Positions 1 through 64,000 of a DNA stretch of 64,000 nucleotides are shown here, in pieces. Position 1 is the first letter of the stretch; the number at the start of each line of letters is the position of its first letter. The notes under the pieces were generated by a model. It searched no databases and was not told where the DNA came from. It saw only the letters and a program-made list of their open reading frames with translations. Source of the stretch: Pseudomonadota bacterium (lineage in GTDB: Bacteria; Desulfobacterota; Desulfobulbia; Desulfobulbales; Desulfurivibrionaceae); NCBI GenBank assembly GCA_018830485.1, contig JAHJRQ010000015.1:1-64000 (forward strand), read 5' to 3'. Made by a program: the position numbers and the translations under genes.

Positions 1-73
1 CGTTGGCTGTCTTGATGCAGTAAGCGATGGTTTTCTTGTGGACGTCCAGGCCGATGTAGTAAATACTTTCCAT
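1..73 (-). CDS. IS110-family transposase, N-terminus only (runs off the left edge)
   Basis: Read on the minus strand from the ATG at 73, the first 24 residues are MESIYYIGLDVHKKTIAYCI followed by KTAN. The GLDVHKKT stretch carries the first Asp of the DEDD (RuvC-like) catalytic set of IS110 transposases. A GGAGG ribosome site lies just upstream (84-80). The remaining recombinase is outside the window. IS110 elements insert by site-specific recombination directed by a structured non-coding RNA from one end (established for the family). Short partial match, but the motif is characteristic. Confidence 0.8.
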   Translation of the reverse strand, partial: MESIYYIGLDVHKKTIAYCIKTAN

Positions 74-74
74 A

Positions 75-160
75 GGGAGCCTCCTTGTGGGTCTGACTCG
101 GGGCGATTTATTCGACCCCGCTCGCTCATTATATGAGCTGTCCGCCACCTGGAGGCTCCC
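75..160 (-). promoter_or_regulatory. Structured leader/end of the IS110 element that masks the transposase ribosome site
   Basis: A perfect 10-bp inverted repeat (GGGAGCCTCC at 75-84, GGAGGCTCCC at 151-160) encloses two smaller hairpins: one built on CGGGGCGA/TCGACCCCG at 99-120 and one on GCTCAT/ATGAGC at 124-138. In the minus-strand RNA the GGAGG used by the transposase lies inside the outer stem, so long transcripts would hide it. The same segment is where IS110-group elements encode their guide (bridge) RNA, so it is also a candidate for that RNA. The element boundary toward position 240 cannot be fixed from one copy. Confidence 0.5.
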
Positions 161-293
161 GTTTTCAATTACTTATGCATTCAAACAGTATATCTAATTC
201 ACTTCCACTCGGGAACTTATCGGGGTCAGACCACGTTTGATGTGATTGCTTGCTAGCCGTCCCGCTTTACCCCCACATAACAAGGAGCCCGGA

Positions 294-719
294 GTGAAAG
301 ATATTCGCTGGAAACAACGCTTCGACAATTACACCAATGCGTTGCAAACCCTCAGCCGGGCGGTGGAATTATCCAGACAGCGTGATTTGTCGGAACTGGA
401 ACAGCAGGGGGTGATTCAGGGCTTTGAGTTTACCCACGAACTTGCCTGGAATGTGTTGAAGGATTATCTCGAAGAACAAGGATTTGTCGGCATCGTCGGT
501 TCCAGGAATGCAACCCGCGAAGCCTTCCGAAACGGGCTGCTCGATGATGGGGAAACATGGATGGACATGATCAAGGCCCGCAACCTGGCCTTACACTCCT
601 ACGATCCTCACATCGCGGAGGAGGTTGCCAAGGACATTCTGACCCGGTTTCATCCCGCCTTTGTCGCAATGGCACAACGCTTCGGCGCGCTTGCCGGCCA
701 GCCGGAAACCAACCCATGA
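294..719 (+). CDS. HEPN-type nucleotidyltransferase substrate-binding protein (HI0074 family)
   Basis: About 141 residues from a GTG start at 294, chosen because an AAGGAG site lies at 282-287 and homologues begin near VKDIRWKQRF; the open frame extends back to 246. All-helical protein with EFTHELAW and the late motif RNLALHSYD, which fits the R-X4-H signature of HEPN proteins. Known members form a complex with a small MNT-type nucleotidyltransferase, and many such pairs act as toxin-antitoxin or defence modules. Its stop overlaps the start of the next gene (ATGA at 716-719), the usual paired arrangement. Toxicity is inferred, not shown. Confidence 0.8.
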   Translation: MKDIRWKQRFDNYTNALQTLSRAVELSRQRDLSELEQQGVIQGFEFTHELAWNVLKDYLEEQGFVGIVGSRNATREAFRNGLLDDGETWMDMIKARNLALHSYDPHIAEEVAKDILTRFHPAFVAMAQRFGALAGQPETNP

Positions 720-1051
720 ACCACGGCCTGCCATCGCAGACGGTGGAAAAAATCCACTCCGTATTCAGCCGCTTTCCAGCCATCGAGAAAGCGGTTTTGT
801 ACGGCTCCCGCGCCAAGGGCACCTACAAGAACGGCTCGGACATCGATCTGACCCTGTACGGCGAGGCCCTGACCACGACGGAACTTGGCGCCATCGCCGA
901 GGAACTTGACGACCTGCTGTTGCCCTACCAGATCGACCTCTCGATTTTTGCCCAGATCGCCCATGCAAAACTGCGGGAACATATCGAGCGCGTCGGGGTG
1001 GTGTTTTACGAAAAGGGGGCCGTGCAGAATTCGGGGACGCCCATGATTTGA
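716..1051 (+). CDS. Minimal nucleotidyltransferase (MNT domain)
   Basis: Protein of 111 residues. The pol-beta-type nucleotidyltransferase signature is intact: GSRAKG followed by GSDIDLTLYG, with the later acidic residue in YQIDLSIF. Partner of the HEPN protein upstream, with which it overlaps by 4 bp. In characterised MntA/HepT pairs the MNT partner adds AMP to and silences the HEPN toxin; here that role is inferred from the pairing. The last residues (about VQNSGTPMI) look like read-through into a repeat-like sequence (ggggacgcccatgattt), so the native C-terminus may have been slightly altered. Confidence 0.8.
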   Translation: MNHGLPSQTVEKIHSVFSRFPAIEKAVLYGSRAKGTYKNGSDIDLTLYGEALTTTELGAIAEELDDLLLPYQIDLSIFAQIAHAKLREHIERVGVVFYEKGAVQNSGTPMI

Positions 1052-1108
1052 TGCGTTTCTTGCTGGGGGGCTCTGGGGCTCAGGTCTTGAACAGTAAATC
1101 TTACCGTA

Positions 1109-1447
1109 TCATTTTTCCTGCTTACCCGAGAGCAGGCGCTCAACCGCTGATCGGTAGGCGGCCAGGTCTTCGCGTTTATCGATAGCCAGCACCAGTACGA
1201 CCAGCACATCGTTCTCAACGCTATAAACCAAACGGTAGCCCTGCTTGCGCAGTTTAATTTTGTAGCAATTGCGCAGGTCGCCATGCAGGTGCGAGCCAGG
1301 CGGACAGGGTTGTTCGAGACGCTTTTTGAGCGCTTTGCGCAACACCGCCTTGATGCTCCCGTCGAGACCGTTCCACTCCTCGAGTGCTTCCGGCATGAAT
1401 TTGAGCCGGTACTTCGGGATACCTGGAGCGACTTCAGATTGTGTCAA
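1109..1447 (-). CDS. RelE/ParE-family toxin
   Basis: Around 112 residues with the RelE fold pattern: KYRLKFMPEALEEWNGLD at the N-terminus, then a helix, GSHLHGDLRNCYKIKLRKQGYRLVY and VLVLAIDKRE near the end. Members cleave mRNA at the ribosome or poison gyrase; subtype is not decided here. The start is uncertain: a TTG at 1447 overlaps the antitoxin gene by 14 bp and is the best in-frame option; the open frame continues to 1501. Forms a toxin-antitoxin operon with the Phd/YefM-like gene immediately upstream. Confidence 0.8.
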   Translation of the reverse strand: MTQSEVAPGIPKYRLKFMPEALEEWNGLDGSIKAVLRKALKKRLEQPCPPGSHLHGDLRNCYKIKLRKQGYRLVYSVENDVLVVLVLAIDKREDLAAYRSAVERLLSGKQEK

Positions 1448-1685
1448 TATCCACCTCGATGGCCGTATCTTTGTGTGACAGTCGGTGGCGCACAAGCTCA
1501 ACCAGATCCAGGTCGACCAACTTCTCGACCAAGGCTTCGAAAAGTTTAGGGGTTACCATGTAGAAAGCGGGACGGTTGTGATTGAGCACCGCTACCGGCT
1601 TTTCGCCTGCGGAGCGCAACACCTGCGCCGGGTTCTTCTTGAATTCGGACATGCTGATCGAGTAGTCGGCGTAGATCGTATCCAT
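1434..1685 (-). CDS. Phd/YefM-family antitoxin
   Basis: Protein of 83 residues. The N-terminal segment, IYADYSISMSEFKKNPAQVL then GEKPVAVLNHNRPAFYMV, is the DNA-binding Phd/YefM fold; the C-terminal acidic helix (TPKLFEALVEKLVDLDLVEL) is the toxin-binding tail. Two adjacent ATGs exist (1688 and 1685); the AGGAGG site at 1696-1691 fits the second better. Located directly upstream of the RelE-like toxin, with overlapping ends. Such antitoxins repress their own operon. Confidence 0.85.
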   Translation of the reverse strand: MDTIYADYSISMSEFKKNPAQVLRSAGEKPVAVLNHNRPAFYMVTPKLFEALVEKLVDLDLVELVRHRLSHKDTAIEVDIDTI

Positions 1686-1805
1686 CATTCCCTCCTTGAA
1701 TTATCAGCTACAAATATAGCTCTGTTTATGGTCGTTTTCAAGGAAAAAAGCTGCGCAGTCTTACACTGGTTGGGGCGGAATTCCATGCCCGCAATCCAAA
1801 AAGAA

Positions 1806-1831
1806 GGGGGCAGACATTTTCGTCTGCCCCC
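1806..1831 (-). terminator. Intrinsic terminator closing the nif-side minus-strand genes
   Basis: Perfect 10-bp stem GGGGGCAGAC (1806-1815) / GTCTGCCCCC (1822-1831) with a 6-base loop. On the minus strand it is followed by TTCTTTTTGG, giving a usable U-tract. It lies 67 bp past the end of the Nif11-like gene and before the toxin-antitoxin promoter region. Confidence 0.85.
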
Positions 1832-1897
1832 TTCGGGTCGTAACAGCCTCAACTCTTTTTCCCGGCAGACCAGCGGCTGGCCTGCCGGACACATCCC

Positions 1898-2119
1898 TCA
1901 CACCCACCAGATCTGCCGCTTGGCCGGGTTGCCGTTTTTTTCAAAGACATCGCCGGACTCCTTGAGCACCGTGTCGAGCTCCTCCACGGTGAAATGGTAG
2001 CCGTCTTCCGCCGCCAGGGCGACAAACTCCTCCCGGGTTCCGGGGACATCGTATTTGGCCCGTAAATGTTTATCTCCGCCGCCGGCAACAAGCAATGCCT
2101 CTACGTCTTTTCTCGCCAT
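1898..2119 (-). CDS. Nif11-like domain protein
   Basis: Small protein of 73 residues that fits the Nif11 pattern: a helical start (MARKDVEALLVAGGGDKHLRAKY), then GTREEFVALAAEDGYHFTVEELDTVL, ending in a short polar tail with IWWV. Nif11 domains occur as stand-alone proteins in nif clusters of diazotrophs and as leader regions of some natural-product precursors; the nif setting favours the first. Function is unknown. Start has a good AAGGAG site. It follows the HEPN-like gene by 38 bp and is the last gene before a strong terminator. Confidence 0.7.
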   Translation of the reverse strand: MARKDVEALLVAGGGDKHLRAKYDVPGTREEFVALAAEDGYHFTVEELDTVLKESGDVFEKNGNPAKRQIWWV

Positions 2120-2157
2120 GGTCGTTCTCCTTCTTATATGATCAATAGGTTGTAATA

Positions 2158-2616
2158 TTAACGGTCGATAACAGAGGCGATGACGCGCGCCTGAACCTCC
2201 AGAGCCAGGGTGAGCATGCCGCCTATCTGCCCCATGGTCGGAGGGGTGATGGAGTAGCTCTCGATATCGCAGATATCCTGAAACCCATCCCAGGCCTTAA
2301 GCTCTGCCCCAAGGCCCTCCAGTTCGCCGGGCAAAAACTCATCAATGGCCTCCACCAGATCGTGCATGGTGTGGTTATACGGCAGCTTGCCGTTTTTCAT
2401 GAGCAGGGCCATGATCAGTTTTTCAATGGCCATGGCCACCAGGTTGTACAGAATCGCGGTGGTGAAAGATTCTTTCCGTTGCGTGTAGGCATTGTTGGCC
2501 GTGGCCAGGAACTGCTTGCCCTCCCGCAGATACTCCTCCCACCCCTTGATGGACTGGCTGTTGGGAGTGGGAAACCCAGCCAGGTTGGCAATTGCACCCT
2601 TGCCTGATTCCGACAT
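2158..2616 (-). CDS. HEPN-domain-like protein of the nif region
   Basis: Protein of 152 residues, mostly helical. It has the layout of HEPN proteins (ATANNAYTQRKESFTTAILYNLVAMAIEKLIMALLMKNG) followed by NHTMHDLVEAIDEFLPGELEGL, but no clear R-X4-6-H catalytic motif, so nuclease activity is doubtful. AGGAGGG ribosome site at a good distance from the ATG at 2616. Co-directional with the nif genes and probably co-transcribed with the Nif11-like gene. Function not known; HEPN assignment is by pattern only. Confidence 0.55.
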   Translation of the reverse strand: MSESGKGAIANLAGFPTPNSQSIKGWEEYLREGKQFLATANNAYTQRKESFTTAILYNLVAMAIEKLIMALLMKNGKLPYNHTMHDLVEAIDEFLPGELEGLGAELKAWDGFQDICDIESYSITPPTMGQIGGMLTLALEVQARVIASVIDR

Positions 2617-2755
2617 GATTTGCCCTCCTTAGCCTAGTTTAATATTTCTGAAAACCTCCCCTTCCCCCCGGAGTCTACGCTTACCTGCGGGAGGGGTTGG
2701 GGTTGGGGGTAGCGACAACCTGCTGCTGTAATGGCCAACTTCCCCCTCTCCCTAA

Positions 2756-2778
2756 CCCTCCCCCGCCAAGGGGGAGGG
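2756..2778. repeat. Perfect G/C hairpin in the gap between the GNAT and HEPN-like genes
   Basis: CCCTCCCCC, loop GCCAA, GGGGGAGGG: a perfect 9-bp stem. It lies in a 290-bp gap rich in ccctccc/gggaggg runs (2655-2780), of the kind dispersed through many proteobacterial genomes. No coding potential seen in the gap. Confidence 0.6.
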
Positions 2779-2791
2779 AATCAAGGTGATG

Positions 2792-2895
2792 GATTCGCAA
2801 CAACTGCCCTTCGACAGGCTCAGGGCGAACGGCACTACCTTAACGTATTGATATTCCGTTCGTGCTGAGCCTGTCGAAGCACCTGTTTGCAGCAA
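2792..2895. repeat. Dispersed palindromic repeat, copy 1 (CTTCGACAGGCTCAG family)
   Basis: Core arms CTTCGACAGGCTCAG (2809-2823) and its complement ending at 2879, with inner arms around GCGAACGG/CCGTTCG and the centre TTAACGTATTGATATT. Flanks gga-tcgcaacaac on the left and cgaagcacc..tt..agcaaa on the right are shared with the copies near 12.7 and 21.2 kb. Downstream of the GNAT gene. Confidence 0.8.
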
Positions 2896-2906
2896 ATTAC
2901 AAGGTG

Positions 2907-3356
2907 CTAAATTCGTCTGCGTTGACAGATAAGCTCCGTACCCTGCCAGCCGAGTTTGCGATAAAACTCCAAGGCCGCCGCATTGTTCCGGTCGGCCAGA
3001 AGCTGAAGACGCCCGATCTTTCTGCTTGCCCCCCACTGCTCCAGGGCCGTAAGCAATGCCCGCCCCACCCCTTTGCCTTGCCAGTTTTGCGCAACCACCA
3101 CATCCTCCACCAGGAGGGCGAAACCTCCCTCTGCCGTGGAAATGGTCAGTTGCCCGGAACACATGCCGATGACCTGCCCTGCCGCCTCGGCAACCAGAAC
3201 CACCGCAGCCTCATGGACCAAGAGCATCGCCAGCCCTTGGCGCTGCCGGGCGGCATCAAAGGCAAAATCCGCCTCGATACCAAAAAGAAGCCGGAGCAGA
3301 TCCACCAAGGCATCGAGGTCGTCAGGGTTGGCGGGGCGTATTACCGCGTGCGTCAT
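2907..3356 (-). CDS. GNAT-family N-acetyltransferase
   Basis: Protein of 149 residues from the ATG at 3356, chosen for its GGAGGG site; the open frame extends to 3452 but that part overlaps the next gene. It has the GNAT core: an N-terminal AVIRPANPDDLDALVDLL, a central LLVEDVVVAQNWQGKGVGRALL that includes the acetyl-CoA-binding Q/R-x-x-G-x-G/A loop, and a late NNAAALEFYRKLGW. Such enzymes transfer an acetyl group from acetyl-CoA to an amine; the substrate is unknown. It begins 13 bp after the preceding unknown gene, so it is part of the block of small genes downstream of nifHDK. Confidence 0.85.
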   Translation of the reverse strand: MTHAVIRPANPDDLDALVDLLRLLFGIEADFAFDAARQRQGLAMLLVHEAAVVLVAEAAGQVIGMCSGQLTISTAEGGFALLVEDVVVAQNWQGKGVGRALLTALEQWGASRKIGRLQLLADRNNAAALEFYRKLGWQGTELICQRRRI

Positions 3357-3369
3357 GTGCCCCTCCGGT

Positions 3370-3669
3370 TCAGCCGCTGAATTCGATGCGGATGGAGTCC
3401 TCTCCCTCCGGGACCAGGGTGTAATGCCCCCCTCGGGTACATTGCATGGCATGATTGCAAGCGGTCTCTTGCAGACGCTCTATATCAGCGTGCACCGTGG
3501 CCTCGTCCGCTTCGCTGTTCACATGGACCGTGATTTCCCGGTCGTTGTCGGTGAACTGGAGCAAAAAGGAGTTGTGCTCCAGAAAGACCAGATCATCATA
3601 GGCATAGGAGATACCCATCCCCGCCGCCTCGACTATGGTTTTGACCTTTCCCAACGGTTTGAGACCCAT
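3370..3669 (-). CDS. Unknown protein in the nif-downstream block
   Basis: About 99 residues from the ATG at 3669 (GAGGGGGGA upstream); the open frame reaches 3828 but would overlap the zinc-ribbon gene. No family recognised. The sequence starts MGLKPLGKVKTIVEAAGM, has alternating strands (FLEHNSFLLQFTDNDREITVHVN), a conserved-looking CNHAMQC pair of cysteines and an acidic C-terminus. It looks like a small soluble alpha/beta protein, possibly metal or thiol linked through the C-x4-C pair. Sits between the zinc-ribbon and GNAT genes in a tight co-directional run. Confidence 0.65.
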   Translation of the reverse strand: MGLKPLGKVKTIVEAAGMGISYAYDDLVFLEHNSFLLQFTDNDREITVHVNSEADEATVHADIERLQETACNHAMQCTRGGHYTLVPEGEDSIRIEFSG

Positions 3670-3715
3670 GGCGAAATCCCCCCTCTTGCTCTGTGTGCAC
3701 AATCTTCTCTGCGGA

Positions 3716-3901
3716 TCATAACTCCTCGGACTTACTGAGGATATACGTATCCCGCCATCTGGCGCCGCAGGTCGCGCACAGCATGGACACTTGCACCTGG
3801 CCGGGCCCGGTTTTTTCCGGTGGCGCACTCGCCTTGATGGCCTTGGAACCGCATTTAGGGCAAGTGGTGCCCCCGGATTCCAGATAGGATCGAAAGGTCA
3901 T
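3716..3901 (-). CDS. Zinc-ribbon protein, 61 residues
   Basis: Two cysteine knuckles, CPKCGS and CATCGARW, separated by about 25 residues define a zinc ribbon. The N-terminus is MTFRSYLESGGTT and the C-terminus DTYILSKSEEL. The function cannot be read from the fold: possibilities include protein-protein or nucleic-acid contacts or metal handling. It starts 12 bp after the ferredoxin gene stop, indicating co-expression with it. Confidence 0.75.
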   Translation of the reverse strand: MTFRSYLESGGTTCPKCGSKAIKASAPPEKTGPGQVQVSMLCATCGARWRDTYILSKSEEL

Positions 3902-3913
3902 CTGCTCCCCATC

Positions 3914-4219
3914 CTATGCGGTGATCAGGTACTTGGCGGGAGGCTCGCCATCCTCAAGGCCGTCCAGGATCGCGTCGATGGCCTCTTCGCTGTCCACACC
4001 CTTGAACCACCAGTTCTCCGGCTGGATCACCATGATGGGGCCGGACTCGCATTGCTTGAGGCAGGTGGTGGCGCTGATCAGGCAGTCCAGCCCACGATCG
4101 AGCACCTCTTCTTCGATGTACTGCAAAAACCCTTCGGTCTGCTTGTGGCAAATGCCCTTCTTGTCGCCGGCAACCCGGAAACTCTGGCAAACGATGATCT
4201 GACGCGCTGGTATGGCCAT
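3914..4219 (-). CDS. Thioredoxin-like [2Fe-2S] ferredoxin
   Basis: 101 residues from the ATG at 4219 (GGAGA site upstream). Cysteine pattern fits the thioredoxin-fold (2Fe-2S) ferredoxin group: RQIIVCQSF at the N-terminus, GDKKGIC next, and TTCLKQCESGP in the middle. Such proteins are found as small electron carriers or protective proteins beside nitrogenase genes in several diazotrophs. It follows the NifB-like gene in the same orientation, separated by a palindromic repeat. A role in electron supply or protection of nitrogenase is inferred from context. Confidence 0.8.
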   Translation of the reverse strand: MAIPARQIIVCQSFRVAGDKKGICHKQTEGFLQYIEEEVLDRGLDCLISATTCLKQCESGPIMVIQPENWWFKGVDSEEAIDAILDGLEDGEPPAKYLITA

Positions 4220-4276
4220 TTGAGGTGTCTCCTGTATTTTGAGAATACCGAGGCTCTTGCGAAAAGCTTTATTGTG

Positions 4277-4352
4277 CTTCGACGGGCTCAGCACGAACGG
4301 AAGAAACTATAATGATTTCAGACTGCTACCGTTCGCCATGAGCCTGTCGAAG
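4277..4352. repeat. Dispersed palindromic repeat, copy 2
   Basis: Left arm CTTCGACGGGCTCAGCACG (4277 onward), right arm ending GAGCCTGTCGAAG at 4352, with inner arms GAACGG/CCGTTC. The central 28 bp differ from copies 1, 3 and 4, so only the arms are conserved here. Lies between the NifB-like and ferredoxin genes. Confidence 0.75.
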
Positions 4353-4381
4353 GGGGCTCTTTTTTTTCGCAAGAGACTCCA

Positions 4382-5569
4382 CTATTTCCTGTTTTTTCCT
4401 TTCTTGCCGCCGCCGTACAGCACATCCACCGTGCCTTCGACATTGTCCTCCAGCAACAGCACGGTCAGGCCCTGGCCCCCTAGAATATCCCGCGGCTTTT
4501 GCCCGGCGCTGGCAGCCAGCAGTACAAAACAATCCTGTAAAATTTCCGCCACCTGCTGCCAGCGATTGTCGCCGCTGCCGGGCTCGGGGAGATCCCGGGT
4601 GCCGAGCAGGCAAGCCAAGCCGTCTTCCCTTGGCCCATAGATCAGGGCCTTGATGGCCTGACCGAGGTGGAGATCGATATCCATGCCGTTGGAACTGAGC
4701 ACGGCCACATTGGGTCTGGCCGCGGTCGGCTTGGGAACGGACAGGACTCCTGCGTCTGCCGACGGGATACCCTCGCCCTGGAGCGCTTGCTCCGGCAGGC
4801 AGACAACCGGGATGTGCTGGGTCGCCTTCTTTGCCAGGGATGCCATGGTCTCTTCCGGGACCAGCGGCAGTTTTGCTTCCGGGTTCAGCCATCCCTTTCC
4901 GGCCAGCAGGCTTATGGAGTCGGCCCCGAGGTCGGACGCCTTGCGGGCAATCTCTTCAATCTCGTCTTCATTGATCCCTCCATACACCGTGGTCTGAACG
5001 GACACCGCAATCCCTGCCGCCTTGCAGGCCTCGATTCCCTTGGCCTGCGCCTCGATCAGGATCTCGGCCGCTTCCGCCAGGGGGGTGTTCCGCTTGCTCG
5101 GCCGGATCCAGGTGTAGATTTTCTTGACTGTCTGGGGAGTAACCGCATCCACCAGCAGGGTAACCCTGGCAACACCGAGTTCAGCCAGCACCCCGGCATG
5201 TTCGGCCAACCCAAGACCCAGAGTGGTAATGCCCAGGGGCAAACCGGGATGCTGCTCCCGCAACACGGCCAGTATCTCTGTGGTCATGGTCACCGTGGCC
5301 AAAGGGTCCCCAGGGCCATGGAGGTCCAGACCTCCGATATCGTTTCCCTGGGCCAGCAGATCCGCGATCCAGGTAAGCGCGCCGCGGAGGGGCACCGCCT
5401 GGGGCAGTTTTTCTTCCCCGCAAAAACGGATTCTGGCTGCAGCCTGGGGGGCCATGGGCAGGATGAGCCACTGGGGAATCTTGCCGCAGCACCCTTGCTT
5501 GGTCTTGGGAAAATGGATAATGGTCACACCAGCCTCCGGGGTAATGATCAGGGCGCGACGGGAAACCAT
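4382..5569 (-). CDS. NifB-like protein with degenerate radical-SAM site fused to a NifX-like domain
   Basis: 395 residues from the ATG at 5569 (TGGAGA site upstream); an upstream in-frame extension is only the antisense of nifK and a repeat. The first 270 residues align in order with NifB: GPGDPLA (85-91), a segment resembling the NifB strand LSTNG (here ITTLGLGL), LGVARVTLLVDAVTPQTVKKIY, AAEILIEAQAKGIEACKAAGI and GGINEDEIEEI. At the place of the NifB cluster motif APACNIQCNYC it has APQAAARIRFC: positions 43 and 47 are Ala and Ile and only Cys50 remains. It therefore should not bind a normal radical-SAM [4Fe-4S] cluster. Residues from about 290 (NVAVLSSNGMDIDLHLGQA) form a NifX/NifY-like cofactor-binding domain. 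A role as FeMo-cofactor precursor carrier or chaperone is inferred. Confidence 0.75.
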   Translation of the reverse strand: MVSRRALIITPEAGVTIIHFPKTKQGCCGKIPQWLILPMAPQAAARIRFCGEEKLPQAVPLRGALTWIADLLAQGNDIGGLDLHGPGDPLATVTMTTEILAVLREQHPGLPLGITTLGLGLAEHAGVLAELGVARVTLLVDAVTPQTVKKIYTWIRPSKRNTPLAEAAEILIEAQAKGIEACKAAGIAVSVQTTVYGGINEDEIEEIARKASDLGADSISLLAGKGWLNPEAKLPLVPEETMASLAKKATQHIPVVCLPEQALQGEGIPSADAGVLSVPKPTAARPNVAVLSSNGMDIDLHLGQAIKALIYGPREDGLACLLGTRDLPEPGSGDNRWQQVAEILQDCFVLLAASAGQKPRDILGGQGLTVLLLEDNVEGTVDVLYGGGKKGKNRK

Positions 5570-5618
5570 TTCTCCAGTCAACGTCAGTAAATTAAGGTGC
5601 CAGGCGTCATCTTCCTCC

Positions 5619-5686
5619 GTCACCCCGGCGAAGGCCGGGGTCCAGAACTCCGTTAAAAGACTGGATTCCGGCTTTCGCCGGAATGA
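5619..5686. repeat. Palindromic repeat between nifK and the NifB-like gene
   Basis: Left arm GTCACCCCGGCGAAGGCCGG (5619 onward, through TCCAG at 5645) pairs imperfectly with CTGGATTCCGGCTTTCGCCG... ending GAATGAC at 5686. This is the widespread intergenic GTCATTCCGGCGAAAGCCGG type of repeat, in an inverted pair around a 15-bp spacer. Confidence 0.8.
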
Positions 5687-5705
5687 CGGCCATATGTGCC
5701 TGGGG

Positions 5706-7079
5706 TTACAGTACCAGCTCGAACTTCGACTCGGAATCGTCCCGGTCCTTGCGGTCGAGCAAAACACCGGTGATCTTTTCCAGCAGCCTGAGGCCGCCCT
5801 TGTAGCCCACGGTGGGGAAATACTGGTGCCCCTGCCGGTCCAGGATGGGGAAGCCCCAGCGCACATAGGGAATATCCTCGTCCCGGGCGATATACTTGCA
5901 GTAGGTATTGCCGATGATCAGATCCACCGGCTCGTTCTTGATCCACTGATGGAGCAGAAACATGTCCCCCGCGGCCTTGACGTTGACCTCGCAACCCATG
6001 TCCTTGGTAAGCTCCTTGATCCTTTTTTCAAACTTCTTGCCCGGGGTGCCGGTGACGATGTGGATCGGTTTCATATCCATGGCGACCAGAAACTCGGTCA
6101 TGGCGATGAGCTGATCCGGGTCGCCGACCAGGGCAACCTTCTTGCCGTAAAGATACTGGTGCATGTCCGAAATCATGTCCACCAACTGACCGCGCTCGTG
6201 GGCAATCTCCTCGGGGATACTCACCCCGGCGATGGTCCGCAGGGCCTCGATGAAACGGTCCGTGGCCATGAGGCCAAAGGGCATGTCCAATATCGAACAG
6301 GGAACCTTGTTCTTCTTATCGAGCTCACGGGCCGCGTCGGCGGAACACCATTCCCCCAGGGCCAGGGTCCCCTTGGAGTCCCCGGTGGACTTCAGCTCGG
6401 CCACCGTGGTGCCGCCTTCCGGAAACATCTTGTACTCGCCGGAAAGCGGGCCGTTGAGCACGCCGGAGGTATCCGGAAAGAGGATGGTTTTCACCCCGAC
6501 CATATTGGTGATCCGCTTGATCTCCTCCATGTCCGCGGGCTCCACCCAGCCGGGGATGATGTTGACCTTGCCGTTCTTCTTCCCGGTCGGCTCGGCCATC
6601 CCGGCCATGGCCTTGACCATGTTGGAAAAGCCGGTGACGTGCGATCCCGCATAGCTCGGGGTGGAGGCGCTGATCACATACCTGCCCTCGGGGATCTTTC
6701 CTTCCGTTGCCGCCTTTTTCTTGATCTGGGGCAGATCGTCGCCGATGGTCTCGGAGAGGCAGGTGGTGTGGATCGCTATCACCTCAGGGTTATAGACGGT
6801 GAATATGTTGTTGATCGCCTGCAGCATATTGGCCTGGCCGCCGAACACCGAGGCGCCCTCGGTAAAAGAGCTGGTGGAGGCGGAGACCGGCTCCTTGTAA
6901 TGCCGGGTCAGGGCGGAGCGGTGGTAGGCGCAGCAACCCTGGGAGCCATGGCTGTGCGGCAGGCATCCGTGGATGCCGAGAGCCGCATACATGGCGCCGA
7001 TGGGCTGGCAGGTCTTGGCCGGATTGATGGTCAAGGCCGTACGCTCGGTAATCTCTATGGGTGTATGTCTTAGTAACAT
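5706..7079 (-). CDS. nifK: Nitrogenase molybdenum-iron protein beta chain
   Basis: 457 residues from the ATG at 7079, preceded by GAGGTGAG. The frame continues to 7130, but short NifK proteins of the Clostridium type begin exactly here (MLLRHTPIEITERTALTINP). P-cluster cysteines are visible in AKTCQPIGAMYAALGIHGCLPHSHGSQGCC and in HTTCLSETIGDDL. The protein lacks the roughly 50-residue N-terminal extension of Azotobacter NifK, which marks the anaerobe-type enzyme. With NifD it forms the alpha2beta2 dinitrogenase that reduces N2. It lies 163 bp downstream of nifD, across a large palindrome. Confidence 0.97.
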   Translation of the reverse strand: MLLRHTPIEITERTALTINPAKTCQPIGAMYAALGIHGCLPHSHGSQGCCAYHRSALTRHYKEPVSASTSSFTEGASVFGGQANMLQAINNIFTVYNPEVIAIHTTCLSETIGDDLPQIKKKAATEGKIPEGRYVISASTPSYAGSHVTGFSNMVKAMAGMAEPTGKKNGKVNIIPGWVEPADMEEIKRITNMVGVKTILFPDTSGVLNGPLSGEYKMFPEGGTTVAELKSTGDSKGTLALGEWCSADAARELDKKNKVPCSILDMPFGLMATDRFIEALRTIAGVSIPEEIAHERGQLVDMISDMHQYLYGKKVALVGDPDQLIAMTEFLVAMDMKPIHIVTGTPGKKFEKRIKELTKDMGCEVNVKAAGDMFLLHQWIKNEPVDLIIGNTYCKYIARDEDIPYVRWGFPILDRQGHQYFPTVGYKGGLRLLEKITGVLLDRKDRDDSESKFELVL

Positions 7080-7133
7080 TTGTCTCACCTCGCAAACCTG
7101 TGAAAACAGGTCATGATTATGTTCGTTCATCCA

Positions 7134-7241
7134 GAAAAACGTTGTTCAGTGCCGAAAATGCAAGGAAGAGGCCGGGCCGCCATAGCCCGCTATGCGGCCC
7201 GGCCGTTGACGCCGCAGGTTCGTTGCTGAGCACCGTTTTTC
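7134..7241. repeat. Long palindromic element in the nifD-nifK gap
   Basis: Inner stem GGCCGGGCCGC-CATAG (7170-7185) / CTATGCGGCCCGGCC (7190-7204) with a 4-base loop and one bulge; outer arms GAAAAACG (7134-7141) / CGTTTTTC (7234-7241) with partial pairing between (ttgttcag versus ctgagca). It fills almost the whole gap. It may act as an RNA stability or processing hairpin between the nifD and nifK parts of the message, or be an inserted repeat. Confidence 0.75.
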
Positions 7242-7242
7242 A

Positions 7243-8883
7243 TTATTCCCAAGCAAAGGAGCCCGACAACTGGGGGTTCTTCTGCCATGGGGCCTTCATG
7301 AAACCCCAGACCTTGGAGTTCACCAACCGGTCGATCTCCCTATAGAAGTTGATCGCGCCCTGGAAACCGGCATAGGGGCCGCCGGAATCGTAGCTGTGGA
7401 GCTGCTTCATGGGCACGCCCAGTTTCTGGATGGAATACTTCTCCTTGATGCCCGCGCAGAAGATATCGGGCTTCATGAGTTCCACCAGCTTCTCCGCTTC
7501 GTACTGGTTCAGGTCGTCGATGATCAGCGTGCCCTTGTCCATGTCCGCAGCCAGACCGTCATAATGCTTGAACCTGTAGCCCGCCTTTTCGAGGGCCTTC
7601 ATCTCCTTGTCGCTTTTGCGCGGCTTAAAACGGGTTTCGTCCGGCTCAACCTCAAGCTCCTCGATGTTGCGGCTGTCCGCATCCAACTGGATATTGGGCA
7701 GCACCTGACGGCCTTCATAATCGTCCTGATGCCCGAACTCATAGCCCGCCGAGATGGTTTTCATCTTGAGCTCATCAAAGAGTTCCTTGTAATGATGGGC
7801 CCGTGAGCCGCCGACAAACATCATCGCGGTCTTGCCTTCGGTCCGGGGAGTGATTTCGGCCAGAGCCGCCTCCACCTCGGGCATCTCCTCGGCGATAACC
7901 TTCTCCACCGTGTCGATGAGGGCCTTTTCGCCGAAATACTCGGCGATCTTACGCAGGCTCTTGGCTGTGGCCTTGGCGCCGATAAAATTCACCTTGATCC
8001 AGGGAATGCCGTATTTGGTCTCCATCATGTCCGCCACATAGTTAATGGAGCGGTGGCACATGACCGCATTGAGATCCGCGGTATGGGAGGAGGCAAACTG
8101 GTCATAGGTCGAGTTGCCGGAAAAGGTCGAGATGCAGGTGATCCCGCATTTCTGGAAGATCCGGTCGATCTCGAAACCGTCGCCGCCGATGTTGTACTCG
8201 CCCAAAAGGTTGATCTTGTACTTGCCCGGCTTCACCTCATCGTTCTGCCCGACCAGATGCCTGAACACCTGATTGTTGGCGATGTGATGGCCGGCGGACT
8301 GACTCACCCCTTTGTACCCTTCACAAGAAAAGGCATAGACGTTGCAATCGCCGAACTTCTCTTTCATGTTCTTTGCCACGGTATGGATATCGTCGCCGAT
8401 CAGCCCCACCGGGCAGGTGGCGAACACGGCGATGGATTTGGGATGAAAGAGGTCATAGGCCTCCTGGATCGCCGCAGCCAGCTTCTTTTCGCCGCCGAAG
8501 ATGATGTCCTGCTCCTGCATGTCCGTGGAAAAGCAGTAGTTCATGTAGTTTTCCCCGTCCGGACCGGCATCGGTCTGGTTACGGCGGGTCAGCCAGGCAT
8601 AAAAACTGCAGCCGATGGGGCCGTGCACCAGGTTGACGATATCGCGGGTCGGGCCCATGATAACGCCCTTGCAGCCGGCATAGGTACAGCCGCGCATGGT
8701 GATGATGCCGGGAATGGTGCGCACGTTGGCGGTGAGCTCCGGGGTCTCGTTCTGCTGCGCCTCGTTGATCATGATCTGCTTGGCGCGTTTACGGGCCACC
8801 TTGGGCGGATACTTCTCAAGGAGCGCCGACTTGACCTCGGCGGGACCCCACTGCACCAGCTTTTTCTTTGTTGCTGTTGCCAT
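7243..8883 (-). CDS. nifD: Nitrogenase molybdenum-iron protein alpha chain
   Basis: 546 residues; start supported by AAGGAGGAG. P-cluster cysteines are seen in MRGCTYAGCKGV, GPIGCSFYAW and FATCPVGLIGDD. The FeMo-cofactor ligands are Cys276 (in VMCHRSINY) and His496 (in LHSYDSGGPYAGFQG). The shift of the His from position 442 in Azotobacter is due to an insertion of about 50 residues (around HQDDYEGRQVLPNIQ to RFKPRKSDKE), typical of the anaerobe-type Mo nitrogenases. Catalytic subunit for N2 reduction. It starts 12 bp after nifI2 and is part of the nifH-I1-I2-D-K operon. Confidence 0.97.
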   Translation of the reverse strand: MATATKKKLVQWGPAEVKSALLEKYPPKVARKRAKQIMINEAQQNETPELTANVRTIPGIITMRGCTYAGCKGVIMGPTRDIVNLVHGPIGCSFYAWLTRRNQTDAGPDGENYMNYCFSTDMQEQDIIFGGEKKLAAAIQEAYDLFHPKSIAVFATCPVGLIGDDIHTVAKNMKEKFGDCNVYAFSCEGYKGVSQSAGHHIANNQVFRHLVGQNDEVKPGKYKINLLGEYNIGGDGFEIDRIFQKCGITCISTFSGNSTYDQFASSHTADLNAVMCHRSINYVADMMETKYGIPWIKVNFIGAKATAKSLRKIAEYFGEKALIDTVEKVIAEEMPEVEAALAEITPRTEGKTAMMFVGGSRAHHYKELFDELKMKTISAGYEFGHQDDYEGRQVLPNIQLDADSRNIEELEVEPDETRFKPRKSDKEMKALEKAGYRFKHYDGLAADMDKGTLIIDDLNQYEAEKLVELMKPDIFCAGIKEKYSIQKLGVPMKQLHSYDSGGPYAGFQGAINFYREIDRLVNSKVWGFMKAPWQKNPQLSGSFAWE

Positions 8884-8895
8884 TGTTACTCCTCC

Positions 8896-9270
8896 TTATG
8901 AGATGGCCTTGAGGCCCGTCTCGCCTGTCCGGACCCGGACCGCATCGCCAAGGGGCAGGACAAAAATTTTTCCGTCGCCAGGCATGCCGGTCTGATTCGT
9001 ATTGATAATTGTCTCAACCACGCAAGGCACCATCTTGTCTTCCACCACGGCGGTAATCATCCGCTTGGGGTAGAGCTTGCCCTTTTCACCCAAGAGGGCG
9101 GCGGCCTCTTCATGCCCCTGCACCGTACCTTCAAGGATGGCCGGGCTGACAAAACCCTTGCCGCGGCCTTGTGCCTCATGGGCAAAGAAGGCATCCACTC
9201 CGCAATCGGTGAGGGCCTGCTTGGTCTGGTTCATCATGTTTATGCGCACGACGGCGATGACCTCTTTCAT
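8896..9270 (-). CDS. nifI2: Nitrogen regulatory PII-like protein NifI2
   Basis: 124 residues, GlnB/PII superfamily, of the longer NifI2 type: begins MKEVIAVVRINMMNQTKQAL, has the extended T-loop region QGRGKGFVSPAILEGTVQGHEEAAALL and ends [22 protein letters not shown]. With NifI1 it senses 2-oxoglutarate and nitrogen status and reversibly blocks dinitrogenase by direct binding (known in methanogens and related systems). Its ATG overlaps the nifI1 stop by 4 bp, with AAGGAGGGG upstream. Placement between nifH and nifD is the hallmark of the family. Confidence 0.95.
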   Translation of the reverse strand: MKEVIAVVRINMMNQTKQALTDCGVDAFFAHEAQGRGKGFVSPAILEGTVQGHEEAAALLGEKGKLYPKRMITAVVEDKMVPCVVETIINTNQTGMPGDGKIFVLPLGDAVRVRTGETGLKAIS

Positions 9271-9623
9271 GACGCCCCTCCTTCCGAGGCATAGGCGGTC
9301 TCCTTGACGCCGGAGCTTATGGTGTAGGATTCCTCAACATCGGAGACAAAAATCTTGCCGTCGCCGAACGCACCCTTGCCTGTGGTGCGGGCCGTATTCA
9401 TCACGGTATCGATGAAAAAATCCTTATCCGCCGGGTTGATGACGCTCAGCAGCATCACCTTGGGAAGCTCGTCATAGGTGACCTCGCCGATCTTGATGCC
9501 GCGCTGCTTGCCGCGGCCGGCCACGGAATATTTGGTAACCGCCGGGAAGCCCGCTTCCATGAGGGAGGCGAGAACCTTGTCTGCTTTCTCCGGCCGGACA
9601 ATTGCTCTGATCATAGTCAACAT
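9267..9623 (-). CDS. nifI1: Nitrogen regulatory PII-like protein NifI1
   Basis: 118 residues. PII fold: MIRAIVRPEKADKVLASLME, GFPAVTKYSVAGRGKQRGIKIGEVTYDELPK (T-loop without the GlnB uridylylation tyrosine context) and GDGKIFVSDVEESYTI. Partner of NifI2 in post-translational switch-off of nitrogenase. Located 58 bp after nifH, across a stem-loop, and translationally coupled to nifI2. Confidence 0.95.
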   Translation of the reverse strand: MLTMIRAIVRPEKADKVLASLMEAGFPAVTKYSVAGRGKQRGIKIGEVTYDELPKVMLLSVINPADKDFFIDTVMNTARTTGKGAFGDGKIFVSDVEESYTISSGVKETAYASEGGAS

Positions 9624-9646
9624 GGTTGTTTCTCCTTTTCTTTGTT

Positions 9647-9677
9647 TATAGGTCTCATAAGTCCTATAGGACCTATA
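9647..9677 (-). promoter_or_regulatory. Stem-loop between nifH and nifI1
   Basis: TATAGGTC (9647-9654) pairs with GACCTATA (9670-9677); the loop holds a second small palindrome, TCCTATAGGA, that offers an alternative fold. No U-tract follows. Such hairpins after nifH commonly stabilise the abundant nifH message relative to downstream genes; that role is inferred. Confidence 0.6.
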
Positions 9678-9681
9678 GCTT

Positions 9682-10542
<861 letters not shown>

Positions 10543-10583
10543 TTACATTCCATTGGTTTGCACCGCCGTCGATTGTCTCTATC

Positions 10584-10598
10584 GCAAGGGGTGTGCCA
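10584..10598 (-). promoter_or_regulatory. Sigma-54 promoter of the nifH operon
   Basis: On the minus strand the sequence is TGGCACACCCCTTGC, matching the -24 GG and -12 GC elements of sigma-54 promoters (TGGCAC-N5-TTGC) with exact spacing. The start of transcription is expected near 10572, leaving a leader of about 65 bases before nifH. Activation by NifA is indicated by the two upstream sites below. Confidence 0.92.
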
Positions 10599-10644
10599 GA
10601 GCGGAACGCAGCCGGGCACTTTTCGCTTAACATGCCGGTATTAC

Positions 10645-10660
10645 TGTTTTTATTGAAACA
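10645..10660 (-). promoter_or_regulatory. NifA upstream activator site 1
   Basis: Exact TGT-N10-ACA (TGTTTTTATTGAAACA), centred about 80 bp upstream of the predicted nifH transcription start. This matches the NifA enhancer consensus. Confidence 0.8.
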
Positions 10661-10696
10661 AACAGCAGGCGGGACGCTGTGGAGCCTGTTCCCTTT

Positions 10697-10712
10697 TGTA
10701 AGGTTGACTACA
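10697..10712. promoter_or_regulatory. NifA upstream activator site 2
   Basis: Exact TGT-N10-ACA (TGTAAGGTTGACTACA), extended by flanking CCTTT/AAAGG to a longer palindrome. It lies between the nifH and nifA promoters and could serve both; about 130 bp from the nifH start and 220 bp from the nifA promoter. Confidence 0.75.
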
Positions 10713-10919
10713 AAAAGGAATGAGCGCGACCGGAAGAGGAAGGGGAAGCATTTGGGTGTTTTATTACATTTATGTCTCAAAAAATGAAACTGGTTGCTTT
10801 AAATGTAACTTTTTTGCAAACACCACGCGCTGCCCTGCAGTGCAGGGAATAATATATTCATTCTTATTTTCAATTAGTTACAAGAACTCTTCGGGTACAA
10901 TGTTACATTTTTGAAGCAA

Positions 10920-10935
10920 TGGAACATTTTTTGCT
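10920..10935 (+). promoter_or_regulatory. Sigma-54 promoter of nifA
   Basis: TGGAACATTTTTTGCT has the -24 GG (10921-10922) and -12 GC (10933-10934) with exact spacing. Transcription would start near 10946, about 60 bp before the nifA ATG. This implies that nifA is itself under an enhancer-binding protein (NifA or NtrC). The rest of the 10507-11007 gap is AT-rich, with repeated TGTTACATT-like words and no coding potential. Confidence 0.75.
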
Positions 10936-11007
10936 AATTCGATACCACAGGGAGCATGCACCAAAAAATTCATCCCCAACACAACACAAACAAGGCGGAG
11001 CCAGCCC

Positions 11008-12615
11008 ATGACCAAACCCGACTACCCAACCGAACGCCTTGAATTGCAGGCGCTCTATCAGATAAGCCAGCTCATCGGCTCTGCCCTGGACATCAAGAAA
11101 ACCCTGTCCGAGGTATTGCGGATCCTGAACGAAACCCTGCGCATGGAGCGGGCCACCCTTGTTTTACAGGAAGAAGGCGGCGAGCACCTTGCCATTGCCG
11201 CCTCATACGGCCTCAGCAAGGAGGAGGAGCGGCGCGGCATCTACCGCCCCAACGAGGGGGTGATCGGCCGCATCTTCCAGTCCGCCTTTCCCTTCGTGGT
11301 GCCGGACATCCACAGCGAGCCGCTTTTTTTAAACCGGACCGGGGCCCGCGCCAATCTCCCCAAGGGCGAGATCTCCTTCATCGGCGTGCCGGTCATGCTG
11401 CCGGAAGGACCAGTCGGGGTCCTTTCCGTGGACAGGCTCTTCGGCCAGGAGATTTCCTCCGAGGAAGACATCCGTTTTCTCACCGTGGTGGCCATGCTCA
11501 TCGCCCAGTTTCTGCGGCTGCACAAGGCGGTCTCCCACAAGCAGCAGATCCTGGTGGAGGAAAACCTGTCGCTCAAGAAAGAGCTGCGCAGCCGATACAA
11601 CCAGCATAACATCATCGGCCAGTGCAAACGGATCCAGGATGTGTACAACTACATCGACAAGGTGGCGCCAAGCCGGGCCACCGCCCTGCTCCTGGGCGAA
11701 TCCGGCACCGGCAAGGAGCTGGTCGCCCGGGCCATCCATCAGGCAAGCCCGCGCGCAGCCAAGCCCTTCATCAAGATCAACTGCGCGGCCCTGCCGGAAA
11801 ACCTTTTGGAGAGCGAGCTGCTCGGCCACGAGAAAGGCGCTTTCACCGGCGCGGCCACCCTCAAGAAAGGGCGGTTTGAACTGGCCGACAACGGCACCAT
11901 CTTTCTCGACGAGGTGGGGGAGCTGCCCTTGGCCCTGCAGGCCAAGCTGCTCAGGGTGTTGCAGGAGCAGATGTTCGAGCGGCTGGGCGGCACCCAGACC
12001 ATCACGGTCAATGTCCGGGTCATTGCCGCCACCAACCGCAGCTTGGAGGAGTGTGTCGAGCAGGGAACCTTCCGGGCGGATCTTTTCTACCGCCTCAACG
12101 TGGTCCCCGTGGTGCTGCCGCCGCTCAGGGAGCGGCGGGAAGACATCCCCCTGCTGCTCGATCATTTTTTGCAGGAAAGCAACCGCATGAACACGCGGGA
12201 GGTGCGGCTTTCCAGCTCGGTGGTCCAGCTCCTCTGCGGCTATAATTGGCCAGGCAATGTTCGCGAGCTGCAGAACCTCATCGAGCGGCTGGTGATCATG
12301 GCGGACCGCGACACCATTGTCGCCCGCGAGCTGCCGAGCTACATCACCGCGGAACCGGAAGCAGAGGACTTTGCCGCACCGTCGTGTCGCATTGCAGCCC
12401 CAACCGCCGGAAGCGCAGAGCTGACACGCACCCCTCTGCCCGACAGTTCTACGCACAAGTCCTTAAAAGATATGGAAAAAGAAGAAGTGGTCGCGGCCTT
12501 GCGTCGGCACGGATGGGTGCAGGCACGGGCCGCACGGGAGCTTGGGCTGACCCAGCGCCAGATGGGTTACCGCATCAAGAAATACGGGATTGCTCTGCCG
12601 GATTTTCTCCACTAA
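11008..12615 (+). CDS. nifA: Nif-specific sigma-54-dependent transcriptional activator
   Basis: 535 residues: N-terminal GAF sensory domain (about 20-175), AAA+ sigma-54 interaction domain (about 205-440) with Walker A GESGTGKE (230-237) and GAFTGA (277-282), and a C-terminal Fis-type helix-turn-helix ([21 protein letters not shown]). The linker after the AAA+ domain has one Cys only, so the multi-cysteine oxygen-sensing motif of rhizobial NifA is absent; no nifL is visible. It drives nifH transcription from the divergent sigma-54 promoter. GGAG ribosome site. Followed by a terminator. Confidence 0.92.
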
Positions 12616-12620
12616 AAAAA

Positions 12621-12662
12621 GCCGGGTGCTCCCGAAAGGGTAAACCCGGCTTCCATTTTTTT
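12621..12662 (+). terminator. Intrinsic terminator of nifA
   Basis: Stem GCCGGGT (12621-12627) / ACCCGGC (12644-12650), followed by TTCCATTTTTTT. It begins 5 bp after the nifA stop. Confidence 0.85.
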
Positions 12663-12696
12663 GCCGCCCCATGCCTTGGGGCACAATCAGCAGATG

Positions 12697-12829
12697 AGGT
12701 CCTCGCAACAACACCCCTTCGACAGGCTCAGGGCGAGCGGAATTACTTTAACGTGTTGATATTCCCTTCGTGCCGAGTCCTTCGGCAAGCTCAGGAGAGC
12801 CCTGGCGAAGCACCGGCTTGAAACAAATT
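12697..12829. repeat. Dispersed palindromic repeat, copy 3 (partly rearranged)
   Basis: Shares the left flank tcgcaacaac, the arm CTTCGACAGGCTCAG (12717-12731), and the centre TTAACGTGTTGATATTCC with copies 1 and 4. The right arm is disturbed: cttcgtgccgag is followed by an extra ccttcggcaagctcagg before the final CGAAGCACC. It fills the gap between nifA and the glutamine amidotransferase gene. Confidence 0.75.
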
Positions 12830-12848
12830 CCGATTCGTTACGAGTTCG

Positions 12849-13568
12849 TCAGGAGATAAGGGCCAGATAATCGCTGAAAAATTGCTGGAAATCATCGGAT
12901 ATCTGCGTCCGCAAGCGCCTCGCCTCGGCCAGCAGATCACCGGGCTTTACCACCAGGGATCGAAACGAGGCCAACCACTGCCAGTCCTGCTCCAGCCAGA
13001 GGCTGATATCCTCGGCAAGCGCCACATGGTTGTCAAACTGCACCCCGAGGATATGCGGCCGCTGCTCCAGGGAAAAAGACTCCACCTGGCATTGCGCCGA
13101 GGTGGCGAGCAGGGAAAAATGCTTGGGCAACGGCTCCAGCACGGCCTGACTGTGCCACTTGAACATGGGAATGGCCTTGCCGAGATTTTTGAACGCAGGA
13201 TGCTCGCGGCCGTCATGGGTGAGATGCCCCTGGACAAAACCGATGCTCGGCTTAAAATTCGGCCCCACCTGGGCGCCGAGCACTGAAGCAAGCAGTTGAT
13301 GGCCGAGACAAAACCCCAGGATCGGCTTGTCCGCGGTAATCGCCCGCTTGATGAACCGTTTCTCTTCTACAAGAAACGGGTATTTCTCCTCCTGATCGAC
13401 GTTGGGAGAACCGCCCAAAAGAATAATCGCCCCATAATCGTTGAAGTCGGGGATCCAATCCTGCCATACCTTGACGAGATCAAACTCGAGCCGGTGCTTG
13501 CCGAACGCCTCAAGAAGCAGCCGCCCTGGCCCGGCCCAGTGGGTATGTTGCAAAATGAGGAGTTTCAT
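12849..13568 (-). CDS. Class I glutamine amidotransferase-like protein
   Basis: 239 residues from the ATG at 13568 (MKLLILQHTHW); ribosome site weak, and an in-frame GTG-like extension would run into a perfect hairpin. Triad-type motifs: nucleophile Cys in GFCLGHQLLA, oxyanion LLGGSPNV, and His in GVQFDNHVAL where the usual motif is Q-hydrophobic-H-P-E; the glutamate partner is not obvious there. Resembles the GMP synthase-like amidotransferases that act on small amines or as standalone hydrolases. Located between nifA and amt-glnK, so a nitrogen-related role is plausible but not shown. Confidence 0.75.
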   Translation of the reverse strand: MKLLILQHTHWAGPGRLLLEAFGKHRLEFDLVKVWQDWIPDFNDYGAIILLGGSPNVDQEEKYPFLVEEKRFIKRAITADKPILGFCLGHQLLASVLGAQVGPNFKPSIGFVQGHLTHDGREHPAFKNLGKAIPMFKWHSQAVLEPLPKHFSLLATSAQCQVESFSLEQRPHILGVQFDNHVALAEDISLWLEQDWQWLASFRSLVVKPGDLLAEARRLRTQISDDFQQFFSDYLALIS

Positions 13569-13600
13569 TTTTTTGTTTTCAGTATTTTTCTTCAAGAGAA

Positions 13601-13642
13601 GAAATCCGGAACCGAAAAACACCCGCTTCGGTTCCGGATTTC
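13601..13642. repeat. Perfect 16-bp hairpin upstream of the amidotransferase gene
   Basis: GAAATCCGGAACCGAA (13601-13616), loop of 10, TTCGGTTCCGGATTTC (13627-13642). It lies 33 bp before the amidotransferase start on the minus strand; the minus-strand RNA after it reads TTCTCTTGAAG, a poor U-tract. Could be a weak terminator for the amt transcript or a regulatory hairpin. Confidence 0.7.
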
Positions 13643-13658
13643 TTGCAGTGCTGGTTGG

Positions 13659-13827
13659 CTAACTAGTGTTCATCCGGAAACTCGTCTTTCCAGATGAACG
13701 CGGTAAGCTATCAGCCATCAGCTTTTAGCTTAACGTGCTTACTTGATTAAGTTTTTTGCTGTACACTGATAGCTTACCGCTGATAGCATCCAGCAGGAAA
13801 CATTGTTTCCGGAAGGACACTAACTAA
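13659..13827. repeat. MITE-like element with terminal inverted repeats
   Basis: Terminal arms CTAACTAGTGTTCATCCGG (13659 onward) and GTTTCCGGAAGGACACTAAC (13805-13824) are near-perfect complements. The interior holds a second inverted pair around GCTATCAGC/GCTGATAGC. About 165 bp, no ORF; the right end touches the amt stop codon. Confidence 0.7.
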
Positions 13828-15155
13828 ACGTTTTTAATCTCAAAACCGGCATATGCTTCCATGCCGTGCTCGCCGACATCGAGCCCCTTCATCTCCTCTT
13901 CCGCGTCCACCCGAATACCAATGGTAACCTTCAAGAGATAGAAAATGATAAAAGCGGCTACAAAACATGTCACGCCGTAGGCAGCCACACCGATCAACTG
14001 GGTCGTAAAGGAGTGCGCCGCGCTGAAAATGCCCACTGCCAGGGTACCCCAGATACCGCAGACGAGATGCACGGAAAGAGCGCCGACAGGATCATCAAGC
14101 TTCAGGCGATCAAAAATCATAACCGAGGCGACAACCAGACCGCCGGCGATCAGGCCAATGACAACCGAACCCATCACGCTGACCACATCGGCGCCGGCTG
14201 TAATACCAACCAAGCCCGCAAGGGCACCGTTGAGGGCCATGCTCAGATCCGGTTTCTTCTGGATCATCCAGCTCAGTCCGCTGGCGCCGACTATGCCGGC
14301 AGCCGCCGCTAAAGAGGTGGTGACAAAGACAAAGGATACCAAGGCAGGATCAGCGGAAAGCACCGAGCCGCCATTAAAACCGAACCAACCGAGCCAGAGC
14401 AGAAAAGCACCGATGGTTGCCAGGGGCATGTTATGACCCATGATCGGCTTGATGGTGTTTCCGACATACTTGCCAAGACGGGGTCCGAGCAGGATAACGC
14501 CGGCCAGTGCGGCCCATCCACCAACGGAATGCACCAGGGTGGAGCCGGCAAAGTCATAGAACCCCATGGCATCCAACCAGCCCTTGCCCCATTTCCAGCT
14601 TCCCACCCAGGGATACACCAACGCCACATAGATCATGGAAAAAATCAAAAAGCTGTGCAGCTTGACCCGCTCGGCAACGGCGCCGGAAACGATGGTCGCC
14701 GCGGTGGCCGCAAACATGGCCTGAAAGATGAAATCGGTCCAGTAGGTGTAGATCCCCACCCCGTCTTTTCCGGCAACCATCATATTTTCCGGGCTCACCC
14801 CGATGCCGAAGCCGGAAAAACCGAAAATGCCGGGGATGGAAAAATCACCGGGATACATCAGGTTGAAACCGATCACCGCATAGGTCAAAAGCCCGATGGC
14901 CACGATTGCGGTATTCTTGAAAAGGATGTTGACCGTATTTTTCGCCCGGGTCAATCCTGTCTCCAGGGTGGCAAACCCGAGATGCATGATAAACACCAGA
15001 AAAGTGGCAACCAGCATCCAAGTATTATTGACAACATAGGCAGCGGCAGCGCCTGTTATCTCGGCTGCACCCTCCGCGGCCATGGCGGTTCCAGCCACAG
15101 CAACCATGGCCATGGTCAGGGGCAGGCACATTTTTTTTGCAATTGACCTGTTCAT
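13824..15155 (-). CDS. amt: Ammonium transporter
   Basis: 443 residues from the ATG at 15155, which has AAGGA upstream and gives a clear signal peptide (MNRSIAKKMCLPLTMAMVAV...AMAAEG); an earlier ATG at 15191 is possible. About eleven membrane helices follow. Amt/AmtB hallmarks: DFAGSTLVHSVGG with the pore His, and AFLLWLGWFGFNGGS. It imports ammonium and is gated by the PII protein encoded 44 bp upstream (glnK-amt pair). Its gene end touches a MITE-like repeat. Confidence 0.95.
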   Translation of the reverse strand: MNRSIAKKMCLPLTMAMVAVAGTAMAAEGAAEITGAAAAYVVNNTWMLVATFLVFIMHLGFATLETGLTRAKNTVNILFKNTAIVAIGLLTYAVIGFNLMYPGDFSIPGIFGFSGFGIGVSPENMMVAGKDGVGIYTYWTDFIFQAMFAATAATIVSGAVAERVKLHSFLIFSMIYVALVYPWVGSWKWGKGWLDAMGFYDFAGSTLVHSVGGWAALAGVILLGPRLGKYVGNTIKPIMGHNMPLATIGAFLLWLGWFGFNGGSVLSADPALVSFVFVTTSLAAAAGIVGASGLSWMIQKKPDLSMALNGALAGLVGITAGADVVSVMGSVVIGLIAGGLVVASVMIFDRLKLDDPVGALSVHLVCGIWGTLAVGIFSAAHSFTTQLIGVAAYGVTCFVAAFIIFYLLKVTIGIRVDAEEEMKGLDVGEHGMEAYAGFEIKNV

Positions 15156-15199
15156 TGAAATGTCCTTATGCGTTGATTTAATCTGAGCCATAATGATAC

Positions 15200-15565
<366 letters not shown>

Positions 15566-15621
15566 TCAATGAAAACATTTTCCGCTGACACAGCGCGTGA
15601 TACAATTCGATTACTTCTTTT

Positions 15622-15636
15622 TCAAAGAGCGTGCCA
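15622..15636 (-). promoter_or_regulatory. Sigma-54-like promoter of glnK-amt
   Basis: Minus-strand sequence TGGCACGCTCTTTGA, within TTGGCACG-N4-TTTGA: perfect -24 element, -12 element with GA in place of GC. Predicted start about 72-75 bp before the glnK ATG. No TGT-N10-ACA site was found nearby, so NtrC rather than NifA may activate it. Confidence 0.7.
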
Positions 15637-15791
15637 ACGCCTGAAAAAAGAAAACACATACCATGCAACTCATTGATTTCATAAACCTTACCAACCTGGC
15701 GCCATCCACGGTGGAATTCCACAGCCAGAAAAATAAATTACTTTTTTGTTAATAATATGCATCCGTGTGAAACTTTTTTGTTACATTTTTT

Positions 15792-15853
15792 GTAGGCACC
15801 ACAAAAAGTGAAGGGAGTGTTTTAGCGGTGCCTACAGTTGCGACCAAGGCACC
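15792..15853. other. Repeat-structured intergenic segment upstream of glnK
   Basis: GTAGGCACC (15792-15800) and GGTGCCTAC (15827-15835) form a perfect 9-bp inverted repeat; a third partial copy AAGGCACC follows at 15846. The first arm is also flanked by TTTTGT/ACAAAA. The 15539-16142 gap contains no gene; this segment could be an activator-binding array or a small RNA gene. Confidence 0.45.
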
Positions 15854-15936
15854 TGATACTGTCGCCGAGGCCTGAAACCCATACAAAAAACGAAATCGCT
15901 TTGAGCGAAGGGAAAAAAACCTTGACGCGGCAGGGA

Positions 15937-15966
15937 GGATAAGTCAAATGTACATTTAACTTATCC
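15937..15966 (+). promoter_or_regulatory. 30-bp operator-like palindrome before the efflux operon
   Basis: GGATAAGT-C-AAATGTACATTT-A-ACTTATCC is palindromic over 30 bp except for one symmetric mismatch pair. A TTGACG hexamer at 15922 and TCAAAT 16 bp later suggest a promoter overlapped by the palindrome. This is the size and shape of a TetR/MarR operator; no such regulator is encoded next to it. Confidence 0.6.
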
Positions 15967-16142
15967 GTAAAATGAAGAGATGAATGCTCGATAGGCTTGC
16001 GACAGCCACAGAACTCCATCAGCAACGTCTCTCCACAGACAGCCGACACGCTGCCGGCAACACCCGGACCGGGATTTTGACACGACCTCCCTCTATTTTT
16101 CGCGGAAAGCCGCCCCCTACCCTTTACTCAGAAACAGTAGCC

Positions 16143-17273
16143 ATGAAAAAACGCATCCTCCTCACCCTCCTTGGTTTGTTGCTGGTGGCCGGCATCCTTG
16201 CCGGCATCAAGGGCTTGCAGATTTTCACCATGGTGGGCAAAGGCAAGAGCTTTACCCCCCCGCCGGAAACGGTGACCACAACCAAGGCCCGCCCGGAATC
16301 CTGGGAGGTTGCCTTACGCGCCGTAGGCTCGCTGGAAGCGGCGCAGGGCGTGACCGTTTCCGCAGAGCTGCCGGGCAAGGTGACGCGCCTGGCTTTTATC
16401 CCCGGAACCTGGATAGAGGCGGGAAGCCTCCTGCTCCAGCAGGACACCTCTTCCGAGGAGGCCCAACTGCGGGCGGCGGAAGCCGAAGCCGCGCTGGCCA
16501 AGGTCAATTTCGAGCGGCTCAGGATGCTTGTCGAGACCAATGCCGTTTCCAAGGCCGCCTACGATGACGGCGAGGCGAAACACAAACAGGCCATGGCCCA
16601 GGCCGACACGATCCGGGCCACCATCGCCAAAAAAACCATCCGCGCCCCATTTTCCGGCCGCCTCGGCATCCGCCTGGTCAATCTGGGCCAGATCCTCAAG
16701 GAGGGCGAACCCATTGTTTCCCTCCAGGCCATGGACTCCATTTTCATCAACTTCATGCTGCCCCAGCAGGATCTGGCCCGCATCCGGCCGGGGCTTCCGG
16801 TGCGGATAACCTCCGACGCCCTGCCCGACCGGACCGTGGCCGGCAAGATCACCGCCATCAACCCGCAGGCGGACAGCGCCACCCGCAATGTCCGGGTGCA
16901 GGCCACCGCGGCCAACAAGGATGAACTGTTGCGACCCGGCATGTTCGCCACGGTGGCCGTGGTGCTGCCCGGCAAGAACCAGGTGCTGGCAATCCCCGCA
17001 ACCGCGGTGCTCCCTGCGCCGTACGGCGATTCGGTCTTTGTGGTTGAAGAGCAAAAAGACGAAAAAACCGGCAAGTCCGGCCTGGCGGTGCGCCAGCAGT
17101 TTGTCCGCCTCGGGGAACGGCGCGGCGATTTCGTCGCCGTGGCCTCGGGCCTTGAGGATGGGGCAACCGTAGTCAGCACCGGGGTGTTCAAGCTTCGCAA
17201 CGGCCAGTCCGTGGTGGTGGACAACGGGCTGAGCCCGAAGTTCAGCCTGGATCCCGAGCCGGGCAACAGTTGA
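16143..17273 (+). CDS. RND efflux periplasmic adaptor (membrane fusion protein)
   Basis: 376 residues. An N-terminal membrane anchor (ILLTLLGLLLVAGILAGI) is followed by the barrel-sandwich half VGSLEAAQGVTVSAELPGKV, a short alpha-hairpin (EEAQLRAAEAEAALAKVNFERLRML), KKTIRAPFSGRLGIRLVNLG and the beta-barrel/C-terminal domain with LRPGMFATVAVVLPGK. Links the inner-membrane pump to an outer-membrane channel. Start chosen at ATG 16143; the open frame begins at 15984 without a signal. Forms an operon with the pump gene 19 bp downstream; no outer-membrane channel gene is in the window. Confidence 0.92.
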   Translation: MKKRILLTLLGLLLVAGILAGIKGLQIFTMVGKGKSFTPPPETVTTTKARPESWEVALRAVGSLEAAQGVTVSAELPGKVTRLAFIPGTWIEAGSLLLQQDTSSEEAQLRAAEAEAALAKVNFERLRMLVETNAVSKAAYDDGEAKHKQAMAQADTIRATIAKKTIRAPFSGRLGIRLVNLGQILKEGEPIVSLQAMDSIFINFMLPQQDLARIRPGLPVRITSDALPDRTVAGKITAINPQADSATRNVRVQATAANKDELLRPGMFATVAVVLPGKNQVLAIPATAVLPAPYGDSVFVVEEQKDEKTGKSGLAVRQQFVRLGERRGDFVAVASGLEDGATVVSTGVFKLRNGQSVVVDNGLSPKFSLDPEPGNS

Positions 17274-17292
17274 TTTTTTTGAGTCAAAATCC

Positions 17293-20200
17293 ATGAAATT
17301 CACCGATCTCTTCATCCGCCGCCCCGTGCTTGCCATGGTGATCAGCCTGCTCATCGTCATTGCCGGGTTGCAGGCGTTGCGCAGCCTCAATGTCCGCCAG
17401 TTTCCCAAGAGCGAAAACGCGGCGGTCACCGTGTCCACGGTCTATGTCGGGGCCGATGCCGAACTGGTGCGGGGCTTTATCACCACCCCGCTGGAGCGTG
17501 CCATTGCCGCGGCCGACGGCATTGATTATCTGGAGTCCCGGAGCGCCCAGGGCATCTCCACCATCACCGCCCGGTTGAAGCTCAACTACGATGCCACCAA
17601 GGCCCTGGCCGAGATCAGCTCCAAGGTGGATCAGGTTCGCCGCGACCTGCCCCCCGAGGCCGAGGTGCCGGTGATCAACATCGAGTCGGCGGACAGCCAG
17701 TTTGCCGCGGCCTACCTCAGCTTCACATCCGAGATTCTGACCCAGAACGAAATCACCGATTATCTGACCCGAGTGGTGCAGCCCCGTCTTTCCGCCATCC
17801 AAGGCGTACAGCGCGCCGACATCCGTGGCGGCCGCACCTTTGCCATGCGCATCTGGCTCAAGCCCGACCTGATGGCCGCCTACAACGTCAGCCCTGCCCA
17901 GGTGCGCAAGGCTCTGGCCGCCAACAACTCCCTGGCCGCCATCGGCACCACCAAGGGTTCGCTCATCCAGATCAACCTCACCGCCGATACCGACCTGCGT
18001 TCGGTGGAGGAATTCAAACGGCTGGTGATCCGGGAAGAAAACGGAGCCGTGGTCCGCCTGGCCGACGTGGGCGAGGTGGTCCTGGGGGCCGAGGATTATG
18101 ACAGCGAGGTGCGTTTTTCCGGCCAGACCGCCACCTTCATGGGGATCTGGCCCCTACCCAATGCCAATTCCCTGGACATGATCAAGCTGGTCCGCAAGGA
18201 GATGGCAGCCATTGAAAATGACCTGCCCAGCGGCCTCAAGGGGCGCATCGCCTACGACGCCACGGCCTACATCGACAACGCCATCGACGAGGTGCTCAAG
18301 ACCCTGGGCGAGACCCTGCTCATTGTGATCGTGGTCATCTTCCTCTTCCTCGGCTCCCTGCGCTCGGTGCTGATTCCGGTGGTGGCCATCCCCCTGTCGC
18401 TCATCGGCGGCCTCTTTCTCATGCAGATCTTCGGCTTTTCCATCAATCTGCTCACCCTGCTGGCCATCGTCCTCTCGGTGGGGCTGGTGGTGGACGACGC
18501 CATCGTGGTGGTGGAAAATGTCGAACGCCACCTCAGCCAGGGCAAGTCGCCGCTGGACGCGGCCCTGCAGGGGGCTCGCGAGCTGGTGGGGCCTATCATC
18601 GCCATGACCATCACCCTGGCCGCGGTCTATGCGCCCATCGGCTTCCAGGGGGGGCTCACCGGCTCGCTCTTTCGGGAATTCGCCTTTACCCTGGCCGGGA
18701 CGGTGACCATCTCCGGGGTGGTGGCCCTGACCCTGTCGCCGATGATGTCTGCCAAGCTGCTCAAACCGGGGCTCGAAGCGCGCGGCCTGGCGGGCAGGAT
18801 CGCCCGTGGCTTTGCCCGGCTGCGGGAAGCCTATGGCGGATGGCTTGACGCCACCCTCGCCGCCCGGCCCGCGGTCTACACGGTCTGGGTCGTCATCAGC
18901 CTGCTCAGCATCCCCATGTTCGCCATGTCGGCCAAGGAACTGGCTCCCAACGAAGATCAGGGGGTCATCTTCGGCATCGTGGACGCGGCGGCCAACTCCA
19001 CCCTGGATCAGACCAGCGGTTTTACCGCCGCCGCCAACAAGGTCTTTCTCTCCATGCCGGAAACAGACTTCACCTTCCAGCTCACCCAGCCGACCTCCGG
19101 GTTCAGCGGCATGGTCACCAAGCCGTGGGACCAGCGGCAACGTTCGATTTTTGAGATCATGCCCGAGGTGGAGCAGAAGCTCCAGGCTCTGCCCGGCATC
19201 CGGATCTTCCCCGTATTGCGGCCCGCCCTGCCCGGCGGCGGCCAGTTTCCGGTGGAATTCATCCTGGCCTCCACCTCCGAACCCGCCAAGATCCTGGAAT
19301 TTGCCCAGCAGATCCAGCAGAAGGCCATGCACAGCGGGATGTTCGCCTTTCCGCCCATCATCGACATGAAGATCGACCAGCCCCAGGCGGAATTTATCAT
19401 CGACCGCGACAAGGTTGCGGACCTGGGCCTCAGTCTGGAGCAGGTGGGCGCAGACCTCGGGGCCATGGTTGGCGGCAACTTCGTCAACCGCTTCGACATC
19501 GACGGCCGCAGTTACAAGGTCATCCCCCAAATCGCCCGGACCGACCGCCTCAACCCGGAACAGCTCAAAAACATCCACATCACCGGGCCAAACGGCCAGT
19601 TGGTGCCGCTTTCCACCGTGGCAACCATCCAGAACTCCACCGTGCCACGATCCCTGAACCGCTTCCAGCAGATGAATGCGGTCAAAATCAGCGGCGTTGC
19701 CATCCGCCCCCTGGACGAGGCATTGCGCTACCTGGAAGACGAGGCCGCCACGATCCTGCCCCAGGGGTACGCACTGGACTACACCGGCGAGTCCCGCCAG
19801 TTGCGCAGCGAGGGCAACAAATTCCTGCCCGCCTTCGCTCTGGCCGTGGTCCTGATCTTCCTGGTCCTGGCCGCCCAGTTCAACAGCTTCCGCGACCCCT
19901 TCGTCATCCTGGCCGGCTCGGTGCCCCTGGCCATGTTCGGGGCGCTGATCTTCACCTTTCTCAAGATCCCCGACCCCAACACCCCCTTCTGGACCAACGG
20001 CTGGACCACCACCCTCAACATCTATTCCCAGGTGGGGCTGGTGACCCTGGTGGGGCTGGTGGCGAAAAACGGCATCCTCATCGTCGAATTCGCCAACACC
20101 CTTCAGGAAAAAGGCCATGCCAAGCTGACCGCCATCAGAGAAGCATCCATGACCCGATTGCGCCCCATTCTCATGACCAGCGCCGCCACGGTGGCTGGCC

Positions 20201-20400
20201 ACTTCACCCTGACCCTGGTCACCGGCGCCGGAGCCGCGGCCAGAAATTCCATCGGCCTGGTGCTGGTGGGCGGCATGGCCGTGGGCACCCTGTTCACCCT
20301 CTTCGTGGTGCCGTCCATCTACATGCTGGTGGCCCGCGACCATGGACAGGATCGGTTGCCGGAAACCGATCACAGCGAACCGGAGGCTGCCCGCCCATGA
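17293..20400 (+). CDS. RND efflux inner-membrane transporter (AcrB/MexB-like, HAE1 type)
   Basis: 1035 residues, normal length. Starts MKFTDLFIRRPVLAMVISLL; two large periplasmic loops; twelve helices. The proton-relay Asp pair D401-D402 sits in LVVDDAIVVVENVERH, and GSVPLAMFGAL, GLVAKNGILIVEFAN and AMTRLRPILMT-like segments occur in the C-terminal half. Pumps hydrophobic compounds or drugs using proton motive force. Operon with the adaptor upstream and overlapping by 4 bp with the small gene downstream. Confidence 0.95.
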   Translation: MKFTDLFIRRPVLAMVISLLIVIAGLQALRSLNVRQFPKSENAAVTVSTVYVGADAELVRGFITTPLERAIAAADGIDYLESRSAQGISTITARLKLNYDATKALAEISSKVDQVRRDLPPEAEVPVINIESADSQFAAAYLSFTSEILTQNEITDYLTRVVQPRLSAIQGVQRADIRGGRTFAMRIWLKPDLMAAYNVSPAQVRKALAANNSLAAIGTTKGSLIQINLTADTDLRSVEEFKRLVIREENGAVVRLADVGEVVLGAEDYDSEVRFSGQTATFMGIWPLPNANSLDMIKLVRKEMAAIENDLPSGLKGRIAYDATAYIDNAIDEVLKTLGETLLIVIVVIFLFLGSLRSVLIPVVAIPLSLIGGLFLMQIFGFSINLLTLLAIVLSVGLVVDDAIVVVENVERHLSQGKSPLDAALQGARELVGPIIAMTITLAAVYAPIGFQGGLTGSLFREFAFTLAGTVTISGVVALTLSPMMSAKLLKPGLEARGLAGRIARGFARLREAYGGWLDATLAARPAVYTVWVVISLLSIPMFAMSAKELAPNEDQGVIFGIVDAAANSTLDQTSGFTAAANKVFLSMPETDFTFQLTQPTSGFSGMVTKPWDQRQRSIFEIMPEVEQKLQALPGIRIFPVLRPALPGGGQFPVEFILASTSEPAKILEFAQQIQQKAMHSGMFAFPPIIDMKIDQPQAEFIIDRDKVADLGLSLEQVGADLGAMVGGNFVNRFDIDGRSYKVIPQIARTDRLNPEQLKNIHITGPNGQLVPLSTVATIQNSTVPRSLNRFQQMNAVKISGVAIRPLDEALRYLEDEAATILPQGYALDYTGESRQLRSEGNKFLPAFALAVVLIFLVLAAQFNSFRDPFVILAGSVPLAMFGALIFTFLKIPDPNTPFWTNGWTTTLNIYSQVGLVTLVGLVAKNGILIVEFANTLQEKGHAKLTAIREASMTRLRPILMTSAATVAGHFTLTLVTGAGAAARNSIGLVLVGGMAVGTLFTLFVVPSIYMLVARDHGQDRLPETDHSEPEAARP

Positions 20401-20591
20401 GTACCTCAGATCTTTGGGATGCCTTGGGCTCCCTGCCGGAAGAAGAGATGCATCATGTGGTCACCCGGCTCTTTGCCCTTTACGAGGCCCGGCTTCAGCA
20501 GAACCCGGACGATCCGGAGGCGTTGCTCTTTTTCAGCAACCTTAACCTCGCCATCACCCAGACCTGCCAATGCAACAGCAACAGACGGTAA
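20397..20591 (+). CDS. Small protein translationally coupled to the RND pump
   Basis: 64 residues, overlapping the pump stop (ATGA) with GGAGG upstream. Acidic-amphipathic: DLWDALGSLPEEEMHHVVTR, then NPDDPEALLFFSNL and a C-terminus AITQTCQCNSNRR with a C-x-C pair. No signal peptide or membrane helix. I do not recognise a named family. The coupling suggests an accessory to efflux-pump assembly or regulation, analogous in position only to small pump-associated proteins. Confidence 0.7.
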   Translation: MSTSDLWDALGSLPEEEMHHVVTRLFALYEARLQQNPDDPEALLFFSNLNLAITQTCQCNSNRR

Positions 20592-21214
20592 CCCGCCGGA
20601 GCCAGAGAGCGCATGCCGCACTCAGCGTGGCACTTCTCCTCTGCCTTGTCCCGGCCAACCCATGCGCGGCCCAGAATAACGGGGTTGACGCCATGTGCAT
20701 GGTGGAGGAACACAACAGCCTGCGCGCCAGTGTAAGCGTTCCGAAGCTGCGCTGGTCAGATGCCCTTGCCCGGCAAGCAGCGGCCTGGGCCGAGGAACTC
20801 AAAAAGACAGGCTGCGAAATGAAACACAGCCGCACCAAGTTCGGCGAAAACCTTTACTGGGCCAGCCCCCTGAAAACAGGCGCCGGAAGAAAGGGCAAAA
20901 ACGCCATGAAAGGGCGTCTGGCCCCGCAGCCCATCAAGGAAGAAAACGTGGTCGCCGCCTGGGCCGCCGAACAGCCGTGGTACTCGGCAGCCACCGACAC
21001 CTGCGACGCGCCCCCCGGAAAAACCTGCGGCCATTACACCCAGATGGTCTGGGCAACCACCAGGGAAATCGGCTGCGGCAAGGCCGTATGCAACGACAAC
21101 TCACAGGGTCCTTGTCCGACAACCGGCAAACTTGGTGGACTCACAACAACGGCCCTTCGACCCGCTCAGGGCGAACGGATGTTACTTTGTCTATTGATAT
21201 TCCGTTCGTGCTGA
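20570..21214 (+). CDS. Secreted CAP/SCP-domain protein with an altered C-terminus
   Basis: 214 residues with signal peptide (AALSVALLLCLVPANPCAAQ). The CAP core is present: MVEEHNSLRASVSVPKLRWSDALARQAAAWA, FGENLYWAS, and GHYTQMVWATTREIGCGKAVC. After CNDNSQ the reading frame leaves the family pattern; a +1 frame from 21108 reads VLVRQPANLVD, resembling the missing V-x-V-C-N-Y-x-P-P-G-N end. The final ~35 residues are encoded by the dispersed repeat. Extracellular; function of bacterial CAP proteins is mostly unknown. Overlaps the preceding small gene by 22 bp. Confidence 0.8.
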   Translation: MQQQQTVTRRSQRAHAALSVALLLCLVPANPCAAQNNGVDAMCMVEEHNSLRASVSVPKLRWSDALARQAAAWAEELKKTGCEMKHSRTKFGENLYWASPLKTGAGRKGKNAMKGRLAPQPIKEENVVAAWAAEQPWYSAATDTCDAPPGKTCGHYTQMVWATTREIGCGKAVCNDNSQGPCPTTGKLGGLTTTALRPAQGERMLLCLLIFRSC

Positions 21215-21245
21215 GCGTGTCGAAGCACCAGTTTCAAGCAAACTC
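21140..21245. repeat. Dispersed palindromic repeat, copy 4
   Basis: Left flank ACTCACAACAACGGCC, arm CTTCGACCCGCTCAGG (21155 on), centre CTATTGATATTCCG, right arm CTGAGCGTGTCGAAG ending 21225, then CACCAGTTTCAAGCAAA. It forms the 3' end of the CAP-protein reading frame. Confidence 0.8.
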
Positions 21246-21329
21246 TCGCTATCCTTTCCAGACCCCCTCGACAGCACCCCCCAATCCCGCTATGATGGAA
21301 AAGAAACATCAACCGGAGGAGGACCTGCC

Positions 21330-22163
21330 ATGGAGCAGCCGCTTGCATCCCTGAACACCATCGCCGACCGGGCCATCACCTACCTGGTGGACTACAGTTT
21401 TCAGGTGGTCGGGGCCATCATCATCCTTGCTGCCGGTTTTTTCCTGGGCAACTGGGTGGCCGTGGCCGTGGCCAAGCTCTGCGAAAAGCGGGGGCTGGAT
21501 GTCACCCTGCGCCATTTTCTTTCCTCCTTCGCCAAGATCATGGTCATCGCCTTTGCGGTGATCATGGCCCTGAGCAAGTTCGGCATCACCATCGCCCCCT
21601 TCATCGCGGCCATCGGCGCGGCTGCCTTCGGCGCCACTTACGCCCTCCAGGGGCCGCTCTCCAACTACGGGGCCGGACTGTCCATCATCCTGGGCCGCGC
21701 CTTTCTGGTGGGGGACACCATCGCCGTGGCCGGTGTCTTCGGGGTGGTTGAGGAAGTCACCCTGGCCCACACCACCTTGCGCACCGAAGACGGAGTCAAG
21801 ATCACCGTGCCCAACAAGCACATTGTCGGAGAGATTCTGCACAACTCCGGGGAATACCGCATTATTGAGAGTTCGGTGGGCATCGGATACGACGCCGACC
21901 CGACCCAAGCCATCGCCGTTATCGCCCAGGCCCTTGCAGGTTTTCCCCAGAGACAGAACGGTCCCGCGCCGCAGGTCGGCATCGAAGATTTCCTCGATTC
22001 CTCGGTGGCAATCGGCTACCGGTATTGGGCGCCCACCCGGCGCTACATCGAAACCATGCACGGGGTGAACCTGGCGGTATATCAGGCATTGGGCAGGGCA
22101 GGGATCCGTATCCCCTTCCCGCAGCGGGTGGTCACCATGGCCAGGGAGCAGGACCTTTCATGA
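21330..22163 (+). CDS. mscS: Small-conductance mechanosensitive channel (MscS family)
   Basis: 277 residues. Three N-terminal membrane helices (VVGAIIILAAGFFLGNWVAV; FAKIMVIAFAVIMALSKFGI; a Gly/Ala-rich TM3 GAAAFGATYALQGPLSNYGAGLSIIL), then the beta domain FLVGDTIAVAGVFGVVEEVTLAHTTLRTEDG with VPNKHIV. Opens under membrane tension to release solutes on osmotic downshock. GGAGGAGG ribosome site. Stop overlaps the next gene start (ATGA). Confidence 0.95.
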   Translation: MEQPLASLNTIADRAITYLVDYSFQVVGAIIILAAGFFLGNWVAVAVAKLCEKRGLDVTLRHFLSSFAKIMVIAFAVIMALSKFGITIAPFIAAIGAAAFGATYALQGPLSNYGAGLSIILGRAFLVGDTIAVAGVFGVVEEVTLAHTTLRTEDGVKITVPNKHIVGEILHNSGEYRIIESSVGIGYDADPTQAIAVIAQALAGFPQRQNGPAPQVGIEDFLDSSVAIGYRYWAPTRRYIETMHGVNLAVYQALGRAGIRIPFPQRVVTMAREQDLS

Positions 22164-23098
22164 AAGCGGCAACGCCCCGCGATACCGACACCCTGCTAAG
22201 GCTGGCGACCTACGCCTCCACCGCCACGGCAATGGTGCTCATCGGGGTCAAGGGCATGGCCTGGTTCATGACCGGTTCCTTAAGCGTCATGGCCTCCCTG
22301 GTGGATTCGCTCATGGACGCGGCCGCCTCGCTCATCAACCTGCTGGCCGTGCGCTATTCGCTGAAATGCGCGGACGAGGACCACCAGTTCGGCCACGGCA
22401 AGGCGGAATCCCTGGCCGGGCTCGGCCAGGCCTGCTTCATCGGCGGTTCGGCCATCTTCCTGCTCATGCACGCAGCCGAACGGCTGAACCGTCCGCAACC
22501 CTTGCAGGATATCAGTATCGGCCTATGGGTCATGGTTTTTGCCATGGCCGCCACCCTGGCGCTTCTGGTCTTTCAGGCCTATGTCATCAAGCTGACCAAC
22601 TCTTCCGCCATCCGCGCAGACGCCCTGCATTACAAAACCGACCTGCTCACCAATGCAGCCACTATCGCAGCCCTCTATTTGGCCGCCGCAGGCCATCCCC
22701 TGCTCGACCCGCTGGGCGCCATGGCCATTGCCTGTTATATCCTTTACAGCGCCTGGCAAATCGGCAAGGAAGCCATGCAGGTTCTCATGGACCGCGAACT
22801 GCCCAAGGAGACCCGCCAGCGCATCTGCGACATCGTCCTGGCCCATGGGACGGTGCTCGGCCTCCACGATTTGCGCACCCGCCAATCCGGGCAGATCATG
22901 CTCATCCAGCTCCATCTGGATCTTGACCAGGGACTGCGCCTTGCCGAGGCGCACCGGGTGGCAAAAGAGGTGGAACACGCCATTATGGCCTCCTTTCCCC
23001 GAGCCGATGTCATCATCCACCAGGACCCCCGCAATCCGGCCCACTACCGCCGCAATCCGCAGGAATGCAACGACCTGCCGACACCCCCTCCGGGTTGA
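22160..23098 (+). CDS. Cation diffusion facilitator (FieF-like)
   Basis: 312 residues from the ATG at 22160, overlapping the mscS stop. Six membrane helices with the metal site pattern: SLVDSLMDAAASLIN (D-x3-D in helix 2) and IRADALHYKTDLLTN (H-x3-D in helix 5), plus the cytosolic HQFGHGKAESLAGL loop. C-terminal cytosolic domain contains HDLRTRQSGQIMLIQLHLDLD. Exports Zn2+/Fe2+ in exchange for protons. Metal specificity not determined. Confidence 0.93.
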   Translation: MKAATPRDTDTLLRLATYASTATAMVLIGVKGMAWFMTGSLSVMASLVDSLMDAAASLINLLAVRYSLKCADEDHQFGHGKAESLAGLGQACFIGGSAIFLLMHAAERLNRPQPLQDISIGLWVMVFAMAATLALLVFQAYVIKLTNSSAIRADALHYKTDLLTNAATIAALYLAAAGHPLLDPLGAMAIACYILYSAWQIGKEAMQVLMDRELPKETRQRICDIVLAHGTVLGLHDLRTRQSGQIMLIQLHLDLDQGLRLAEAHRVAKEVEHAIMASFPRADVIIHQDPRNPAHYRRNPQECNDLPTPPPG

Positions 23099-23196
23099 TC
23101 CGCCCCCCCAGCCAGCAATCGCCTCTTTGCCGTTGACCTCCAAACCGGCGCAGGGTACAAGAGAGAAATTCCTCCGCCCCCCGCACACAGGTGATT

Positions 23197-25164
23197 ATGA
23201 AAACAATTATGCGAACCATGCTTGCCTATGCCCTGGCCTTGGCCGCGATTTTCGGTTTTTGGTATACCGTCGGCCAGCCGCGCCCGATTCCGGAAGCGGA
23301 ACTGGCCGACCACCACACCCTGCAATGCGTATCCTATGCGCCCTTTGAAAAGGACCAGTCCCCCTTTGATTTTGCCAAGGGCATGACCATTGACCCCGCC
23401 CGGATCGACGCCGATCTGGCCATTCTCTCCACCCGTTTTTCCTGCATCCGCACCTATTCGGTGGCCGGGCTTGAGGCCTTGCCCCGGTATGCGGAAAAAT
23501 ACGGGATGCAGGTGCTGCTTGGCGCCTGGATTGGCGCAGACCCCAAACTTAATCAGCAGGAGCTGACAAAGGTTGTCGCCCTTGCCAAGCAACATCCCAC
23601 AAGCGTCCGGGCTGTGGTGGTGGGCAACGAAGTCCTGCTCCGCCGGGAGATCACCGGACCGCAGCTTGCCGAATACATCCGCCAGGTAAAAACCGAACTG
23701 CCCGGGGTGCCGGTCACCTATGCCGATGTCTGGGAGTTCTGGCTCAAGCATCCCGAAGTGGCTCCCGCCTGCGACTTTGTCACCATCCACATCCTGCCCT
23801 ACTGGGAGGACAACCCGGTTGGCATCGATCAGGCCATGGGCCACATCAAAAAGGTACGGGAAGAGATCGGCGAAAAGATCCCGGGCAAAAAAATCCTCAT
23901 CGGCGAAACCGGCTGGCCCTCCCAGGGACGGATGCGGGAAGGAGCATTGCCCAGCCTGGAAAACCAGGCTCGCTTCATTCGCGGCTTCATCGCTCTGGCC
24001 GAACAGGAGCATTGGCAATACAACCTGATTGAGGCCTTTGACCAGCCGTGGAAACGCGTCAAGGAAGGGGCGGTGGGCGGCTACTGGGGATTGTACAGCA
24101 CCGACCGAACCGACAAGCACATTCTGTCCGGGCCGGTCTCCAATTTCCCCAACTGGCGCATGCTCTTTGCCCAATCCGCGGCCATTGGCCTGCTGACCCT
24201 GCTCATTGCCCGCGGCCATGGCGACATGGGAGCAGCCCGCTGGCTGCAATTTTCAGTGGCCATGGCTGGCGGCGCCATTCTCATCGTGCTGCAGGGACAT
24301 CAGTTTGCCGTCATCTCCCGCAGCCTGTGGGAATACGCTTGGGCCTTCGCGGTGCTTGGCCTTTCAGCCTCTGTCTGGCTGCTGGCCCTTGCCGCCATTG
24401 CCTCCGGGGAAAAACCCGGCCATGCCGGCCTCTATGCCGCCATGGATTTCGTGCGAGGAAATGTGCGGATCACCCGTGAAATCGTTTTCGGCCTTCTCCG
24501 CCTCGGCATCGTGACCTGCGCCATGATCGCCGCTCTGGTCCTGCTCTGTGACGCGAGATACCGGAGCTTTAACAACTTCGGCTTCCTCATCCCCGCCCTC
24601 GCCTATGCATGGTTTCCTCGCAATCGGGTCCTCCAGCCCAGCAAAGGGCAGCTTGAACTGCTCTGCGCCCTGCTGCTCGCCTTTGCCGGCCTGGGAATTC
24701 TGGTCAACGAAACGCCGCTGAACTTGCAGGCCGATGTCTGGGTGACGCTCTGCCTGCTCCTCTCCTGGCCGCTCTGGCAGGATGGCAAAGGCAGTTCGCT
24801 CAAAGCCCTGCTCCCCTGGGCCGGAGTTGCCGCCCTTGGAGTTGCCGCCGCTCTTGCCTTGCGCCACTGGATATTCCAGGCGGAATCGCTGGTGGATGTC
24901 TGCGCCAGTTCCCCCAACACCCTGATCTGCACTGTGCGCTCCGCCCTTGGCGTGCTCGTTTACCACCAGACCCTGGGATGGACAAGCCTGGCCCTTGCCG
25001 TCCTTGCCCTGCTCTGGCAAAACGCCATGCTCACCGCCCTTGCCCTGGCAATGAGCGTGGCGAGCCTGCTGCTCTATAACGCGGACATGGGGGCGATCGC
25101 CTGCGTGCTGACCATCCTCTCCCTGGCCTACCGCTCCACCCCCCGTGCGTGCCGTGAAAAATAA
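23197..25164 (+). CDS. Membrane-anchored GH17-type beta-glucan hydrolase/transglycosylase
   Basis: 655 residues. The start ATG at 23197 has AGGTG upstream; a GTG at 23191 is also possible. After one N-terminal helix comes a GH17 domain (about 40-330): VVVGNEVLLRREI gives the acid/base Glu, LIGETGWPSQG gives the nucleophile Glu. The C-terminal half has about ten membrane helices. Similar proteins act on beta-1,3/1,6-glucans, for example in cyclic glucan synthesis; no partner glycosyltransferase is in the window. Substrate is therefore inferred. Confidence 0.82.
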   Translation: MKTIMRTMLAYALALAAIFGFWYTVGQPRPIPEAELADHHTLQCVSYAPFEKDQSPFDFAKGMTIDPARIDADLAILSTRFSCIRTYSVAGLEALPRYAEKYGMQVLLGAWIGADPKLNQQELTKVVALAKQHPTSVRAVVVGNEVLLRREITGPQLAEYIRQVKTELPGVPVTYADVWEFWLKHPEVAPACDFVTIHILPYWEDNPVGIDQAMGHIKKVREEIGEKIPGKKILIGETGWPSQGRMREGALPSLENQARFIRGFIALAEQEHWQYNLIEAFDQPWKRVKEGAVGGYWGLYSTDRTDKHILSGPVSNFPNWRMLFAQSAAIGLLTLLIARGHGDMGAARWLQFSVAMAGGAILIVLQGHQFAVISRSLWEYAWAFAVLGLSASVWLLALAAIASGEKPGHAGLYAAMDFVRGNVRITREIVFGLLRLGIVTCAMIAALVLLCDARYRSFNNFGFLIPALAYAWFPRNRVLQPSKGQLELLCALLLAFAGLGILVNETPLNLQADVWVTLCLLLSWPLWQDGKGSSLKALLPWAGVAALGVAAALALRHWIFQAESLVDVCASSPNTLICTVRSALGVLVYHQTLGWTSLALAVLALLWQNAMLTALALAMSVASLLLYNADMGAIACVLTILSLAYRSTPRACREK

Positions 25165-25165
25165 A

Positions 25166-25199
25166 AGCCGGAAGAGGGACAATCTCGCCCCTTCCGGCT
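25166..25199 (-). terminator. Intrinsic terminator between convergent genes
   Basis: AGCCGGAAG (25166-25174) / CTTCCGGCT (25191-25199). On the minus strand it is followed by TTTTATTTTTC, so it ends the porin-cytochrome transcript; it may also slow plus-strand transcripts. Confidence 0.8.
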
Positions 25200-25231
25200 C
25201 CCACGCAACACATAACCGCAACCCTCTTACG

Positions 25232-25576
25232 TCAAGGTCCCTTTTCCTCCTGACGCCTGCTCGCCCCAATCACATACTCGGTGAGCTGCGCGTACTGCTC
25301 CGCACTCAGAGACACCTTGGTTTTCTTTCGAGCCAGAATCCCAGCCCACTCCGAAGCCTTTCTCTCTTCAGGATAAAAGGCCCTGTGGCACCTGGTGCAC
25401 TCGCGCATGAAATACCCCCTGCCCTTTGACAGGGAAGCATCCTGCCTGCCTATGCCGGGATTTTCCGCTGTCGCCTTGTGTTGAGGCCCGTGGCCCTGGC
25501 CGGAGGCGCAACCGGACAGGATTACGGCTACGAGCACCGGCAATCCGCGCCGGAACAAAACCCTTTTTTTAAGCAT
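25232..25576 (-). CDS. Lipoprotein c-type cytochrome
   Basis: 114 residues. Type II signal peptide with lipobox LSGCASG, then a single heme-binding CTRCH in YFMRECTRCHRAFYPEER, and a helical tail SAEQYAQLTEYVIGASRR. Predicted periplasmic, membrane-anchored monoheme cytochrome for electron transfer or redox sensing. Starts 11 bp after the end of the porin gene, indicating an operon porin-cytochrome. Confidence 0.88.
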   Translation of the reverse strand: MLKKRVLFRRGLPVLVAVILSGCASGQGHGPQHKATAENPGIGRQDASLSKGRGYFMRECTRCHRAFYPEERKASEWAGILARKKTKVSLSAEQYAQLTEYVIGASRRQEEKGP

Positions 25577-25587
25577 ATCCTCACCCC

Positions 25588-26979
25588 CTAAAAGATCCAG
25601 CCGAGGCCCAGGTTAATTCTGTTGTCAAGATCCCCCTGCTCTGCCTCTCTGCCCTGGTAGTCGGCCTTTACCACGAAACTGGGCACCGGATAAAAGGCAA
25701 GGCCATAGGTCCACTCGTAAATGTCCTTGCTCAAGTCTGGCGCCACGCCGGCGGGCATCTGATGTTGGGTATCGTATTCGTCATAACGCACGAAGGCCAC
25801 CAGGTCGAACTTGGCGAACTTACCGGTTTTCCAGGCCGCCGGCATTATGTGGTAGCCGGCCTCCACCGAATAACCAAAAATTTCCTCGGCAACACCGGCA
25901 GACAGGCCGCTCCCATCGATTTCGGTAAAGGCCACCGTTCCCTTCACATCGAAGTCCCCTATTGCAACCGAAGCATCTGCCGAATATATGCCGATATCGC
26001 CGCTCACCTTAGGATCGCTGCCTTTTTGTCCGTTATTGATCCCGCCATAATACATTGAGGCTCCCAACCGCAAACTTTGCGCCCAGTCAAAGCCGCCCTC
26101 CTGGAAAGGATACAAATCGAGGCGTCCCGTAAAGGCCATATCATTCAAGCTTGACTCATCCTTGATCCTGCCCTCCCGGATTCCGGAACTTGTGAATTTG
26201 CTCCCATCAAGCCCGGCCACCAGATAGGCCTCGTAGCTCAAATTGGAAGCCAGGTTGCCAAAAATACCGATGCCGTCCGTGGACCAGGTGGAAGGGATGA
26301 TGACACTATCGAAAGTGGGCCGCTCCACGCTGTAGAAGCTGATCGGCTCATGGTTCTGGTTGGTCATGCCCAACGGGGCAAGGAAGCGGCCTGCGCGGAT
26401 GTTGGCCCGATCCGACAGGAGAAAATCCACATATGCCTGTTCCAGCATCAGATATCCGCTCGGTCTTCCGCTTTACAGATTAGTGTCCTGAACATAGGCG
26501 TGCTCAAGCTCGATCTCCGACTGAAACTTGATCCAGTCGGTGAATTCATAACCGACCAGCGCCACCATCCTGTGAAAGTCCAACTTGTCGTTGGACTTGC
26601 CGGAGGTGGAGCCTTCCTGAAAATTGGCATGAATCTCCCCGTAGCCGCCAAAACTGAACCTGGACAGAGGCGAATCCTTCTGCTGCTCGGCTACAGCTTC
26701 AGCCACCAGGGTCTTTATATCCTCCTTGTCCTGGGCCGGACTCAAGCCAGATTCAGCCCTGGGCCTTTCGGAAATTTTGCCTTCCAAAATCGCCACCTGA
26801 CGGCTCAACGCATCAATGTTTCCTTGCCTATTTTTCAATTCGCCGACAAGAACCTGCATCTGTCGCTCAAGCTCTTGAATCCTCGCTTCCTCACCGGTGG
26901 CGGCCAGGGCAAAACCAGACTGCATCGCCACCAACCCGACACAGCAGCCGAAAACAACACTGCGCATTCTTTTCCTCAT
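25588..26979 (-). pseudogene. Outer-membrane porin interrupted by one in-frame stop
   Basis: A signal peptide (RSVVFGCCVGLVAMQSGFALA), a coiled-coil (EEARIQELERQMQVLVGELK) and then a beta-barrel starting FSFGGYGEIHANFQ. The first reading stretch ends at a TAA at 26475-26473 (after YVQDTNL); the same frame continues without shift through SGRPSGYLMLEQAYVDFLLS to the barrel end LGLGWIF at 25588. Total 464 codons, normal for the family, so a single codon (Lys, Gln or Glu to TAA) explains the break. The rest looks intact. May be a recent null mutation, a recoded stop or a sequencing error. Confidence 0.85.
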
Positions 26980-27048
26980 TTTTCCTCCAGTAAAAGTTCA
27001 AGCTATACGATTAAGTTATGCCAACCTAACATGTAGGCGCCAAAAAAA

Positions 27049-27079
27049 CCTGCTTGCGGCGCCATTAACCGGAAGCAGG
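27049..27079 (-). terminator. Terminator hairpin in the porin leader
   Basis: On the minus strand the stem CCTGCTT / AAGCAGG (arms 27079-27073 and 27055-27049) is followed at once by TTTTTTT. It lies between the promoter at 27125-27153 and the porin start at 26979, so transcription of the porin must pass it. This suggests attenuation or a riboswitch-like control in the 5' leader. Confidence 0.7.
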
Positions 27080-27124
27080 CTTTACTAATAGAGTTAGTTG
27101 AATCTCACTCTTGTCCGTGCGCTC

Positions 27125-27153
27125 CTTATACAAGCTGTGTTTGTGGGGGTCAA
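27125..27153 (-). promoter_or_regulatory. Sigma-70-type promoter of the porin transcript
   Basis: Minus strand TTGACC (27153-27148), 17-bp spacer, TATAAG (27130-27125). The predicted leader to the porin ATG is about 140 bases and contains the terminator hairpin. The rest of the 26980-27306 gap shows no gene. Confidence 0.7.
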
Positions 27154-27306
27154 GTCTTTTTTTAGGATACCATAACTTTGTTACTGGATTAAAACTCGAG
27201 CAGGTCTTGTAACCCCTTTTATTGCAAAACAGGGTGAAGCGGTGTAAGAAATATTCGCCTTAACGGAAACAAAAAGAAGCGTAATCCGAATACCAGCAAA
27301 CCGGCC

Positions 27307-27990
27307 ATGACAGAGACACAGGGCAAAGACATTCTAGAGCAAGGTCTCACCGCCATGTCCATCGCCCTGGACGCACAAGCCCGCGACCGGCTTGCGGTCT
27401 ATTGCGACGAGCTGATCCGCTGGGGCGCCAAGATCAATCTGGTGGCCAAGGCCCCATTGCGCGAGATCTGGGAAACCCATTTCCTCGATTCCCTGAGCCT
27501 ACTCCGGGTTCTTCCTCCCCAAGGAAGCCAACAACAGCCGCTCCTCGACATCGGCACCGGCGCGGGCTTTCCCGGCCTGGCCCTCAAGGCGGCCCGGCCT
27601 GAGCTGCCGGTCATCCTGGTGGATCCCCGCCAGAAACGGGTTTCGTTTTTGCGCCATGTGATTCGCACCCTGGGCCTCAAGGATATCGAGGTGCTCTGTG
27701 GCCGTCTGGAAAAAACCTCCGCCGAGGTGGATGGACACATTCTTTCCATACCGATCATCACCAGCCGCGCTTTCACCGACATTGGGGAGTTTCTCCTGCA
27801 CACCGAAGCGGTCAGCCCGGCGGGCGGCCGGGTCATCTGCATGAAAGGCCCCCGGGCAGGGGAGGAAATCAATGCCTGGCAGCTTACCCAACCAAACAGC
27901 TCCTACCGGCTACAGGAAATTATCGAACTGACCCTGCCCTTTTCCGGCAAGGTCCGCAACCTGGTCATCTTCAGCAAAGAAGGCGCGTGA
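27307..27990 (+). CDS. rsmG: 16S rRNA (guanine527-N7)-methyltransferase
   Basis: 227 residues with RsmG order: [13 protein letters not shown] near the start, [12 protein letters not shown]-binding [27 protein letters not shown], and [12 protein letters not shown]. Methylates G527 of 16S rRNA. Its stop overlaps the GTG start of cobQ, so it heads a three-gene unit with two cobalamin genes. Confidence 0.95.
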
Positions 27991-29486
27991 ACATCATGCC
28001 CACCCCCAAAACTCCGGCCATCATGTTCCAGGGCACCTGCTCCAACGCGGGCAAATCCGTGCTCACCGCAGCCCTCTGCCGCATCCTCCTGCAGGATGGG
28101 TTGCGGGTCGCTCCGTTCAAGGCCCAGAACATGTCGCTCAATTCTTTTGTCACCCGGGACGGCGGCGAGATGGGCCGCGCCCAGGTTGTGCAGGCCCAGG
28201 CGGCCCTCCTTGATCCGGATGTGCGCATGAACCCGGTCCTGCTCAAGCCTTCAAGCGACACAGGCAGCCAGGTTATTCTTCTCGGCAAGCCGGTTGGCAA
28301 CATGACGGTGAACGATTATCTGACATACAAGCCGCAGGCCTTTGTCGCGGTGCGGAACGCCTACGATTCCCTTGCCTCCGAATACGAGGTCATGGTCCTG
28401 GAAGGGGCGGGAAGCCCGGCCGAGGTGAACCTCAAGGGCCACGACATCGTCAACATGCCCATGGCCCGGCATGCCGAGGCCAAAGTCTTGCTGGTGGGGG
28501 ATATCGACCGGGGCGGGGTGTTCGCCTCCTTTGTCGGGACCATGGAGATTTTGGACGACTGGGAGCGGGAGCTGATAGCCGGATACGTGGTGAACCGCTT
28601 TCGCGGCCAGAAATCGCTGCTCTCCGAAGCGTTCGATTACATGGAAAAAAGAACCGGCAAGCCGGTGCTGGGCGTGGTGGATTACCTTGCCAACCTGGGG
28701 TTGCCGGAGGAAGATTCGGTGAACTTCAAGGCCGGCCTTTTCAGCCCGCACCGGCCTGCGGGAGAGCATGTCACCCTTGCGCTCATCGACCTGCCGCATA
28801 TTTCGAACTTCACCGATTTCGAGCCGTTTCTCTCCGAGCCGGACCTGTTTGTCAAAATCGCCAAAACCCCGGCCGACATTGAAGGCGCTGACGCCATAAT
28901 CCTGCCGGGCAGCAAAAACGTTATCGCTGACATCAAGTGGTTGTTCAACTCAGGCCTGGCTTCGGCTATAAAAAAATACGGCCAGAAGGGGAAGGAGATC
29001 ATCGGCATCTGCGGCGGCTTCCAGATGCTGGGGCACAGCATCGACGACCCTTACCATATCGAATCTGCCGGTGAAACCCTCACCGGCCTCGGCCTGCTCG
29101 ATCTTGCCACGGTGCTCGAAAAGAACAAGACCCTGACCCGGCAGCACGGCAGCCATCTCGCCTCGGGCCTTCCGGTGCATGGCTACGAAATTCACCACGG
29201 CCAGAGCCGGGCCAACTGTATCTGCGAGACGCTCACCTTCGCCAACGGGGAAAGCGGCGGGAAGGGCAACCCATCGCACACCATCTGGGGAACCTACCTG
29301 CACGGCATCTTCGATGCGGACCCCTTCCGGCGCTGGTTCATCGACCGGCTGCGGCTACGGCGGGGGCTTGCCCCACTTAACCGGGTGCAGGCCGCCTACG
29401 ATCTGGAACCGGCCTTCGACCGGTTGGCCGAAGCGGTGCGCAGTCAGATCGACATGACAGCCATCTACCGGCTGCTGAAAAAATGA
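27987..29486 (+). CDS. cobQ: Cobyric acid synthase
   Basis: 499 residues from a GTG at 27987 (GAAGG upstream); an ATG is at 27996. N-terminal P-loop-like [19 protein letters not shown] and [13 protein letters not shown], then a class I amidotransferase domain with Cys in [14 protein letters not shown] and His in the late [11 protein letters not shown]. Amidates side chains of adenosyl-cobyrinate a,c-diamide to cobyric acid. Overlaps rsmG and the next gene; cobalamin biosynthesis. Confidence 0.95.
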
Positions 29487-30451
29487 TCTCCCTCGAATAC
29501 CAAATCCTCATCGCCATCCTCCTGGACCAGCTCATCGGCGATCCGCGCTGGCTGCCACATCCGGTGCGGATCATCGGCGCGGCCTGCGTTGGTTGCGAGC
29601 GGCTCACCCGCGCCGTGCTGCCGCCGTTGGCCGCCGGAATCTCCTCGGTCATCCTGGTTCTGGGACTCACCGGAGCAACGGCCTGGGCCATGATCGCCGG
29701 GACAACCCTGATCCACCCCTGGCTGGGAACCGCAGTATCCACACTGTTGCTCTACACCACCATCGCAGCCCGCGATCTGGCCAGCCACAGCAGGCAGGTG
29801 TATGCGGCGCTTGCCGCAGGTGATCTGGTTGAATCCCGCAGGGGGGTGGGGATGATCGTTGGCCGGGACACGGCCAACCTCGACGAGGCAGGGGTGGCAA
29901 GGGCTGCGGTGGAATCGGTGGCGGAATCCATGGTGGACGGGGTGACAGCGCCGCTCTTTTTCGCGGTGCTGGGCGGGCCCATGGCTGCCCTGCTTTACAA
30001 GGCGGTCAACACCATGGACTCCATGTTCGGGTATAAAAACGAGCAGTATCTCACATTCGGATGGGCTGCGGCCCGGCTGGATGATCTGGCCAATTTTGTC
30101 CCGGCCCGGATGACTTCGCTGATGATCCCGGCTGCTGCGTTTCTGCTACGCCTTGATGCAAAAGGCGCTCTTTTTATTCTCCTGCGGGACCGCCTCAAGC
30201 ATGCCAGCCCCAACTCGGGCCATACCGAGGCGGCGGTGGCCGGCGCGCTGGGTGTGCAACTTGGCGGAACAAATCTCTATTTCGGCAAAGTAGTGGAAAA
30301 ACCCACCATCGGCGATGCCGCCCGACCCGTCGAGCCGCGGGACATCCTCCGCGCCAACCGCCTCATGCTGCTTTCCTCAGCCATCACTCTGCTGGGATTT
30401 TTCGCCCTGCGCCAGCAGTGCCTTGCCCTACAGGCCTACTTCACCCCGTAA
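29483..30451 (+). CDS. cbiB: Adenosylcobinamide-phosphate synthase
   Basis: 322 residues. CbiB/CobD signature: [20 protein letters not shown] at the N-terminus, [29 protein letters not shown], and [13 protein letters not shown] near the end; several membrane helices. Attaches the aminopropanol arm to cobyric acid. Its start overlaps the cobQ stop (ATGA) and its last 16 bp overlap the convergent gene on the other strand. Confidence 0.95.
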
Positions 30452-31224
30452 TTGCCAAGGGCTTCCAGATATGGCCCGAACAGGTCGTTGTAATCGTTCA
30501 TGCCCCTTTTCAGGATGATGGAAAAATAGCCGGCGTCGTTGTCGTTGACCACCAGATTGGCGCTGTTGGCCAAGGCTTCCAGATCGTACAGGGTGCGAAA
30601 CTCAGGGCCTACCAGGACATAAAAGACATAGCGCCGCCGGGACATGGCCATTTCCCGCATATACTGGTGAACCGCGGAGCCGTCCAGCCCATCCCCCTCA
30701 AACCTGCTGTGCAGCACCACCGCCTCAAAATTCATGAACTGCATCTTGGCGATGGCCTCTTCCGCCGAACGAACATAGGTGGGCTGGTAGCCCATCTCAC
30801 CGAAGGCCATGGTCGCCTGGGTGGTTATCTCCTCGTCCCCGGCCATGATCAGGGCGTGGGGCACGTTCTCAACCGCCTCCTTTTCGCTGTACACCCCGCT
30901 GGACAGCCAGCCGAGATCCGGCGGTTTGGGGGCGTCCGGCGGCAGGCGAACCGGCTGGGGTTTTTTTTGCGCCGCAGCCACCATCCCCACCGCAGCCTGA
31001 TCCTCATTGCCGGTGTGCTCGGCAAAAAGCACGTCCATTAAGGCGCCCGCAGGCTGACCGGCCACTGAGCCGTCACTGTTCAATTCGATGGGCTGCTTGC
31101 ATTTCGGACAACCAATCTTCAGGGTTCTGCCCGGAGACAGCGAGGCAAGGGCGCTCTTGATCTTTTCAAGCTGGGCTTCGCTCAGCATGAGGGTCTGCTG
31201 GCAATGGGGACACTGGGCAAGCAT
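30436..31224 (-). CDS. Zinc-ribbon and receiver-like domain protein linked to PilT
   Basis: 262 residues. N-terminal MJ0042-type zinc ribbon (CPHCQQTL ... CPKCKQPIEL), a linker, then a response-regulator-like fold (PHALIMAGDEEITTQATMAFGEMGY, AEEAIAKMQFMNFEAVVLHS). At the position of the phospho-acceptor (normally D after the third strand) there is H-S-R, so it is a degenerate receiver. Downstream of and co-directional with the PilT-like ATPase; a motility or surface-sensing regulator is inferred. I know of no functional study of this architecture. Confidence 0.75.
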   Translation of the reverse strand: MLAQCPHCQQTLMLSEAQLEKIKSALASLSPGRTLKIGCPKCKQPIELNSDGSVAGQPAGALMDVLFAEHTGNEDQAAVGMVAAAQKKPQPVRLPPDAPKPPDLGWLSSGVYSEKEAVENVPHALIMAGDEEITTQATMAFGEMGYQPTYVRSAEEAIAKMQFMNFEAVVLHSRFEGDGLDGSAVHQYMREMAMSRRRYVFYVLVGPEFRTLYDLEALANSANLVVNDNDAGYFSIILKRGMNDYNDLFGPYLEALGNYGVK

Positions 31225-31241
31225 GGATTTCCTCCGATAGT

Positions 31242-31259
31242 AGCTTATAGCTATAAGCT
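31242..31259. repeat. Perfect 18-bp palindrome between the PilT-like gene and the zinc-ribbon gene
   Basis: AGCTTATAGCTATAAGCT, identical to its reverse complement. It lies 17 bp upstream of the start of the zinc-ribbon/receiver gene. Could be an operator or a small hairpin. Confidence 0.6.
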
Positions 31260-31271
31260 GTAAAACGGCTC

Positions 31272-32450
31272 CTAAAACCCCGAGCGCCGCTTCTCTTCCT
31301 GTTTCACATCCATGGCCAGGCCGGTGATCCCGGTGGTGGACTCGCCCCGGGCGGACTTGATGGAATCCAGCCCCCGGTTGACCGCGGTTTTCCGGGTGCA
31401 GTAACTGGCGGCGGTCTCCTCGGTGATCAGGCCGTCCTCGTAAAGTTCAAGGATATGCTGGTCAAAGGTTTGCCAGCCGAGGGCCTTGGCGTCGGCAATA
31501 ATGTCATAATAGGTCTTGTCTTCGGTTTCCCCGTTCATGATCAGCTCGCGCACCCGCAGGCTCATGCCCATGATCTCGAAGGCCGCCACCCGGCCGCCGC
31601 CGACCTTGGGAAGAAGCCGCTGACAGACGATCCAGCGGATGGTGTCCACCAGCCGGTTGCGCACCTGGGCCTGTTCCTCCTGCTCGAACATGCCAAGTAT
31701 TCGGTTGATGGTCTGGCCCGCGTCCACGGTATGCAGGGTGGAGAGCACCAGATGCCCGGTTTCCGCGGCGGAAAGGCCGATCTCCATGGTTTCCCGGTCG
31801 CGCATCTCGCCCACCAGGATAACCTTGGGCGCCTGCCGCAGGGCGGCCCGCAACCCCGAGGCAAAGGAGTCGAAATCATTGCCCAGCTCCCGCTGGTTGA
31901 AAGTGGCCATCTTGTGCTGGTGCACATACTCGATGGGGTCTTCCAGGGTGACGATATGCACCGGCTTCTCGTCGTTGATCTTGTCCAGCAGCGCGGCCAG
32001 GCTGGTGGATTTACCCGAACCGGTGGCGCCGGTAACCAGGATGATGCCGTTGCGCTCCTCGGCCATGTTGTAGAAGAGCTTGGGCAGATTCAACTGGCTG
32101 ATGGTGGGGATTTTCATCTCCAGCTTCCGCAGCACCGTGGAAAGGTTGGTCTTTTGCGAGAAAACATTGACCCGGAACCGGGCCTTTTGACCCAGCCAGT
32201 ATGAAAGATCGCAGGAGCCGTGCTTGACCAGGTCGTCGAGCAGCCTCTTGTTGCCGCCGATGAGATTGAGGGCGAACACCTCGGCCTGAAACGGGGTAAG
32301 CGAAGGCACCGGCGGCTCCACGGTCACCGGCGCCAGTTGCCCGGAGGCCTCCACCTGCAGAGGCTTGCCCACCGTGATATTGAGATCGGAAACATTGCCG
32401 TAGGTTTCCAACATGCTGGTGATCCAGTAGTCTATCTCCGTTTGTTTCAT
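31272..32450 (-). CDS. pilT: PilT-family pilus retraction ATPase
   Basis: 392 residues. Secretion-ATPase core: Walker A GATGSGKSTS, Asp box LEDPIEYVHQ, Walker B-like PKVILVGEMRDRETME and His box AAETGHLVLSTLHT, plus the late AAFEIM segment. The C-terminus has an unusual extension (about 335-392, YCTRKTAVNRGLDSIKSARG). PilT or PilU paralogue that depolymerises type IV pili. Lies between mltA and the zinc-ribbon/receiver gene, all minus strand. PilT versus PilU is not decided. Confidence 0.88.
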   Translation of the reverse strand: MKQTEIDYWITSMLETYGNVSDLNITVGKPLQVEASGQLAPVTVEPPVPSLTPFQAEVFALNLIGGNKRLLDDLVKHGSCDLSYWLGQKARFRVNVFSQKTNLSTVLRKLEMKIPTISQLNLPKLFYNMAEERNGIILVTGATGSGKSTSLAALLDKINDEKPVHIVTLEDPIEYVHQHKMATFNQRELGNDFDSFASGLRAALRQAPKVILVGEMRDRETMEIGLSAAETGHLVLSTLHTVDAGQTINRILGMFEQEEQAQVRNRLVDTIRWIVCQRLLPKVGGGRVAAFEIMGMSLRVRELIMNGETEDKTYYDIIADAKALGWQTFDQHILELYEDGLITEETAASYCTRKTAVNRGLDSIKSARGESTTGITGLAMDVKQEEKRRSGF

Positions 32451-32533
32451 GCCCTTCCCCTCTCCGCCATGTTCCGTAGTCTGCCTGGCCCTTTGCTACA
32501 AGGATTGTATAAGACCGGCCCGGATTCTGACAA

Positions 32534-33727
32534 CTATTTCTTTTTCACCAAAAAATAGAGCGCGCCAGGATGCTTCATATTGCCTGCCGCCGCCTCTGCA
32601 TAACGACCGCCGCCCCAGAACAGATCAAGCCTCGCCGGTCCGGCGATGGCGGAGCCGCAATCCTGATTCACCACAAAACGGCGCAAGGGTTCCCAGCCGA
32701 TGATTTCACCGGCCGCATCGGCTATTGGCTTGCGGGTGGCGAGAAAAGCAAGGCTGCCCGGGGGAAAGCAGCTCTGGTCCAGGGCCACGGACCGGCCCGC
32801 GGTCAGCGGCTCACCCAGGCAACCCATGGGACCGGCGGCGGAATCATCCCCCCAGCGGAAAAAGACAAAGGATTCGTTATGGCGCAGGATCTTCTCCCGC
32901 TCCTCGGGGTGTTCCTTGAGATAACGGACGATCCCGGGCATGGTCGCCTCTTCCTTTCTCAGGGCGCCGTTTTCCACCAGCAGCCGACCGATGCTGCGAT
33001 ACTCGCGCCCGTTTTTCGCGGCAAACTGCACCCGGTGCAGGGTACCGTCCGCAAGCTGTATCCGGCCGGACCCTTGAACATGCAGGATAAAGGCCTCCAC
33101 CGGATCAGCCAGATACACCAGTTCCTGCCCGGCCAGCAACCGGCCTGTTTCGATCTCGCCTCGGGTAAAATAGGGGACCAGGCTGCCGTTCTCCATCCGG
33201 CCTGTCCGCCCCTCCCCCCCCCGTGCCCCCGGAATGGAAACCAAATCCTGTGGGGCGCGGTACAAGGGATAACGGTAGACGGAGGTCCGCGTCAGGCTGG
33301 CCTTGAAAAGCGGCTCATAATACCCGGTGAGGAACATCCTCTGGTCAGAATCCCTGCCCTGTGCCCGGCAGAGCACGAAATCCCTGGTGAGAATCGCGGT
33401 CAGTTTCTGCGGGGAAGGCTTCTCCGCAATGATTCGCTTGAAGGCGAGCAGGGATTCGATGAACCGACCGGCGGAATACTCTCCTCCGCAGAGGGCAAAA
33501 GCCTTTCCCTCGGGAAGACGGCTCAGATAGTCCACGCTCCGGTCAATGGCGGAGGCAAGAGAGTCATACTCCAGATCGTCCTGGAACAACGGCGGCTCCG
33601 TCACCAAAAACGCCGTGGTTGCAGGATCGCATTGGCTGGCCACGGGCTGAACCAAGGCGAGGGTAAACCCGCAGCCCAGGATACAGAGTACCAAAAAAAT
33701 CCGTATTTTTTCCGCCCCAACCCGCAT
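32534..33727 (-). CDS. mltA: Membrane-bound lytic murein transglycosylase A
   Basis: 397 residues from ATG 33727 (AAGGAGG 10 bp upstream); the frame runs to 33817. Signal-type N-terminus (IFLVLCILGCGFTLALVQPV), MltA domain (FLTGYYEPLFKASLTRT; VEAFILHVQGSGRIQL) and C-terminal 3D domain (VVNQDCGSAIAGPARLDLFWGGG) with the catalytic Asp. Cleaves peptidoglycan glycan strands to 1,6-anhydro ends. Its TGA is 83 bp from the pilT start. Confidence 0.92.
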   Translation of the reverse strand: MRVGAEKIRIFLVLCILGCGFTLALVQPVASQCDPATTAFLVTEPPLFQDDLEYDSLASAIDRSVDYLSRLPEGKAFALCGGEYSAGRFIESLLAFKRIIAEKPSPQKLTAILTRDFVLCRAQGRDSDQRMFLTGYYEPLFKASLTRTSVYRYPLYRAPQDLVSIPGARGGEGRTGRMENGSLVPYFTRGEIETGRLLAGQELVYLADPVEAFILHVQGSGRIQLADGTLHRVQFAAKNGREYRSIGRLLVENGALRKEEATMPGIVRYLKEHPEEREKILRHNESFVFFRWGDDSAAGPMGCLGEPLTAGRSVALDQSCFPPGSLAFLATRKPIADAAGEIIGWEPLRRFVVNQDCGSAIAGPARLDLFWGGGRYAEAAAGNMKHPGALYFLVKKK

Positions 33728-34047
33728 CCGCTCCGCGCCTCCTTCTGGTATCCGGCCGCTTTCCACCATAGCAGTAAACAACCGAAATTGCATCCGGCGA
33801 AGTGCGATCCCCGCCACGCCTCTTCCCTGCTCCGCCTGCCTGTTGCAGGCTACTGCCCGGACGATCCGCGATAAAAAAAATGTGGCAATTGTCGCGGACT
33901 CTCGTTATATATCCCTACTCACTTAGGTATATACTCCTATATTCCAGGTCTTAGAAAGCACTCTGAAGCCAGCGCAAAGCTCCGATTACCGCGGGATACG
34001 AACACGACCGGCAACGGTTTTTTTTTAGCCTTTTGATTTCTTAGTCT

Positions 34048-34087
34048 CACAGGATCGCTCCCTGTATTGCGGACCTGTGGCTTTTTT
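34048..34087 (+). terminator. Terminator-like hairpin in the acs leader
   Basis: CACAGG (34048-34053) / CCTGTG (34074-34079) followed by GCTTTTTTC. It lies 36-75 bp upstream of the acs start and on the same strand; no gene precedes it on that strand, so it may be a leader attenuator. The 33728-34122 gap also contains the inverted repeat TCCGCGA/TCGCGGA near 33866-33897 and AT-rich TATATA stretches, but no ORF. Confidence 0.55.
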
Positions 34088-34122
34088 CATTTATGCGAAT
34101 CCAGCAATTTTCGGAGGTAATG

Positions 34123-36114
<1,992 letters not shown>

Positions 36115-36141
36115 GCAGAGTTTTTCATAGCATCAATAAAA

Positions 36142-36176
36142 AAGGAGCCGGAAATTTTTCCCCGGCTCCTTTTTTT
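36142..36176 (+). terminator. Intrinsic terminator of acs
   Basis: AAGGAGCCGG (36142-36151) / CCGGCTCCTT (36162-36171) followed by TTTTTTG. About 28 bp after the acs stop. Confidence 0.9.
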
Positions 36177-36204
36177 GTTGCATCCGGGAATTTTGAGGGG
36201 GGGG

Positions 36205-36420
36205 GCGCTGGCCTTTTCGCTGTTTCTCTTTCTTCTTTTGCGTGCCCAAAAGAAGAAACAAGAAAAAGGCACCCCAACCAGTCCTGGCCCTGCGGGCTTC
36301 CCTTGCTTCTCGCCGGGAGCGGGACGCGGAAAAACTCGGGCTTCGCCCTCAGACAGTTCCCGCGTCTTTTTCCGCCCCCGTCTGCGAGGCGCGGCAGGAC
36401 AAATGGGGGAGATTTCCATT
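36205..36420. repeat. Intergenic repeat element with internal hairpins
   Basis: TTTCTTCTTTTG (36229-36240) / CAAAAGAAGAAA (36247-36258) perfect hairpin, then a GGGACGCGG...CTCGGGCTTCGCCCTCAGACAG...CCCGCG structured tract up to about 36400. The sequence is of the widespread ccttttcttt...caaaagaagaaac repeat type seen between genes of many proteobacteria. No gene in 36177-36555. Confidence 0.7.
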
Positions 36421-36498
36421 GGCACGCAGCCGCAATTGTGATTTTTCAAACTGACCCACTGGCCACTATCCCCTTTGCTTCCCCCGCCTTTTCAGGTA

Positions 36499-36533
36499 TT
36501 TTGACCGGGCAGACCCACGTTGCCCGGTCAAAA
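36499..36533. promoter_or_regulatory. Perfect 13-bp hairpin upstream of the AgcS symporter gene
   Basis: TTTTGACCGGGCA (36499-36511) / TGCCCGGTCAAAA (36521-36533), loop of 9. It ends 22 bp before the symporter start. Without a long U-tract it may act as an RNA switch or roadblock, or form part of the preceding repeat. Confidence 0.6.
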
Positions 36534-36555
36534 ACCTTTTCTATAAGGCGCATCC

Positions 36556-37878
36556 ATGGCTTCCATCGAATTATTGATCTCCACCCTCTCCGGCTGGATC
36601 TGGGGGCCACCCATGCTGGTGCTCCTGGTGGGCACCGGCCTGTACCTAACCGTCATCCTGCGCGGCATGCAGTTTCGCGCCCTGCCCCACGCCCTGCGCT
36701 TGATCTGGCGCAAGGAGCACGCCGGCGACGGCGACATCAGCCATTTTGCCGCCCTGATGACCGCCCTGGCCGCCACGGTGGGCATCGGCAACATCGTCGG
36801 CGTGGCCACCGCCATCACCCTGGGCGGGCCAGGGGCGGTGTTCTGGATGTGGATGACCGGGCTGGTCGGCATGGCCACCAAATACGCGGAAGCGGTGCTG
36901 GCCGTGAAGTACCGGGAAAAGGGCGAACACGGCATGCGCGGCGGCCCCATGTACTACCTGGCCAAGGGCGCCGGTCTCCCCAAGCTGGCCTGGCTCTTCG
37001 CCCTGTTCACCGCCCTGGCCACCTTCGGCATCGGCAACATGACCCAGGCCAATGCCGTGGCCACCATCTTCCAATCGACCTTCAACATCGAACCCTGGCT
37101 CACCGGCACGGTGCTGATGCTCCTTACCGGGTTGGTGATTCTGGGCGGCATCAAGTCCATCGGCAGGTTCACCTCGTTGCTGGTGCCGTTCATGATCGTC
37201 GGCTATGTCAGTGCCGCGCTGCTGGTGTTGGCGCTCAACCTCAGCGAAATCCCCCACGCCTTGGGGTTGATTTTCTACCATGCCTTCAACCCGGCGGCAG
37301 CCTCCGGCGGCTTTGCCGGCTCGGCGGTGGCCGCCTCCATGCGCTACGGCATTGCCCGCGGCGTCTTTTCCAACGAGTCGGGGCTGGGTTCCTCCCCCAT
37401 TGCCGCAGCCGCCGCCCGCACCCGCGATCCGGTCAGGCAGGCGCTGGTGAGCATGACCCAGACCTTCATCGACACCCTGGTGGTCTGCACCATTACCGCC
37501 CTGGTGATCCTGACCGGCCACGCCTGGCTGGAAGGGGTCGCGCCGGGACAACTGACCAGCGCCAGCTTCGGCGAGACCCTGGGCCACACCGGGGTGATGA
37601 TTGTCGCGCTGGCCACGGCGCTCTTTGCCTACTCTACCCTGATCGGCTGGAATTATTACGGGGAAAAGGCCATCGAATATCTGGCGGGACGCGGCGCCAT
37701 TGCCCCCTATCGGGTGGTCTTCGTGGCGGTGGTGATTGTGGGGGCGATGATGAAACTGGAATTCGTCTGGAATTTTTCCGACCTGATGAACGGGATGATG
37801 GCCATTCCCAACATTGTCGGCTTGCTGCTGCTCTCTCAGGTGGTCAAGACGGAAACCGAGCGGTATTTTCAGCGCTGA
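36556..37878 (+). CDS. Sodium/alanine symporter family protein (AgcS)
   Basis: 440 residues, about ten membrane helices. AgcS signature: GIGNIVGVATAITLGGPGAVFWMW near helix 3, and GVFSNESGLGSSPIAAAAA in the middle. Typical length. Imports alanine or glycine with Na+ or H+. Followed by a MITE-like element with an embedded terminator. Confidence 0.93.
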   Translation: MASIELLISTLSGWIWGPPMLVLLVGTGLYLTVILRGMQFRALPHALRLIWRKEHAGDGDISHFAALMTALAATVGIGNIVGVATAITLGGPGAVFWMWMTGLVGMATKYAEAVLAVKYREKGEHGMRGGPMYYLAKGAGLPKLAWLFALFTALATFGIGNMTQANAVATIFQSTFNIEPWLTGTVLMLLTGLVILGGIKSIGRFTSLLVPFMIVGYVSAALLVLALNLSEIPHALGLIFYHAFNPAAASGGFAGSAVAASMRYGIARGVFSNESGLGSSPIAAAAARTRDPVRQALVSMTQTFIDTLVVCTITALVILTGHAWLEGVAPGQLTSASFGETLGHTGVMIVALATALFAYSTLIGWNYYGEKAIEYLAGRGAIAPYRVVFVAVVIVGAMMKLEFVWNFSDLMNGMMAIPNIVGLLLLSQVVKTETERYFQR

Positions 37879-37889
37879 GGCGCACCATC

Positions 37890-38058
37890 CTAGCAGGGTG
37901 TTGAAAAACTCGTTTTTCGATGCCCTGCGTGCGATCCCGGGATGGATCGCCAATTTCGACGAGTATTAACCCGTTGAAATTGTGAGATCGGACAGAATTC
38001 ACTTCTGGCCGGTCGTGGTTAAAAAAAGCCAGGACGGCTTTTTTTAACATCCTGTTAG
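37890..38058. repeat. MITE-like element downstream of the AgcS gene
   Basis: Terminal inverted repeats CTAGCAGGGTGTTGAAAAA (37890-37908) and TTTTTTTAACATCCTGTTAG (38039-38058). The tagcagg-tgttgaaaaac end is a commonly repeated start of such elements in deltaproteobacterial genomes. About 169 bp, no ORF. Confidence 0.75.
38021..38045. terminator. Bidirectional terminator inside the MITE-like element
   Basis: AAAAAAAGCC (38021-38030) / GGCTTTTTTT (38036-38045), perfect with a 5-base loop. T-rich on either strand, so it can end both the AgcS transcript and, with mltB ending at 38078, the minus-strand transcript. Confidence 0.85.
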
Positions 38059-38077
38059 AGAGCCAGAAGCGGTGGGG

Positions 38078-39130
38078 CTACTCTTTGAGTTTTTCCGCCA
38101 GTTCAACAGCGACCATGGCGTAACGGTTGGAGTTGTTCCATTTGGTGATGGCCTGGAAGTTGGGATAGCCCGCCACATAGCGCATCCCGCCATCCAACAG
38201 CTCAAGACCGACAATGGTCAGATCCTTGTTCTCCGGAGATGGCGGCAGGTCGACATTCTGGATCTTTTTCACCGCCGTGCGGCTAACAAAGCCTTTCCGC
38301 CCTTGGGCATAGGCTTTTTCCAGCTTCTCCCCCTTCAGCTTCGGCCCGAGTTCGTGGTAGACCGGCCCCTTGAAAGTCCAGCCGAATCGCTGGAGATAGT
38401 TGGCAATGCTGGCCAGGACATCGGGCACCGACTCCCAGACATCGCGGCGGCCATCCCCGTCAAAATCCACGGCATACAGGCGGAAACTTGAGGGAATGAA
38501 CTGGGTCTGGCCAAAGGCTCCGCCATAGGAGCCGGTGATGGCCAGCGGATCGACCCCGTTCTCCCTGCACAGCAGCAGATATTCGATCAACTGGGTCCGA
38601 TAGAACTTGCTGCGGCGGGGATAGGCGTCAAACATGGTATTGAGGGTCTGAAACATGCTGAACCCCCCCTTGTGCTCGCCGAACCTGCTTTCAATTCCCC
38701 AGATGGCCACGACAATCTCCCGCTCGACGCCAAGTTCTTTTTCAACCCGGTCCAGCAGCTCCCGGTGTTCGAGCAGAAGCCTTTTTCCTTCCTGAACCAT
38801 CTGCGGGGTGATGAATCGCGGCGAGTACTCGAAATAGGGCTTGGCCTCCCACTGGGTATCCATGAGCTCCAGCACCCGCTTTTTAATGGTGACCCCGGAA
38901 AAAAGGCGGTCCAGCTCTTCCCGGCTGAAGCCGTGCTGCGCCGCCAGTTCCTGGAACAGCTCCTGATAGCGCGGGCTGGCAAGATCGATAACCTGACCCT
39001 CCTCGACCAAGTCGGCGGCCAGAGGCAACGGTTCCCCGGCCCCGGCAAAACTCGGCGGACAGGGAAAGATGACGCAGGATAAGAGAAGAAACAGGCCGGC
39101 AACGGTTCCATGCAACACGGAAAAACTCAT
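38078..39130 (-). CDS. Lytic murein transglycosylase B-like protein
   Basis: 350 residues from the ATG at 39130 that overlaps the preceding stop. Signal peptide (VAGLFLLLSCVIFPCPPSFA). Family GH103 motifs: catalytic Glu in VAIWGIESRFGEHKG, AFGQTQFIPSSF, and DFDGDGRRDVWES (calcium-loop like). Cleaves peptidoglycan. No lipobox, so soluble periplasmic. Translationally coupled to the DHH gene upstream. Confidence 0.93.
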   Translation of the reverse strand: MSFSVLHGTVAGLFLLLSCVIFPCPPSFAGAGEPLPLAADLVEEGQVIDLASPRYQELFQELAAQHGFSREELDRLFSGVTIKKRVLELMDTQWEAKPYFEYSPRFITPQMVQEGKRLLLEHRELLDRVEKELGVEREIVVAIWGIESRFGEHKGGFSMFQTLNTMFDAYPRRSKFYRTQLIEYLLLCRENGVDPLAITGSYGGAFGQTQFIPSSFRLYAVDFDGDGRRDVWESVPDVLASIANYLQRFGWTFKGPVYHELGPKLKGEKLEKAYAQGRKGFVSRTAVKKIQNVDLPPSPENKDLTIVGLELLDGGMRYVAGYPNFQAITKWNNSNRYAMVAVELAEKLKE

Positions 39131-40089
39131 GGGCAAAACACCTCGAAAAATTTCTGAAAAAAATCCTCAACCTGTTCGGTCGGCAGGGCATTGATCCCAG
39201 CGGCTCCGGCCCGGCCGCCGCCGGTGGGAAAAGCGCGGCACAGATTGTCGGCGCCAAAACGCCGGGCAAGGGGCGCACGCACGCTGACCATAAAGGTGGC
39301 GTCGCCATTGTCCACCAGCAGGGCGTGGGCCATGTCCGGTTTCTCTCTGGCCCGTTCGTTGCTGAACACCCCGGCGACCCGGCTGGCCCATTTTTCCGCG
39401 GGAAAGGCAAAAATCCGGCCATGGGCTTTTTCCCGCAGGGGTTTCGCCTCCCTGGCCAGCCTGAGATCATCGGCAAAACCCTGGCGCAACAGGGCCGGAA
39501 TCTGCGATTCCGCACAAAAGTCCAGGGGGTCGGCATAGGGCTGTACCGCCGCGTAGAGCGCCTGGGGCGGCAGATGCAGATCCGCCACCTTGTGCCCGTA
39601 GCCGTTGTAGTTCATCAACTCGCCCAGCTCCCGCAACCCCTCCACCTGAGCCTCCGACAAAGCCAGGGCGGCGGCCGCCTTGCGGGCCGAATCGTGAAGA
39701 TTGTCGCCAAAGGCCGCAGCCACAGCCCATCCCCGGAAACGTCCGCCCAGGAGTCCATCGACAATAAGGGAGGTGCAGATCTCAGGGCTGGGATCAAGGT
39801 GGGAAATCAGGTTGGGACTGAGCGGCGGATCACCGGCAAAGTGGTGATCCACATAGAACACCCGGCAGGAATCAAGCAGTTGCAACAATGCGGTCCGGTT
39901 GCTGTCCAGGGAGATATCCAGCACGGTGAGCTCTGCCCCCCGCACCTGGGCCACCTGCTCAAGCAGCCGGATGTCCCGCTTCACCCCGGTCACCAGGGTG
40001 GCCTCGCGAGGCTCTGCCAGGCGAAGCTGGTGCAGGGCGCAGATGCCGTCCGCATCCCCGTTGAAGATGTCGTAATACTTCGTGGTCAT
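39127..40089 (-). CDS. DHH-family phosphoesterase
   Basis: 320 residues. Starts YYDIFNGDADGICALHQLRL (first metal motif D-x-D), has CRVFYVDHHFAGD (DHH) and a C-terminal DHHA1-like part with NERAREKPDMAHALLV and FPTGGGRAGAAGINAL. Fits the nanoRNase/pAp phosphatase side of the superfamily rather than RecJ, but the substrate is not decided. Preceded by lptD on the same strand, with a 20-bp gap, and followed by the MltB-like gene with overlap. Confidence 0.8.
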   Translation of the reverse strand: MTTKYYDIFNGDADGICALHQLRLAEPREATLVTGVKRDIRLLEQVAQVRGAELTVLDISLDSNRTALLQLLDSCRVFYVDHHFAGDPPLSPNLISHLDPSPEICTSLIVDGLLGGRFRGWAVAAAFGDNLHDSARKAAAALALSEAQVEGLRELGELMNYNGYGHKVADLHLPPQALYAAVQPYADPLDFCAESQIPALLRQGFADDLRLAREAKPLREKAHGRIFAFPAEKWASRVAGVFSNERAREKPDMAHALLVDNGDATFMVSVRAPLARRFGADNLCRAFPTGGGRAGAAGINALPTEQVEDFFQKFFEVFCP

Positions 40090-40109
40090 GCCGCCATCCT
40101 GCGCTCGAA

Positions 40110-42452
40110 TCAGAGATTGCTCTTGCCCAGGCGGGCAACGCGGCCCACGCCGTCGAGAGAAAAGATGAGCATTACCCGCTCGTCGTCGGGAGTCCTGCTT
40201 GTCTCCAGCTCCATCATCCAGCAGGCGGGTTGATAGATCAGGCGAACCCGGGATTCCACCGTATGGTCCTCGGAAAAAGACTTAACCAAATAGTAGGAGG
40301 CGGAAATGGTCTCTGTCAGCCGCACCCCGGCCATGCCGATCAGGTCATGGGTCGATTCCCCGAGATCGGTATAAAAATAGGGGGCGATCATGCCGCTGTC
40401 CTGCAAATAGCGGTAATTAAGGCCCAACAAGTGCCCGCCGGTGAAATTATACTGATTGAGCAACTCATACCGGGTCACGCCTTTCCCATACATGCTCACG
40501 TTGGTCTGATAGCCGAGGGCCCAGTTCGGCACCGGGGATACTGTCGCCTCAAACCTGAGATCGGACCAGTCATACCGCTTTCCTTCCGCGGGCAACCCGG
40601 AACTTGCCGGATTTTCCTCCCGCAGATCATAGGTCTGCAAGACCCGGAACAACCCGAGATTGCGGTTCCAGAAATCGCCCTTCTTCGTAACGCCGCCCAA
40701 GGTGAAATAGTTATTGAACTGCCAGGTCAGCCAGTTTTTCCGCTCCAACCGATCCACGCCGTCAAAATACCCGAGGCTGTCGCCAAGATTCGGCAGTTCC
40801 TGGGTTCTGGTCAGGTATTCATACACGAGGTTGGGCCGGATCATGTGCTCCAGCCAATCGGATTTTCCCAGGTCAAAATCGCGCAGCAGGATGGTTGCCA
40901 TGTTGCCGGTGAAATCATAGGCCTGCCGATCCTGGAAACGCTCCTTATCCCAGGTGGAATCCCCGTAGGATTCAAGCTGGTAGGCGGTTTCCCGAACCCC
41001 GCCGCTGAGCTTACCCTCGAGCCATCCGCCCCGGGGCAGAAAAGAGATCAGCTTGGGGTGCAGATCCAGCCGCTGGGTTCCGATCCCATCTTCGCGCCAG
41101 TAGTTGACGTATTCGGAATCCCAGGCGGTGCTCATCCGCGTGCCGCTGATGGGTATGCGCCCGGTGAAGTCAAGCCGGGGCAGGGCCTGCAGCGGACTGG
41201 TTGTCCGGGATACAATGGAGTATTCCCCGGCTTCCAGCACCCCGTCCCCGTCATCCGTGCCAAGCAGGATGTCATGGCGCGTATCCTGCCTGGTCCGCAA
41301 TTCACCGCTGGCTACCATGTTCGACCACACCTTGACCAACTGCAGGGAAGACTCCCGCTCGGAGATGGTTTCCTCCCGAAGATCCCGGCCGAACTGATCG
41401 AGAAACACGAGATTGCTCGCCGTGTGGCCCATGGAACCTTCATCGAATTCCTGCAGATAATCCTGGTCGGAAACAAGATCAAGGTCAAGTCTGCCGGTCA
41501 GGTTGTCGCCGAAATCATGGTTGGCCTTGCCCCGCAGCCAGTACCGGTTGGCATCTCTCCGGATAAGGCCATCGTTTTTGTATTCATTCGTAAGATCCGC
41601 GCCCTCGACAAGATCATCGCGCATGTAACTGAGCATGAAGGTTCCGTAGGATTCAGGCCCTTTCACATAGCGGAATTCTCCGCCATACTGGACGCCCCTC
41701 TCGGAGAGGTAGCCGGGATACAGGGTGATGTCCGTGCTGGGAGAGACATTGAGAAAAACCGGAATCATCAGGCCCAACCCGCTCCGGCTTGAATGCGACC
41801 ATTCCGGAAAGAGCAGGCCGCTTTCCCGTTTGGTCTTGGCCGGAAAGGTGAAATACGGGGTATAGGCCAGGGGGGCGTTTTTCACATGAAAAACAGCGTT
41901 GGTCATCTGGGCCATGCCGTCCACGGTGAGCTTGGTGGTGCTGCTGGTGAACGACCAGGGCGGGCTTTTCCCTTCCTCGGGCTTGCAGGCTGTGGCCCAG
42001 CCTTTTTTCAGGGTGTAGCTGAACTCCCCTGTTTTCACCACCTCTTGCCCGGTGACATACATGTGGTTTTCCGCCATGAAGATGGTGGAATCCCTGAAGG
42101 TGCCGGTCTCGGACCCAAGGTCCATATCCACGCTATTGGCGGTGATCTCGTCGCGGCCGGACAGAATGTAGACATTGCCCCGGGCCTTGACCGTGCCGCG
42201 CTCCACATCGTACCGGGCCCAGTCCGCCCTGATAAACATGCCGCCGGGCCCCAGATTTTTGGGCCGGATCATGACCACATTCCCCTCGGCCAGGATACTG
42301 TTCGGTTCGTCCAGGCGGACCAGGCTGTCCGCAGTGATCTCCCAGGGAAGAGGCCCGGTCGACGCCCGAACGGGACCGACGCCGGCAAGGACGGCCAAGG
42401 TCACCACCATGCTGCACAGGACGCCGCCTGGAGTTATCCGTCTCTCTGCCAT
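40110..42452 (-). CDS. lptD: LPS-assembly protein LptD
   Basis: 780 residues from the ATG at 42452 (frame to 42518). Signal peptide (CSMVVTLAVLAGVGPVRA), an N-terminal OstA/LptA-like jellyroll (ITADSLVRLDEPNSILAEGNVVM ... ARGNVYILSGRDEI), then a large outer-membrane barrel ending LEHMIRPNLVYEYLTRTQE to RVRLIYQPACWMMELETS. Inserts lipopolysaccharide into the outer leaflet together with LptE. The presence of lptD shows a Gram-negative envelope. Lies 69 bp downstream of ilvD. Confidence 0.93.
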   Translation of the reverse strand: MAERRITPGGVLCSMVVTLAVLAGVGPVRASTGPLPWEITADSLVRLDEPNSILAEGNVVMIRPKNLGPGGMFIRADWARYDVERGTVKARGNVYILSGRDEITANSVDMDLGSETGTFRDSTIFMAENHMYVTGQEVVKTGEFSYTLKKGWATACKPEEGKSPPWSFTSSTTKLTVDGMAQMTNAVFHVKNAPLAYTPYFTFPAKTKRESGLLFPEWSHSSRSGLGLMIPVFLNVSPSTDITLYPGYLSERGVQYGGEFRYVKGPESYGTFMLSYMRDDLVEGADLTNEYKNDGLIRRDANRYWLRGKANHDFGDNLTGRLDLDLVSDQDYLQEFDEGSMGHTASNLVFLDQFGRDLREETISERESSLQLVKVWSNMVASGELRTRQDTRHDILLGTDDGDGVLEAGEYSIVSRTTSPLQALPRLDFTGRIPISGTRMSTAWDSEYVNYWREDGIGTQRLDLHPKLISFLPRGGWLEGKLSGGVRETAYQLESYGDSTWDKERFQDRQAYDFTGNMATILLRDFDLGKSDWLEHMIRPNLVYEYLTRTQELPNLGDSLGYFDGVDRLERKNWLTWQFNNYFTLGGVTKKGDFWNRNLGLFRVLQTYDLREENPASSGLPAEGKRYDWSDLRFEATVSPVPNWALGYQTNVSMYGKGVTRYELLNQYNFTGGHLLGLNYRYLQDSGMIAPYFYTDLGESTHDLIGMAGVRLTETISASYYLVKSFSEDHTVESRVRLIYQPACWMMELETSRTPDDERVMLIFSLDGVGRVARLGKSNL

Positions 42453-42521
42453 GTCTTCCCCGTCAGGCGTTATGCGGCGCTGCCGGATCAACCCTGCGCT
42501 CCGCCCGCTTGCCTTCAATCC

Positions 42522-44219
42522 TCAATCCGCCTGCCGGTTGCAGGCATCGTCTCTCAAAACGGCGCCGGTGCTGCCGGAGGTCACCATCCGGGCATATCGG
42601 GCTGCATAGCCGCTGGTGATCTTGGGCGCTGGCGGCTGCCAGTTGTGCTGCCGCTGGGCCAGAACCCCTTCCGCCACCACCAGTTCGATGGATTTGTGCC
42701 GGATATCGATGGTGATCCGGTCGCCTTCCGCGACAAAGGCAATGGGGCCGCCATCCGCCGCTTCCGGAGAGACATGGCCGATGCAGGCGCCCTGGGTGCC
42801 GCCGCTGAAACGCCCGTCGGTGATCAGGGCCACGCTCTTGCCCAAACCCATGCCGACAATGGCCGAGGTCGGGGAGAGCATTTCCGGCATGCCGGGTCCG
42901 CCCTTGGGACCGCAATAGCGGATGACCACCACGTCGCCGGCCTTGATCTTGTTGCCTAAAATAGCCGCCTGGGCTTCTTCCTCGGATTCGAACACCCGGG
43001 CCGGGCCGCTGTGCTTGAGCATCTCTTCGGCCACCGCCGACTGCTTGACCACGCAGCCGTCCGGAGCCAGATTTCCGTAAAGCACGGCTATGCCGCCGAA
43101 TTCGTGATAGGGCTCATCCACGGGCCGGATGACATCGGCGTCCCGCACCCGGACCTTTTCCAAATTTTCGCCCAGGGTCTTGCCGGTGACGGTCATCACC
43201 TCCAGATTCAGGCCCGTTTCGGTGTTGAGCAGTTCGCGCATCACCGCTTGCACTCCGCCGGCCTCGTCCAACTGCTGCAGGCTGTGCGGCCCGCCGGGAA
43301 TCAGGCTGCAGAGATGGGGCACCCGCTCGCTCACCTCATTGAACAGGGCCAGGGGCAAATCCACCCCCGCCTCCTTGGCGATGGCAGGGACATGGAGGAC
43401 GGTATTGGTGGAACAGCCCAGGGCCATGTCGATGGCCATGGCGTTCTCAAAGGCGGCGCGGGTGGCGATATCCCGGGGACGGATATCGTCGGCCAACAGT
43501 CGCATCACCGCCATGCCCGCTTCCTTGGCCAGCCGGATCCGGGCCGCGGCCACTGCCGGAATGGTGCCGTTGCCAGGCAAGCCGAGGCCGATGGCCTCGG
43601 TGAGGCAGTTCATCGAATTAGCGGTGAACATCCCGGCACAGGAACCGCATCCGGGGCAGGCATGATCCTCGAGTTCGTCCAGCTCTTCCAGGCTCATGGT
43701 CTCACCCTTCACCCGGCCAACCCCTTCGAAAACGCTGACCAGATGCACGTCCTTGCCGCGGAAACGCCCGGTGAGCATGGGGCCGCCGCTCACCATGATG
43801 GCCGGGATATTGACCCGCAGCATGGCCATGAGCATGCCCGGCGTCACCTTATCGCAGTTGGGAATCATCACCAGGGCGTCAAAGGGATGGGCCATGGCCA
43901 TAATCTCCACCGAATCGGCAATGATCTCGCGGCTGGCCAGGGAATACTTCATGCCATTGTGGTTCATGGCCAGGCCGTCGCAGACCCCGATGGTCCCGAA
44001 GGCGATGGGGGTGCCTCCGGCGATGCGGACCCCGGTTTTCACCGCTTCGAGAATCTTGTCAAGATGGATATGACCGGGAATGATCTCGTTGTGGGCGTGC
44101 GCAATGCCGATCAGGGGCCGCCTGATCTCCTCGTTGGTGTAGCCCATGGCCTTGAGCAGGGAACGATGCGGCGCCCGCTCCACCCCTTTGCGTATTGCAT
44201 CACTGCGCATCTTTTTCAT
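42522..44219 (-). CDS. ilvD: Dihydroxy-acid dehydratase
   Basis: 565 residues. IlvD/Edd family motifs: [32 protein letters not shown], cluster region [23 protein letters not shown], and [17 protein letters not shown] (here CSTNTVLH). Dehydrates dihydroxyvalerate and dihydroxymethylvalerate in branched-chain amino acid synthesis, using a [2Fe-2S] or [4Fe-4S] cluster. The C-terminus has a short extension ([10 protein letters not shown]). Preceded by a consensus-like promoter. Confidence 0.96.
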
Positions 44220-44274
44220 AGGTCGATTCCCGTCGATTGTCCTGATTTTTTCATAGGTTGATCAAAACTTGAGA

Positions 44275-44302
44275 ATACTAGCAGGACGCTGCCTGCTGTC
44301 AA
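44275..44302 (-). promoter_or_regulatory. Sigma-70-type promoter of ilvD
   Basis: Minus strand TTGACA (44302-44297), 16-bp spacer GCAGGCAGCGTCCTGC, which is partly palindromic, then TAGTAT (44280-44275). Leader of about 50 bases to the ATG at 44219. Confidence 0.75.
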
Positions 44303-44375
44303 GGCAAAAGTCTGCTGTGCCCCAAATTTGACGAGCAAAACAGAGGAAAACTGCTACACGCCCGCTTATTTTTCT

Positions 44376-44404
44376 TTGACTTTCCATTTCCCATAACATA
44401 GGAT
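44376..44404 (+). promoter_or_regulatory. Sigma-70-type promoter of the small secreted protein gene
   Basis: TTGACT (44376-44381), exactly 17 bp, TAGGAT (44399-44404). About 95 bp upstream of the ATG at 44506. Confidence 0.6.
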
Positions 44405-44505
44405 CGTAATATCCGGATATCAATCAGAAAAAAAGTAACCAACTGGCAAAATTACGTTCATTGCTGTGATGACCTTTTATCTCTCCCTCGCATAGGTGAA
44501 TCGTC

Positions 44506-44736
44506 ATGAATACTGCTTTTCGTTTTCTGCTCACCATAATCCTAGCGGTCACACTTGCAGGCTCTTCCGTTTTAACTGCGGAAGCAGCCGCAAAATTTGA
44601 CTACAAGGCCGTCGACCTAAAGAAGGTAATGACACCTCAGCAACTGGAAGTGATCTTAAATCAACTTGGTGCCGAAGGATGGGAACTGGTTGAAATCAAT
44701 GGAGCGGGTCTCGCAATCCTAAAACGTCAGAAGTAA
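44506..44736 (+). CDS. Small secreted DUF4177-like protein
   Basis: 76 residues. Signal peptide (MNTAFRFLLTIILAVTLAGS...AEA) followed by a DUF4177-like domain: KFDYKAVDLKKVMTPQQLEV, then LNQLGAEGWELVEINGAGLAILKRQK, which matches the LN-x-LG-x-EGWELV signature. Predicted periplasmic and of unknown function. Monocistronic with its own promoter. Codon use is less GC-rich than neighbours. Confidence 0.75.
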   Translation: MNTAFRFLLTIILAVTLAGSSVLTAEAAAKFDYKAVDLKKVMTPQQLEVILNQLGAEGWELVEINGAGLAILKRQK

Positions 44737-44898
44737 CACTCCCCCTTTGCTATACGCCAAATTTGCCTTGCCAAGACCCCCGGATTGTTATACCTTGCCA
44801 AACAAGAAAAAATCCCCTACCAGCGGAGGGAATGCCCTGCAACCCTTGACGCACACACCTCTATCCTCAGCCGTTTCGCCGCGGACCCGTAAAACCCC

Positions 44899-45831
44899 AT
44901 GAAATATGTATTTGGCCCGGTTAATTCCCGCCGTCTGGGAATTTCACAAGGCATTGATCTTGTCCCCCCCAAAATATGCAATTTTAACTGCATCTATTGC
45001 GAGATCGGCGCCACCACCACCCACACCTGCGAGCGCAAGGAGTATATTCCGCTGCCCGAGTTGCTGGCGGAGATCGACGCGGTGCTGGCCGACCGGGAAC
45101 TCATGGCCCACCTGGATGTTTTCACCATCACCGCCAGCGGGGAGCCCACCCTGCACAGCGGCATCGGCCAGGTGATCCGCTATATCAAGAAAAAGTCCGA
45201 CAAGCCGGTGGTGGTCCTGACCAACGGCGCCCTGCTCCACCTCCCGGAAGTGCGCCAGGATCTGCTGGCTGCGGATATCGTCATCCCCTCCCTGGATTCG
45301 GCCAGGGAGGAGAGCTACCGCCGCATCAACCGGCCGGCCGCCTGCTCGCCCCTGGCGGAGTTGATCGAAGGGCTGATCGCTTTTCGGCAGGAATTTTCCG
45401 GAAAACTCTGGCTGGAAATCCTCCTGGCCAGTAAAATCAATGACAGCCAGGAAGACATTGCCGCCCTGGTTGCGGCGGTGCAAAAAATCAGGCCGGACAA
45501 GGTGCAGCTCAACACCGTGGCCCGGCCGCCCCTGGAAAGTTTTGCCAAACCCCTGACCCGGGAGGAGCTTCAAGCTGTCGCCCGCCAACTCCCTGGAGAG
45601 GTGGAGATCCTGGTGGATTTCACCACCAGGGAGCGGGAAAAATTCCGCACTCTTTCCGAAAACGAAATTATTGAAATGCTGAAAAGAAGACCCTGCACTA
45701 CCACGGATGTCAGCGAGGCCCTCAATCTGGACCCGGACACCACGCAGAGCATGTTACAACAACTGGCCGCCAGCGGCCGCATCATAGAGACGACACACCA
45801 TGACAAACGATACTACCAAACCAGCAGATGA
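44899..45831 (+). CDS. Radical SAM protein with C-terminal winged-helix region
   Basis: 310 residues. Cluster motif CNFNCIYC in LVPPKICNFNCIYCEIGAT, preceded by FGPVNSRRLGISQGIDL, with ITASGEPTLHSGIGQVI and TNGALLH as SAM-binding parts. This N-terminus is characteristic of a radical SAM family of unknown function. The last 65 residues (ENEIIEMLKRRPCTTTDVSEALNLD) resemble a winged helix. Overlaps the start of the RNase E/G gene by 32 bp, so the two are likely co-translated. Confidence 0.85.
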   Translation: MKYVFGPVNSRRLGISQGIDLVPPKICNFNCIYCEIGATTTHTCERKEYIPLPELLAEIDAVLADRELMAHLDVFTITASGEPTLHSGIGQVIRYIKKKSDKPVVVLTNGALLHLPEVRQDLLAADIVIPSLDSAREESYRRINRPAACSPLAELIEGLIAFRQEFSGKLWLEILLASKINDSQEDIAALVAAVQKIRPDKVQLNTVARPPLESFAKPLTREELQAVARQLPGEVEILVDFTTREREKFRTLSENEIIEMLKRRPCTTTDVSEALNLDPDTTQSMLQQLAASGRIIETTHHDKRYYQTSR

Positions 45832-47770
45832 CCGGCCCGACAGCCACAGCGCCGAGAACAACGGCGAAGAGCGGGGAATTCTCTCCCGGGTGAGCAAATG
45901 GCTGAAAAAGCCTGGCAAACCAGGGGAAGAAGAAAGCCACACCGCCAGCCCGCCGGCCTCCACCCCAGACCGTACGGATGCAGCCCCTGCCTCCGGCGAA
46001 ACTTTACGGCCCGAAGGCGATCCCGCCGCCTCCACGGGGAACAAGCCGCGCCGCCGGAAACGGCCTCCCCGGAGACGGTCGAAAGGACCTAAACCGGAAG
46101 GCCAAAAAATCGAAGCAACCGCCGAAGGCGAGCAACCTGTCTCGGCCTCGGTTGAAACAGCGGCAAAAGAAAAAGCTGCGGCTCCGGCCAGGCCTCCGCG
46201 CCAGCGGCCGCCCCGCAAATCCCCGGATCGCGCCAAGGAAGCGCCGAAACCCTCCGCGACCAGCCAGCCTGTCAAGGGCGACACCACCCTGAAGCTGCTC
46301 ATCAACACCGATGAGCCGGAAGAATGCCGTCTGGTGCTTCTGGAAAGCGGCAAGGTGGAATCCTTTTACGTGGAGACCGTCAGCCAGGCGCAAACCAAGG
46401 GCAACATCTACAAGGGGAGGGTAACGGCGGTGGAGGCCAATCTGCAGGCAGCCTTTGTCGATTACGGCACGGAAAAGAACGGCTTCCTGCCCTTCGGCGA
46501 CATCCATCCGGAATATTACGGCAACGAGGTTGCCGCGGACACCCACTGGAAGGATCTGCCCATCCAGGATGTCCTGAGCAAAGGGCAGGAAGTGCTGGTT
46601 GAGGTGGTCAAGGAGGCCACCGGCAACAAGGGCGCGACCCTCACCACCTATCTTTCCCTGCCGGGCCGTTATCTGGTGCTGATGCCCGGCAGCGACAGCG
46701 CCGGGATCTCCCGCAAGATCGAGTCCGAGGAAGAGCGCAACAAGCTGCGGGAGATGGTGGACAGCGTCAGCATCCCCGAGGGCATCGGCTACATCGTCCG
46801 CACCGCCAGCCAGGAGATCACCAAAACCGCGCTGGCCCAGGATGTCCGCTACCTGCTCAACCTCTGGAAGGAAATCAAGAAAAAAGGCCAGACCGTCAAG
46901 GCCCCGGCCCTGCTGCACAAGGAACAGAACATCGTCTCCCGCTTCCTGCGCGACCACTTCACCTCCGAGATCGAAGAGATCCTGGTGGACGACGAGGAGG
47001 CCCTGGCCCAGGTCGACAACTTCCTCGAACTGCTGCCCGCGGCCCAGCGCAAATCAACGGTTGCCAAGCTGCACAAGGGAACCCAGCCCCTGTTCCATCA
47101 ATACCATGTGGAAAAACAGATCGAGCAGATCTACCAGCCCACCGTGCCCCTGCCCTCGGGCGGCTCCATTGTCATCAACCCCACCGAGGCGCTGGTCGCC
47201 ATCGATGTCAATTCCGGCCGCACCGGCAAGGACAAAAGCTTTGAAGACGCCATCTTCCTCGCCAACATGGAGGCGGCCGAGGAGTTGTCCCGCCAGCTCC
47301 GGCTCCGGGATCTCGGCGGCCTCATCGTCGTGGATTTCATCGACATGCGGGATTCCAAGCACATCCGCGAGGTGGAAAAAAAGGTGCGCGACTGCATGAA
47401 GCGCGACAAGGCCAAGGTGGATTTCTCCAAAATTTCCAAATTCGGCCTCATGCAGATCTCCCGGCAGAAGATGGCCGCCCCGGTTTCCGTGGGCAGCTAC
47501 CGCCTCTGCCCCCATTGCCAGGGGCGCGGCATGGTCCGTTCCGTGGAAACCCAGGCCCTGGTGCATTTCCGGCAGATCCAGACCGGAGTGGCCAGGAAGG
47601 AGATCAAACGGGTGGTCTGCCGTCTGCCCATGGAGGCTGCCCAGTACATCCTGAACAAAAAACGCGCCGACTTGATCGAGCTGGAACAGGAGCATCAGGT
47701 CGAGATCACCATTACCCCGGACCCGGTCATGCCCCCCACCGAAAGCAAGATCGATTTCCTCAAGGAATGA
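45800..47770 (+). CDS. rne: Ribonuclease E/G
   Basis: 656 residues. The first 150 are a basic, low-complexity tail (Lys/Arg/Pro rich, RRRKRPPRRRSKG). Then the S1 domain (NIYKGRVTAVEANLQAAFVDYG ... NGFLPFGDIHP), the catalytic DNase I-like domain with D469 in VAIDVNSGR and the IVVDFIDM pair, and the zinc link CPHCQGRG. Endonuclease for mRNA turnover and rRNA processing. The basic region at the N-terminus rather than C-terminus is unusual relative to E. coli RNase E. Placement after the radical SAM gene may be conserved. Confidence 0.9.
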   Translation: MTNDTTKPADDRPDSHSAENNGEERGILSRVSKWLKKPGKPGEEESHTASPPASTPDRTDAAPASGETLRPEGDPAASTGNKPRRRKRPPRRRSKGPKPEGQKIEATAEGEQPVSASVETAAKEKAAAPARPPRQRPPRKSPDRAKEAPKPSATSQPVKGDTTLKLLINTDEPEECRLVLLESGKVESFYVETVSQAQTKGNIYKGRVTAVEANLQAAFVDYGTEKNGFLPFGDIHPEYYGNEVAADTHWKDLPIQDVLSKGQEVLVEVVKEATGNKGATLTTYLSLPGRYLVLMPGSDSAGISRKIESEEERNKLREMVDSVSIPEGIGYIVRTASQEITKTALAQDVRYLLNLWKEIKKKGQTVKAPALLHKEQNIVSRFLRDHFTSEIEEILVDDEEALAQVDNFLELLPAAQRKSTVAKLHKGTQPLFHQYHVEKQIEQIYQPTVPLPSGGSIVINPTEALVAIDVNSGRTGKDKSFEDAIFLANMEAAEELSRQLRLRDLGGLIVVDFIDMRDSKHIREVEKKVRDCMKRDKAKVDFSKISKFGLMQISRQKMAAPVSVGSYRLCPHCQGRGMVRSVETQALVHFRQIQTGVARKEIKRVVCRLPMEAAQYILNKKRADLIELEQEHQVEITITPDPVMPPTESKIDFLKE

Positions 47771-47799
47771 TGGCTTCACGCAAGAAATAATCTCCGCCG

Positions 47800-47831
47800 C
47801 CTGGGCGCATGGCCGCATGCCTGCGCCCAGG
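47800..47831. repeat. Hairpin downstream of the RNase E/G gene
   Basis: CCTGGGCGCA (47800-47809) / TGCGCCCAGG (47822-47831), perfect 10-bp stem with a 12-base loop. No U-tract; may protect the 3' end or be a Rho-type pause. In the 116-bp gap between two plus-strand genes. Confidence 0.65.
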
Positions 47832-47886
47832 TTCCGCACCACCCTTTGCCTCCGCTTGAATCCCAGCTCCCCGGAGTACACCACGC

Positions 47887-49395
47887 ATGAAACGGGAAAA
47901 TATCCGGGTCGCCTTGCTCTACCGTGGGCCGCAGCATGAGGGGAAGGATGATTTTTCCTCCTTTGTCCCCATGGGGCTGTTCAATGTCTTGAAAAGCCTG
48001 CGCGATGCGGGCTACGACGCCAGCCTGCACAACCTTTCCCATACGCCCCGCGCCGATCTGCCCGGGACCTTGCGCAGCCTTAATGCGGCAGCCTATCTCC
48101 TTTCGGCCTTTTTCGGCTGCCACCATGAGGCGTATGGCCTGGCCCGGGCAACAAAGAAGCTCTCCCCCGCGACTCCCGTTATCCTGGGCGGCCCCCTTTC
48201 CGTGCTCGGACCGGCCATCCTGGCCAGGGTCCCGGAGATCGACTTTCTCATCCGGGGTGAGGGCGAAGAGGCAAGCGTGGCCCTGCTCGACGCCCTGTTC
48301 TTCGGGAAGACCCCGGCTGCCTCGGTTCCCGGCGTGGTGTTCCGTTCGCCGGCCGGCGGCATCAGCGAAAATCCCCCGCAACTGCTGGCGGATATCGACC
48401 GCTGCTTTTTTCTGCCCTCCGAGGTGATGGACCATTGCCAGGGGGTCCGGCCGGAAAACTTCGCCGTGCTCATCACCTCCCGGGGCTGCCCCTTCCGTTG
48501 CGCCTTCTGCTCCTCCACGGTGCTCTGGCAAAACCGGGTCCGCCATCACCGGGTGGATCTGCTGCTCCGCTACCTCCACGACCTGCGCAGCGCAACCGGA
48601 GCCATCTATTTCAGCCTGCGGGACGAGAACTTCCTGGTCGACCGGAGCCATGTGCAGGCATTCACCGAGGCGCTCACGCACAGCGGTCTCCATTACCTCT
48701 GGAACGCCCAGGGCTCGCCCCACCTGCTTGACGACGACCTGGCCCGCACCCTGGCCGAGGCGGGCTGCGACCAGATCCAGATGGGCATCGAGACCATCCC
48801 CCCCCGGCTCTTGGCCCTGCTCAACAAGCAGGGCTCTCCCCCCAAGATAGCGACGGCGATCCGCACCCTGCGGAGCCAGGCCATCCGGCCCTTCGGCTAT
48901 TTTATCTACGGGATGGACGAAACCGAGGGTGAGGGAAAGGAAACCCTCAATTTCATCAAGCAATCCGGCCTGCTTGACGCAGTGGCCTCCCCCCTTGCCC
49001 TGTATCCAGGCACCTGGCTTGCCCAGGGCGTGGAACCGGAGCATTTTTTTGCCAAGGGCGAGGTCCTCTTCTACTCCCCAGCCTCGGCGCGGAAATGGAA
49101 AAAGAAATACCAGCAGGCGCTGGCCGCGCTGTATGCGCAAGAAGGGTTTCGCACAAAGGAGGTTGCGCCGGAAGCAGCGCCGAACCTGGTCCGGACCGTT
49201 GCCCGCCATTTTCAGCTTCTGGGACAAGGCGACCTGGCCGGGGCGGAAAAAATCCTGCTGATTCTGACCAGGGAGCAACCCGAAAACCCCTGGGGCTTTG
49301 CATTGCTTTCCCGGCTGTATGATGATCTTGGCGAAAAAAAGAAGGGTGCGGCCATGCGTCGGCAACTGCGTTTGCTGACCGGCGGTTCCCCATGA
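47887..49395 (+). CDS. B12-binding-type radical SAM protein
   Basis: 502 residues. N-terminal cobalamin-binding-like Rossmann domain (IRVALLYRGPQHEGKDDF ... VPMGLFNVLKSLRDAGYDASLHNL, with VILGGPLSVLGPAIL and EIDFLIRGEGEEA) and a radical SAM domain with CPFRCAFC in ITSRGCPFRCAFCSS. The C-terminal part (QGDLAGAEKILLILTREQPENPW) is TPR-like. Members methylate or rearrange unreactive carbons; the substrate is unknown. A GGAG site is upstream. The window carries cobQ and cbiB for the cofactor. Confidence 0.83.
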   Translation: MKRENIRVALLYRGPQHEGKDDFSSFVPMGLFNVLKSLRDAGYDASLHNLSHTPRADLPGTLRSLNAAAYLLSAFFGCHHEAYGLARATKKLSPATPVILGGPLSVLGPAILARVPEIDFLIRGEGEEASVALLDALFFGKTPAASVPGVVFRSPAGGISENPPQLLADIDRCFFLPSEVMDHCQGVRPENFAVLITSRGCPFRCAFCSSTVLWQNRVRHHRVDLLLRYLHDLRSATGAIYFSLRDENFLVDRSHVQAFTEALTHSGLHYLWNAQGSPHLLDDDLARTLAEAGCDQIQMGIETIPPRLLALLNKQGSPPKIATAIRTLRSQAIRPFGYFIYGMDETEGEGKETLNFIKQSGLLDAVASPLALYPGTWLAQGVEPEHFFAKGEVLFYSPASARKWKKKYQQALAALYAQEGFRTKEVAPEAAPNLVRTVARHFQLLGQGDLAGAEKILLILTREQPENPWGFALLSRLYDDLGEKKKGAAMRRQLRLLTGGSP

Positions 49396-49416
49396 ACGCG
49401 GAGGAGCGAAACCGCG

Positions 49417-50469
49417 TTAACTTCCCCCTTTCTGGTGCTTGAACACCGCCCGGTTATGCTCGGCCAGATCGTTGGAGAAATAATGGGTTCCGTCATTTTT
49501 GGAAACGAAATAAAGATAGGACGTCGGGGCTGGCTGCAGCACGGCGACGATGGCGGCGCGGCCCGGGTTGGCGATGGGGCCGGGAGGCAAGCCGCTGATC
49601 ATGTAGGTGTTGTACGGGGTGGGTGTTTGCAGATCCTTCCGGGTGAGATTGCCGTTAAAGTCGGTCAGCCCGTAGATCACGGTGGGATCCGTCTGCAGCC
49701 GCATACCCTGCCGCAACCGGTTAAAAAAAACCTGCGCGATAAGGGGCCGCTCTTCCGGCGCGCCGGTTTCCTTCTCCACTATGGAGGCCAGGGTCAGCAC
49801 CTCGTGGGGAGTAAGGCCCAAGGGGTTGTCGCGCAGATCGCCCAGCTCCTGCCGCACCTGCCTGCCCCGTTCAAGCATCAAGGCGATGATCTCCCTGGGG
49901 TTCTGGCCGCGCACCAACTGGTAGGTGTCCGGGAACAGATAGCCTTCCAGGCTTGCCGCCCGCACCCCGTGCCGGGCCATGATCTCCGGGTCACGCGTCA
50001 ACTCGAGAAAAAGCTCCCGCTCCCCCCAGCCGCCCCGGGAGAGAATGTCGGCAAGCTGATAGATGTTGCTGCCTTCGGGGATGGTGACCGACCAGCGCAC
50101 CGTGGCTCCGGCTGCAAGAGCCCGGAGGATGTGGTACGGGGTTTGCCCGGGGCTGAACCGGTATTCTCCGGCCTGCAAGCGCTGGCTGAGCCGGGAAACC
50201 CTGGCAAGAACATAAAAGCCGCGCCCCGGCGGGATCACCCCGCTTTCGGCAAGAATTCTCTCTATTCCGGCAAGGCTGGTTTTGGGCGGAATCAGGACCT
50301 GCAGCTCACTTTCTTCCCGCACGGGCAGGGGAGTAACCGCATAGGACCAGAGCCAGAGCCCGAACCCGGCCAGCACCAGAAAGGCAACGCCGCAGAGCCA
50401 CACCGCCAGGCGGCGGATCGTCTCGGACCGGTGTGTGTCTTTTTTTCGGACTCCCCTGACCTGGCCCAA
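49417..50469 (-). CDS. mltG: Endolytic peptidoglycan transglycosylase MltG
   Basis: 350 residues from a TTG at 50469 that has AGGAG upstream. One membrane helix (LAVWLCGVAFLVLAGFGLWLW), then a LysM-like part (FSPGQTPYHILRAL) and the YceG domain with catalytic Glu in VLTLASIVEKETGAPEERPLIAQVFFNRL. It cuts nascent glycan strands and helps set their length. Separated from lon by 85 bp, same strand. Confidence 0.93.
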   Translation of the reverse strand: MGQVRGVRKKDTHRSETIRRLAVWLCGVAFLVLAGFGLWLWSYAVTPLPVREESELQVLIPPKTSLAGIERILAESGVIPPGRGFYVLARVSRLSQRLQAGEYRFSPGQTPYHILRALAAGATVRWSVTIPEGSNIYQLADILSRGGWGERELFLELTRDPEIMARHGVRAASLEGYLFPDTYQLVRGQNPREIIALMLERGRQVRQELGDLRDNPLGLTPHEVLTLASIVEKETGAPEERPLIAQVFFNRLRQGMRLQTDPTVIYGLTDFNGNLTRKDLQTPTPYNTYMISGLPPGPIANPGRAAIVAVLQPAPTSYLYFVSKNDGTHYFSNDLAEHNRAVFKHQKGGS

Positions 50470-50554
50470 AAACGGATCTCCTGCGGATTATTACACTGAG
50501 GCGCCATTGCCCCCGCGCAGATGGGAGACAATGGCGTTATGCCTTTATTCAGGC

Positions 50555-52930
<2,376 letters not shown>

Positions 52931-52999
52931 AACATGCCTCCAGGTTATATTTTATCGGCAAACCGGCCCTGCCGGAAAGTACAATGGTTTAAGCTGGGC

Positions 53000-53028
53000 A
53001 ACATAAGCACCCCTATCAATGAAGTCAA
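53000..53028 (-). promoter_or_regulatory. Sigma-70-type promoter of lon
   Basis: Minus strand TTGACT (53028-53023), 17-bp spacer, TATGTT (53005-53000). Predicted transcription start near 52993, giving a leader of about 60 bases before the GTG start. Heat-shock elements were not recognised. Confidence 0.6.
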
Positions 53029-53193
53029 GGCGATATCGTCGGGCCGGGCCAGTCCTGAAATATGCTTGAAGAAATCTCGGTTTTGCACCATAGTAACGCC
53101 TGCGCACGGCAGAATGCTCCATCCTGCGCAACAGACGCATTTCCAACAATCATGCCATGACGGCCAACAAAAAACAACCGGCAACCGACCCCG

Positions 53194-53991
53194 ATGAACC
53201 TTGCAAACCTTTCTTTTTTTGATCTGAGCCGCTATGCCCATGCCGCTCTTTTCGCGGCCGGGGAATACCCCTGGCAGGCGCTGGGACGGCTGAAGAGCTA
53301 CATGGCGGAGTATCCCTGGCCGCACATCCCCTGGCCGCAGACCCCAGGCCCCTTGCCAGCCACCCTGGTTCTCCACGACGGGATGCTGCTGGAGGGTACC
53401 GGTCTTGCCATCGAATTCGGCGACGCCACCAAGGGCACGCTCAAGGTTTTTCGCGAAGGCACGCTGCTCGATGGGGCCAGCGTGCTCATGGCCGGGACGG
53501 TGCTGGCCGGCGGGCCGCTCAGTATCGGCAAAGGGGTGCTGGTTGAATCCGGGGCCTTTATCAAGGGTCCGGCGATCATCGGCGATCAGAGCGAGGTCCG
53601 GCAGGGCGCCTATCTGCGCGGCCACTGCCTGGTGGGCGCCCGCTGCGTGGTGGGACACGTCACCGAAGTCAAGCACGCCATCTTCCTCGACGATGCCAAG
53701 GCCGGGCATTTCGCCTACCTGGGAGACAGCATCCTCGGCAACGAGGTGAACCTGGGGGCGGGCACCAAACTGGCCAACCTGCGCTTCACCGGCGGCGACG
53801 TCCCGGTGAAAACCCCGGACGGCCCCATCAGCTCGGGGTTGCGGAAATTCGGGGCAATATTCGGCGACAAGGCCCAGACAGGCTGCAACGCGGTGACCAA
53901 CCCCGGCACGGTGCTCGGGAAAAGATCCATTGTCCTGCCCAACACCACAGTACCTTCCGGTTGGCACACCAGCAATTCGCTGATCCGGTAG
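53194..53991 (+). CDS. Left-handed beta-helix (hexapeptide repeat) protein
   Basis: 265 residues. Many hexapeptide-type turns: GPLSIGKGVLVESGAFIKGP, AIIGDQSEVRQGAYLRGHCLVGARCVVG, HFAYLGDSILGNEVNLGAG, consistent with the acyl/acetyltransferase half of GlmU-like enzymes. No N-terminal nucleotidyltransferase domain is present (only a 50-residue lead). Likely a sugar-nucleotide acyltransferase or a carrier, substrate unknown. Ribosome site weak. Confidence 0.78.
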   Translation: MNLANLSFFDLSRYAHAALFAAGEYPWQALGRLKSYMAEYPWPHIPWPQTPGPLPATLVLHDGMLLEGTGLAIEFGDATKGTLKVFREGTLLDGASVLMAGTVLAGGPLSIGKGVLVESGAFIKGPAIIGDQSEVRQGAYLRGHCLVGARCVVGHVTEVKHAIFLDDAKAGHFAYLGDSILGNEVNLGAGTKLANLRFTGGDVPVKTPDGPISSGLRKFGAIFGDKAQTGCNAVTNPGTVLGKRSIVLPNTTVPSGWHTSNSLIR

Positions 53992-54144
53992 CCAGCCAGC
54001 AGCACCGCACCTGCTTCGCAGTCTTGCTGTGCTCGCTTAGCTGTCATCGGCCTGTTCGCCTACCATGTGTATGGCGAACAGGCCTCTTGGTCGGCACTGC
54101 CGCCGACAATTGACACACGCATCTGCGGCACTGCTGACTGGCTA
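53990..54144. repeat. Palindromic intergenic element
   Basis: Outer arms TAGCCAGCCAGCAGCACCG (53990-54008) and CGGCACTGCTGACTGGCTA (54126-54144) are imperfect complements (16 of 19). The inner arms GGCCTGTTCGCC (54049-54060) / GGCGAACAGGCC (54073-54084) are perfect over 12 bp. No ORF in this gap; MITE-like. Confidence 0.75.
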
Positions 54145-54175
54145 CTCTTTCGGGACTGTCGTGATTTTGGCATAT

Positions 54176-54472
54176 CTAGACAGCCCCGTTTATCTCGAAA
54201 TAGTGGGCAAGGCCGAGGATGAACTCCAGGCAAATAGCCACCACGAGAAAAAGCCGCGCGGTTTTGCTGAACGGCGGTCGCTCCTTGACCAACCGCTGCA
54301 GGACGGCGACAATCACCAGGGTGGCCCCCAGATTGATCGGCGCCACGGACAGCATGTGGATAAGGGTTTCCACCAGCGAATGCATGGCCCGTCCGGGGAA
54401 ATACCGGATACTGGCCAGCAGATAGACAACGGCCAGGACTGCCAGGGAAAGGTGCCCCCGTATTGTTTGCAT
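54176..54472 (-). CDS. Small integral membrane protein of unknown family
   Basis: 98 residues from the ATG at 54472 (AGGGTG upstream); the frame extends to 54556 without support. Three predicted membrane helices: GHLSLAVLAVVYLLASIRYF, LIHMLSVAPINLGATLVIVAVL, and ARLFLVVAICLEFILGLAHYF. No family recognised. Monocistronic and convergent with the palindromic element. Confidence 0.6.
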   Translation of the reverse strand: MQTIRGHLSLAVLAVVYLLASIRYFPGRAMHSLVETLIHMLSVAPINLGATLVIVAVLQRLVKERPPFSKTARLFLVVAICLEFILGLAHYFEINGAV

Positions 54473-54549
54473 ATGCACCCTGCTTGAAAGGTTTTTCCAG
54501 ATATCCCCACCCCGGGGAAAACTCCAGCCCATTGTAACAGGAATTACAA

Positions 54550-55593
54550 ATGACACAATCGCTCAACGCCCTTTTTTCACCGGAAACAAACCCCCATCCC
54601 ACCGAATTACACCCCTTCTCCCTGCTCTGCGACACCCTCTTTTTTTATTCCCTGCCGGGCGAGCCGGGTGAAACCGCGGCACAGGGATTCATGACGGGCT
54701 ACGCGCCGGTGCACCTTGCCGACGAAGAGCAGGCCCGCTTTCAATCCCTTGCCCGGGAACTCAAGGGCCATGAAGCGGAATTCCATGGCGGGCTCCTGGC
54801 CTCCCTTTCCGCCGGCCATGGCGACCGGGACGAGGCCTCGGCCGGGTCGCTGGCTTCCAGTCTGCGCTCCGGCCGGAACAGCGCCGATTCCCCAAAAACA
54901 ACGGGCGCAACGCTCTGGAAGGCCATGCTCCTCCTGAAACTGGCCGAGATGTTCCGGGAAGAGGAGCGGGAGATCGCCCAAGGATTCTTGACCATCTCGG
55001 GAAAAGAGGCCGAACTGTTTGCCGCCATCCGGGGCGAGGAGACAGAAGAGGAAGGAGAGGACGAGGAAGAAGCGCGCACCCTGCTGGAGCTTGCCGCAGC
55101 CGCAACGCCGACCGGGCCGGCGATCAACCTGACCCGGCTGGCCAAGGCCTGGGGCCACCTCTACCTTCGGGATGCAAAGGCAACGGAATTCCCTCTGCTG
55201 GTTACTACCCAGGCGGAACTTCAGGGAGTGCTGGCGGAGGTCTACGAGGCGCTCACCGGCAGACCCCCGATGCAGTTGATCAGCCTCACTCTCCCGGCCC
55301 AGGCGGAGCAATTCAAGACCGCCACCGGGCCGGCCAGGGTCCATTTCAACCGGCTGCTGCTCGGGATTGCCGCAAGCGGGACACTTTCCGCCGAGCGGCT
55401 GGAAGAATTGCAGGGAGCAGGAAACGAATTGAACAGGGCAACCCTTCCTTTTCTGAAGAACTGCCCCACCGAAAAGACCATGCGTTTTTACGCCTACGAG
55501 GGAGCCTCCCTGGTCGAACTCTTCGCCGAACTCTGCGGCGAAACACGGACCGCCACGGCGAAAGCCACCGGGCTTCTCGCGGTTTTGAGCTGA
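54550..55593 (+). CDS. Uncharacterised protein, 347 residues
   Basis: I do not recognise a family. A mainly helical protein with an acidic stretch (ETEEEGEDEEEART at about 160-173), LHPFSLLCDTLFFYSLPGEPGE at the start and a C-terminal LKNCPTEKTMRFYAYEGASLVELFAEL. It has no signal peptide or membrane helix. Its start has AGGA upstream and the gene ends 9 bp from the convergent universal stress gene. Confidence 0.65.
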   Translation: MTQSLNALFSPETNPHPTELHPFSLLCDTLFFYSLPGEPGETAAQGFMTGYAPVHLADEEQARFQSLARELKGHEAEFHGGLLASLSAGHGDRDEASAGSLASSLRSGRNSADSPKTTGATLWKAMLLLKLAEMFREEEREIAQGFLTISGKEAELFAAIRGEETEEEGEDEEEARTLLELAAAATPTGPAINLTRLAKAWGHLYLRDAKATEFPLLVTTQAELQGVLAEVYEALTGRPPMQLISLTLPAQAEQFKTATGPARVHFNRLLLGIAASGTLSAERLEELQGAGNELNRATLPFLKNCPTEKTMRFYAYEGASLVELFAELCGETRTATAKATGLLAVLS

Positions 55594-55601
55594 TTTTCCG
55601 C

Positions 55602-56048
55602 CTAGCGGTACGGGTTGATGGTCAACACCGGGCAGGGTGCGGTCTTGACGATCTTCTCGGCCACGCTGCCGAAAAGAATCTTGTCCAGCCCCTTGTAGCC
55701 ATGGGTGCCCATGACGATCAGGTCCGCCTTCTCCTGCCCGGCAAAGCGGTTGATCTCCTCGACCACGTCGCCGCTCAGGATCGCCGTGCTGTGCGGCACC
55801 GAACCGTTGAGGGTTTCCGCCACGAAGCTCTTCATTTTTTCCGTGGCGCTTTTGACCATCTCCTCCTCAAGCTGGATGATGGGCATATGGGGCACGAAAA
55901 AACCGGAATAATCGTCAAAGCTCTGCACCACAAAAACAATCACCACCTCCGCCTTGAATCTGGCGGCAAAGTCTACGGCCGTGCGGAGGATCTTCTGCGA
56001 ATTCTCCGAAAAATCCACGGGAACCAGAATCTTTTTAATTTCGTTCAT
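55602..56048 (-). CDS. Universal stress protein (UspA family)
   Basis: 148 residues. UspA fold with the ATP-binding signature G-T-H-G-x-x-G-x9-G-S: VMGTHGYKGLDKILFGSVAEKIV, ending in CPVLTINPYR. Begins KKILVPVDFSENSQKIL. Stress-responsive ATP-binding protein, cytoplasmic. Confidence 0.93.
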   Translation of the reverse strand: MNEIKKILVPVDFSENSQKILRTAVDFAARFKAEVVIVFVVQSFDDYSGFFVPHMPIIQLEEEMVKSATEKMKSFVAETLNGSVPHSTAILSGDVVEEINRFAGQEKADLIVMGTHGYKGLDKILFGSVAEKIVKTAPCPVLTINPYR

Positions 56049-56187
56049 TTCCCCTCCTTATGGTATAGATGTCAGAATTTAACCGCGACCACTTGGCCGT
56101 TACTCCCTCTCCATGATCAGGCTAGCAGAATGCTTTTCCCCTTGTCAACTGGAGAGACACCCCCTTGACTCCGTAAGAGTAAGCCCG

Positions 56188-58146
56188 ATGTCCACTTCCC
56201 AGCCCGAAGCCATGGCCGACATCTTTGCCCAAGGCGGCATCCTGGCCGACAAACTGCCCGGCTACGAATCGCGCCCCAGCCAGCTCCGCATGGCCGAAGC
56301 CATCGGCTCCACCCTGGAGATGGAGGGCAGCGGGGGGCCGGGGATGCTGGCGGTGGAGGCGGGCACCGGCACGGGCAAGACCCTGGCCTATCTGGTCCCG
56401 GCTATACTGAGCGGCCAGAAGGTGGTGGTTTCCACCAACACCCTGAACCTGCAGGACCAGATTCTCACCAAGGAAATCCCCTTCATCAAGAAGCACCTGG
56501 CCCCGAGGCTGAACGTCCTCTGCATCAAGGGGCGGCAGAACTATCTCTGCATCTACCGCTGGCAGCAGTTCCTCGCCTCGCCCCAGCGCACGGTCCTGGC
56601 CGATGACCGCGATACCCAAAGGGTCGCGGACTGGCTGGAGGAAACCGAAACCGGGGACCGCAGCGAACTGGACTGGCTGGCGGACAACGCCCCGCTCTGG
56701 CAGGCGATCACCGCCTCGGCCAGCCAGTGCCTGGGCGGCAACTGCCCGGACACCTCCCAATGCTTCATCACCCGGCTGCGCAAAAAAGCGGGCCAGGCCC
56801 AGTTGCTGGTGGTCAACCACCACCTCTTTTTCTCTGACCTTGCCCTGCGCCGTTTCGGGCATGCCGAGGTCCTGCCCCGCTACGAATCGGTGATCTTCGA
56901 CGAGGCCCACCACCTGGAAGGGGTGGCGACCCGCTATTTCGGCACCTCCTTCAGCCAGTATCAGGTGATCGATCTGGTCAAAGACGTGGAAACCGCGGCC
57001 CAGGCCGATCTGACAGGCCGCGCCAAGGAGGGGGTGGTGCAGACCGCCCGGGCCCTGGCCAAGCAGGCCGACCTTTTTGCCGAACTCTTCCCCAAGGAAC
57101 GGGGCCGCTTTGCCCTGCGGCAATTCATCGAGCGGTTTCCGGACTGGGAGGAAGAGCGACAACGCATGGCCGACCAGATCAAGGGGCTCTGCAATCAACT
57201 GGCCAAAGCGGCCATGAACGGCGAGTCCTGGCTGGGCATGCAGCGCCGGGCGGAGGAGATGCTCGCCGCTTTTACCGCCATCACCGAGGCGCAGGATTCC
57301 TCCGCGGTGTATTGGTACGAACGACGGGAAAAAACCGTGGCCCTGTCCGCCTCGCCCATCGACATTGCCGAAGAGCTGCAGGACTTTCTTTACGAGCAGA
57401 CCCGCAACGTGATCTTTACCTCGGCTACGCTTACCACGGACAACACCTTCACCTACTTTTTCAGCCGCCTCGGCCTGCCCAGCGACACCCCGACCCTTAC
57501 CCTGCCCACCCCCTTTGACTACGAACAGCGCACCCTGCTGTTCGTGCCTGGCAAGGGGTTCCCCGAGCCAGCGGATCGAGGGTTTCCCGCGGCCAGCCAG
57601 CACCTGATGCAGGAGCTGATCATGGCCGCCAACGGCCGCACCCTGCTGCTCTTCACCAGCCTCAGCGCCATGCGCGCAGCCCACGAGGTTCTTCTGGCCC
57701 GGCTGCCCTTTCCGGTGCTGATGCAGGGGGAGGCGCCCAAGGGACGCCTGCTGGAAGAGTTCCGGGACCAGACCCATTCGGTGTTGCTGGCCGTGGCCAG
57801 TTTCTGGGAGGGGGTGGATGTGGCGGGCGAGTCGCTCAGTTGCGTGATCATCGACAAACTTCCGTTTGAAGTCCCCTCGGACCCTGTTATTATGGCCCGC
57901 ATGGAACGGATCAAAAACGAGGGCGGCAACCCCTTTTACGATTTCCAGATCCCCCGCGCCATCCTGACCCTGCGCCAGGGCGTGGGCCGGTTGATGCGCA
58001 GCGCCACCGACCGGGGGGTCCTGGCCATCTGCGATGTCCGCCTCTTCAGCAAACAATACGGCAAGCTCTTCCTCAAAAGCCTGCCCCCAAGCCCGGTCTG
58101 CCGCGAGATTCCCGCGGTGCGGAATTTCTTCAAGGAGGAGCCGTAA
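56188..58146 (+). CDS. dinG: DinG-family ATP-dependent helicase with Fe-S cluster
   Basis: 652 residues from ATG 56188 (the frame starts at 56113). Superfamily 2 XPD/DinG order: Q-like motif PSQLRMAEAIG, Walker A VEAGTGTGKTLAYL, cysteine set YLC ... CLGGNC-PDTSQC for the [4Fe-4S] cluster, DEAH box VIFDEAHHLE, and a C-terminal domain with ASFWEGVDVAGESLSCVIIDKLPF and GRLMRS. Unwinds DNA structures such as R-loops or forks. Downstream is a repeat and then the polyprenyl synthase. Confidence 0.9.
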   Translation: MSTSQPEAMADIFAQGGILADKLPGYESRPSQLRMAEAIGSTLEMEGSGGPGMLAVEAGTGTGKTLAYLVPAILSGQKVVVSTNTLNLQDQILTKEIPFIKKHLAPRLNVLCIKGRQNYLCIYRWQQFLASPQRTVLADDRDTQRVADWLEETETGDRSELDWLADNAPLWQAITASASQCLGGNCPDTSQCFITRLRKKAGQAQLLVVNHHLFFSDLALRRFGHAEVLPRYESVIFDEAHHLEGVATRYFGTSFSQYQVIDLVKDVETAAQADLTGRAKEGVVQTARALAKQADLFAELFPKERGRFALRQFIERFPDWEEERQRMADQIKGLCNQLAKAAMNGESWLGMQRRAEEMLAAFTAITEAQDSSAVYWYERREKTVALSASPIDIAEELQDFLYEQTRNVIFTSATLTTDNTFTYFFSRLGLPSDTPTLTLPTPFDYEQRTLLFVPGKGFPEPADRGFPAASQHLMQELIMAANGRTLLLFTSLSAMRAAHEVLLARLPFPVLMQGEAPKGRLLEEFRDQTHSVLLAVASFWEGVDVAGESLSCVIIDKLPFEVPSDPVIMARMERIKNEGGNPFYDFQIPRAILTLRQGVGRLMRSATDRGVLAICDVRLFSKQYGKLFLKSLPPSPVCREIPAVRNFFKEEP

Positions 58147-58193
58147 ATATCCACAAGCACCGCTTCGCCGTTGAGCATTTACAATACATTTGG

Positions 58194-58263
58194 CTCTCGC
58201 AGAGGCGCAAGGCACGCAAAGAAAAAGACAAAATTCTCCGCGTGCCTTGCGGCTTGGCGAGAG
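58194..58263. repeat. Inverted intergenic repeat
   Basis: CTCTCGCAGAGGCGCAAGGC (58194 onward) pairs with GCCTTGCGGCTTGGCGAGAG (58244-58263) with mismatches. This is the cgcagaggcgcaaggcacgc type of repeat common in deltaproteobacterial gaps. 58147-58333 has no gene. Confidence 0.75.
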
Positions 58264-58333
58264 CTGCAGTCTTTCCGACGTTTTTCCCTGCTCGCTTGCT
58301 GAGGAGGGCCACACATTCTGCGGAGGAAGTCCC

Positions 58334-59314
58334 ATGAACAATGCCCACCTGCTGGCCCTGTTCAAAGATAAAGCGGTGCAGATCGACGCGGTGATGGAGG
58401 CGGATCTGGCCATCGTCGAAAGCCCGCTCCTGGCCCGGATCATCCGCCACGCCATCTTCCAGGGCGGCAAACGCATCCGGCCCCTGCTCACCTTGCTCGC
58501 CGCAAGCCTGGTGGGGCCTCCGCCGGCCGACACCCAGCGGCTGGCCATCTCTTTCGAGTACCTCCACGCAGCCAGCCTCCTGCACGACGATGTCATCGAC
58601 CATGCCACCCTGCGGCGCGGCGCCGAGACGGCCAACACCATCTGGGGCATGGAGCCGGTGATCCTGGCCGGGGATTATCTGCACGCCCATGCCATGGCCC
58701 TGGCCAGCGAAGTGGGCGGGCCCACGGCCATGGCCCTGATCGGCCGCGCCACCGCAGCCATGGTCGAGTCGGAATTCTTGCAGATGCACAACGCGCAGGA
58801 AAGCATCATCTCCGAGGAGAAATACTTTCAGGTTTTGATGGGCAAGACCGCCGCCCTCATTGCCGCGGCCTGCGAGGCGGGCATTGGTCACAACCAGGGT
58901 TCACCCGAGCAACGGGCCGCCCTGCGCACCTACGGCACCAACCTGGGATTGGCCTTCCAGATCGTTGACGACCTGCTGGATTATCTCGGCGACCCGGCAA
59001 AAACCGGCAAGGCGGTGGGCAACGATTTTCAGGAGGGCAAGATGACCCTGCCGCTGATCAAGACTCTGGAGCGCGCCGACGCCGCAGACCGCGAGGCGCT
59101 GCTCGGGCTGCTGAAGGCAACGCCGCAAGAGCGCAGCGGACAGCAGGCCACAGCCCATGCCATCATCGAAAAATACCAGGGCTTTGTTCTGGCCCGAAGG
59201 CAGGCGGAATCGCTGCTGGCCGAGGCCCTGGCCGGGCTTGCCATCTTCGGTGAGACGCCGGCAAACGCGCCCCTGGCGGGCCTGGCCCACTATGTCTTGA
59301 GCCGGGACAAGTAG
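58334..59314 (+). CDS. ispB: Octaprenyl/polyprenyl diphosphate synthase
   Basis: 326 residues from ATG 58334 (GGAGG upstream). First Asp motif LLHDDVIDHATLRRG (DD-x-x-D), second IVDDLLDY, and FQGGKRIRPLLTLL. Elongates isoprenoid diphosphate for quinone or lipid carriers; chain length is not predictable here. Two bp before the next gene. Confidence 0.94.
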   Translation: MNNAHLLALFKDKAVQIDAVMEADLAIVESPLLARIIRHAIFQGGKRIRPLLTLLAASLVGPPPADTQRLAISFEYLHAASLLHDDVIDHATLRRGAETANTIWGMEPVILAGDYLHAHAMALASEVGGPTAMALIGRATAAMVESEFLQMHNAQESIISEEKYFQVLMGKTAALIAAACEAGIGHNQGSPEQRAALRTYGTNLGLAFQIVDDLLDYLGDPAKTGKAVGNDFQEGKMTLPLIKTLERADAADREALLGLLKATPQERSGQQATAHAIIEKYQGFVLARRQAESLLAEALAGLAIFGETPANAPLAGLAHYVLSRDK

Positions 59315-59316
59315 GC

Positions 59317-60285
59317 ATGGCCAAGGGTTCCCCGAAAAAAACAGCCAGAAAGGACACGAAAAAAAAGAGCGGCCGGGGTTTTGGCCTTTTCTGTCTCTTT
59401 CTTTTTGTGGCCGCGACCCTGGTTGCCGGCTTCTATTTCATGGCGCTCTATCCTGGCTCCGCGCCGGACCCCGCTACACCCACCCTGAGCGGACAATCAA
59501 AAAAGAAGCTCCCGAACCGGGAAACGGATGCCTTGTCGGGAATGCTTTACGAAGAACCGTCCCTGCCCCACCAGGCGCCCCCGGTCGCGGCCAGCGCCAA
59601 GAAACCGGTCACAAAAAACCTTTCGGGCAGACCGCTTGTGGCCATTGTCATCGACGACATGGGCGACCGGCAGAACACAGGCCAAGCCCTCATCGCCCTT
59701 GACCTGCCCCTCTCCTTCGCCTTTCTGCCCTTCACCCCCTTTTCCGAGGCGTTGCAAAAAGAGGCCATGGCCAAGGGGCGCGACATTCTCCTCCACCTGC
59801 CCCTCGAACCCGTGGACTCCAAGGCAAACCCCGGCCGCGGCGCCCTGACCACGGCCATGGACCAGGAAACCATGCGGACCCTGTTCCGCGAGGCCCTGCA
59901 AACCGTCCCCGGCGCCGTGGGAATCAGCAATCACATGGGTTCCCGCTTCACCGCCGATCCCAAGGCAATGCGGACCCTGCTCCCCCTGGTCCGGGAGCGG
60001 AATCTTTTTTTCCTGGACAGCGTCACCGGAGCCAAAAGCGTTGCCTATGATCTTGCCCGGGAGATGGGGATACAAACGGAACGCCGCACCGTTTTCCTGG
60101 ACAACGACCAGAACCCGGACAAAATCCAGGCCCAGCTTGAGCTTCTTGTTCAGCTCGCCGGAGAGCACGGCCAGGCCGTGGGCATCGGCCACCCCTATCC
60201 GGCCACGGTGGAGGCCCTGCGCCGCTATCAACCCCAGTTGCGCGCCCGCGCCGAACTGGTCCCCATCCACCGCCTCGTTCACTGA
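59317..60285 (+). CDS. YibQ-type divergent polysaccharide deacetylase
   Basis: 322 residues. Basic cytosolic start ([14 protein letters not shown]), one membrane helix ([21 protein letters not shown]), Pro-rich linker, then the domain [37 protein letters not shown] and [16 protein letters not shown]. The family is related to NodB-like deacetylases and is often found with cell-wall genes. Periplasmic; substrate unknown. Its 3' end overlaps the convergent receptor gene by 7 bp. Confidence 0.82.
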
Positions 60286-61772
60286 GACGCCGCCGGGCTC
60301 ATTTGCTTGATCTGCCTTGTGCCCATCTTTACCTGTTTGGCCTGCTCGCCGTAAATCACCCCGGCCATGTCCGCGACATGTTCCTGGGCCTGGCCGCATT
60401 GGGAATGCAGCTCCTCGGCGGCAGAGGCCGACTCTTCCGCACTGGCGGCAACCTGCTGCACCACCCGGTCCATCTCGGCAATGGCCTTGTTGATCTGCGC
60501 AATGCCTCCGGCCTGCTCCTTGGATGCTTCGCTGATTTCGCTGATCAGGGAGCCCACCTTTTCGGTGCTCCCCGAGACCTGGGAAAAAGCGGCGCTGGTC
60601 CTCGTTACCAGTTGGGAGCCGGTGCCGATCTTTTCCACCGTCCCTTCGATGAGGGTTGCGGTATTCTTGGCAGCCTCGGCGGCGCGCATGGCCAGGTTTC
60701 TCACCTCATCCGCCACCACGGCAAAACCGGCGCCGGCTTCCCCGGCCCGGGCCGCCTCAACCGCGGCATTGAGCGCCAGCAGGTTGGTCTGGAAGGCAAT
60801 CTCATCGATGGTTTTGATGATCTTCTGGGTATCCTCGCTGGCCTTGGTAATCTCCGCCATGGACCGGGTCAGTTCCTGCATGGCCGTGGTGGCCTCCGCC
60901 ACCACCCTGCTTGCGGTCTGCATATGGCTGTCGGCCTGGCTGGCATTGTCGGCATTCTGTTTGGTCATGGAGGACATCTCCTCCATGGAGGCGGAGGTCT
61001 GCTCGATGGCGGCGGCCTGCTCGGAGGTTCCCTCGGCCAGCATCTGGCTTGAGTCGGCAATCTGGCTTGAGGCTTGGTCCACTTGGGCCGCCCCCTCGGT
61101 GATGCCGCTGATTGCCCGGATCAGGGGCACGGTGATGCCCCGGGTGATAAAGAAGGCGGCAAGAATCCCGAAGACCATGCCGAAAAGGGAGAGGCTGATG
61201 GTGGACACATTGATGAAGGATATGGCCTTTCCAAGACCCTCGTCTTCCTCGGCAATCTCCTTATCTGCAAGGTCGCGAACCTGGGTCAGCAACACCTTGA
61301 TCTCGTCATAGGCGGGAACGGTCTTAGTATTGTAAACCTGCTTCGCTGCGGCAATATCCCCGGAGCCATACACCTGCCCTATCTCGATGGCAGACGCATG
61401 CAGCTTCCGGTGCGGAACCTCGATACCCTTGAGCAGCTCTGCCTGCTTCCCCCCCTCCTGCAACATGGCCTGGGTCTCTTCGCTGTAAAGCCATTTGCCG
61501 AAGCCGCATTTGTGGTCATCGGTCTCCACCTCCAGCTTGCTCACCCCGTCCCTAAGAAAGATCTCGTTGACCTTGCCCAGCCAGTTCAGGTGGTCGATTT
61601 GTTTTTCCAGCAAAAAGGCCTTGTCTCTGTTGTGCTCCAACAGGAGATGGGCATGGCCTTGAATGTTGCGCAAGCCCAAAAAGCTGCCCAACGAAATGAC
61701 GGCCAGCAGAACCAGAAAAAGTCCAAACCCCCCGCCGATCTTTGTCCCAATCGAAACATTGCTGCCGATCAT
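60279..61772 (-). CDS. Methyl-accepting chemotaxis protein with CZB-like sensor domain
   Basis: 497 residues from ATG 61772, 6 bp from GGAGG. One N-terminal helix ([22 protein letters not shown]), then a ligand domain with [12 protein letters not shown] and [13 protein letters not shown], the CZB zinc-binding pattern (H-x-x-W ... H-x-C-x-F-G-x-W), a second helix ([18 protein letters not shown]) and the conserved MCP signalling tip [41 protein letters not shown] domains sense zinc-linked oxidants or hypochlorite. Here the CZB-like motif lies in the periplasmic half rather than at the C-terminus. Confidence 0.88.
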
Positions 61773-62055
61773 GCTCATCCTCCCATGGCTGTTTCCTGAA
61801 CGCCGCGCCTCTTCCTTCCCCCTGTGGCAATTATCCGCAAAAAATATCCGGCTTGTACACTGTTTTTTTCTCTCCCGGTCAATCCTCCAGCAAGAAACAC
61901 CTCAAATTCGACAGGATACGCAGGCAGCATCTTTCCTGCTCGCCCTGGAGCCGATTCTCGATTACACTTCCGGCACAGAAGGGCAATGCGCTACACTCTA
62001 GGCGCGCATGGAACCATGCCCCTGCCGATCTTCACTTCCCAATGGAGACGACATC

Positions 62056-62868
62056 ATGCCGCCCATCATCACCTTGACCACCGATTTCGGCCTGCAGGAT
62101 GAATATGTCGGGGTTGTGAAGGGAATCCTTGCCGCACGGGCTCCGCAGGCGCAGGTCATCGACCTCTGCCATGCTGTCGCGCCCCACGATATTGCCCAGG
62201 CCGGGTTTGTTCTCCAGGCGGCGACCCCTTATTTTCCAGCGGGCACCATCCACCTGGCCGTGGTTGATCCTGGGGTGGGAACCAAGCGCGCGCTCCTGAT
62301 CGTGCAGGCCTCCGGCCACTATTTTGTCGCTCCGGACAATGGCCTGCTCACCTATTTTCTTGCCGGGCCCGGGTTTCAGTCCGCCATCTGCATTGACTGT
62401 GCCGACCTGTACCTGCAGCCGCTCAGCGCCACCTTCCATGGCCGCGATATTCTTGCCCCGGTGGCGGCGGCCCTGGCCAATGGCGCCGCCCTCTCTTCCC
62501 TTGGCTGGCAAGCGCTTAAGGAAAATCTTACAAAACTTGTATCCCCCGCCTTGCAAATTGACCGGATTCGTGGCAACATGGCGGGGTCCGTGATCCACAT
62601 CGATCATTTCGGCAACCTGACCACGAACATCCACCAGCGTGATCTTGCCGGCCTGTCCGATGATCCGGCGTCCATCCAGATCTTTCATAAAAATCAGCAA
62701 GTGACCGGCCTGGCAAGCGCTTACGCCTCTCGGGCGGACAACCAGGCGCTGGCGCTCATCGGCAGCCGCGGCTATCTTGAATTGGCGATCGCCAAGGGGA
62801 ATGCCGCGGAGATTCTGGGGGCGGAAGTGGGTGATCCCGTACAGGTAACTCGGAAAAACGACGCGTAA
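62056..62868 (+). CDS. SAM hydrolase (SAM hydroxide adenosyltransferase, DUF62 family)
   Basis: 270 residues from ATG 62056 (TGGAGA upstream); the frame starts at 62008. Family motifs: ITLTTDFGLQDEYVGVVKG at the N-terminus, HLAVVDPGVGTKRA, and IHIDHFGNLTTNI. Hydrolyses SAM to adenosine and methionine. It precedes the ArsR regulator by 22 bp. Confidence 0.9.
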   Translation: MPPIITLTTDFGLQDEYVGVVKGILAARAPQAQVIDLCHAVAPHDIAQAGFVLQAATPYFPAGTIHLAVVDPGVGTKRALLIVQASGHYFVAPDNGLLTYFLAGPGFQSAICIDCADLYLQPLSATFHGRDILAPVAAALANGAALSSLGWQALKENLTKLVSPALQIDRIRGNMAGSVIHIDHFGNLTTNIHQRDLAGLSDDPASIQIFHKNQQVTGLASAYASRADNQALALIGSRGYLELAIAKGNAAEILGAEVGDPVQVTRKNDA

Positions 62869-62890
62869 CTTCAGGGAAGGAAACGGATTT

Positions 62891-63178
62891 ATGCATGACC
62901 AGCACATCGAAGACATCGCCAAGCTCCTCAAGACCATGTCGCATCCGATCCGCCTGAAGATCCTCTGTCTGCTGCAGACCGGGGAATTAACCGTGGGTGA
63001 TATCCACAAAGAAGTGCACACCACCAACGCCAATGTTTCCCAGCATCTCTCCATCCTCCGCAACCAAGGAATAATCGCCTACCGCAAGGATGCGAATTTC
63101 ATCTACAACCGGATCGCGGAAGGGAGAGTGACAGAACTGATCAAAACCATGCGGGAACTTTTCTGCGAAAACCCCTGA
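62891..63178 (+). CDS. ArsR-family transcriptional repressor
   Basis: 95 residues. Winged helix: LLKTMSHPIRLKILCLL, then GELTVGDIHKEVHTTNANVSQHLSILRNQGIIAYRK. Cys residues lie in ILCLL and near the end (LFCEN), the pattern of persulfide- or metal-sensing repressors; the sensor type is not decided. Followed 29 bp on by a DUF2892 membrane protein, which it likely regulates. Starts after AGGGAAGGA. Confidence 0.85.
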   Translation: MHDQHIEDIAKLLKTMSHPIRLKILCLLQTGELTVGDIHKEVHTTNANVSQHLSILRNQGIIAYRKDANFIYNRIAEGRVTELIKTMRELFCENP

Positions 63179-63207
63179 TCCCCCACACCACCGAGGAGGT
63201 TTCCACC

Positions 63208-63426
63208 ATGATCATCACAGACTGGGTTCATGTTATTGCCGGCGCCTTCATCCTGATCAGCCTGGCCCTGGGCGCTTGGCTGCACCCCTACTGGTATTTT
63301 TTCACCGCCTTTGTCGGAGCCAACCTCTTCCAGTACGGCTTCTCCAAATTCTGCCCCCTGGCCATCATCCTTAAAAAACTCGGTGTGCAGGAAACCCGTG
63401 CCGGCCGAGGATGCAGCCACACATAA
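63208..63426 (+). CDS. DUF2892 (YgaP-type) membrane protein
   Basis: 72 residues with two helices: VHVIAGAFILISLALGAWL and WYFFTAFVGANLFQYGF, then SKFCPLAIILKKLGVQ, the Cys-containing signature of the DUF2892/YgaP membrane domain. ArsR plus DUF2892 pairs occur in sulfide- or persulfide-responsive operons. GAGGAGG ribosome site. Confidence 0.82.
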   Translation: MIITDWVHVIAGAFILISLALGAWLHPYWYFFTAFVGANLFQYGFSKFCPLAIILKKLGVQETRAGRGCSHT

Positions 63427-63629
63427 ACCGAAGGCCACGTGCGCGCCATCGGGGCAAACCGGGCTGCCCGGCTTGCCTCCTCCGCTTTTCCCTCTGCTCA
63501 ACGCCCCTCCTCCCGCCCAACCCAATTGACGCTTGGCGGAGCTCCTCTCCCGTGATACACTCGCATTGAACGAAGCGCACCGAACCGCCGGCGGCGGTTT
63601 GATCTTTTCCGCCAACGGGAAAACCATTG

Positions 63630-64000
63630 ATGAAGCTGACCATGAGAACCCGACTGACCCTGGCCGTCTCCCTGCTCTTTCTCTGCATGATGGGCGTCAC
63701 CTCCTTCCTGGTGCTCAACGTTATCAAGCAGCAGATCAAGGAGACTATCTCCACCGAGCAGTTTTCCCTGCTCTCCGAAGTCGCAAGTTCGCTGGAGGAC
63801 AAGCTCACCCTGGCCCATGCCCAACTTATCGCGGTTGCTCCCCGCATCACCCCGGAAACCCTTGCTTCCGCGGAGATCGCCCAGGAATCCCTTGACAACC
63901 GTAAAGCCCTGCAGAAGGTCTTCGACAACAATATCTTCCTTTTCTCCCCGGAAGGCAGGCTCATCGTCGAAGCCCCCTTTCTTCCCAACCGGAGGGGGAT
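63630..64000 (+). CDS. N-terminus of a membrane sensor protein (runs off the right edge)
   Basis: From ATG 63630 the frame stays open to the window end (123 codons). MKLTMRTRLTLAVSLLFLCM then MGVTSFLVLNVIKQQIKE gives a membrane helix followed by an extracytoplasmic sensor region (FSLLSEVASSLEDKLTLAHAQ) like that of histidine kinases or diguanylate cyclases. Output domain not in the window. A weaker alternative start is at 63642. Confidence 0.7.
   Translation, partial: MKLTMRTRLTLAVSLLFLCMMGVTSFLVLNVIKQQIKETISTEQFSLLSEVASSLEDKLTLAHAQLIAVAPRITPETLASAEIAQESLDNRKALQKVFDNNIFLFSPEGRLIVEAPFLPNRRG

Follow-up and report, generated by a model that had tools for sequence, protein, structure and literature searches.

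Next to nifK in a Desulfurivibrionaceae genome lies a gene whose product resembles NifB but seems to have lost the cysteines of its radical-SAM cluster, which raises the question of what such a protein does in a nif operon. The original prediction, made on the window (the whole stretch of 64,000 nucleotides that was analysed), regarded it as a repurposed scaffold, carrier or chaperone for NifB-cofactor (NifB-co) or FeMo-co. The product of 4382-5527 is designated NifBd, a name coined in this analysis. The features concerned are as follows.

4382..5527, minus strand: NifBd, a dead-barrel NifB paralogue of 381 aa (start codon shared with relatives; GGAGG 5 nt upstream)
4787..5488, minus strand: NifB-type radical-SAM barrel without cluster ligands, residues about 14-247 (fold match to 7jma)
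5420..5443, minus strand: site of the lost Cx3Cx2C motif, A29, I33 and C36 (ExRP segment after the site deleted)
4385..4741, minus strand: NifX-like C-terminal domain, residues 263-381 (PF02579 in relatives, fold matches)
4667..4669, minus strand: codon of H287, within DLHLGQA (equivalent to NifX H35 and NafY H121)
5706..7130, minus strand: nifK, immediately upstream of the NifBd gene (TIGR01286 over cut-off)
7243..10506, minus strand: nifD, nifI2, nifI1 and nifH (nifI1 and nifI2 encode PII-family proteins and are named by position)
3914..4219, minus strand: 2Fe-2S thioredoxin-like ferredoxin, next gene downstream (NF041612/NF041613, below cut-off)
3370-3684, minus strand: orphan protein of ~100 aa without an NCBIfam match
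2907-3452, minus strand: GNAT acetyltransferase, operon neighbour

The predicted open reading frame, 4382-5569, is present on the minus strand. However, its start is probably GTG 5527 rather than ATG 5569; the relatives of NifBd open with MTI(I/L)PFP at the codon matching GTG 5527, and GGAGG lies five bases before it, so that a protein of 381 aa is probable. In the numbering from GTG used here, A29, I33 and C36 correspond to A43, I47 and C50 of the original prediction. The operon runs in the order nifH-nifI1-nifI2-nifD-nifK, followed by NifBd, the 2Fe-2S ferredoxin, the orphan protein and the GNAT protein. The ferredoxin is related to the Clostridium and Azotobacter 2Fe-2S ferredoxin models, under the cut-offs of both, and its gene is kept in most related nif loci; the orphan and GNAT genes are conserved operon members at many of the 36 related loci described below. 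REP-like intergenic repeats lie on either side of the NifBd gene (window 5665-5684 and about 4270-4360: ATTCCGGCGAAAGCCGGAAT; TTCGACAGGCTC-type). Near the contig start, a nucleotidyltransferase-type pair and a RelE/antitoxin-like pair were recognized by eye (window 246-1688).

Could the protein still work as a NifB? Thirty-nine members of the NifBd family were aligned with 28 canonical NifB proteins. All three cysteines of Cx3Cx2C are present in 28/28 canonical sequences, whereas the first two are absent from every NifBd (39/39), and no relative at this locus thus restores the CxxxCxxC motif whose presence would have spoken against the predicted loss. In the window protein, A43, I47 and C50 occupy the three positions. 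The remaining C50 (C36 from GTG) is not conserved, since the third position holds cysteine in 15 members only, against alanine in 16, serine in five, glutamate in two and glycine in one. HPC, ExRP, Cx2CRxDAxG and TxTxN are fingerprint motifs of NifB (Arragain et al., PMC5715403), and one His ligates the K1 cluster in NifB (PMC7145814). In the aligned NifBd set ExRP is deleted, HPC has lost its His and TxTxN has changed, and almost all members are also without the Cx2CR portion of Cx2CRxDAxG; the GPG motif is invariant. Only the deep branch L074 retains HPCF, suggesting a stepwise decay of the barrel motifs; its basal placement has weak support (55 at the adjacent node). As judged from the alignment, all three NifB cluster sites are gone from NifBd, beyond the radical-SAM one. 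The window protein scores 111.2 bits against TIGR01290, for which the family cut-off is 343.65. The statement that it cannot be a normal NifB is thereby extended to the K1/K2 motifs (HPC, ExRP and Cx2CRxDAxG), which are missing as well.

Superposition of a predicted structure on NifB, as had been proposed, indicated that the NifB fold is retained. The AlphaFold2 model of the full protein has a mean pLDDT of 75, mostly >90 in the barrel, and 213 residues of the modelled barrel superpose on the NifB structure 7jma at 1.6 A with Z 28.9, against Z 18.7 for the closest radical-SAM protein other than NifB. The predicted fold is unmistakably that of NifB. As the structural alignment of the full model spans the barrel alone, the C-terminal domain was predicted separately (pLDDT 81). 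This model resembles the NafY core (1p90, Z 11.6) and the NifX chain of a NifEN complex (9ian_F, Z 11.5), the latter being its top Foldseek match. PF02579 (Nitro_FeMo-Co) was detected at E<=0.01 in 35 of 36 NifBd members; the window domain itself stays under the Pfam cut-off (20.9 vs 26.3 bits), and TIGR02663, the NCBIfam nifX equivalog, gave no match to it at E<=0.1. H287, equivalent to the cofactor ligand and part of an H-L/M-G motif, is invariant (39/39), and the DC cysteine of the domain is kept in 39/39. The equivalent histidine holds NifB-co in NifX (PMC13128457) and FeMo-co in NafY (PMC8496260). The NifX-like domain of the original prediction, putatively cofactor-binding, is supported by these results.

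Ligands other than the lost ones, for example the N-terminal GCCG/GCGC cysteines or C306/C333, might still let the barrel bind a cluster or substrate. Of the 39 members, 22 have a cysteine close to the HPC position, and C333 is invariant in NifBd; however, the N-terminal cysteines are missing from many members, C333 is common to the NifX domain of canonical NifB, and in NifX the cofactor is not ligated by the conserved Cys (PMC11938142). We regard binding through such residues as very improbable.

Homologues with the same cysteine losses were indeed found in other nif operons. A contig scan returned 38 loci, 36 of which are NifBd relatives (40-89% best-segment identity); the two others were rejected as archaeal radical-SAM proteins keeping CxxxCxxC. 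The place after nifK given in the original prediction is confirmed, and it is conserved, the NifBd gene following nifK in 36/36 related loci. Three cultured isolates, Desulfogranum japonicum, Desulfopila aestuarii and Desulfopila sp. IMCC35008, carry the NifBd gene, and all three also possess canonical nifB, so that an artefact of metagenome-assembled genomes was rejected. In a sample of 146 Desulfobulbales genomes, where NifBd was scored by an alignment score >340 bits and canonical NifB by its curated cut-off, NifBd occurs in 89, canonical NifB in 94, both in 83 and neither in 46, leaving six genomes with NifBd only and 11 with canonical NifB only (Fisher p about 8e-21 for co-occurrence, shared ancestry ignored). 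NifBd is present in most sampled nitrogen-fixing Desulfobulbales. Replacement of NifB by NifBd was rejected, as canonical nifB is found in this genome and in 83 of the 89 genomes with NifBd. Among the canonical-only genomes, G113 has a divergent NifBd at the locus, G098 the NifX domain alone and G028 just a relic of the NifBd C-tail; G010, G060 and G071 have a clearly different nifDK (about 64% identity), and the nifK neighbourhood was not resolved in G046 and G080. In G004 (a complete genome), G009 and G025, nifK is closely followed by the ferredoxin gene and the NifBd gene is missing; because these genomes keep nifDK and the ferredoxin, NifBd is not universally needed. Beyond the order, NifBd was found in family f29 and in one genome of f54. 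NifBd-type genes adjoining nifK outside the order were noted at L067, L069-L072 and L074, and these suggest that the operon was transferred or that NifBd arose earlier. A plasmid search gave only weak Nitratidesulfovibrio matches, and the one examined in full was a canonical NifB in the order nifK-fdx-E-N-B.

Phylogenetic analysis placed NifBd in a single clade in both trees (ultrafast bootstrap 100 for the barrel, 87 for the NifX domain), and in the barrel tree the clade is sister to, and outside, the canonical Desulfobacterota NifB clade (94). Mean pairwise identity in canonical NifB is 64% for the barrel and 57% for the NifX domain, whereas in NifBd it is 44% and 66%, respectively; on these identities, constraint is inverted, the NifX domain being stricter than the barrel. 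In a paired comparison of ten pairs from five genomes holding both proteins, barrel identity in NifBd never exceeded that of the canonical barrel (10/10), and the NifX domain of NifBd lay above its canonical counterpart in 9/10 (closest pair: 93 vs 97%). The dN/dS values (NG86) are 0.20 for the barrel, 0.11 for the NifX domain and 0.06 for nifK. Together with the identity contrasts, they show a barrel whose constraint is relaxed without being absent, and a NifX domain that is the most strictly constrained part of NifBd. The conservation pattern places the function in that domain. A 144-aa protein at L056, located between nifK and the ferredoxin gene, the usual place of NifBd, fuses the NifBd N-terminal start to the NifX domain and has lost the barrel. 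The genome with L057 has lost the NifBd gene; there, a Nif11-like ORF (about 3200-3480), named from its sequence, was observed between nifK and a relic of the NifBd C-tail.

This relic, and the absence of NifBd from a few lineages, are what a functionless, decaying duplicate or an assembly artefact could account for. Nevertheless, nearly all of the 36 related loci are open-framed, cultured isolates are among the carriers, synteny is strict and dN/dS is well below 1, so that this explanation is contradicted and hardly any weight can be given to it. The gene is accordingly taken as one retained in the nif operon under purifying selection.

As predicted, nifE, nifN and a true nifB are missing from the window. 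The search for a canonical nifB elsewhere in the genome located it on contig C1 (APNCNIKCNYC), where it follows nifE and nifN; further along lie ORFs read as mod genes and as a nifV-like gene. The two nif clusters, on C13 and C1, probably belong to a single locus that the assembly has broken in two, because in the related contig L005 a sequence like the start of C13 continues into a sequence like the end of C1. A separate NifX or NifY was not found among the Nitro_FeMo-Co proteins of the same genome, since the remaining ones lie outside the nif clusters and resemble other members of the fold family; as NifX candidates they were rejected on sequence (a cation-efflux fusion and small proteins).

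That no stand-alone NifX was found would fit a NifX-type shuttle, in which NifBd would carry NifB-co from canonical NifB to NifEN, and not FeMo-co to NifDK, with a barrel that either imitates NifB or docks on NifEN. The best Foldseek match of the C-terminal domain, NifX, agrees with such a role, as does the canonical nifENB close downstream in L010, L019, L026, L027 and L032. On the other hand, NifBd is fixed after nifK like nifY, not after nifN, canonical NifB has a NifX domain of its own, and the C-tail of NifBd is Lys-rich, whereas NifX attaches to a basic patch on NifE by its C-terminal helix (PMC13128457). A shuttle is thus rather unlikely in our estimation.

We are modestly inclined to the reading of NifBd as a NafY/NifY-type pseudoenzyme, in which the NifX domain carries the cofactor and the dead NifB barrel docks. 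That NifBd is a pseudoenzyme from a duplicated nifB is observed in its ancestry, retained fold and ligand loss. Its probable role is that of a carrier or chaperone for the cofactor and not of an enzyme, because the catalytic half is ligand-free and the putative cofactor-carrying tail is the more strictly conserved one. For the partner and the mode of action we infer cofactor binding, barrel docking and NifDK as the partner. The barrel would no longer hold any of the three clusters of NifB; the NifX-like domain would carry NifB-co or FeMo-co via H287; the dead barrel would dock on NifDK that is still immature, or else on NifB/NifEN, and so position the carrier tethered to it; and NifBd would hold or escort the cofactor and stabilize apo-NifDK until insertion, as NafY and NifY do. 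Both NafY and NifY bind the MoFe protein without FeMo-co (PMC6016461), and two-domain precedents exist in NafY (PMC8496260) and AnfO (PMC11938142). In a Serratia plasmid the order is nifH-D-K-T-Y-E-N-X (nifY named by position and domain), and the resembling position of NifBd after nifK favors a role like that of the nifY product. The loss of the barrel in L056, with the NifX domain kept, is likewise counted for a carrier, as is the outcome that no separate NifX or NifY was found in this genome. Counted against it are the few lineages that do without the gene, and the scores of the window NifX domain, which falls short of the Pfam cut-off and does not match the NCBIfam nifX model. Of the roles originally offered, a carrier or assembly factor is favored by the conservation in the NifX domain, and a scaffold is less likely, because the barrel keeps no ligand for cluster assembly.

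A regulatory or reservoir pseudoenzyme would instead sequester NifB-co or FeMo-co, or bind SAM or NifB, and so tune the flux into NifDK; a variant would be AnfO-like exclusion of the wrong cofactor. The invariant GPG motif fits this idea, and a precedent exists in AnfO, which has two domains, the N-terminal one docking on the apo-enzyme and the C-terminal one capturing the cofactor (PMC11938142). No regulatory domain was seen in NifBd, however, and we consider regulation unlikely.

Returning to the carrier, it is about an even call whether NifBd represents a new family of nitrogenase assembly factors, conserved among nitrogen-fixing Desulfobulbales and made from a complete NifB enzyme converted to a cofactor chaperone, with a barrel that docks apo-NifDK and the NifX domain as the working part. 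Such a family would bear on the delivery of FeMo-co to apo-NifDK where bacteria possess neither NafY nor NifY. If true, a large order of diazotrophs would have converted a radical-SAM maturase to a chaperone, which is unusual; the family would also offer a way into the role of the puzzling NifX-like domain of NifB, and could provide a useful part for nitrogenase engineering. Counts of "nifB" in genome surveys need a check of the Cys motif.

No description of the NifBd family was found in the literature searched, which left out most subscription papers. In Desulfocapsa sulfexigens, NifD/NifK (UWK_00336-00337) precede UWK_00340, NifE, N and B, with 00338-00339 unnamed (PMC3739170); our guess is that UWK_00338 or UWK_00339 is NifBd. 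Most "NifB" sequences excluded by Arragain et al. in 2017 lacked Cx3Cx2C and were taken for NifX (PMC5715403). They may include NifBd and are alike in keeping the NifX domain and losing the Cys motif, but NifBd, unlike a misannotated NifX, retains the whole barrel. With the two-domain bacterial NifB (TIGR01290), NifBd shares the domain order, the barrel fold, GPG and a NifX domain with HLG and DC; it differs in being without Cx3Cx2C and ExRP, in the loss of Cx2CRxDAxG, in altered HPC and TxTxN, and in conservation that has moved to the NifX domain. The fold and His of its C-terminal domain are those of NifX, the NifB-co carrier to NifEN, but NifBd is not stand-alone, has no TIGR02663 match and ends in a Lys-rich tail. 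AnfO is similar in idea only, combining a partner-docking N-domain with a cofactor-capture domain; its N-domain and its nitrogenase system are different. NafY and NifY are likewise two-domain proteins with what appears, in NifBd, to be the same kind of C-terminal cofactor-binding-type domain and ligating-type His, and nifY is encoded right after nifK-nifT as the NifBd gene is right after nifK. In contrast to the small helical apo-NifDK-binding domain of NafY, the N-terminal domain of NifBd is a dead NifB barrel, a difference that counts against the NafY-type reading.
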